Shown: one piece after another, positions 1 through 34,744 of the stretch
Layout of the letters: every line of letters begins with the position of its first letter
Numbering within the stretch: the first letter of the stretch is position 1
Assembly: GCA_000992395.1 (NCBI GenBank)
Contig: LBUD01000008.1
Location: 1,622-36,365, forward strand
DNA length: 34,744 bases
DNA from: Parcubacteria group bacterium GW2011_GWA2_38_13
GTDB taxonomy: Bacteria > Patescibacteriota > Patescibacteriia > Buchananbacterales > GWA2-38-13
Direction of reading: 5' to 3'
Program-made: the position numbers and the translations under genes
Notes under the pieces: model-generated
Told to the model about the DNA's origin: nothing
The model's input: the letters and a program-made list of their open reading frames with translations, nothing else
Database searches by the model: none

Positions 1-1
1 T

Positions 2-817
2 GGAAAAAAAGAAAATATTAATGCATCGGCGCGAGTTTATTCGTGCGACATCACAAATGTTGAGGCAGGCGATATTATACAAAAAGAAAAACCTGACGCC
101 ATAATCCATCTCGCGGCTCAAATTGATGTGAGAAAATCAGTTGCCGATCCGGTTGCGGACGCAAATATAAATATATTGGGTTCTATAAATATAATAGAAA
201 ACGCGCGTATTGCCCAAGTTAAAAAAATTATATTCGCATCCACGGGAGGAGCAATTTACGGAGATACTCAAAATATACCCACGCAAGAAGACGAGCCGCG
301 AAATCCTATTTCGCCGTATGGTGTGGCAAAGCTTGCTATTGAACATTATTTGTATTATTATTCCAAAGTCTTCGGGATGAAGTATGTTATTTTGAGATTT
401 GCAAATGTGTATGGTCCAAGACAGAATTCAAAGGGTGAGGCGGGGGTCGTGGCAATTTTTTGCGATAAAATATTATCAGGGCAAACCCCGGTAATTTTTG
501 GCGACGGAAAAAATACGCGTGATTTTGTTTTTGTGGAAGATGTCGCACAAGCAAATGTTGCGGCTCTAGAGTCAGATACGACCGGATACTATAATGTAGG
601 AACTTCGGTTGAGACCGACGTGAACAAGTTGTCAGAATATATCGCATCGGCGTTCGGATATAGGGGTGAATATATTTATGAAGAAGCAAAATCGGGTGAG
701 CAGAGAAGAAGTTGTTTGGATTTTTCTAAAATTAAAAAAAATCTCGGCTGGGAGCCGAAAACTTCACTTAAAGAGGGTATTGAAAAAACAGCGCAATGGT
801 TCAGAAAAAAAACTTGA
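2..817 (+). CDS. NAD-dependent epimerase/dehydratase (UDP-glucose 4-epimerase-like), 5' truncated by window edge
   Basis: Frame of the 128..817 ORF is open to position 2 (GKKENINASARVYSCDITNVEAGDIIQKEKPDAIIHLAAQIDVRKSVADP...), so the GTG at 128 is not the true start. Motifs HLAAQ, YGVAKLAIEHY and FVFVEDVA are SDR-extended epimerase hallmarks. Confidence 0.93.
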   Translation, partial: GKKENINASARVYSCDITNVEAGDIIQKEKPDAIIHLAAQIDVRKSVADPVADANINILGSINIIENARIAQVKKIIFASTGGAIYGDTQNIPTQEDEPRNPISPYGVAKLAIEHYLYYYSKVFGMKYVILRFANVYGPRQNSKGEAGVVAIFCDKILSGQTPVIFGDGKNTRDFVFVEDVAQANVAALESDTTGYYNVGTSVETDVNKLSEYIASAFGYRGEYIYEEAKSGEQRRSCLDFSKIKKNLGWEPKTSLKEGIEKTAQWFRKKT

Positions 818-875
818 TTTTTGCGGTTATTATTGCTATACTTTCTTACAATTAACAGATTAATGAAAAAGGAAT

Positions 876-1250
876 ATGCCAACGAAAATAAAAATATTAC
901 TTGTTGAAGACGACCAGGCAATCTTAGAGATGTATAAGATGAAATTTACCGAAGAAGGGTATGACATTACAGCAGCGGAAGACGGGATGACGGCCTTGGA
1001 GGCTGCTAAAAAAGAAATTCCGAAAATGGTATTACTGGATATTATCCTTCCAAAGCTTGATGGATTTTCTGTGCTTGAGGAGCTAAAAAAAGATCCGAAA
1101 ACAAAAAATATCCCTGTGTTGCTTTTGTCTAATCTCGGGCAGGATTCTGACAAGGAAAAAGGGAAAAAGCTTGGCGCTGTTGATTATTGCGTGAAATCTG
1201 ATTTAACGCCCATGCAGCTTGTGGAAAAAGTGAGAACATATATTAAATAA
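876..1250 (+). CDS. Response regulator receiver (CheY-like) protein
   Basis: KILLVEDDQAILEMY, LLDIILPKLDGF and PVLLLSNLG; stand-alone REC domain of 124 aa. Confidence 0.93.
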   Translation: MPTKIKILLVEDDQAILEMYKMKFTEEGYDITAAEDGMTALEAAKKEIPKMVLLDIILPKLDGFSVLEELKKDPKTKNIPVLLLSNLGQDSDKEKGKKLGAVDYCVKSDLTPMQLVEKVRTYIK

Positions 1251-1279
1251 TAAATAATTCATATACGCACAAAAAATTT

Positions 1280-1876
1280 ATGTCAGATATAATGAAGGAA
1301 AAAACGATTGTGCTCATTAAACCTGATGGAATAAAGCGCGGGCTTGTGGGAGAAATTGTATCCCGTTTTGAAAAATCAGGGTTAAAGATTGTCGCCATGA
1401 AGCTGGTTTGGGTAGACAAAGAAATGGTGAAAAAGCATTATCCGGATTCCAGGACAGAGCTTTTGAAGGGTATGGGCGAAAAAACTTTGGCAACATATGA
1501 AAAATTCGGCAAAGACCCCAAGGAAGATCTGGGGACAAAAGATCCTGTGGAAATAGGCAGGATGGTAAATAAATGGAATATTGATTTTTTAAGCTCGGGT
1601 CCCGTTTTAGCCATGCTTTTGCAGGGAGCCCATGCTATTGAATCGGCGCGTATGATCGCAGGACCAACGCTTCCTCTTTTCGCGCCGGGCGGTACTATTA
1701 GGGGAGATTACTCGGTTGATTCTCCGGCGCTGGCAAACCAGAAAAAAAGAGCGGTTCATAATTTGGTTCATGCTTCTGGAAATTTGGAAGAGGCAAAATA
1801 TGAAGAAGAGCTTTGGTTTCATGAACATGAAATTTATGATTACAAGCGCACTGACGAAGAAGTAATGTTCGGGTAA
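1280..1876 (+). CDS. ndk: Nucleoside diphosphate kinase, long form with central insertion
   Basis: EKTIVLIKPDGIKRGLVGEI, GPTLPLFAPGGTIRGDYSVDS, RAVHNLVHASG (catalytic His). 198 aa versus about 140 for the typical enzyme. Confidence 0.93.
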   Translation: MSDIMKEKTIVLIKPDGIKRGLVGEIVSRFEKSGLKIVAMKLVWVDKEMVKKHYPDSRTELLKGMGEKTLATYEKFGKDPKEDLGTKDPVEIGRMVNKWNIDFLSSGPVLAMLLQGAHAIESARMIAGPTLPLFAPGGTIRGDYSVDSPALANQKKRAVHNLVHASGNLEEAKYEEELWFHEHEIYDYKRTDEEVMFG

Positions 1877-1904
1877 ATTGATTAAATTTTATATAAATTT
1901 ACTT

Positions 1905-1935
1905 AAAAAGTTGTCATTTGGTTGACAACTTTTTT
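1905..1935 (+). terminator. Rho-independent terminator after ndk
   Basis: AAAAAGTTGTCA-tttggt-TGACAACTTTTT, 12-bp perfect stem with T-run. Confidence 0.9.
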
Positions 1936-2025
1936 TGAAGATGCAAAGATGCCGATAGGCTTTGTTCTTTATTGTTTGGTGGCAAATCATATGGGTTTGC
2001 ATTTATGGGAGGTGCGCTATGAGTA

Positions 2026-2625
2026 ATGGCATGGGCGGAAAAACTTTTACACGAGGATGGCGGCAGGCTATTTATTTTCCTTTTGGAGAAAATTCTTTGG
2101 AAAAAATTTATATGCCCGGGAATTTCTGAAGAAATTCACCTCTGGCTTGGCGAGCATTCGCTCAGAGGAAGAGACCGCCCTAAATCGGATTTTTTGTTTC
2201 TTTCCGGTCTTAAGGCGATTTTTGAAATTCTTATCCAAAACCATGAGCCATTTTATTCATCGTCCAACGGTGTTGTTATGGCTTATTGCAATCAAACAGA
2301 TCCGGATTCTTCAGTACGCATTATTTTTCCGGTTTTGGATTCACGTCCGCAGGAGTATGAACTCACAAAATCGCAGATCGTAGAGGCAATTCGTATTATG
2401 GAGGGTTTGGAAAAAATCCGAAGAGGAAATCTTTCGGATAATACAGAGGAGATAACGGCAGAAGTAGAAACAAGCGCGCTGCAAACAGAAACTCCGAAAG
2501 AAGAAAGCGCCGGAGAAGGAAAACCAGAAACATTGAATGGCGAAAATGCTGAGGGTCGCATCAATGATCCTCAAGCCGATAGCCATGAATCTAAATCCTG
2601 GCCAGGCGATTCGGACAACAAATAA
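2026..2625 (+). CDS. Hypothetical protein; N-terminus uncertain (possible frameshift, see findings)
   Basis: Codon usage supports this frame from about 2125 to 2625. The best Shine-Dalgarno (GGGAGG at 2008) instead precedes an ATG at 2019 in another frame. Confidence 0.6.
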   Translation: MAWAEKLLHEDGGRLFIFLLEKILWKKFICPGISEEIHLWLGEHSLRGRDRPKSDFLFLSGLKAIFEILIQNHEPFYSSSNGVVMAYCNQTDPDSSVRIIFPVLDSRPQEYELTKSQIVEAIRIMEGLEKIRRGNLSDNTEEITAEVETSALQTETPKEESAGEGKPETLNGENAEGRINDPQADSHESKSWPGDSDNK

Positions 2626-2647
2626 ACACGCCGTTTTTTTTCAAGGC

Positions 2648-2680
2648 AAGCCCAAGACAACAACTTGGGCTTTTCTTTTT
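2648..2680 (+). terminator. Rho-independent terminator
   Basis: AAGCCCAAG-acaacaa-CTTGGGCTT followed by TTCTTTTTTT. Confidence 0.88.
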
Positions 2681-2763
2681 TTATTCAGAAATGATATAAT
2701 GGGTGTGCTTCGTTCTTAGAGGCAATTTCTGGGTCAATCATTTTTTTAAGAGCTTTAGAGCGT

Positions 2764-2785
2764 TAATGGCTCGTGGGCCATTAAA
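2764..2785. repeat. Perfect 8-bp inverted repeat (hairpin) upstream of the spermidine synthase-like gene
   Basis: TTAATGGC-tcgtgg-GCCATTAA. Confidence 0.5.
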
Positions 2786-2917
2786 TCAAGCCCTCAAGGC
2801 ATAAAACATAATAGTGGACGGTATGCCATATTCGTATTGCGTATGCGTTCATTGTTTATGTGCCGGTTGGGTCCAGCCAGAACATTGTTTCTTTGACGGA
2901 GCTTTATTATAGGAAAT

Positions 2918-4456
2918 ATGTTGCTGAAAATTTTACATGGGAAAATCATACTCTTTGTTGTTTGCATAACCGGACTATCTGTTCTTGTTATAGAGGTTGT
3001 GGCAACAAGAATCCTTTCACCCTATTTTGGAAATACCATATATACTTACTCAAGTATTATTAGTGTCATATTGACCGCGCTTAGTTTTGGATATTACCTC
3101 GGGGGTCGCGTGTCGGATGCGTGTCCATATGAAAAATATTTTTATGGAATTATTTTTCTTTCGGGTTTTTTTTCTTTTTTTATTGAGTATATAATTGTCT
3201 GGTTTTTAGAACCGATGAGCAAAAATATTTCATTCGTATACGGTCCGCTTGTTTTTTCTCTCGGGCTATTTTTTTTGCCAAGCTTTTTTCTAGGAATGCT
3301 AACGCCGTTCGCAATAACATTGCAAAATATTAAGTTTCCGGAATCCGGCATTGGAAAAATTTCCGGAGAAGTATTCTTTTGGTCAACGTTTGGAAGTATC
3401 GTCGGAGGCCTTGTCACCGGATTTTATCTTATACCGAATTTTGGTGTAGACGCAATAATCATAGGAGTATCGTGTTTGCTTGCGGCTATTGGTTTTATTG
3501 GCTTATTTGCATATTCAATACAAACAAAATATTTATATGTTTTGCTTTTTATTTTTTCATTGTTTGCTGCGTTTTCAATGGTTCAGACCAAAATATTCAA
3601 GCAGTACGGATTTCTTTATGAGGGAGAGGGGATTTATGAAAAAATTTTGGTTTATGACAAGGATTATGAAGGACGTCCGGCGCGATTTTTGCGATCCGAG
3701 CTTAATAGTTCAAGCGCTATGTACCTTGATTCGGACGATATGCTCTTTGAATATTCAAAATATTATTCTTTGTATTCACTATTTAATAAAAATCCAAAAC
3801 ATATACTTGTACTGGGCGGAGGCGCATATTCTATTCCAAAAAAATATCTTTCGGAAATTTCTGATGCAATGGTTGATGTTATAGAATTTGAACCAACGCT
3901 TTATAGTATTGCCAAGAAATATTTCAAGCTTGAAGATTCTTTGAGATTAAAAAATTATATTGAGGACGCCAGAAAATTTTTGCTCACAACGGATAACACG
4001 TACGATGTAATATTCAATGATGTTTATTTATCATTGTATTCGGTGCCATCGCATGTCATTACAAAAGAATTCTTTTTATTGGCGAAAAGCAAATTAAATG
4101 ATGGCGGAATTATAATTATGAATCTCATAGGTGATATTTACCCGGGAGAAAAATCATTGGTTGTTTCGGGCATGGCAACGTTTGATTCCGTTTTTGAAAA
4201 TACTTATTTTTTTGCGACAGATGATCCAAAAAAAATCGAAGTGCAAAATATTATTTTGCTTGGGATTAATTCAAATCAAAAAATTGATTTTCAAGATGTT
4301 TTGATTAAAGAAAATATAAACGAAACAATTAAAAATTTAGAAAAGCAATTGATACGAAAGGAAGATATTCCAATAAATCAGGCTCTGGTATTTACTGATA
4401 ATTTTGTTCCAACGGAGATGTATACTGCCACAATGCTAGAGCGGTCGCTTCATTGA
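2918..4456 (+). CDS. Membrane-fused spermidine synthase-like protein (N-terminal TM domain plus methyltransferase-like C-terminal domain)
   Basis: Multiple N-terminal TM helices (VVCITGLSVLVIEVVATRILSPYFG...) then HILVLGGGAYSIPKKY, DVIEFEPTLYSIAKKYF and YDVIFNDVYLSLYSVPSHVITKEFF, typical of fused MFS/spermidine synthase. Confidence 0.88.
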   Translation: MLLKILHGKIILFVVCITGLSVLVIEVVATRILSPYFGNTIYTYSSIISVILTALSFGYYLGGRVSDACPYEKYFYGIIFLSGFFSFFIEYIIVWFLEPMSKNISFVYGPLVFSLGLFFLPSFFLGMLTPFAITLQNIKFPESGIGKISGEVFFWSTFGSIVGGLVTGFYLIPNFGVDAIIIGVSCLLAAIGFIGLFAYSIQTKYLYVLLFIFSLFAAFSMVQTKIFKQYGFLYEGEGIYEKILVYDKDYEGRPARFLRSELNSSSAMYLDSDDMLFEYSKYYSLYSLFNKNPKHILVLGGGAYSIPKKYLSEISDAMVDVIEFEPTLYSIAKKYFKLEDSLRLKNYIEDARKFLLTTDNTYDVIFNDVYLSLYSVPSHVITKEFFLLAKSKLNDGGIIIMNLIGDIYPGEKSLVVSGMATFDSVFENTYFFATDDPKKIEVQNIILLGINSNQKIDFQDVLIKENINETIKNLEKQLIRKEDIPINQALVFTDNFVPTEMYTATMLERSLH

Positions 4457-4487
4457 ATTTTTTTACGCAAACGCGTTTTAAAAAAGA

Positions 4488-4901
4488 TTAGCTTAAATCT
4501 TTTTTTTTGACTTCAAATTCTTTTTTATCAATCTCCCCTTTAGCATAACGTTCTTTTAAGATTTCAAGCGGGGACTTATCTTTTCCGTGCGCATCATCGC
4601 TATGATCGTGTCCGCACATATGATCCTTTCCAAAACTGCCTCTCACTAAGGCGACAATCGCCCAGATTATGAGGCTCCAAAAGACAAACATAAATATCCA
4701 ACCAAACTCGCCAAAAGGCGTAAATCCAAAGTTCATCATAGAATTATTTCCTTGATTAAGTCCTGTGGGAGACGACCACCCTCCCATCATTGATTTTATC
4801 TTTTCGTTTATGGCAACATGCCTTGAATCTTGAGCAAAAGAAATGTTGGGAAGTAAAGTAAAACTGAAAATAAAAGTTGTGATAAAAAAAAATTTTTTCA
4901 C
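4488..4901 (-). CDS. Membrane protein with C-terminal SHOCT domain; likely GTG start at 4901 (ORF track extends to 4979)
   Basis: C-terminus SPLEILKERYAKGEIDKKEFEVKKKDLS is SHOCT-like. N-terminal signal/TM (VKKFFFITTFIFSFTLLPNISFA) and a central TM segment. The track's extra N-terminus is translated from an inverted-repeat element. Confidence 0.8.
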   Translation of the reverse strand: MKKFFFITTFIFSFTLLPNISFAQDSRHVAINEKIKSMMGGWSSPTGLNQGNNSMMNFGFTPFGEFGWIFMFVFWSLIIWAIVALVRGSFGKDHMCGHDHSDDAHGKDKSPLEILKERYAKGEIDKKEFEVKKKDLS

Positions 4902-5020
4902 CCCGTTAGAAATAGGACGCGGATTGTTTATCCGTTTACTGCCATCTATATGAGTAATGCCTAGATTGTCTTTTTGCATAGTTTTCTAACTTTTATTGCG
5001 TCCGCGATTTCTAACGGGGT
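4900..5020. mobile_element. MITE-like element, 14-bp perfect terminal inverted repeats
   Basis: ACCCCGTTAGAAAT (4900-4913) versus ATTTCTAACGGGGT (5007-5020). Inner GGACGC/GCGTCC blocks are also inverted. Possible TCA flanks at 4898-4900 and 5021-5023. Confidence 0.65.
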
Positions 5021-5027
5021 TCATAAG

Positions 5028-5411
5028 CTATTTCGCGTTATTGATAATATTTTGAATAATCTGATCAATTTCTTTTGGCCGCTCGCCCAAATCGGCTTTA
5101 GGGAAAAACTGCGGCAGAACAATCGGGCGCATGCCGGAAATGAAAGTTTGCCGATTCTTAGTATAAATATTTATTTTGCAAGGCAAGCAAAGTCCGATTT
5201 TAATATCTTTATTTAAAAATTCGTTGGCGAACTTTGCGTTGCAAAATTCAACAATTTTAAACGGCTCTCTTTTAAAACCTTTCTCGGCTAAGGTTTTTTG
5301 CACATCATGAACATATAAAACCCGCATTCCGGCTTTGGCGATTTCGTCTTGCACGCTTAAAACCGCCTTGTCAAAAGTTTTCGTTGTGGTCAGAGTGTAA
5401 TCAAATTCCAT
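5028..5411 (-). CDS. DUF302 domain protein
   Basis: MEFDYTLTTTKTFDKAVLSVQDEIAKAGMRVLYVHDVQKTLAEKGFKREPFKIVEFCNAKFANEFL... matches DUF302 layout. Confidence 0.85.
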   Translation of the reverse strand: MEFDYTLTTTKTFDKAVLSVQDEIAKAGMRVLYVHDVQKTLAEKGFKREPFKIVEFCNAKFANEFLNKDIKIGLCLPCKINIYTKNRQTFISGMRPIVLPQFFPKADLGERPKEIDQIIQNIINNAK

Positions 5412-5437
5412 AATTTTTTGGTTAAAATATTAAAATT

Positions 5438-5590
5438 TTATCGCTTTTTACCGACATCCACGCCGTCTTCCAGGAGAAAAATTTTAACTTTTACATCTTG
5501 GTTTAATAATTCGCCGGCAAGCCGCAGCGCGTTCCACGCTTTATCGTTTTTGTAGGGAAGCTCGTTAATGATAATGGTGATTATTTGCAT
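5438..5590 (-). pseudogene. DsrE-family protein, N-terminal half only (50 aa)
   Basis: Translation MQIITIIINELPYKNDKAWNALRLAGELLNQDVKVKIFLLEDGVDVGKKR* matches the N-terminal half of DsrE-like proteins (normally about 110-120 aa), then stops. Confidence 0.65.
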
Positions 5591-5659
5591 AGTGTTAAAA
5601 TTTTCTTAATAATTTGTCGTCGGTCTCCAGCTGCTCTTCTCGTTAATAATTTTAAAAAA

Positions 5660-5730
5660 TCGGGGTGCGGGGAGTTGAACCCCGGTAACAAGACCCCCAG
5701 CCTTGTGTAATGCCGTTATACTACACCCCG
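5660..5730 (-). tRNA. tRNA-Pro (anticodon GGG)
   Basis: Cloverleaf on the minus strand: acceptor CGGGGTG/CACCCCG-A, anticodon arm CAAGG-CTGGGGG-TCTTG, T arm CGGGG-TTCAACT-CCCCG. Confidence 0.88.
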
Positions 5731-5780
5731 CCATCTTTTCTTTTTGGTCAATGTGTGATAATTTTAATACATTGTTTATT

Positions 5781-5856
5781 TAGTATAAAGTATTTAGAAT
5801 TAAGTATCAAGTATGTTTAAAATATTAATTCTCTATACCATATACTAAATACTATT
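5781..5856. repeat. Inverted pair of degenerate 7-nt word arrays (AGTATAA type), no gene inside
   Basis: Left AGTATAA AGTATTT AGAATTA AGTATCA AGTATG; right ATACCAT ATACTAA ATACTAT. Confidence 0.75.
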
Positions 5857-5860
5857 TTTT

Positions 5861-6397
5861 ATGAGCGACACGCTTATTTTAGTGAATGAAAAAGATGAAT
5901 CCGTCGGATTTTGCGAGAAAGTCAAATGCCATATGGGGGAAGGCTTGAGGCACAGGGCTTTCTCAATTTTTATATTTAATAAAAAAGGCGAAATTTTGAT
6001 ACAGAAACGAAGCGAGAAAAAAATGCTTTGGCCTTTATATTGGTCTAACACCTGTTGCAGCCATCCGCGTAAGAATGAAGATATCACCGATGCGATACAC
6101 CGCCGGCTTTATGAAGAAATGGGTTTGAAGTCACGCCTTTACTATGTTTTCAAGTTCCGATATAAGGCGAAATATAAAAATATTGGAAGCGAAAATGAGT
6201 TCTGTTCGGTTTTTGCGGGAAAATTCTATGGTAGCGTGCGCCCAAATTCTGATGAAATCGCCGAGTGGAAATTTATTAAAATTAATGATTTAATTACTGA
6301 TGTAAAAAAAAATCCAAGAAAATATACTCCTTGGTTTAAGATTGAGCTTAAAAAATTTCAGTCAATAAAATTTAACATAAATAAAATAAAAATTTGA
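5861..6397 (+). CDS. idi: Isopentenyl-diphosphate delta-isomerase type I (Nudix)
   Basis: GLRHRAFSIFIFN, LWPLYWSNTCCSHPRKNE and RRLYEEMGL are hallmark type I IDI motifs. Confidence 0.93.
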   Translation: MSDTLILVNEKDESVGFCEKVKCHMGEGLRHRAFSIFIFNKKGEILIQKRSEKKMLWPLYWSNTCCSHPRKNEDITDAIHRRLYEEMGLKSRLYYVFKFRYKAKYKNIGSENEFCSVFAGKFYGSVRPNSDEIAEWKFIKINDLITDVKKNPRKYTPWFKIELKKFQSIKFNINKIKI

Positions 6398-6399
6398 AA

Positions 6400-6433
6400 A
6401 AATCAAAAACCCCTGCAATGGGGCTTTGATTTA
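6400..6433. terminator. Terminator between convergent idi and rpmB
   Basis: AAATCAAAaACCCC-tgcaat-GGGGcTTTGATTT. Confidence 0.75.
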
Positions 6434-6453
6434 GTCAGAAAAATGTGCTAAAA

Positions 6454-6633
6454 TTATTTTGCAGTTACTTTTGAAAGAGTACGGATGCATCTTGTGCACA
6501 TAACAAATTTTTTACCATCAACAGTTTTTTTCTGAAGATTAACATTTTGCCAGCGTTTTGTTGCAATATTTGAATGGCTTCTTGAATTTCCCTTAAGCGG
6601 CCTTCTTCCGCATTTTTGGCATAATTTTGGCAT
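6454..6633 (-). CDS. rpmB: 50S ribosomal protein L28 (bL28), 59 aa; absent from ORF track
   Basis: Minus-strand translation MPKLCQKCGRRPLKGNSRSHSNIATKRWQNVNLQKKTVDGKKFVMCTRCIRTLSKVTAK*. The CxxC...CTRC zinc ligands and GNSRSHSNIATKRWQNVNLQ are diagnostic. Confidence 0.95.
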   Translation of the reverse strand: MPKLCQKCGRRPLKGNSRSHSNIATKRWQNVNLQKKTVDGKKFVMCTRCIRTLSKVTAK

Positions 6634-6726
6634 AATAAAGCGTATAAAATTGAATAAAAATAAGGAATGGTCTTTTGAAATTCCTTATTATATACATTAT
6701 CAAATATAATAGATTTTGGCAAGCAT

Positions 6727-7350
6727 ATGGACCAAATTTTCGTAATTCAAGCTTTTTTCTTTGTTATTATTATATTTTCATCCGTGATACATGAATATGC
6801 GCACGGATGGATGGCAGACCGTTTAGGCGATCCAACGGCCCGTTTGTCGGGGCGACTTACCATAAATCCTTTGGTGCATATTGATCCGGTGGGTACGTTT
6901 ATGGTACCTGCCGCGCTTTTTCTTTTTTCCGGTGGAAGATTTTTATTTGCTTGGGCAAAGCCGGTTCCCGTGAATCCATTTAATTTAAAAAATATCAGGT
7001 TTGGGACGGGGGGAGTCGCATTCGCCGGGCCCGCTTCCAATATACTTATGGCTCTTATTTTTGGAATGATGATTCGGTTTTTGGACGCTGGACAATTTTC
7101 TGAATTTCTCGCAATAATCGTATATGCGAATCTTCTCCTTGCGGTATTTAATCTTGTTCCTATTCCGCCGCTTGACGGATCAAAAATTCTTTTTGCCATA
7201 TTGCCATCGCAATTTAACGATTTAAAAATTTATTTTGAAGCGTACGGGTGGGTACTTCTGCTTTTTTTCGCGCTTTTCTTTTTTAATTTATTAATTCCGA
7301 TAATAGAATTTTTATTTGAGCTTATAACCGGGCAAAATATACTTATGTGA
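6727..7350 (+). CDS. Site-2 protease family (M50) membrane metallopeptidase
   Basis: HEYAHGWMADRLGDPTARLSGRLTINPLVHIDPVGT and NLVPIPPLDGSKIL. Confidence 0.93.
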   Translation: MDQIFVIQAFFFVIIIFSSVIHEYAHGWMADRLGDPTARLSGRLTINPLVHIDPVGTFMVPAALFLFSGGRFLFAWAKPVPVNPFNLKNIRFGTGGVAFAGPASNILMALIFGMMIRFLDAGQFSEFLAIIVYANLLLAVFNLVPIPPLDGSKILFAILPSQFNDLKIYFEAYGWVLLLFFALFFFNLLIPIIEFLFELITGQNILM

Positions 7351-7361
7351 ATGGGGGGGGC

Positions 7362-7389
7362 TTGACAAATTTTTTAGATGTGATATGGT
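7362..7389 (+). promoter_or_regulatory. Candidate sigma70-type promoter for RNA1
   Basis: TTGACA (7362-7367), 16-nt spacer, TATGGT (7384-7389). Confidence 0.55.
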
Positions 7390-7395
7390 AATTAT

Positions 7396-7460
7396 ATTGA
7401 TACAAGGAAACCCAAAAATAGCAAAAATACCTCGTGGCTTATCGAGGTGTTTTTGTTTTT
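7396..7460 (+). ncRNA. Candidate small RNA 1 (about 62-65 nt)
   Basis: Bounded by TTGACA/TATGGT and terminator AAAAAtACCTCG-tggcttat-CGAGGTgTTTTT. No ORF. Confidence 0.5.
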
Positions 7461-7472
7461 ATAAAAAAATGC

Positions 7473-7478
7473 TATAAT
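7473..7478 (+). promoter_or_regulatory. Extended -10 promoter (TGcTATAAT) for RNA2
   Basis: TGCTATAAT ends 6 nt before the first base (7485) of the RNA2 closing stem. Confidence 0.6.
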
Positions 7479-7484
7479 AATATT

Positions 7485-7551
7485 ACGGCGTTATGATCGC
7501 GACCCTTGTATCAATATATTTTGGGGTCACTGCGGTCTTTCGCCGTTTTTT
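7485..7551 (+). ncRNA. Candidate structured small RNA 2 (about 67 nt)
   Basis: Rod: ACGGCG/CGCCGT, GATCGC/GCGGTC, GACCC/GGGTC; 18-nt apical loop; ends in T-run. Starts just after the extended -10 and stops at the T-run. Confidence 0.6.
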
Positions 7552-7569
7552 ACGTATATTGCAAATCTA

Positions 7570-7605
7570 AAAAGGTTCAATGCCTTTATGAGGTTTGAAC
7601 CTTTT
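7570..7605 (-). terminator. Terminator at the 3' end of the minus-strand 7647-8306 genes (possibly bidirectional)
   Basis: AAAAGGTTCAA...TTGAACCTTTT, 11-bp perfect stem. Confidence 0.7.
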
Positions 7606-7610
7606 GTTGT

Positions 7611-7648
7611 CTATGGCTTATGGCTTACTGCTTTATGGCTGTAACGCT
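7611..7648. repeat. Degenerate 7-nt word array (TATGGCT type), single-sided
   Basis: cTATGGCT TATGGCT TACTGCT TTATGGCT GTAACGCT. Confidence 0.55.
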
Positions 7649-7829
7649 ATATTGATTCAAGTTCTTTAAGGAGTTCGGTAATAAGTTTTTGTTGTTCCGG
7701 TGTCAGCTGTTTTGGCGTTTGTATTTTTTTTACTGCTTTTTTCGCGGGCTTTTTTACGGGTTTTTTTGCGCCTTTCTTTTTCTTTGTGATTTTTTTCGCG
7801 GGTTTTTTTGATTTTTTCGTTTTCGGCAT
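7647..7829 (-). CDS. Short lysine/proline/alanine-rich basic protein (H1/HU-tail-like)
   Basis: MPKTKKSKKPAKKITKKKKGAKKPVKKPAKKAVKKIQTPKQLTPEQQKLITELLKELESI. Confidence 0.7.
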   Translation of the reverse strand: MPKTKKSKKPAKKITKKKKGAKKPVKKPAKKAVKKIQTPKQLTPEQQKLITELLKELESI

Positions 7830-7847
7830 ATGGTAATTATTAATTTA

Positions 7848-8306
7848 TTAAATACCCTCAATTTCTTCGTGGAGTTTTTTGCTTTCTTTCTCTTGCCGCG
7901 CCTTTTCCCAATCAGCTACTTTGTAATGATTTTCTGAAATTATTGCTTGGAAATCATTTTCTATTTGCATTTCTTTCATTTTATACGCTTTTATTAACTT
8001 GGTTACCTCACTATCATCACTTTCACCGTGAACATGCATTTCAAAATTTTCGTCAGCATCTGGAAAAATGGTTTTTAATTTATCCCACCACATCCTTAAT
8101 TTATCAAGTCTTTCAAGTTTTTTTTCACTTGCTTCATGCTGTATGGCTTCGGAACATCTTAATACCTCTTTCTCGGTTTGGCAGTCTTCGATATTAAGCG
8201 GAACAATCTTTTTTTCGTCATCTTTGCCGGGGTTTTCTTGTTCGCCAATATTTTCGCTTGGAGGGACAATTTTCTCTTCAGGCACAAATGGATTGCTTTC
8301 TGGCAT
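7848..8306 (-). CDS. Hypothetical acidic protein
   Basis: 152-aa ORF with coherent codon usage, adjacent to and co-oriented with the K-rich ORF. No family recognised. Confidence 0.65.
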   Translation of the reverse strand: MPESNPFVPEEKIVPPSENIGEQENPGKDDEKKIVPLNIEDCQTEKEVLRCSEAIQHEASEKKLERLDKLRMWWDKLKTIFPDADENFEMHVHGESDDSEVTKLIKAYKMKEMQIENDFQAIISENHYKVADWEKARQEKESKKLHEEIEGI

Positions 8307-8335
8307 AAATTTTTGTTAATTAAATGATTAAATAG

Positions 8336-8353
8336 GTGGATTGAGTTATCCAC
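8336..8353. repeat. Hairpin GTGGAT-tgagtt-ATCCAC in the divergent promoter region
   Basis: Perfect 6-bp inverted repeat. Confidence 0.4.
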
Positions 8354-8467
8354 TCACGATTGTATTATAGTATGGAATAAATAAAAATACAAAGATGGTA
8401 TACTTATATAAACGGTGTCCGATGGTCGGGCACATTTTATAGATGGTTCTTTTAAAACGGAGGTTTT

Positions 8468-8662
8468 ATGGGAGAAAAAATTAGAAAAAAAGCTGAATTT
8501 AATTTTTCATTTTTAGATCTCACCTCCGTTGAAATATACGTGTTGCGCAGGCATTTGCATTTACGGGTTTCCAGGGAGGCTCGTATACGATTTGGGCGCT
8601 TGCGCTCGAAATATTTTCATACTGTGCTTCAAAGGGCTTTAGCCAAGGCAATGGCGGCGTAA
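8468..8662 (+). CDS. Hypothetical 64-aa basic protein
   Basis: Strong Shine-Dalgarno (CGGAGG) upstream and a downstream terminator. No family recognised. Confidence 0.65.
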   Translation: MGEKIRKKAEFNFSFLDLTSVEIYVLRRHLHLRVSREARIRFGRLRSKYFHTVLQRALAKAMAA

Positions 8663-8693
8663 ATCGTACTTTATTTTTTGGAGGGGATCACAA

Positions 8694-8726
8694 GAGCCTT
8701 TTCATTTTTTGAAAAGGCCTTTTTTT
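8694..8726 (+). terminator. Rho-independent terminator
   Basis: GCCTTTTC-attttt(t)-GAAAAGGC followed by CTTTTTTT. Confidence 0.85.
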
Positions 8727-8741
8727 ATTGACCCCCCCCTC

Positions 8742-8865
8742 TCCAGACTGTCCGAGAACGAATTTCTGTAGGGGCGACTCTTGTGGTCGCCCAGATACAT
8801 TACACAAATTTTGGGCGGGCACAAGACCCGCCCCTACATTTTTACGAATTTTTGGACGGTCTGGA
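8742..8865. repeat. Palindromic dispersed element copy A (TIR TCCAGACTGTCC / GGACGGTCTGGA)
   Basis: 11/12 terminal inverted repeat; inner hairpins GTAGGGGCGAC...GTCGCCC and GGGCGGG...CCCGCCCCTAC. Second copy at 19637-19758. Confidence 0.8.
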
Positions 8866-8917
8866 GGATTCTGCGAATTGGGTTTGCCAGCGGCAAACCC
8901 CTACGCTTAACGATAGC

Positions 8918-11119
8918 TTACGGTTTTTTGTGATTTTTACATTCCTTATTACTGCAAACAACAGATTCGTTTTTACCAAAAAGCATTAAGCTTTGGCACT
9001 CAGTGCATTTTTCTCCCGTCGGCGCCGCCCAGTACGCGTTTTTACATTCAGGATAATTTGAGCACGCGTAAAACACCCCTCGGCGCGAGCGCTTGGCAAC
9101 AATTTTTCCTTTGTTGCATTTCGGGCAAACTGCGTATTCCTTGGGTGGAGTTTTTTTAATATATTTGCATTCCGGATATCCGGAGCATCCGATAAAAAAT
9201 CCGAATCTGCCGCGTTTTCTCGTAAGATCTTTTCCGCATTCAGGACATTTTTCTTCAATTTTTTCCGCAGGTATCGCAACGCCATCCGCTCCGACTTCTT
9301 TTGTGTTTTTACATTCCGGATATCCGGAGCATGCCATAAATTTACCGTATCTCCCCATTTTTATCACCATGGGCTTTCCGCACTTTTCACACACCTCGTC
9401 GGTTTTTTCTTCTGTGATTTCTTTTTTTACAAGCTCTTTTTCTTTTATCGCAAGATTTTTATTAAAAGGCGTATAAAATTTTTCAATGGCCTTTTGCCAT
9501 TCCAATTTTCCTTCCGCAATATCATCAAGCTCGCTTTCAAGATTGGCGGTAAAATCATAATCAACGATATGCGGAAAGTGCTCAACCAAAACATCGTTTA
9601 CTAAAATTCCCATATCGGTGGGCTTTAATCTTCTGTCTTCTTTTAATACGTAGCCCCTTTCCTGCACCGTGGAAATGGTCGGCGCGTAGGTGGATGGCCG
9701 GCCGATACTTCTTTTTTCCAGCGCTTTGACAAGCGTGGCTTCTGTATATCGCGCCGGGGGTTCGGTGAAATGCTGATTTGAAGTAATTGTTTTTACATCT
9801 ACGTTATCTTTTTCTTGAATCTCGGGAAGAATGTTTTCTTCCATTGCTGAAGGATACAATTTTAAAAATCCATCAAAGGCGATAATGGATCCGGTTGCGC
9901 GAAAAATAGATACTTTTGATGTATCGGTAATATCCACCGAAGTTGTATCCACTACCGCTTCGGTCATTTGGCTTGCCATGGCGCGTTTCCAGACAAGATC
10001 ATACAGTTTGAGTTGGTTTGGATTCAGATATTGTTTGATTTCCTCGGGCGATAAATGCGCATGCGTTGGCCTGATGGCTTCGTGCGCCTCTTGCGAATTT
10101 CTTGCTTTGGTTTTGTAGGTTTTCGGCCCTTGATAATAATTTTGCCCGAAATTTTTTGCAATATAGCTTCCGGCCGATATAATAAATTTTTCAGAAAGGT
10201 TTGTTGAATCCGTTCTCATATAGGTGATAAGACCGACTTGGCCGATTTCGCCCAATTCAACTCCTTCATAGAGTTGTTGCGCAAGCATCATGGTTTGTTT
10301 TGCTGAAAAGCCGAGGCGGTTGTTGGCTGCCTGTTGGAGCGTTGATGTTGTATATGGAGCAGAAGGATTTCGTTTTGCCTGTTTTTTTTCAACGCTTGAA
10401 ATAAAAAATTTCTCATTTTCCAGACGGTTTTTTATTTTTTCCGCAAAGTCTTTAGTGTTTATTGTAAATTTTTCAATCGGTTTATTTTCATACGAAATAA
10501 TATGCGCGTGAAATTCCGATCCGGTTTTTGCAAATATTGCGTCAATGGTCCAATACTCTTCGGGCTTGAATGCCTGAATTTGGCGTTCGCGCTCTACGAT
10601 GAGGCGAACAGCAACCGATTGCACGCGCCCTGCCGACAGGCCCCGCGCCACTTTGTGCCATAAAAGCGGAGAGAGCTTATATCCTACCAAGCGGTCTAAA
10701 ACGCGCCGCGCCTGCTGAGCGTTTACAAGGTTCATATCCAAATCGCGCGGATTTTGGATAGCTTCTTTTATGGCTTCTTCTGTGATCTCATGGAAAGCTA
10801 TTCTTTTTATCTGATTTTTTTTCGGCTTGATGAGCTGTATCAGATGCCAGGAGATTGCTTCTCCTTCACGGTCTTCGTCTGTAGCGAAGTAAATGATTTT
10901 TGCTTTTTCAGCGTCTTTTTTCAGGGTTTCAACAACTTTTTTCGCTTTGAGAGGCACCGTGTAGGTTGGTTCAAAATTATTTTCAATATCAACGCCAAGC
11001 TTAGTTTTCGGCAAATCCCGGACATGACCAAAAGAGGATTCTACTTTGTAATCTTTTCCAAGAAATTTTGTAATAGTTTTTGCTTTTGTAGGGCTTTCTA
11101 CGATGACTAAATTTTTCAT
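8918..11119 (-). CDS. topA: DNA topoisomerase I (type IA) with C-terminal zinc-ribbon repeats
   Basis: MKNLVIVESPTKAKTITKFLGKDYKVESSFGHVRDLPK, GLITYMRTDST, and CxKCGKPMVIK-type zinc fingers. Confidence 0.97.
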   Translation of the reverse strand: MKNLVIVESPTKAKTITKFLGKDYKVESSFGHVRDLPKTKLGVDIENNFEPTYTVPLKAKKVVETLKKDAEKAKIIYFATDEDREGEAISWHLIQLIKPKKNQIKRIAFHEITEEAIKEAIQNPRDLDMNLVNAQQARRVLDRLVGYKLSPLLWHKVARGLSAGRVQSVAVRLIVERERQIQAFKPEEYWTIDAIFAKTGSEFHAHIISYENKPIEKFTINTKDFAEKIKNRLENEKFFISSVEKKQAKRNPSAPYTTSTLQQAANNRLGFSAKQTMMLAQQLYEGVELGEIGQVGLITYMRTDSTNLSEKFIISAGSYIAKNFGQNYYQGPKTYKTKARNSQEAHEAIRPTHAHLSPEEIKQYLNPNQLKLYDLVWKRAMASQMTEAVVDTTSVDITDTSKVSIFRATGSIIAFDGFLKLYPSAMEENILPEIQEKDNVDVKTITSNQHFTEPPARYTEATLVKALEKRSIGRPSTYAPTISTVQERGYVLKEDRRLKPTDMGILVNDVLVEHFPHIVDYDFTANLESELDDIAEGKLEWQKAIEKFYTPFNKNLAIKEKELVKKEITEEKTDEVCEKCGKPMVIKMGRYGKFMACSGYPECKNTKEVGADGVAIPAEKIEEKCPECGKDLTRKRGRFGFFIGCSGYPECKYIKKTPPKEYAVCPKCNKGKIVAKRSRRGVFYACSNYPECKNAYWAAPTGEKCTECQSLMLFGKNESVVCSNKECKNHKKP

Positions 11120-11207
11120 ATACGAATAATATTATACTAATATACGAACAGTACGAATGATACGAATAGATACGAATTCGTTTTGATTCATCTCGTTCGC
11201 AAACATT
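11120..11207. repeat. Degenerate word array (TACGAAT type, period about 9) with short inverted partner
   Basis: TACGAACAG TACGAATGA TACGAATAGA TACGAAT then TTCGttttgattcatctcgTTCG. Confidence 0.55.
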
Positions 11208-11267
11208 TAGATGTTCGCATTATATTGTTGCTTTTTAAGATAACTGAAAATTAAATATTTGTCAAAT

Positions 11268-12359
11268 TCATATCTTACAATACATTCCTCCGCCGGCATT
11301 TTTTATTGCTCCTTTTATTTCAAGCATTGAAAGCAGGGAATTGGCTTTTGCCGCGCTTATTTTGCTTTCCCGAATTATGCTGTCAATATGCATTGGTTCT
11401 TTTGCCAATAATGACATAAGCAATTCTTCATCAGGCGCAAAAACAATATCTCCTGATGTTTTTTTAAAATTTACCGCCGTTTCTATATTTAATTCTTCAA
11501 TAATATCTTCGGCGCACGTTACCAGTTTTGCGCCCATTTTTATGAGGTTGTTCACGCCTTTTGCGTTTTCATTATAAATATTTTGGGGAACGGCAAATAT
11601 ATCGCGATTTTGTTCAAGCGCGAATTTTGTCGTGATAAGCGCTCCTGATTTTTCCGGGGCTTCTATGACAAGGGTGCCAAGGCTTAATCCCGAGATTATC
11701 CGATTTCTTTGGGGAAAGTGTGTTTTTAAAGATTGCGTCCCGCAGGGATACTCGGATATTAATGCGCCGCCGGATTCTATTATTGTATGAGCAAGCGCGC
11801 GGTTCGCAACCGGATAAATATTATATTCATCAAGCCCGCCACCAAGCACCGCAAGCGTAACACCTTTAGCTTCAAGCGCTGCGTGGTGCGCAATCGCATC
11901 AATGCCCAGCGCGAGCCCCGATACAATAGCAAGCCCGCGTTGCGCAAGGGTGTAGGAAAGATCGTGAGCAATCATTTTTCCGTAAGAAGAAACCTTTCTT
12001 GTTCCGACAACGCCAAGCGCGAGCTCATAGCTTTTTATTGTGCCCCGATAGTACAGAAGCGGCGGGGGATTTGGTATTTCTTTCAAAAGTCTTGGATAGT
12101 TTGAATCAAAAAGAGAAAGCACGGATACTTTCTCTTGTATAAGGATTTCACATTCTTTGTCCGGGCTGATGAATTTTTTTTCATCCATTATGGCCGTAAC
12201 CGCGCTATTTTCAATGCCCATGGATATGAAATCAGCTGCTTTCGCAGTCCACGCGACCTTGCCACTTTTAAACCCTTTCATTATTTTCGTGAGCCGTATC
12301 GGACCAATATTTGTAATTTTTGTAAACGCAATCCAATAGGGTAAATTTTCGTCAATCAT
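11268..12359 (-). CDS. dprA: DNA-processing protein A
   Basis: YPRLLKEIPNPPPLLYYRG, GVVGTRKVSSYG, IVSGLALGIDAIAHHAAL, TLAVLGGGLD, FPQRNRIISGLS. Confidence 0.96.
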   Translation of the reverse strand: MIDENLPYWIAFTKITNIGPIRLTKIMKGFKSGKVAWTAKAADFISMGIENSAVTAIMDEKKFISPDKECEILIQEKVSVLSLFDSNYPRLLKEIPNPPPLLYYRGTIKSYELALGVVGTRKVSSYGKMIAHDLSYTLAQRGLAIVSGLALGIDAIAHHAALEAKGVTLAVLGGGLDEYNIYPVANRALAHTIIESGGALISEYPCGTQSLKTHFPQRNRIISGLSLGTLVIEAPEKSGALITTKFALEQNRDIFAVPQNIYNENAKGVNNLIKMGAKLVTCAEDIIEELNIETAVNFKKTSGDIVFAPDEELLMSLLAKEPMHIDSIIRESKISAAKANSLLSMLEIKGAIKNAGGGMYCKI

Positions 12360-12408
12360 AAGCTAACCATTGACATTAATAGAGTGATTTTGATAATATG
12401 AACTATTC

Positions 12409-12536
12409 TACCGCGCATTACTCTACCTGTTAGGCGTAACGAAATAGGAACCCCTCCTAATCCCTATTGCAGTTATGTAAGTAAATTAAGCAATTTATTG
12501 CGTAATTTACGCTAACAGGTAGTATTATGCTCGGTA
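12409..12536. mobile_element. MITE-like inverted-repeat element (about 30-bp imperfect TIRs)
   Basis: Left TACCGCGCATTACTCTACCTGTTAGGCGTAA; reverse complement of right end TACCGAGCATAATACTACCTGTTAGCGTAA. Confidence 0.65.
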
Positions 12537-12540
12537 TTTT

Positions 12541-13107
12541 TTAATTGAATTCATTCATCGCCTCCACCACTCCAACACTTAAAGATGATTCTATTGCCTC
12601 AATCATAAGCGATATGGATGATAGGATTTTTATAAATTCTTCGCTTGAAAATTTTTTCAAAACATATTCTTCAGCTAAAATATTTTGAGCATGCTCTCCA
12701 GCAATTCCGAGCCGGAACCTTGCAAAATTTTGCGTTTGGAGATGGTCTATGATTGATTGTACGCCATTATGGCCTCCCGATGATGCGTTTTGGCTGATGC
12801 GAATCTTCGCAAGTGGAAGATCTAAGTCATCGTGAATCACCATAATATCGTTGGAAGGAATTTTATAGTAATCGGCAATTGCTTTGACAGATACTCCGGA
12901 ATTATTCATAAATGTCATTGGTTTTGCTAGAATAATTTTTTCAGTAAGAATCTCGCCTTTTGAAATTTTTGCGTTAAATTTTTTTATTAATTTCCATTGA
13001 GCAAATTTTTCATTTTTTGTAATTTCATCAATGACCAAAAATCCCGCGTTGTGGCGTGTTTTTTCATATTGTTCGCCGGGATTTCCAAGGCCGATGATGA
13101 GTTTCAT
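12541..13107 (-). CDS. pth: Peptidyl-tRNA hydrolase
   Basis: MKLIIGLGNPGEQYEKTRHNAGFLVID, KPMTFMNNSGVSV, DDLDLPLAKIRISQNASSGGHNGVQSII. Confidence 0.97.
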   Translation of the reverse strand: MKLIIGLGNPGEQYEKTRHNAGFLVIDEITKNEKFAQWKLIKKFNAKISKGEILTEKIILAKPMTFMNNSGVSVKAIADYYKIPSNDIMVIHDDLDLPLAKIRISQNASSGGHNGVQSIIDHLQTQNFARFRLGIAGEHAQNILAEEYVLKKFSSEEFIKILSSISLMIEAIESSLSVGVVEAMNEFN

Positions 13108-13125
13108 AAGCGATAATTAGGGGGA

Positions 13126-13214
13126 CAGTAACCGGTAATCAGTAATCGGTAATTAAGAAATTGTTATTCCTGATTCCTGATTACTTGTTACTTATTACAC
13201 ATTGCTAGTTACCT
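13126..13214. repeat. Inverted pair of degenerate 7-nt word arrays (GTAATCA type)
   Basis: Left GTAACCG GTAATCA GTAATCG GTAATTA; right ATTCCTG ATTCCTG ATTACTT GTTACTT ATTACAC ATTGCTA GTTACCT. Confidence 0.8.
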
Positions 13215-14587
13215 ATTTTTGTCTTAAAGTTTACTCCTTCCAGATCAAATTGCGTGCGAAAAGTTTTTTTAACATAATTAAGATACGTTTCGTCAAGCGA
13301 TTGATTTTTTCCCAAATACAAAGTGAACTCCGGCGGGTTGGTGCGGGTTTGTTTTATTTTTGTAATGTATGGTTTTTCAATGCCGGTTCCGCCGTAGGGC
13401 TTTTTCATCCGCAAAATATTTTTTAAAATTTTCGCCAGCGCTTCATCGGTTGAGGCAATTTTGCGCCTTTCATATACTTCCAATATTAAGTCTAGAATTT
13501 TTTGAACATTTTTTCCATACACGGCGGATGTGTAGATTATCGGAGCCCATGAAAGCGGGGGGAGCATTTTTTTAATATAATCAGTGGCGATTTGTGCGGA
13601 TATGGTTTCTTTGTTTTGGATAAGATCCCATTTATTGGCGATTATTATCGCGCTTGCCGTGCTATTTTCAATAGTTCCCGACAGGCGCAGGTCCTGGCCG
13701 GATGAGTGAGTGCTTAAATCAAGCACGAAAAGAACGATGTCGGATTTTTTTATGCAATCAAGCGATCTTTTGTAGGAGACGGAATCAAGCCCGGGGGCGG
13801 TATTTCTTCTTTTTTTCAGGCCGGCCGTATCAACGAGCGTGATTTTTTTATCTTTATATATAATATCAATGTCTTGCGGTTCTCTCGTTGTCTGAGGGAT
13901 TGGGGAGGTTATGACGCGCTCTTCGCCAAGTATTGCATTGAGAAGAGATGATTTTCCCACGCTTGGCTTTCCTATGAATGATACGCGTATGGTTTCAAGC
14001 TCAGTTCCTTTTTCCACAAGATCCCAATTATTTTTTTGAACCTTGTTCAATTCTTCCACAATCCTATCAAGAAGATCTCCTGTTCCGCTTCCATTTTTTG
14101 CCGATACGGGGATTGGTTCGCCAAGCCCGAGCGAAAAAAAATCCGATACCCTGTCATTCCATTTCGGCGAATCAATTTTATTGCATGCTAAAACAATCGG
14201 TTTTTGAAAACGTTTGAGGATTTTCGCGAGGTCGCGGTCGTGTTTCATAAGTCCTGCCTGTCCGTCCGCCACAAATAATAAAAGCGTAGCTTCTTTCAAT
14301 GCTTTTTGTGTTTGCTTGATTACTTCTTTTTCAATCAAACCGGGTTCTTTTATCCATTTTTTTGTGCGCAATAATTCAATGCTGTTTTTTAGCTGTTCTA
14401 TATCAACTCCGCCCGTGTCAATAAGATTAAATTGAATTTTTTGCCATTGAACGCGGCTGTAAATTCGGTCGCGGGTGGTTCCGGGAACGGGCGAGGTTAT
14501 GGCTTTTTCAGTTTCCGTGAGCCGGTTGAAAAGCGTTGATTTCCCCGCGTTTATCCGTCCTATAATTGTGACTGTTGGAAGCGCCAT
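13205..14587 (-). CDS. der: Ribosome biogenesis GTPase Der (EngA)
   Basis: Two tandem G domains: GRINAGKSTLFNRLT...DTGG...NKID and GKPSVGKSSLLNAILGEERV...DTAGLKKRR...NKWD; KH-like C-terminus. Confidence 0.96.
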   Translation of the reverse strand: MALPTVTIIGRINAGKSTLFNRLTETEKAITSPVPGTTRDRIYSRVQWQKIQFNLIDTGGVDIEQLKNSIELLRTKKWIKEPGLIEKEVIKQTQKALKEATLLLFVADGQAGLMKHDRDLAKILKRFQKPIVLACNKIDSPKWNDRVSDFFSLGLGEPIPVSAKNGSGTGDLLDRIVEELNKVQKNNWDLVEKGTELETIRVSFIGKPSVGKSSLLNAILGEERVITSPIPQTTREPQDIDIIYKDKKITLVDTAGLKKRRNTAPGLDSVSYKRSLDCIKKSDIVLFVLDLSTHSSGQDLRLSGTIENSTASAIIIANKWDLIQNKETISAQIATDYIKKMLPPLSWAPIIYTSAVYGKNVQKILDLILEVYERRKIASTDEALAKILKNILRMKKPYGGTGIEKPYITKIKQTRTNPPEFTLYLGKNQSLDETYLNYVKKTFRTQFDLEGVNFKTKIGN

Positions 14588-14601
14588 AAATAATATTTTT
14601 T

Positions 14602-16098
14602 TTAATTAACGCTGGATCCGAATTCAATAAGTTTTTCCTGCCAGTTATCTCCCAGTATGATAAGTATATCGGATTTTGTATCTGTTGGATAGCGGATTTT
14701 TTTTCCTCCCGCGACAACGATATCCTGCGGGGCGCCGGAATCAAAGACTACTGCGTCAAAAATTATTTCCAAATCTTTAAGTATTTCTTTTTTGTTTTGC
14801 GCGGTTTGAGGCTTGAGATTGTAAATGATAGTTTTTTTGTAGGTGCGCAAAGGCGCGTTGCCGATTGTTCCAATGGAATAATTCTGGATAGCAAGGTAGT
14901 CCGAAGTTTTTTTTGCCAAGCCGACGACTTTTGTGCCATTATCTATTTCAATAATATTTTCTTTTTTTTGCTTATCAAGAGCTTGAATCGCTTTTTCTGC
15001 AATCCCCGAATCTTCAATTTTCGGTTTTTCCGCTTCAATGGGTTTATAGGTGTAGCTTGAAATAATATTTTGATCAAAAATATTTTCGGCAATTTTTTGC
15101 AGGTCGGACCAGTCACCGGCTCTTGTCTTCAATAGGTAGGCTGATGTTGAAGTTGAAGCATATAAGGGGCTTAGGGGACCGTCGTCCAATACCACATGGT
15201 TGATATTTTCCTGCGGAATAAACTTCACAACGTCATACAGGCGCAAGATCTCCCAGATTTCAAGATTTGTATCAATGTGTTCATTGAGCGATTGGAATAA
15301 CCGATTCAATGTGCTGAAATTCAGCAGTGTCGAAGGAGAAAGAAATTTTTCTTTTATCGCAAGCATTACTTTTTGCTGCCTTTTTGATCTTGCGAAATCA
15401 TTTCCTTCTACGCCCTTTGCTTTGCGCGACCGAACGAATTTTAATGCGGTTTCCCCATTCATATATCTGATTCCTTTTGATATTACCAAGTGTTCATACG
15501 CGCCATTGCCGGCGCCGGATGTATTTTCAATGGGATAATACGCGTCGTCAAGCGTATTTTCAACATTAATGGTAATGCCTCCGAGGTCATCAATGAGCTT
15601 GATAAATCCATCAAAATCTACACGGCCGTAATAATGTATGGGAATATTAAATATATTTTCAACAAGTGTTTTTGTTTTTATTCCCGCTGTTTCAGAGTTT
15701 TCCGCGCGCAGGATAGCGTATGCGGTATTTATTTTTCCGTTGCCCACTTCCGGTATGGTCACATAGAGATCACGTGGTATAGAAAGAATGCCAACGCTAT
15801 TTGTTGAAGGCCGGATACTGACAACCATCATGGTGTCCGTGAGATAGGGACCCTCATGCGTTCCTCCGCCGACTCCCATAAGCAGTATATTGATTCGGTC
15901 CTCGTTTTCTCCATTTAATTTTTTATTCGGGCTTGTGATAAAATGCTTTATCTGGGTAAAGATATTCGCTTCTTTAGCGCCTTCGGGTGCTGTAAAAATT
16001 TTATACAATATGTACGATGTGAATATAATAAAAAAAATAAAAATGGCAAGTATTATTTTGCCAAGAGCTGGTTTTTTTCTGATATTTTTTTCAATCAT
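14602..16098 (-). CDS. LytR-CpsA-Psr (LCP) family cell-envelope protein with LytR C-terminal domain
   Basis: N-terminal TM; ILLMGVGGGTHEGPYLTDTMMVVSIRPSTNSVGILSIPRDLYVTIP; ALKFVRSRKAKGVEGNDFARSKRQQKVM. Confidence 0.94.
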   Translation of the reverse strand: MIEKNIRKKPALGKIILAIFIFFIIFTSYILYKIFTAPEGAKEANIFTQIKHFITSPNKKLNGENEDRINILLMGVGGGTHEGPYLTDTMMVVSIRPSTNSVGILSIPRDLYVTIPEVGNGKINTAYAILRAENSETAGIKTKTLVENIFNIPIHYYGRVDFDGFIKLIDDLGGITINVENTLDDAYYPIENTSGAGNGAYEHLVISKGIRYMNGETALKFVRSRKAKGVEGNDFARSKRQQKVMLAIKEKFLSPSTLLNFSTLNRLFQSLNEHIDTNLEIWEILRLYDVVKFIPQENINHVVLDDGPLSPLYASTSTSAYLLKTRAGDWSDLQKIAENIFDQNIISSYTYKPIEAEKPKIEDSGIAEKAIQALDKQKKENIIEIDNGTKVVGLAKKTSDYLAIQNYSIGTIGNAPLRTYKKTIIYNLKPQTAQNKKEILKDLEIIFDAVVFDSGAPQDIVVAGGKKIRYPTDTKSDILIILGDNWQEKLIEFGSSVN

Positions 16099-16316
16099 AC
16101 TGAATTTTTATATCAAATTCATCCCTTCATTCCACAGTTTGAGGGTCTTTCAATATATTATACTAATAAAACAATGGAATAACAAGCATAGCACGTATTG
16201 TATAAAATAGCTATCTTGATTTCATTTGAATTCTTTGATATAATAATATAAAGTAATCTGTGGTAATGGATTCTGTTTTTGTGTTTGGAGGATTTATTTA
16301 TGCGTTTCCTTATTTT

Positions 16317-16390
16317 GGATGCGTAGCTCAGTTGGTTAGAGCGCGCCGTTCACATCGGCGAGGTCCCCGGTTCGAATCCAGGCGCATCCA
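16317..16390 (+). tRNA. tRNA-Val (anticodon CAC)
   Basis: GGATGCG acceptor with CGCATCC-A; anticodon arm CGCCG-TTCACAT-CGGCG; T loop TTCGAAT. One C.A mismatch in the T stem (CCCGG/CCAGG). Confidence 0.92.
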
Positions 16391-16403
16391 TATTCAGAAT
16401 AAA

Positions 16404-16538
16404 CTCGAAGCAAGAAATTCGAAATTCGAAACAAATTCCAAATTACAAAATTGTAAAATTTAAATATATTTTTGAAAATTAGAATTTTGAATTTCGATAT
16501 TGTTTCGGATTTCGATATTCGAATTTCGGATTTAAAAT
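16404..16538. repeat. Inverted pair of degenerate 7-nt word arrays (AAATTCG type)
   Basis: Left AAATTCG AAATTCG AAACA AATTCC AAATTAC; right AATTTTG AATTTCG ATATTGT TTCGG ATTTCG ATATTCG AATTTCG. Confidence 0.75.
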
Positions 16539-16543
16539 ACTTT

Positions 16544-17242
16544 ATGGCGAAAATTTTAAGTATTGCGCATCGCGGTGCAAGCGGATATGCTCCGGAAAAT
16601 ACTCTTAAGGCAATTCAAAAAGCAGTGAAGCTTGGCGCGGATATGATAGAGATTGATGTGCGAAGAACGCGTGACCGGCATATGGTGTGTTTTCATGATT
16701 ATCTTATGCATCGCTTAACGAACGGACATGGGCGCCTGAGAAATTATACGTATCAAGAATTAAAACGTTTTACCATTTGCGGAGAAGTCATTCCTACGTT
16801 GCCGGAAATTTTAAAAGAAATTAAAGGAAGCTGTCAGGTGAATATAGAAGTAAAGGAGCGCGGGCTGACAAAGGATCTCGCCCGGCTTGTGCGCGAAATG
16901 GAATTAACTCGGGATGTTTTGTTTTCATCTTTTTATCACCTTGAACTTGCAAAATTAAAAGCGCTAGACAGCCGATTGCGAGTTGCGTTGCTTTTTTCAC
17001 AACTGCCGTCTGTTTCGGTTGCCATGAAGATCGGAAAAGAAATACAGGCGGAGGCCTTGAATTTGCCGATGAAAAGAATTACACAACGGTACTTGCGGCA
17101 GATGATTGACGAAGCAAAGAGAAGAGATATGAAAATAAATGTCTGGACCGCCAATAGCCAAGAAGATATTCAATGGCTTAAGGAAACAGGAGTCCATGGG
17201 ATTATTACGGATTTTCCGGACAGGATAAAAAGTATTTCATAG
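16544..17242 (+). CDS. Glycerophosphodiester phosphodiesterase family protein
   Basis: ILSIAHRGASGYAPENTLKAIQKAVKLGADMIEIDVRRTRDRHMVCFHD. Start set to ATG 16544; the upstream extension to 16472 is translated word array. Confidence 0.93.
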   Translation: MAKILSIAHRGASGYAPENTLKAIQKAVKLGADMIEIDVRRTRDRHMVCFHDYLMHRLTNGHGRLRNYTYQELKRFTICGEVIPTLPEILKEIKGSCQVNIEVKERGLTKDLARLVREMELTRDVLFSSFYHLELAKLKALDSRLRVALLFSQLPSVSVAMKIGKEIQAEALNLPMKRITQRYLRQMIDEAKRRDMKINVWTANSQEDIQWLKETGVHGIITDFPDRIKSIS

Positions 17243-17270
17243 AAAATATATTATTTAAATTTAAGAAATT

Positions 17271-17909
17271 ATGCTGGGAAATAATACGCAAAAAAAAATC
17301 AATGAAATAGATATGAATGATATTCCGGAGCCAAAGCAGGAAAATTCACTTGTGAAAGAAGCGTTTATTTTTCTCTGGGAAATAATCAAGGTGGTTGTCA
17401 TATCGCTTGCCGTCATTCTTCCCATACGATATTTTCTTATTCAGCCGTTTTATGTAAAGGGTGCATCCATGGAGCCCAATTTTCATGACCATGAGTATCT
17501 TATCGTGGATCAGATCAGCTACCGGTTTGGCGAGCCAACGCGCGGGGATGTGGTTGTTTTTCGGGCGCCTCCGCAACCGTATGATTTTTTTATAAAACGC
17601 CTGATCGGCTTGCCGGGCGAAACTATAAAAATTCATGATGGAAAGATTTTTATTTTTAATAGCGCGAATCCTCAGGGAGAAGAATTAAAAGAATCATATT
17701 TGTCTGCTGATTTGAAAAGCGTCGGATCAATTACTGAAGCGCTTGATCAGGACGAATATTTTCTCATGGGCGACAATAGGGAAGAAAGTATGGATTCAAG
17801 GTCGTTTGGACCGGTGAAAAGAAAGGCAATGGTTGGAAAAGTTTTTTTACGCGGATGGCCGCTGGATAAATTTTCTTTGTATCTCGACCCTCCGCAGTAT
17901 GGATTTTAG
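17271..17909 (+). CDS. lepB: Signal peptidase I
   Basis: GASMEPNFHDHEYLIVDQISYRFGEPTRGDVVVFRAP, FIKRLIGLPGETI, YFLMGDNREESMDSRSFG. Confidence 0.95.
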   Translation: MLGNNTQKKINEIDMNDIPEPKQENSLVKEAFIFLWEIIKVVVISLAVILPIRYFLIQPFYVKGASMEPNFHDHEYLIVDQISYRFGEPTRGDVVVFRAPPQPYDFFIKRLIGLPGETIKIHDGKIFIFNSANPQGEELKESYLSADLKSVGSITEALDQDEYFLMGDNREESMDSRSFGPVKRKAMVGKVFLRGWPLDKFSLYLDPPQYGF

Positions 17910-17910
17910 A

Positions 17911-18001
17911 ATTAAGTTCAAAATTCAAAGTGCAAAGTTAAAAGTTTTATGAAATTTTATAACTTTGAACTTTGAACTTTTAACTTTTAACTTTTAACTT
18001 G
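17911..18001. repeat. Inverted pair of degenerate 7-nt word arrays (AAGTTCA / AACTTTG type)
   Basis: Left AAGTTCA AAATTCA AAGTGCA AAGTTAA AAGTTTT; right AACTTTG AACTTTG AACTTTT AACTTTT AACTTTT AACTTG. Confidence 0.85.
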
Positions 18002-18007
18002 TATATT

Positions 18008-19363
18008 ATGCCCCGAAGAAAAAAAATTTTTTCAAACGCGCCAAAAATGGAAATACAATCAGGCGCCCAGGCACGGCAGAATAAAAATGTCCCTCATATT
18101 CTAAAAGGATTTAAGGACATTATGCCGAATGACCAAAAATATTGGCAGACATTAAGCCGGGTGGTTGAAAAAACCGCCGGTCAATACGGATTTCAGAAAA
18201 TTGAAACGCCGATTATTGAAGACACTTCTTTATTTACGCGCTCCGTCGGAAAGGAAACAGATATTGTATCAAAAGAAATGTATAGTTTTGTGGATCAGGG
18301 AGGCGATAATCTCAGCTTGCGGCCCGAGGGAACCGCGTCGGTTGCCCGCGCTTTCATAGAGCATGGGATGCTGAATCTTCCTCAGCCCGTGAAAATGTAT
18401 TATGAAGGGCCGATGTTTCGCCATGAAAATCCACAGGCAGGCAGATATCGCGGATTGCACCAATTTGGGTTTGAAGTGCTTGGCAGCGCTGCACCGGTTG
18501 TTGACGCCCAGCTTATTCTTATTGCATCTAATATTTGCCAGGAAATCGGGCTGAAACCCGGAAGCTACAGTATACAAATAAATAGTATTGGCTGTCCGCA
18601 GTGCAGGGCTGAATATAAAAAAGAGCTTGTGCTGTATTACAAAGCGAAGAGAAAATATCTTTGCGATTCATGCAAAAAAAGGCTTGTGAAAAATCCATTG
18701 CGCCTATTGGACTGCAAGGTTCCCGGATGCCAGTCGCTGAAGCCCGATGCTCCGCAGATTTTGGATTGGCTTGATGATTCTTGCAAGACGCATTTTATGG
18801 GAGTGGTGGAATATTTGGACGCGCTTGAAGTGTCGTATGTTTTAAATCCCCAGCTTGTGCGAGGGCTTGATTATTATACGCGGACGGTATTTGAAATCGT
18901 CGCGCAGGGAAAAGAAGAAATGGCGCAATCAGCAATCGGCGCCGGCGGCAGATACGATAATCTTATTGAAACGCTTGGAGGAAATCCTACTCCGGCGACA
19001 GGATTCGCGTTCGGGTTTGAGCGTATGATTATGCATATGAAAGAGCAGGAAGTGAAGCTGAAAGAAAAAAGAACGCCGGATATATTTTTGGCGCAGATAG
19101 GACAGCAGGCAAAAGTGCAGGCGTTGAAACTGTATGAACGGCTGAGAAAGGAAGGAATTTTAGTATATGAAAATTTTTCCAAAGACAGTTTGAAGGCGCA
19201 ATTGGAAATATCCAATAAGCTGAAAGCAAAATATACTCTTATTGTCGGGCAGAAAGAAGTTTTGGACGGAACTGTGCTTTTGCGCGATATGGATGCCGGG
19301 GTTCAGGAAATTATAAATTATGAAAAAGTTACCATAGAGATGAAAAAGAAATTGCAACAGTAA
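18008..19363 (+). CDS. hisS: Histidine--tRNA ligase
   Basis: LKGFKDIMPNDQKYW, LRPEGTASVARAFIEH, MYYEGPMFRHENPQAGRYRGLHQFGFEVLGS, RGLDYYTRTVFE, GAGGRYDNL. Start at ATG 18008 preferred over TTG 17999. Confidence 0.97.
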   Translation: MPRRKKIFSNAPKMEIQSGAQARQNKNVPHILKGFKDIMPNDQKYWQTLSRVVEKTAGQYGFQKIETPIIEDTSLFTRSVGKETDIVSKEMYSFVDQGGDNLSLRPEGTASVARAFIEHGMLNLPQPVKMYYEGPMFRHENPQAGRYRGLHQFGFEVLGSAAPVVDAQLILIASNICQEIGLKPGSYSIQINSIGCPQCRAEYKKELVLYYKAKRKYLCDSCKKRLVKNPLRLLDCKVPGCQSLKPDAPQILDWLDDSCKTHFMGVVEYLDALEVSYVLNPQLVRGLDYYTRTVFEIVAQGKEEMAQSAIGAGGRYDNLIETLGGNPTPATGFAFGFERMIMHMKEQEVKLKEKRTPDIFLAQIGQQAKVQALKLYERLRKEGILVYENFSKDSLKAQLEISNKLKAKYTLIVGQKEVLDGTVLLRDMDAGVQEIINYEKVTIEMKKKLQQ

Positions 19364-19373
19364 TGACGAGGTT

Positions 19374-19403
19374 CTAGGTTGTAGGTGCTAGGTTCTAGTG
19401 TTT
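19374..19403. repeat. Degenerate 7-nt word array (GGTTCTA type), single-sided
   Basis: GGTTCTA GGTTGTA GGTGCTA GGTTCTA. Confidence 0.6.
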
Positions 19404-19408
19404 TTAAA

Positions 19409-19443
19409 TCGGGAGTCTTTAAAGAGGCTCCCTTTTTTTATTC
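19409..19443 (+). terminator. Terminator after hisS
   Basis: GGGAGtCtttaaagaGgCTCCC followed by TTTTTTTATT. Confidence 0.75.
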
Positions 19444-19636
19444 CTCCCTCTCCCTGGACGGGAGAGGGATTGAGGGTGAGGGTGAACAGATAAAATTTTT
19501 CCCTTTCCGAAAACGCCTGCCAGCCTTGGGTTGGGAGAGGGTGGCCTCAAGGCCGGGTGAGGCAAACCAGGCGGAATATTTTACCCCCTCTTCAGGTGGC
19601 TATGCTGTTTGTAAGGCTCCGTAGCCTCACTCCCGA

Positions 19637-19758
19637 CCCAGACTGTCCGAGAACGAATTTCTGTAGGGGCGACTTTTGTGGTCGCCCGATGATTTAGAGA
19701 AATTCTGGGCGGGCACAAGACCCGCCCCTACATTTTATAAATTCTCGTACAGTCTGGG
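19637..19758. repeat. Palindromic dispersed element copy B (same family as 8742-8865)
   Basis: CCCAGACTGTCCGAGAACGAATTTCTGTAGGGGCGAC...GGGCGGGCACAAGACCCGCCCCTAC...GTACAGTCTGGG. Confidence 0.8.
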
Positions 19759-19820
19759 AGGAATATAAAAAAATAAATTTGTATGTGCGCATTCGCAGTG
19801 CGCTATTCGTATGCAAAAAA

Positions 19821-19974
19821 AGGCAGACGATGTTTCGTCTGCCTTATGTTATATTTTGTACGGGCGATTAATAATCGCCCGTACATTATTACAAAAAAAT
19901 AAAAAAAGGCAGTCCTCGCGTTTGCGGGACTGCCTATATTGTTTTTGTAGGGGCGAATAGTATTCGCCCGTTAC
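19821..19974. repeat. Cluster of four palindromes at a convergent gene boundary
   Basis: AGGCAGACGA-tgtt-TCGTCTGCCT; TGTACGGGCGATTA-a-TAATCGCCCGTACA; AGGCAGTCC...GGGACTGCCT; GGGCGAATA...TATTCGCCC. Confidence 0.8.
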
Positions 19975-19989
19975 TTTTTTACAAAAGAA

Positions 19990-22206
19990 CTATTCGGCTT
20001 TGATTGTACACCCAAGAAAATCAGGTGTTGGATCAAGCCCTGGTTGGTTGAAGGGCTCCTTGGGAGCCTCTCCGCCAAGGAAAAGGAAATTCAATATAGC
20101 AATTGGGTCGGAAATATTTATATTTCCATCATCATCCGAATCGGCCGCGTCTTTACAGATTCCTTGTGTATCTCCAAGGAATAGCCAGCCAAGAATGGCA
20201 ATCGGATCGGTGATATTCACATCTCCATCCTGATTTGCATCTCCGCGCCTGAATTCGTATTCAATTTCGCGCAAGATAATTTTTTGCGTAATCCCGTCAA
20301 AAGGATCGCGCACGGTTACGGTGTATTGATAGGCGCCAAGCGCGAGATTTAATTCAACTCGCGGCTGAACGTCAATCACGCCGTCTTTATTTTCCCAAAT
20401 AAATGACAACGAGTCATCGTTTGGGTCAGTGGAATTTGTCGCGTCCAAAGCTATTGCAGTGGACTCTCCTTGTGCCAGAATGGCGAGCAAATCTTCGTCT
20501 TCAATTAAAACAATTGGCGCTACGTTATCATGAAACGGGTCTTGCCAAAAGCTTATGTCGGAAATGGCAACCGTAGATGCGTCAGTATTGGCAATAAAGC
20601 CAAAAATAAGATCAACGGTTTTTCCGCGATACTCCTGAACATTGATAAGCCCGCTGTCGCTTGGGCCCTTGTCTGTGACTGCGTTGTCCAGCCATATTGG
20701 CGTTTCAATTTCGTCTGATTTTATGGAAAGCATAAGCTGTGAATTTCCGATTTCCGAAAATTCATACGTGAAGCTTATGTAATCCCATTGCAAATCAATG
20801 GTCTGTGTGAGCGTGAACGTCGTATCCGGCGCAACATCGCCTCCGCCACCTTCGGCCACAGCCTTTTTCAGAAGCGCTTTTGTGTCGCTGGGAAGTTCAC
20901 ACGATCCGAAACATTCACCTGTTGAAAGTATTATCCCGGTAATTTTTTTCTCCGGGGTTTTATCATCCACACAGGCAAGTCCGAAAATTCGGTAGTTTAG
21001 GCGATCGCATGAATCAATGTGGCATATGTATGATGTGCTGACGGGTCCGTTTGGAGGCAGGCATGTGAAATCCATAGGATTTGCGCCGGTTTCAAACAAA
21101 ACCGATGCATTGAAACCAATGTTTTTATCCACCTGATCCAGATTGCATCCATTGCCGAAGAGCAGGGGATTTTCTGCCAAGGTTGCGTGGTTTTGGTACC
21201 AAAGGTACACGTCGTGGTAGAAATTCAGCAGATTTCTTTCAGAGGAAGGAACGTCAATCCATGCATTCACAAAATATGCCTTGTTGTCGGCTGAACCGCT
21301 GATAAGGTCTGCGTAAACGCCGGTTTTCCGTAACCTGAGAGTTTGATTTCCCAAATCGTTTTTTACCACATCCGGCGGATCCCAAAGTGTGAGATGCGTT
21401 GGTACGACTTTGTCGCCAACCTTTGGGCGAAGAGGAAGTGTCATTTCACAGACATTGGCCATCAAAAACGCGCCCAAGCTGTGGCCCATGAAATGCACGG
21501 GCTTGTTGTAATCCAAAGACAAAACCTTTTGCAGTTCTTTGGCGCACAGCCTTGATTGGGGCAGGATATTCATTGTGGCTTGTGCCAAATGAATAGTGCC
21601 TGCTTTTTCGAACCAATCCCATGCAAGGATGTTGACGGTTTCGCCCATGCGCGCGTAGAGTACGCGTGCGGTTTCAACCATCCATCCGGACGAAGGCTCG
21701 CCGCCGTTCCACCCGTGCGTCATCACGATCGTGCCAAAATCCTTATTGAAGAGTTGCGCCTGAACGTCAGGTTGCATCTCCACAAATTGCACTTTGGCTG
21801 GGTGGTAGATTTGAAGTTGGGTGGGGGATACACACACAGGCCTTATGATTCGTCCGAATATTCCAGTATGTTCTCCAAATGGTCCAGGCCAAGTACCCTC
21901 CCAACTGTTCCAAGATATGGCAATTAATCCATCAATTGACATTACAATGTTCGGAAGGAATTGAGTTCCTTTAGTATACTCATTAACACGGGAAACATTG
22001 CCTATCGGCTTGTCATCTATGCTAAATAGTTGAGTATATATTTCTGAATACTCACCGCGTTCGCCATTTTCTATCCAAACGATGCCGTAGCCGATATTCT
22101 TTCTTGAAGAAATTTTTGGTGGGCTATCAAAATATTGGCCTTCATCGCTAATATCTATTTCAATGTCAGCTTGTAATTTATTGCCGTTATAATCCAGTCT
22201 TTGCAT
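19990..22206 (-). CDS. C-terminal part of a secreted lipase-like alpha/beta hydrolase with C-terminal dockerin type I repeats
   Basis: VHFMGHSLGAFLMANV (GxSxG), TIVMTHGWNGG; C-terminus GDANQDGDVNITDPIAILGWLFLGD...DSDDDGNINISDPIAILNFLFLGG is a dockerin-type Ca-binding pair. Frame continues upstream toward 22337 as RNPPEHVFSRKPDISVLNDGTFRIVYARFNKAPGDNNRLIV. Confidence 0.85.
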   Translation of the reverse strand: MQRLDYNGNKLQADIEIDISDEGQYFDSPPKISSRKNIGYGIVWIENGERGEYSEIYTQLFSIDDKPIGNVSRVNEYTKGTQFLPNIVMSIDGLIAISWNSWEGTWPGPFGEHTGIFGRIIRPVCVSPTQLQIYHPAKVQFVEMQPDVQAQLFNKDFGTIVMTHGWNGGEPSSGWMVETARVLYARMGETVNILAWDWFEKAGTIHLAQATMNILPQSRLCAKELQKVLSLDYNKPVHFMGHSLGAFLMANVCEMTLPLRPKVGDKVVPTHLTLWDPPDVVKNDLGNQTLRLRKTGVYADLISGSADNKAYFVNAWIDVPSSERNLLNFYHDVYLWYQNHATLAENPLLFGNGCNLDQVDKNIGFNASVLFETGANPMDFTCLPPNGPVSTSYICHIDSCDRLNYRIFGLACVDDKTPEKKITGIILSTGECFGSCELPSDTKALLKKAVAEGGGGDVAPDTTFTLTQTIDLQWDYISFTYEFSEIGNSQLMLSIKSDEIETPIWLDNAVTDKGPSDSGLINVQEYRGKTVDLIFGFIANTDASTVAISDISFWQDPFHDNVAPIVLIEDEDLLAILAQGESTAIALDATNSTDPNDDSLSFIWENKDGVIDVQPRVELNLALGAYQYTVTVRDPFDGITQKIILREIEYEFRRGDANQDGDVNITDPIAILGWLFLGDTQGICKDAADSDDDGNINISDPIAILNFLFLGGEAPKEPFNQPGLDPTPDFLGCTIKAE

Positions 22207-22297
22207 GACGATTAATCGATTGTTGTCTCCTGGTGCCTTGTTAAAACGTGCATAAACAATTCTGAATGTGCCATCATTTAAGACTGAAATATCTGGC

Positions 22298-23080
22298 TTA
22301 CGCGAAAAAACATGTTCCGGAGGATTCCGCGCGCACGTATATTATAGTGTGTAAACCGTCACTACCTTCCCATCCGATATTCAATACAGCCGAAATTTTA
22401 TCTTTTATTCTGGTGCCAGTGGAGTCGTATAAACTCAAACAGATACCATCAAAGGTTTCCCATGAAGAGGCAAAGTGGCCGCTATTATTCATCGATATTT
22501 GGTTGTTGCCACCAAATTGAGTAAATGTCGATTCTATAATAACATCTTCACCAACTTGATTATTTGATGCATCAAATAATCGCGCGATAAGACCAGTCGG
22601 CTGTCCGTTTAAAAAAGAAAACCAAGAAATAATGTAATTTCCCATATCATCTATCGAGATATGCGCTGAACCTATATCGTTTCCAGCCACTGCAGTATAT
22701 ATTTTTTTTTGTATATCAAGTGTACCGTCTGGGTTTATTCTCTCTAATAGTATATTATTACTACCGTCTACATACACACAAATGAGTTGGTTGTTTTTGT
22801 TAATCGCTGAGCTATGTCCATTAGACGGTGCGGAGTAGCCAATTTTAATCTCTTGAGTTCCTATTAAATTACAATCTTGTGCGTTGATGCTTCGGCTGCA
22901 GATTATGAAACCGACAATCGACGAGACGACGAACAGGACGAGCGACGAACAAATCGCCTTCGCAAGGCTGCCTCCTTCGCCGAAGTGGCTACGAAGGCCA
23001 AGTCGGCGTATCAAGGCGAACGAGAAAAGCGTCTTCATGTGAGACTCCTTTGCGCTTTGCGCACATTTGACCATTGACAT
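22298..23080 (-). CDS. N-terminal part of the same secreted protein (signal peptide plus beta-repeat region), separated by a frameshift
   Basis: Signal-like SSLVLFVVSSIVGFIICSRSINAQ, then repeat-type beta region matching the style of the downstream frame. The likely start is MKTLFSF at about 23038. Confidence 0.75.
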   Translation of the reverse strand: MSMVKCAQSAKESHMKTLFSFALIRRLGLRSHFGEGGSLAKAICSSLVLFVVSSIVGFIICSRSINAQDCNLIGTQEIKIGYSAPSNGHSSAINKNNQLICVYVDGSNNILLERINPDGTLDIQKKIYTAVAGNDIGSAHISIDDMGNYIISWFSFLNGQPTGLIARLFDASNNQVGEDVIIESTFTQFGGNNQISMNNSGHFASSWETFDGICLSLYDSTGTRIKDKISAVLNIGWEGSDGLHTIIYVRAESSGTCFFA

Positions 23081-23155
23081 TTGACACGTGACTTTTCCCC
23101 CTCACCCCAACCCTCTCCCGCACGGGGCGAGGGAGAATTAAGAGGAAACTCCTTT

Positions 23156-23235
23156 GGTTGAAGTAACTGGTAACCAGTAACGGGTAACGAGTAAACAGCT
23201 GTTTGAATTAGGAATCAGGAATCAGGAATTATGGA
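23156..23235. repeat. Degenerate 7-nt word array (GTAACGG / GGAATCA type)
   Basis: GTAACTG GTAACCA GTAACGG GTAACGA GTAAACA ... GGAATCA GGAATCA GGAATTA. Confidence 0.7.
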
Positions 23236-23327
23236 ATCTTTTTTCAATTTCTGAATTTCATAATTTCATCCATTTCTGTAATTATTCAATTGTCAAAGTG
23301 CTTTTTATTATTGATTGTTGATACGCA

Positions 23328-23468
23328 TTGTCATGCTGAACCGACATTGTCGCCCTGAATTTAATTCAGGGTCCCCCGGATAACTATGGGATCCCGAATC
23401 AAGTTCGGGATGACAAGGAGAATAGCCGGAAAGACAATATGGATCCCCGCATTCGCGAGGATGACAAT
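23328..23468. repeat. TGTCAT...ATGACA dispersed intergenic repeat, copy 1
   Basis: TTGTCATGCTGA...CCCTGAATTTAATTCAGGG...ATCCCGAATCAAGTTCGGGAT...GATGACAA. Confidence 0.65.
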
Positions 23469-23524
23469 AGGCAGTCAACAATTTAATACATTATAATATT
23501 TTAGCGAAAAAGTCAAATGCTTGC

Positions 23525-23636
23525 TATCAGGAATCAGTAACTAGTAATCAGTAATCAGGATTAGGAATTAAATATTTATTAGCCCTAGTTACTGATTACT
23601 GGTTACTGATTCCTAAGTTACTATTTACCGATTACT
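23525..23636. repeat. Inverted pair of degenerate 7-nt word arrays (GTAATCA type)
   Basis: Left GGAATCA GTAACTA GTAATCA GTAATCA; right GTTACTG ATTACTG GTTACTG ATTCCTA. Confidence 0.8.
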
Positions 23637-23796
23637 AAATCCCTAAACATCCTTGACTTGTCCACAGAAAGATGTTATGGTTTGCTTGTATAATTATTAA
23701 GAATTATTTATAATATATGTATATAGAAGAGGTGTTGATAAATACCGATTCTTTACATTATAAATAATTTAACACACCCAAAGGAGGTGTATCATA

Positions 23797-24039
23797 ATGG
23801 CAGAAATCAAACGGAAGAAAGGCGAAAGCTTTGAAAGCTTGATGAGGCGATTCAAGAAGAAAATCCAGCAAAGCGGAATTTTGTTGCAGTCGCGAAAAAT
23901 TCGTTATTTTGCGCGCGCAGAAAACCACAACAAGAGAAAAACCGATGCTCTTCGAAGAATCCGAATCACGGCCGAGAGAGAATATCTCAAAAAAATCGGC
24001 AGATTGCCTGAAGAAGAATTTAAGTTCACGAGACGCTAG
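23797..24039 (+). CDS. rpsU: 30S ribosomal protein S21 (bS21)
   Basis: GESFESLMRRFKKKIQQSGILLQSRKIRYF...KRKTDALRRIRI; AAAGGAGGTG ribosome-binding site. Confidence 0.93.
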   Translation: MAEIKRKKGESFESLMRRFKKKIQQSGILLQSRKIRYFARAENHNKRKTDALRRIRITAEREYLKKIGRLPEEEFKFTRR

Positions 24040-24083
24040 AAGCTGATATGTCGCTGATGAGTACGCTGAGAGAGCGCTGAAAA

Positions 24084-24114
24084 TTTGTCCCCCGGATTTT
24101 TTTCGGGGGACAAA
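24084..24114 (+). terminator. Strong hairpin terminator downstream of rpsU
   Basis: TTTGTCCCCCG-gattttttt-CGGGGGACAAA. Confidence 0.65.
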
Positions 24115-24134
24115 ATAGAAAATTGTTTTTTAGA

Positions 24135-24259
24135 TTGTCATTCCCCCGACACTTCGGGGAAATCCATTACCCTTGTGTCATCCTGAGTGAAGCGAAGGAT
24201 CCCATACTATAGCGCAAAGATCCGGGGGATTCTTCGGCCATTGGCCTCAGAATGACAAT
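24135..24259. repeat. TGTCAT...ATGACA dispersed intergenic repeat, copy 2
   Basis: TTGTCATTCCCCCG...TGTCATCCTGAGTGAAGCGAAGGATCCC...CTCAGAATGACAA; ends are inverted (TTGTCATTC/GAATGACAA). Confidence 0.7.
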
Positions 24260-24307
24260 TATTGGAAAGTCTGAAGATAAAATTATATTTGTTATTCTAT
24301 ATAGATT

Positions 24308-24766
24308 ATGCCAGAAAGTATTTTAAAAAAAATTGAAGAGGAGATGATCGTCGCGATGAAAGGCAAAAAGGAAGTTGAACTTTCCACATTGAGAATGATG
24401 AAAACCGCCATTAAAAACGCGGAGATTGCAAAGAGGCCTGAAAAACTTACTGAAGATGATGAAATGAAAGTTTTAAAAAGCGAAGTGAAAAAACACCAGG
24501 ATTCCATTGATTTATTTCAAAAAGGAAACCGGCCGGATTTAGTAAAAAAGGAGGAAGAAGAATTAAAAATCGTAAAAAAATATCTTCCGCAAGATTTGGG
24601 CGATGATGAATTAAAAAAAATTATTCAAAATGTTTTAAAAAAATTAGGAGACGATACCCAGAATTTCGGAAAAGTTATGGGAGCCGTGATGAAGGAGGTT
24701 GCCGGCAAGGCGGATGGGAATAGGGTGGCTGAATTACTGAAGAAAATAGTTCAAAGTTCAAAGTGA
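24308..24766 (+). CDS. GatB/YqeY domain-containing protein
   Basis: KGKKEVELSTLRMMKTAIKNAEI...DEMKVLKSEVKKHQDSIDLFQKGNRPDLVKKEEEELKIVKKYLPQ...GKVMGAVMKEVAGKADGNRV. Confidence 0.95.
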   Translation: MPESILKKIEEEMIVAMKGKKEVELSTLRMMKTAIKNAEIAKRPEKLTEDDEMKVLKSEVKKHQDSIDLFQKGNRPDLVKKEEEELKIVKKYLPQDLGDDELKKIIQNVLKKLGDDTQNFGKVMGAVMKEVAGKADGNRVAELLKKIVQSSK

Positions 24767-24800
24767 AAAGTTCAAAGTCGCAGTTTAAAGTTTAAAAGTT
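24748..24800. repeat. Left 7-nt word array (AGTTCAA type) flanking the four-helix-bundle gene
   Basis: AGTTCAA AGTTCAA AGTGAAA AGTTCAA AGTCGC AGTTTAA AGTTTAA AAGTT. Confidence 0.85.
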
Positions 24801-25172
24801 ATGGACAACCAAGAGTTTAAAAAGAAGTTAATTATTCGTTCATTTAATTTAGCTCGAAATGTTATTAAACTTGCCGATACATTTCCCCAGAAACGATCTG
24901 CCTGGATAATTATTGATCAATTGCTTCGCGCGATTACTTCCATTGGAGCTAATATTATAGAAGCTCAAGCCGCCAGCTCAAGAAAAGACTTCATCAATTT
25001 TCTCAACCATGCCCTGAAAAGTGGAAATGAAACAAAATTTTGGCTGGCTTTATCAAAAGATTTAGATGAAAAATTAATTTCTGAAATAGAAAAATATTTA
25101 AAAGAAACCGATGAAATAGTCAAAATTCTCGGTTCGGCGATAGCCACCCTTAAAGGAAAAAATAAACTTTGA
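24801..25172 (+). CDS. Four helix bundle protein (S23 / Avd-like family)
   Basis: MDNQEFKKKLIIRSFNLARNVIKLADTFPQKRSAWIIIDQLLRAITSIGANIIEAQAASSRKDFINFLNHALKSGNETKFWL; spacing is typical of 23S rRNA intervening-sequence (S23) family proteins. Confidence 0.88.
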   Translation: MDNQEFKKKLIIRSFNLARNVIKLADTFPQKRSAWIIIDQLLRAITSIGANIIEAQAASSRKDFINFLNHALKSGNETKFWLALSKDLDEKLISEIEKYLKETDEIVKILGSAIATLKGKNKL

Positions 25173-25215
25173 ATTTTGAACTGTAATTTTGAACTTTGCA
25201 CTTTGAACTTTTAAC
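25165..25215. repeat. Right 7-nt word array (ACTTTGA type), inverted relative to 24748-24800
   Basis: ACTTTGA ATTTTGA ACTGTA ATTTTGA ACTTTGC ACTTTGA ACTTTTA ACT. Confidence 0.85.
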
Positions 25216-25244
25216 TATTGGTATAAAATATCGCTTGTCAAGCC

Positions 25245-28200
25245 ATGAAAAACAAAAAACCCACCCTTTCAAAACAATTTAAATTTTATAATAGCCCCAT
25301 TTTCGTAGTGCTTATATTTACAATACTTATGGCGGCTTTTTTTATTATCTCTTACGAAGCATCGGCGCAGATACGAGAATCTGTCACAAACGGATTTGGA
25401 TATGCGTCAAGCATGGGCCTTGGAGCCCGCGATTTGCGTACTATCATATTCGCGATAATAAATGTTTTGTTGGGATTTTTATCAATTGTCGCCGTACTTA
25501 TCATTATGTACGGCGGTTTTGTTTGGATGACATCTAAAGGAGACCCGAAACGGGTTGATGATGCAAAAAATATTTTGAAAAATGCGGTTATTGGGCTAGT
25601 GATAATTTTTCTGGCGTTTTCAATTGTGCAGTTTGTCTTCAGGTTTTTATTAGGAGCCGTGACTCCTCCAGGAGCTGGAAACGCACCTCCTCCGCCGGGC
25701 GGATGCGTGAATTGTAGCGCCTTAGGGGGTGGAATTATTGAAACAGTATTTCCTGCAAATGCTGCCCGCGACGTTCCGCGCGATACTATGATTTTTGTTA
25801 CTTTCAAAGAAGTCATCCAGACCGATACAATAATTCGGGGCGGTGGCGTGAGTGGTGATCTTATGGCTGGCGAGAATAATGTTCAAATATCTTATACTGA
25901 TCCGGTGACCAAGCTGCCGGTTGAGCTTGGGAGCGCTGATGTTGTGGCTTCATCCGGTGATAATAAGACATTTTCATTTCGTCCGGACAAATATTTGGGC
26001 GATGGAAAAAATAATATAATATATAGCGTACGGCTTGGAAAAGATATTTTGAAAGAAGGCGTGGATATTGTGGCACCGTTAGGATTTAATGATCCTGCAT
26101 TTCAAGGACCAATAAATTATTATAAATGGTGGTTTGAGGTTGGGACAAGGCTTGATCTTATCCCTCCAAAAATTAGTAATGTTGCACCGGATCCGGAAGT
26201 TACGGGGATTGCGGGAAAAGATAATTATTCGCCAGTGGCACCGGTTGCTTCATTTGCGACAATTACCGTGACGAAAGTTCCGCAGACGTATGTAGCTCCA
26301 GTTCTTCAGGGTACTGTTGATATACTATCCGGATCGGCTACCATAATTGGTACAGTAACAGAGACGCCAAAATTTGCAGGAAAATCGAACGTGAAGATTT
26401 GCTTAACGGGTGCAGCCAATCAATTTTCTATTACTCAGGTTGCCGCAGGATCGGCGAATTGCGCAGGCGTCGCGCCGGCAGTACCACTGGATTGTTTAAA
26501 CGCAACAACGCCATTAGTTGAAACCTCAATAATAGGATGCGGATTGTCCGTGAATTTTAATGAAAGTCCGGCAATTGGCAATCAATTTATTTTTTCCGTA
26601 ACAGCCGCAATTCCAGCAGACACATTACAGGTAGCAAATACCACATATACATTTGTATTAGCCGCGCCGGCAGGAAACCAAATTTTAGCCGGAGGTGGTA
26701 TAAATGGAACTGTTACAAATATTATTAATAAAATATCTTCGGTTGCCGAATCGCCTAACGTGAATGCCGAGGCGGTTGTAGGATTTGCGAATCGGATAAA
26801 GTTTGTGGCAGCTATTAAAGGAGTGTCCGGTGACTCTATCCAAATTTCTTCAAGCGCGGTCAGTGGCGATTGGATAAATCTCCCATCCCCAATTAATCTA
26901 AGCGGCGGGGTAGATGCATTAATGGGAAGAAGTATTGTTGAAATTCCCGATGAATCGCGCGATGTTATAATAAAAATTAATTTTTCAGAACCTATGTTTC
27001 CGCCAAAAATCGGCGGCGTGGTTGCAACGCAAGGTAACAATCCTGATTCAAGAGGAATGGGTCAATTGCTCGCAGGAGATTTTAGTGCCATAGAAGTATT
27101 TGCAGATCTTAATAATAATTTTGTTTCCGGCGCTAACCCGGAACCCATTGAACATGTAGCGGGTACGTGGAGAATTTCAAATAATTATAAAACAGCGGAA
27201 TTCATATCAAATTTAAGCTGTGGAATATGTCCGGATGGTCTTACTCCATGCAATAACGATACGGAATGCGGCGGCGGTGCTTGCAGTGTTGTAAAAAATT
27301 CTTGCGGTGATATTAAGAAATGTCTTCCGGTAAAAGGCGATGTCACGCATTATATTGTTCGGGTAAATACCGCCAATCTTATTAATACATGCGCAGGCTC
27401 CAATGATAATTGCAAAGACGAAAGATTTAATATTTGCGGTGCTGATAATGTTTGCGAAGACGCGGGCGGAATAAATTATCCAAAAGCAAGGGAGCCAATA
27501 GACGGAGTAGTTGATGCGGCGGCGAATTCTATGGACGGCAACAGGAATGATAACACTCAAGGACCGTTACCCGCTCCAAACACTTTTTATATTGATGTGC
27601 CAACTCTGATAAATCCTGCGCAGGGTGATAGCTATCAATGGGAATTTAATATTAATAAAACCATTGACATGACTCCTCCGGAAATTGAAGCCCGCGGGCC
27701 AGACCAGGACCAGGTGGTTTCGCCAATCTATGTGCCAAGCGCGCAATTTAATAAGCGCATGATGATGTCAACATTTAAACCCGACAATAGTTATCCCGAC
27801 GGATTATGCAATTGTGCTGTTGATGCCGATTGTGTCAGCGCAACGGACTCAAGAGATGAATATTGTGACAATACTTTTAAGGTTTGCAGAAGAAAAGATA
27901 ATGCCGAGTCGTTTTGCAGATACGATTCGCAATGCAAAAGGCCGGCATTAAAATGCAGGAATCAGGAGTATGTCACGCTAATTGATTCGTTAAAAAGAAC
28001 CGGGTATTGGATAGTGGGAGAAGATATTGATACAAATGGTGACAGTTTTGCTGATAAATCAATTATGCGCATGAATCAGACGGGCTTTATTGAAAATGCG
28101 CCTTATCATATAGATATCGGATCCGGGTTGAGAGATTACCATCAGAATTGTTTTATGCCGGGTAAGGGACCAGGATGTAATCCAACTTCCGATTTGCCGT

Positions 28201-28274
28201 TTTGTTGTTATGGCGTGCCAACAGCCCCGCTTGCAAATGGCGATTCGCCTTGCCTCCCTGCTACGAAGTCGTAA
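25245..28274 (+). CDS. Large surface protein: VirB2/TrbC pilin-like two-TM N-terminus fused to Ig-like (Big_5-like) extracellular domains
   Basis: GLGARDLRTIIFAIINVLLGFLSIVAVLIIMYGGFVWMTSKGDPKRVDDAKNILKNAVIGLVIIFLAFSIVQFVF then ETVFPANAARDVPRDTMIFVTFKEVI. Confidence 0.85.
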   Translation: MKNKKPTLSKQFKFYNSPIFVVLIFTILMAAFFIISYEASAQIRESVTNGFGYASSMGLGARDLRTIIFAIINVLLGFLSIVAVLIIMYGGFVWMTSKGDPKRVDDAKNILKNAVIGLVIIFLAFSIVQFVFRFLLGAVTPPGAGNAPPPPGGCVNCSALGGGIIETVFPANAARDVPRDTMIFVTFKEVIQTDTIIRGGGVSGDLMAGENNVQISYTDPVTKLPVELGSADVVASSGDNKTFSFRPDKYLGDGKNNIIYSVRLGKDILKEGVDIVAPLGFNDPAFQGPINYYKWWFEVGTRLDLIPPKISNVAPDPEVTGIAGKDNYSPVAPVASFATITVTKVPQTYVAPVLQGTVDILSGSATIIGTVTETPKFAGKSNVKICLTGAANQFSITQVAAGSANCAGVAPAVPLDCLNATTPLVETSIIGCGLSVNFNESPAIGNQFIFSVTAAIPADTLQVANTTYTFVLAAPAGNQILAGGGINGTVTNIINKISSVAESPNVNAEAVVGFANRIKFVAAIKGVSGDSIQISSSAVSGDWINLPSPINLSGGVDALMGRSIVEIPDESRDVIIKINFSEPMFPPKIGGVVATQGNNPDSRGMGQLLAGDFSAIEVFADLNNNFVSGANPEPIEHVAGTWRISNNYKTAEFISNLSCGICPDGLTPCNNDTECGGGACSVVKNSCGDIKKCLPVKGDVTHYIVRVNTANLINTCAGSNDNCKDERFNICGADNVCEDAGGINYPKAREPIDGVVDAAANSMDGNRNDNTQGPLPAPNTFYIDVPTLINPAQGDSYQWEFNINKTIDMTPPEIEARGPDQDQVVSPIYVPSAQFNKRMMMSTFKPDNSYPDGLCNCAVDADCVSATDSRDEYCDNTFKVCRRKDNAESFCRYDSQCKRPALKCRNQEYVTLIDSLKRTGYWIVGEDIDTNGDSFADKSIMRMNQTGFIENAPYHIDIGSGLRDYHQNCFMPGKGPGCNPTSDLPFCCYGVPTAPLANGDSPCLPATKS

Positions 28275-28284
28275 AGCAATCAGC

Positions 28285-28326
28285 CCCATGTGTCCTATTA
28301 GTCTTATGCAACCTATATGTCCTATC
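28285..28326. repeat. 9-nt-type word array (GTCCTAT words) running into the start of the next ORF
   Basis: TGTCCTATTAGTCTTATGCAACCTATATGTCCTATC. Confidence 0.65.
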
Positions 28327-29033
28327 AAGAATTGAAGTCCTACCGGCAGGCGATGGCGATTCAGGATTACACGGTTGAATTCTGCAAAATATATGTCAGT
28401 AAATTTTCAAGAACCACCGACCAGATGATTCAGGCGGCGCGCAGCGGAAAACAGAATATCGTTGAGGGCTGTTCCGTTTCAAAAACATCCCCGCAAACAG
28501 AATTAAAATTGATCGGGGTGGCAAGGGGATCGCTGGAAGAACTTTTGGAAGATTACAAGGATTTTTTGCGGCAGAAAGGGTTGGAAATTTGGAGAAAAGA
28601 CGACCCGAGGGCGGTTGAAGTGAGAAATTTAGCGTATAGGCCGGATATGACTGATAGGGCTGATAAGTCGGATATGTCTGATAAGCCTTATAGGGCCGGT
28701 GAGCCGGATAGGACTGATATGTCGAATAGGGCGGATAAGACTGATAGGGCGGATAAGGCTTGCACGACCTATACGTCTTATAAGTCCTATGAGTCCTATC
28801 AATATTATTTGAAAAATCCTGAAAGCGCAGGAAACGCGATGATAGTTCTCATTAATCAAACAAATTATTTATTAGATCAGCAAATGAAAGCCGTGAGAAA
28901 ACAAATGGAAGAAAAGGGAATTTCAAGCTTTTCCCATCAAGAAAAATTGCGCAGGATTTTAGAAGACAGGAAAAAGAAAAATGAAGAGTTCGATAAGTGG
29001 TTGAAAACCGTTGGACAAAATAAGTCAGAATAA
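28317..29033 (+). CDS. Four helix bundle protein with C-terminal suffix domain, interrupted in frame by a 9-nt repeat array
   Basis: RTTDQMIQAARSGKQNIVEGCSVSKTSPQTELKLIGVARGSLEELLEDYKDFLRQ (S23-like) ... NPESAGNAMIVLINQTNYLLDQQMKAV (suffix). Confidence 0.85.
   Translation: MSYQELKSYRQAMAIQDYTVEFCKIYVSKFSRTTDQMIQAARSGKQNIVEGCSVSKTSPQTELKLIGVARGSLEELLEDYKDFLRQKGLEIWRKDDPRAVEVRNLAYRPDMTDRADKSDMSDKPYRAGEPDRTDMSNRADKTDRADKACTTYTSYKSYESYQYYLKNPESAGNAMIVLINQTNYLLDQQMKAVRKQMEEKGISSFSHQEKLRRILEDRKKKNEEFDKWLKTVGQNKSE
28650..28803. repeat. In-frame 9-nt tandem array, left-type then inverted right-type units, inside the four-helix-bundle gene
   Basis: GATAGGGCT GATAAGTCG GATATGTCT GATAAGCCT TATAGGGCC GGTGAGCCG GATAGGACT GATATGTCG AATAGGGCG GATAAGACT GATAGGGCG GATAAGGCT TGCACGACC TATACGTCT TATAAGTCC TATGAGTCC TATC. 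Confidence 0.9.
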
Positions 29034-29184
29034 GCTGGATAGGTCTGATAGGACAGATAAGTCTGAATAAGACGAATAGGTCTGGTAAGTCAGAATAAGT
29101 TGGATAAGCCTTATAAATCGCATATGTCCTATAGGACTTATAAGACATATAGGTCTGATAAGTCTAATAAGACCCATAAGTCCC
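29032..29184. repeat. Word array downstream of the second four-helix-bundle gene (same vocabulary)
   Basis: GGATAGGTCTGATAGGACAGATAAGTCTGAATAAGACGAATAGGTCTGGTAAGTCAGAATAAG...ATGTCCTATAGGACTTATAAGACATATAGG. Confidence 0.85.
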
Positions 29185-29204
29185 TAAAGCCGGAATTTAA
29201 AAAA

Positions 29205-30590
29205 ATGAAAAAAAGAAAAATACAATTTATCGCGCTACTGCTTGCAGGGTTTTGTATTGGCATAATTTCTTTTTTTACTGTTACCGAAGTATTCGCGCAG
29301 GTAAGAACCGCCGTGACCAATGGATTCGGCTATGCCGCAGGAATGGGTTTTGGTACGCGGGATTTGCGCACCATCATATTTACTATTGTTAATGTTATTT
29401 TGGGATTTTTAGCAATTGTCGCCGTATTGATTATCGCATACGGCGGATTGGTTTGGATGACCTCGCATGGCAATGAACAGCAGGTTGAAAAAGCAAAAAA
29501 AATTCTTATCAATGCCGTAATCGGACTGGTGGTTGTTTTTCTTTCCTATTCCATAGCGTTTTTTGTTTTCAATGTTTTGATGCGGGCGACGGGCGTGGTT
29601 CCGGGAGGAGGCGCTATTGCCTGTACGGCCGGCCTTGACGCTCCGATACCTTGTCCTGAAAGTCCAGCCGGATGTTCTTGGAATCGTTTTTGTAAAGACA
29701 CAAATCCTGATTTTTATGGCGCTTGCGAAATGGATTTTGCAGACCCGGGATGTATCGCAAGCTGTACGGCGATAAATTTGACTCCGCCGCCTCCGGCTGA
29801 TCCGCAAATCAGGAACAAGGTGATAGTTGCTGAATTAAATGCGGAAGTAGATAGGGGATCGGTTTTTGCCCCAGGTGTAAATAATTTTCAGGTAACAAGG
29901 CGGGTTGTAAGAGGAGATGGGCTCATTGGCGCTTTAGGAGATGTGTGCGCCACCAATCAGGAATGTCTATCGGATAAATGTACGGGAGTGGCTTGTGATG
30001 GGAATTTTGTCCAGGGAAATATTACCTATAGTCCAAATGGTAAATTTATCAGGTTTGCGCCAGTGGTTCCTTGCGGAGCGGAAAAATGTTTTAGCGCGTT
30101 TGCGACCTATGATGTGAAATTAATTAATGGGGTTGGAGGCATCCAGTGCACCAGTGGATCTACGCTTACATGCGGAGACTGTGTTACGACATTTACAACC
30201 GGCGATGCCATTGACATTACTTCACCTACAATAATGCTTGAACCTGCAAATATCTGCGAAGGTGCCGGAGGAATTCCGCCGAACAACATTCTTTCTGCAA
30301 AAGTGAAAGATGATAGCGGAGTAACACAGGTTGATTATTCAAGCACACTCGGCGTAATTGGTTTTGATGCTCCAATTCCAAATCCGGGAGTTGAAGTATT
30401 ATCGCAGATAAATTGGTTTCCGCCTGTAGGAACTTTACCCACAAACCCAACGCTTTTGGTTACTGCAGTTGCGTTGGATGGAGACAGTCATACAGCATCT
30501 GCGCAAAGAAATTATACTATTTATAAAAATCATTGTTGTAACGGAATCCTTGATGGAAACGAGGAAGGCACGGATTGCGGAATCTTGTGA
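29205..30590 (+). CDS. Second surface protein: pilin-like N-terminus plus Cys-rich/Ig-like region; reading frame stops at 30590 in mid-architecture
   Basis: MKKRKIQFIALLLAGFCIG...QVRTAVTNGFGYAAGMGFGTRDLRTIIFTIVNVILGFLAIVAVLIIAYGGLVWMTSHGNEQQVEKAKKILINAVIGLVVVFLSYSIAFFVFNVL is paralogous to 25245..28274. Track start at 29100 is array-derived. Confidence 0.85.
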   Translation: MKKRKIQFIALLLAGFCIGIISFFTVTEVFAQVRTAVTNGFGYAAGMGFGTRDLRTIIFTIVNVILGFLAIVAVLIIAYGGLVWMTSHGNEQQVEKAKKILINAVIGLVVVFLSYSIAFFVFNVLMRATGVVPGGGAIACTAGLDAPIPCPESPAGCSWNRFCKDTNPDFYGACEMDFADPGCIASCTAINLTPPPPADPQIRNKVIVAELNAEVDRGSVFAPGVNNFQVTRRVVRGDGLIGALGDVCATNQECLSDKCTGVACDGNFVQGNITYSPNGKFIRFAPVVPCGAEKCFSAFATYDVKLINGVGGIQCTSGSTLTCGDCVTTFTTGDAIDITSPTIMLEPANICEGAGGIPPNNILSAKVKDDSGVTQVDYSSTLGVIGFDAPIPNPGVEVLSQINWFPPVGTLPTNPTLLVTAVALDGDSHTASAQRNYTIYKNHCCNGILDGNEEGTDCGIL

Positions 30591-33500
30591 CAATTTTTGG
30601 AAGAAATTTTGGAGCAAGGGGGCCCTTGAGCAGAGTTGAATTTGATAGTGATCCGTTGCCGGGCGCTGATGCTTCGGGGGCAGAGACGTGGGTTAATGCT
30701 CGAATCGCGGATTTTTTAGTTGCTTGCCCTGATGCGTGGAGTGACGACAGGATAATTGTTGAAGTTCCGAATTTGGGTGGTCTTGGGATACGAGGGCCTA
30801 TTCGAGTAACAAAAGACGATGGAGGTATAGCGCTTATTGATTCAACCAATGATGTGTCGGTGGGAGAGAGAAAAATTTTAGATTTTAACGTAACAAATAT
30901 TACTTTGCCGGGAATATGCCAAATTACTCCCGATGAAGGATTTTTTAAACAGCGGGTTAGCTTGGGCGGAATAAATTTTGACGCGCCGGATATTGATAAT
31001 ATACGTTTCGGCCCATTACCGGTTGCGCAGGGATTTATAATTGCAAGCGACAATACGATTAATAATATTGAAGTGCCGAATTTAGCTGCAAATACTATTG
31101 CATGGGTTACTGCAGGTATTGGGACTAGCAGAAGCAACGCTTTGCCTTTTAAGGTTACTTCCGGGGATAATCAGCCGATTATATATCGCTATACCCCATA
31201 CCCAACAGATCCTGCGCCCAATAATCAGGGAGCGGTTGGCGATTACGTGACCATTATTGGAGCGAATTTTGGTACGGATGCGGGGAGAGTATTTTTTTCA
31301 AATGGAACTGATCCCGCTGATATTATTTTTCCAAATGAATGTCCAAAAAATTATTGGACAAATACAAGAATAATAGTGAAGGTTCCGGCAGGAGCAACTG
31401 ATGGGTATATACGAGTAGTAAGAAACGATTTGAATTCAACTGATACGCGAATATCAGGATTATTAGATTTTGATATTGGCGGTAATCCAAAGCCTGGTAT
31501 TTGTGCCTTAATGCCCGAAAGCGGGCCTGCTGGTATAACCGATGTTAAAATATACGGCGAACGGCTTGCTACGGCACAAAGAATCAAATTTTATAATGCT
31601 GCTGATTTAATCCCTGCTGATTTTAATATTGTCGGTGCTCATATTGAAGATGCTACTGTTCCAACTGAAGCGCAAACCGGCGATGTTTTTGTTTTTGATG
31701 GCGCTGCCAATAGGAGCAACGGATTTCCATTTACTGTAGGTGCGTGTATTAATAATAATTCTTGCGCTGATCCTGCTACTCAAGAATGTTGTTTGTCTGG
31801 TGAATTTGCAAAATCCTGCGTTCCCAAGGGCGAATGCTCGGGTATAAGAAACCGCGGTGCGTATCGCTGGTCGTTTGTTGCGGGAAATATGGGACCGCAT
31901 GTTGTGTATGATTGCCAAAGGACAAATTCCTGTAAACAGATTTGTATTGCCGGAACCCCAAATTCAGGAAAGGCGTGCGCGCAAGATACTGACTGCGGAA
32001 TCGATAACGCGGCAGTAGAAGAGTGTGGATCTCCTATATCAAGTCCTGCGCCTGATGCACGTCGGGATGGAAAAACAGATGCGGACAGGGATGGAGTTTT
32101 CGATGGCGTTCCCGTGAATTCTGTTATTACTGCCACGTTCAGCGAGGATATGAATGATGCGTCCATAACATATACGGGAAATATAAATGATAGCATTGTT
32201 GTCCACGAATGTTTAAATGGACCCGGCAACGATCCTGGAATAACGGTTCCATGCAATGCTGCCACATTGAATAATTTTACTTTAACTAATGGTCAAAAAA
32301 TTTATAATGGAGCTAACGTTGATTATTTTGAGCTTGTGCCGCCTGCGAATTTGAATCCCGCGACCCCGGCCGTCAGAGATTTTAAACCCGATACGTGGTA
32401 TCAGGTTGAATTGAAAGCAACCGATGATCCTAATGCTATGCGATCAGCAAAGGCGATTGAGCTCAATGGCAATAACGGACCAACATCCAATTATATATGG
32501 CGGTTTTATACAAGGGCGAATAACACTGCAGGAAATGTCGGATGTATTGATTGCCAGCCCAAAGTTCAGCTTGATGGTAGCGCTCATACATGGGCGTGGA
32601 CAGTAGAGGATGCCGCTTTTGTTGATGCGGCAGAGTTGGCAGGCGGGTCAGTAACGGATGACATAAAGCAGGCTGTTGCGAAAGCGGAAACACAAGGACA
32701 TTTTGTAAAAACAACAATAGAAACCGGACACGCAACACAATGCACAATAAAAGTTGATTTGACGACCCCTGTGGTGGAGGCGTATAAACCCAACTGCGGT
32801 TCGGCATGCGCAAACGCCGCAATGTATGTGAAATTTAATAAGGAAATGAAACACACGGATGTTGCTGCGTTTGATCATCTTAACGTCAATACGGTACTTC
32901 TTTATACATGCGGAGGCGATTATACTTGTACAACCATGCAAAGGCAGGCTATTACTGTACCAGTCTGTAACGACGTGGGTGGCAAGACCGAATGCACATT
33001 TTCCAATAACGAAACATATTCCGTAGGAGGCTCTATTTATAATTTTATTCCGGGAAACTATTATCGGGTTGTGCTTTTGAAATCCATACAATCCCTTGAG
33101 AATAAAAATCTTGGAAATTTAAATTTTAACGAACCGGGTGGAATTGCTGAACCCGATTCCTTTTCTTATCAATTTAAAGTTACAACTGATCCGACGCTTT
33201 GCGCCCTCAATAGTGTTGTCATAACACCGCAAAACGGACAAGTGCCCGTTGGATCAAGCCGGGTGTATACGGGAAATCCGTATTCAAAACCGGATAGATG
33301 CGAACCTTCTACCGGCCAATTATTAAATGCTTATAATTACGATTGGCAATGGAAAAATCCGCCCGATAATATTCCGGTGGGAACGCCAGTGGGTAATACG
33401 GCGTCTGTCACCCAAGTAGATACCTGCGGAAATGGTGTTCGGGAAAAGGGAGAGGATTGCGATCCTCCCAATGTCGCGAACGGTTGTAGTGTAAATTGTT

Positions 33501-34744
33501 TAAAAACAGGAACCTTAGCGGGAGAAAGTTGCGGAGATAACAGGGTTGGATTAGGTGAAGAATGCGATCCACCCGGAGCTTTATTATATTGTGCTAATGC
33601 AACATGCTTACATACTGGAAATAATAATTCGGTCGCTGATGTGTGTGGAAATGGAGATAAAACCGGTATGGAGGAATGCGATGACGGAAATAATACAAAT
33701 AATGATGGTTGCAGTTCCACATGTGTTTTGGAAGGAACAATAGCAGGATTGGCAGTGTGCGGCGATGGTATTGTGGGTCCGGGTGAAGCCTGTGAAGTAT
33801 GCTGGACAGGAGGCGCGTCAGCAAAAACTATAAGCGGTTCGTGTCCAAATAGTGATTTTGCAACAGGGCATGACGGACGGGTTAACCAAGCAGGATGCGC
33901 AACAAATTGTGCAACAGATCCTGCTTTTGCCGGCGTTGCGCGAAGATCTCCATATCCTGTATGTGGAAATGGAGTTGTAGAGATTGGCGAGGATTGCGAT
34001 GATAACAATAAAGTAGCAAATGGCGGGTGCGGTGCTACATGCTTGAATGAGGGTCGTGCCGTTGATCTTTATACTCAAAGAGCTCAAGGACAATTCCAAT
34101 TAGTAACGGGCGTAGAAAACGGCAAGGCAAACATTGAAACACGGGCGCAGAATTATGAAATTACATTCGGACCATGGGTTACCGGAAACACTCCAGCCAT
34201 AATCGGCACGGGAATTCCGGGCGGAGGCGGTCTTGGGGAATTTCATATTGTTAGACATTATCCCAACGGCGGTGATATTTGTCAGAATATAAAAGTTATT
34301 CTTGTATTTAGTAAGGCGCCGGATCCAACAACAATTACATTTGAAACAGTTGCTAACGATGGATCTAACGTTGTTATAGATGGTCCGGGAGGAGATTATA
34401 TAATCGCAGATAAAAATGCGCAAATTGAATATAATGGCAACCAGCTCGAGATAAGTCCCAATGGAGGCGATGTTTGGGGGCCTGGCAATTATACAATAAC
34501 TATAAATAATCCGGCAAATATATTATCTATGGTAGATAGAAATCCGCTTGATTGTAATGGAAAATGTAATGACTGGACTTTTGAAATTGTAGAAAAGCTC
34601 TGTATTGCAAGAAAAGTTGATGTGACGGTGGATTCTAACCATACGGCATCCTCGTTTATCGTATCGCCCACCACTGCGAACGCAGAGCCTAATCAGTGGG
34701 TAAGCTATTACGCGCAGGTATTTGGTGAATATACAAAACCGGTT
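30587..34744 (+). CDS. Very large surface protein region, open to window end (1386 codons): IPT/TIG domains, Big_5-like region and Cys-rich CGNGxxExGEECDDGN repeats; absent from ORF track
   Basis: Read codon by codon from GTG 30587 with no stop: VTIFGRNFGARGPLSRVEFDSDPLPG...GDYVTIIGANFGTDAGRVFFSNG...VNSVITATFSEDMNDASITYTG...VCGNGDKTGMEECDDGNNTNNDGCSSTCVLEG...CGNGVVEIGEDCDDNNKVANGGCGATCLNEG... Confidence 0.9.
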   Translation, partial: MTIFGRNFGARGPLSRVEFDSDPLPGADASGAETWVNARIADFLVACPDAWSDDRIIVEVPNLGGLGIRGPIRVTKDDGGIALIDSTNDVSVGERKILDFNVTNITLPGICQITPDEGFFKQRVSLGGINFDAPDIDNIRFGPLPVAQGFIIASDNTINNIEVPNLAANTIAWVTAGIGTSRSNALPFKVTSGDNQPIIYRYTPYPTDPAPNNQGAVGDYVTIIGANFGTDAGRVFFSNGTDPADIIFPNECPKNYWTNTRIIVKVPAGATDGYIRVVRNDLNSTDTRISGLLDFDIGGNPKPGICALMPESGPAGITDVKIYGERLATAQRIKFYNAADLIPADFNIVGAHIEDATVPTEAQTGDVFVFDGAANRSNGFPFTVGACINNNSCADPATQECCLSGEFAKSCVPKGECSGIRNRGAYRWSFVAGNMGPHVVYDCQRTNSCKQICIAGTPNSGKACAQDTDCGIDNAAVEECGSPISSPAPDARRDGKTDADRDGVFDGVPVNSVITATFSEDMNDASITYTGNINDSIVVHECLNGPGNDPGITVPCNAATLNNFTLTNGQKIYNGANVDYFELVPPANLNPATPAVRDFKPDTWYQVELKATDDPNAMRSAKAIELNGNNGPTSNYIWRFYTRANNTAGNVGCIDCQPKVQLDGSAHTWAWTVEDAAFVDAAELAGGSVTDDIKQAVAKAETQGHFVKTTIETGHATQCTIKVDLTTPVVEAYKPNCGSACANAAMYVKFNKEMKHTDVAAFDHLNVNTVLLYTCGGDYTCTTMQRQAITVPVCNDVGGKTECTFSNNETYSVGGSIYNFIPGNYYRVVLLKSIQSLENKNLGNLNFNEPGGIAEPDSFSYQFKVTTDPTLCALNSVVITPQNGQVPVGSSRVYTGNPYSKPDRCEPSTGQLLNAYNYDWQWKNPPDNIPVGTPVGNTASVTQVDTCGNGVREKGEDCDPPNVANGCSVNCLKTGTLAGESCGDNRVGLGEECDPPGALLYCANATCLHTGNNNSVADVCGNGDKTGMEECDDGNNTNNDGCSSTCVLEGTIAGLAVCGDGIVGPGEACEVCWTGGASAKTISGSCPNSDFATGHDGRVNQAGCATNCATDPAFAGVARRSPYPVCGNGVVEIGEDCDDNNKVANGGCGATCLNEGRAVDLYTQRAQGQFQLVTGVENGKANIETRAQNYEITFGPWVTGNTPAIIGTGIPGGGGLGEFHIVRHYPNGGDICQNIKVILVFSKAPDPTTITFETVANDGSNVVIDGPGGDYIIADKNAQIEYNGNQLEISPNGGDVWGPGNYTITINNPANILSMVDRNPLDCNGKCNDWTFEIVEKLCIARKVDVTVDSNHTASSFIVSPTTANAEPNQWVSYYAQVFGEYTKPV

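Follow-up and report, generated by a model that had tools for sequence, protein, structure and literature searches.

In a genome of the Parcubacteria group bacterium GW2011_GWA2_38_13, a single gene for a four-helix-bundle (FHB) protein is enclosed between inverted arrays of a degenerate 7-nt word, and comparison with its relatives suggests that gene and arrays together constitute an undescribed kind of mobile element, which may also explain many of the word runs scattered through FHB-carrying genomes. In our best explanation the unit probably represents a class of small mobile elements with a very wide distribution, each member of which would consist of one FHB gene between inverted arrays of an element-specific 7-, 8- or 9-nt word, and we lean towards regarding it as mobile in the manner of REPIN/RAYT, with an Avd-like protein at its core.

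The unit lies at positions 24745–25219 of the window, by which we mean the whole 34,744-nt stretch of DNA that was analysed. Its left edge, an array of AGTTCAA-type 7-nt words (24745–24800, forward strand), gives the upstream host gene yqeY (24308–24766, forward strand; PF09424) its last codons and stop, the yqeY 3′ end reading ATA GTT CAA AGT TCA AAG TGA within the array. The FHB gene (24801–25172, forward strand; 123 aa; TIGR02436/PF05635, an Avd-like four-helix bundle) starts where the left array ends, and its TGA stop falls within ACTTTGA, the first word of the right edge (25163–25219, reverse strand), an array that is the reverse complement of the left one. Beyond it follows a downstream host gene (25245–28274, forward strand) with a T4SS-pilin-like N-terminus and an Ig-like domain (PF18895, PF13205). 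The initial annotation had read this anatomy correctly, including the end of yqeY in the left array, the extent of the FHB gene and its stop in the right-hand word. FHB is the sole ORF of the unit; no second ORF, and neither an HuH (Y1) nor any other transposase, was found in it. It is placed between yqeY and the pilin-like gene and not inside an rRNA gene, with no rRNA match nearby.

The inverted 7-nt arrays reported around the gene are real. Tandem Repeats Finder gives period 7 on both sides (AGTTCAA, 7.1 copies, at 24748–24796; AACTTTG, 7.6 copies, at 25165–25216), and a repeat search of the window returned an inverted pair, 24745–24802 and 25162–25219, that is 58 nt long and 83% complementary. 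Lag-7 matches number 33 on the left, where dinucleotide shuffles average 14.7, and 36 on the right, where they average 16.1 (p ≤ 2e-4 for each), both arrays standing above every shuffle, and the pairing score of the two arms, 36, exceeds the maximum of 20 reached in 2,000 shuffles.

The window protein is a member of TIGR02436/PF05635 (four helix bundle, 23S_rRNA_IVP), with scores of 96.7 bits against a curated cut-off of 24 and 79.3 bits against one of 33.8. Its structural model (pLDDT 95.5) matched the S23-family crystal structures 2RLD and 2GSC in Foldseek and, less strongly, Avd from the diversity-generating retroelement (DGR) of a Bordetella phage (4DWL, TM 0.73/0.81, probability 1.00, E 0.058), and there was a further match to the DGR ribonucleoprotein 8UB7. 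These matches uphold the proposed kinship with Avd as a relation of fold, the sequence identity of the two being about 18%. Across 163 proteins, some of them only about 20% identical, the residues Q40, R43, S47, N51, E54 and E77 are conserved at 98–100%, and dN/dS values of 0.03–0.27 in 11 pairs indicate that the FHB protein is under purifying selection. We take the solved relatives of the protein to be pentamers, and we know of no catalytic motif for FHB.

Periodic inverted flanks were present at nearly all FHB genes examined. TIGR02436 occurs in 41 of 55 relatives, and the relatives sample comprised 94 FHB genes of the source genome and its class-level relatives. Around these genes lag-7 matching is 0.41 upstream and 0.38 downstream and drops to a background of 0.27 within 60–80 nt; it is 0.29 at the edges of yqeY, and in ordinary intergenic DNA 0.305 in FHB-rich and 0.271 in FHB-less genomes. 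In this comparison, which the initial annotation had named as a test of its reading, the flanks are thus strongly periodic above intergenic background. The upstream arm scores a mean of 20.0 against its own downstream arm, compared with 9.7 against the arms of other elements and 9.6 at yqeY, and the periods of the two arms (7, 8 or 9) are equal in 52 of the 59 elements in which both are clearly periodic, where 29 would be expected. That the ends are set by a word, with no one fixed terminal repeat, had been suggested from the window alone and agrees with these results, as the word is element-specific and an element's own arms pair while those of others do not. On the strand entering the gene the words are C-poor (A.38, T.32, G.22, C.09).

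The same arrangement is found far from the source lineage. A profile scan of named genomes yielded at least 580 relatives, of which the best 80 were analysed, a set biased to one FHB subgroup by the closer-set alignment that served as query. These 80 span Bacteroidota, Bacillota, Chloroflexota, Acidobacteriota, Proteobacteria, Spirochaetota, Verrucomicrobiota, CPR lineages and ANME-1 archaea, and the 57 of them outside CPR have lag-7 values of 0.393/0.421 and an arm score of 19.5 against 9.0. In the phylum Cyanobacteriota (n = 28) the corresponding values are 0.368/0.421 and 21.6 against 9.6, and periodic inverted flanks were also seen at 31 FHB genes in ten named genomes. Plasmid copies of FHB are mostly from Nostocales; none was found in phage records, and none of 20 loci lies inside rRNA.

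Word and period are particular to each element, and the word varies together with the FHB protein. Arm similarity between elements stays at a background of about 7.7 up to 50% protein identity and reaches 10.3, 14.0 and 16.0 at identities of 60–70%, 70–80% and above 80%. Taken over all pairs, word and protein show no significant Mantel correlation (rho 0.02), since the signal is confined to identities above about 55%; the case for covariation rests on the stepwise rise and on an independent pattern/protein search. A family of mainly 8-nt words, TAGCTTAT/TAGCTTCT, recurs at unrelated loci in several CPR lineages, and among 192 genomes its arrays were found in 17 of the 19 that have a close FHB of the matching type, in 7 of the 24 where the FHB is intermediate and in 11 of the 149 that have neither.

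Comparison of loci points to movement of the unit. Among pairs of similar FHBs (at least 60% identity), 204 of 232 have no common neighbour gene, and the finding of same-word FHBs at unrelated loci answers the earlier question of whether the units are always syntenic: they are not. The source genome contains a second copy (L008) of the window element (L005), with an internally deleted FHB gene and unrelated neighbour genes, and the 221-nt alignment of the two stops at the outer edge of the right array. These comparisons make the arrays the shared ends of the unit.

Empty sites in close relatives, which the initial annotation had proposed to look for, were found at the sdhA–sdhB junction of Bacteroides, which is either empty or differently occupied. 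Among 30 such junctions 24 are empty (54–69 nt), four are occupied (496–534 nt) and one is unreadable. The four occupied and two of the empty species are 95–99.6% identical in sdhA and 94–99% in sdhB, and the occupying elements differ in both protein and word; L304 and L300, for example, are 99.6% identical in sdhA, but their elements are only 71% identical. This fixed site thus shows gain, loss or replacement of the unit, and allelic exchange or array-mediated recombination of the sdh region could explain part of this turnover. Empty and occupied junctions are too diverged inside the gap to place the ends or any target duplication, and no transposition event, intermediate or target duplication was seen directly. 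One Bacteroides-genus genome (L314) has a 167-nt sdhA–sdhB junction without an FHB gene, possibly a remnant or a gene-less version.

FHB elements at sdhA–sdhB were also noted in many Bacteroidota and in one verrucomicrobial genome (L251, L236, L223, L228, L250, L207, L229), and other intra-operon sites are likewise reused, namely fadB–fadA (L245, L248, L255) and leuA–leuB (L220, L233); all six gene names are our reading of the neighbouring proteins. At a Flavobacterium locus (L297:1180-2700), two identical FHB copies and several nested, truncated FHB starts have ATTACTA arrays between them, a pattern suggestive of repeated recombination or copying of the arrays. Two multi-copy cases were set aside as evidence of mobility. 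An identical FHB pair in genome G450 is uninformative because the whole stretch was duplicated, the compared 3.2-kb stretches being 99.9% identical throughout. Genome G515, of the cyanobacterial phylum, has about 12 copies (L358–L370) of a TAACTGAYGTTACGCA-ended transposon-like unit containing an FHB element, and this high-copy family was rejected as proof of FHB transposition: the terminal inverted repeats of its units are of TAACTGAYGTTACGCA type and lie beyond the arrays, which means that another transposon system moved the units. A second insert with inverted ends, CCTGAGTTCGG...CCGAACTGAGG, and with heptad arrays of its own splits the FHB gene in most of the G515 copies.

Array pairs without a gene go along with FHB genes and, in the sampled relatives, scale with FHB number. 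In 40–80 kb stretches from each of 20 genomes, the density of 7/8-nt arrays correlates with FHB number (Spearman 0.85, p 2e-6, no phylogenetic correction), control periods have no such relation (0.30, p 0.2), and no 7/8-nt array was found in 440 kb from seven FHB-less genomes. An inverted partner lies within 150 nt of 31 of 76 arrays, a few of which are part of FHB elements, against 5 at random positions. The best-matching FHB arm is in the array's own genome for 20 of 107 gene-less arrays, where about 5 would be expected, a count that leaves out two arrays belonging to element L107; for the majority of gene-less arrays no FHB sampled from the same genome has a matching word, the FHB sets being incomplete.

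The source genome (assembly of 1.04 Mb, 82.7% complete) has nine FHB genes, mostly framed by inverted arrays and each with a different word, among them GGTAATC, ATTACGA, AAAGTTC and TAAATCC. Elsewhere in the window lie at least six comparable arrays or array pairs that have no gene; they had been overlooked in the initial annotation, as had the other FHB genes of the genome and a second FHB gene in the window, with 9-nt-period arrays. An inverted AAAGTTC pair at 17896–18017 is of the word family of the window unit, scoring 28 to the L005 arms against 19.3 for random arms (p 0.085). Two further pairs have a word in common with FHB element L003, one of GGTAATC/CAGTAAT at 13126–13213 (24 against 12.0, p < 0.005) and one at 23517–23650 (26 and 24 against 12.9 and 10.2), and a GAAATTC pair at 16407–16533 has one in common with L007 (23 against 14.8). 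An AAGTATT-type pair at 5770–5860 has no word match to a known FHB of the source genome, and arrays of AGTAACC and GAATCAG types lie at 23162–23251. The second FHB unit (L009; 28285–29182, forward strand; arm score 18) has an FHB gene at 28317–29033 with a TIGR04258-like suffix; its 9-nt-period arrays lie inside the gene (28636–28799) and behind it (29014–29182), and the stretch before it, 28285–28316, resembles the inverted complement of its 9-nt words. The middle of the L009 FHB is encoded by an in-frame 9-nt-period array, giving the repetitive stretch DMTDRADKSDMSDKPYRAGEPDRTDMSNRADK. Intergenic repeat-like stretches that are not heptads were also noted in the window at 19440–19990, 23085–23160 and 24120–24260; they consist of CCCTCTCCC/GGGAGAGGG runs, GGGCGA...TCGCCC hairpins and CTGAGTGAAGCGAAGGATC or GAATGAC-like repeats.

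FHB elements sit tightly between genes, often in operons (sdhA|sdhB, fadB|fadA, leuA|leuB), and 111 of 141 are co-directional with both neighbours and 4 opposed, a ratio that looks extreme but has to be read against the 232 and 35 of ordinary genes. Such placement would suit a transcript-level intervening sequence, in which the arrays fold the unit into a long stem within the operon mRNA and RNase III excises it, as in rRNA intervening sequences (IVSs), with the FHB protein perhaps binding the stem and the unit spreading only passively with neighbouring DNA. When folded as RNA, the window unit does have its arms as one closing stem (z = -7.5), and the Coxiella IVS, also with heptamers, is excised by RNase III (PMC4990558). 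The arm mismatches on the transcribed strand, however, show no G·U excess (123 G·U against 169 A·C-type), and a selected RNA stem is therefore unsupported and was rejected, DNA-level pairing or recognition being the simpler reading. As excision from transcripts would also leave unexplained the covariation of word and protein, the tie between gene-less arrays and FHB number, and the similar units at unrelated loci, we consider it unlikely. That the FHB protein is instead a host regulator, with the arrays as its binding sites, the distant ones its regulon and its own ones serving autoregulation, seems doubtful to us. Its purifying selection, the word specificity and the arrays directly before start codons would all fit, and a regulator was proposed for the TAACTGA repeats (PMC4679880). 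What does not fit is that orthologous sites whose surroundings are nearly identical may have the element, lack it or hold a different one, that inverted arms lie on both sides with homology ending at the array, and that the FHBs of a single genome, differing in word, can number 12 or more.

Short tandem repeats are known to arise by replication slippage, and heptad arrays might form in this way at hairpins, where FHB genes merely survive; a polymerase-footprint idea for heptamers, quoted in PMC4692102, is in keeping with such a passive association. We nonetheless judge it very unlikely in view of the FHB-less genomes with zero 7/8-nt arrays, a correlation limited to periods 7/8, an FHB subtype that predicts the word family, and arms that co-vary in word and period. 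A retroelement-like origin, in which the Avd-like protein and a reverse transcriptase acting in trans copy the unit through RNA, is highly improbable. It draws on the fold match to Avd (4DWL) and the DGR ribonucleoprotein (8UB7), four-helix bundles of the same fold despite the low sequence identity, and on the co-direction of the units with transcription, but it is unsupported because no reverse transcriptase was found, RVT_1 having no match in the 82.7% complete source genome, and the unit has no second ORF. Of the "mobile or retro-type unit" of the initial annotation, the first half is thus sustained by turnover and unrelated loci, and the second is not, given the missing reverse transcriptase and G·U excess.

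The mobile element that we prefer is similar to REPIN/RAYT systems (PMC3116915) in that a gene is flanked by repeats, a gene family is tied to its own repeat family, and gene-less inverted pairs able to form hairpins are dispersed; it differs in having a four-helix bundle where those have an HuH (Y1) transposase, and degenerate tandem arrays of a variable 7–9 nt word where those have a fixed palindrome. Like insertion sequences and MITEs, the units have inverted ends and are short and mobile by comparison, but they lack a transposase ORF and their ends vary in sequence and period between elements. Binding, catalysis, the intermediate and the way in which the unit moves we infer as follows. The FHB protein may bind its own word where a strand or hairpin lies exposed and, with host enzymes, copy or move the array-bracketed DNA, both its own unit and gene-less pairs in trans, a role akin to the one proposed for RAYT transposases towards REPINs. 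Co-directional placement would let FHB be expressed from the host transcript.

S23-type 23S rRNA IVSs, as in Coxiella burnetii (PMC4990558), have the same protein family and inverted stem-forming ends; unlike the units described here they lie in rRNA, were studied as RNase III-excised RNA and were described singly, without a general word-array rule, and the Coxiella ORF is reported to be in decay, in contrast to the purifying selection seen on the FHBs of this study. The parallel with them drawn initially is backed by GACAGAT heptamers that adjoin the Coxiella S23p ORF upstream (PMC4990558), and the same ORF can occur in rRNA insertions of CPR (PMC11270868). IVSs with an S23 ORF may be members that landed in rRNA genes, and they are probably a special case of the FHB element.

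Heptamer repeats have a literature of their own, in which we found no link between FHB and heptad arrays except the remark on Coxiella GACAGAT (bioRxiv and most subscription papers lay outside the search). The STRR sequences of cyanobacteria are similar intergenic heptad tandem repeats. Intergenic arrays of GGGAATC in Xanthomonas, with 70–75 inverted pairs, and of GGGGATT in Nostoc (PMC4692102), and of TAACTGA in Beggiatoaceae (PMC4679880), were described without an associated gene. All are 7-nt tandem arrays like those reported here, but were described as repeats alone. A search of 274 genomes from a single proteobacterial class found no GGGAATC array.

TIGR02436, with at least 580 relatives in one scan, is an abundant family of proteins without a known function, and bacterial heptamer repeats have been reported time and again with no cause assigned. 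The association of FHB genes with arrays connects the two: it points to the arrays as the likely substrate of the protein and to the protein as the likely maker of the repeats, and S23-type rRNA intervening sequences are recast as probable special cases. In its widest form, for which we see the case as evenly balanced, this would be a domain-spanning class of mobile DNA with self-made, private 7–9 nt word ends and a cognate FHB protein for which no catalytic motif is known, which mobilises gene-less palindromes and is the common cause of the cyanobacterial, Xanthomonas, Beggiatoaceae and Bacteroidota heptamer repeats and of S23-type rRNA intervening sequences. The association predicts that each FHB protein should prefer its own word, and a protein family able to read a 7–9 nt word that differs between elements would also merit interest as a sequence-recognition system in its own right.
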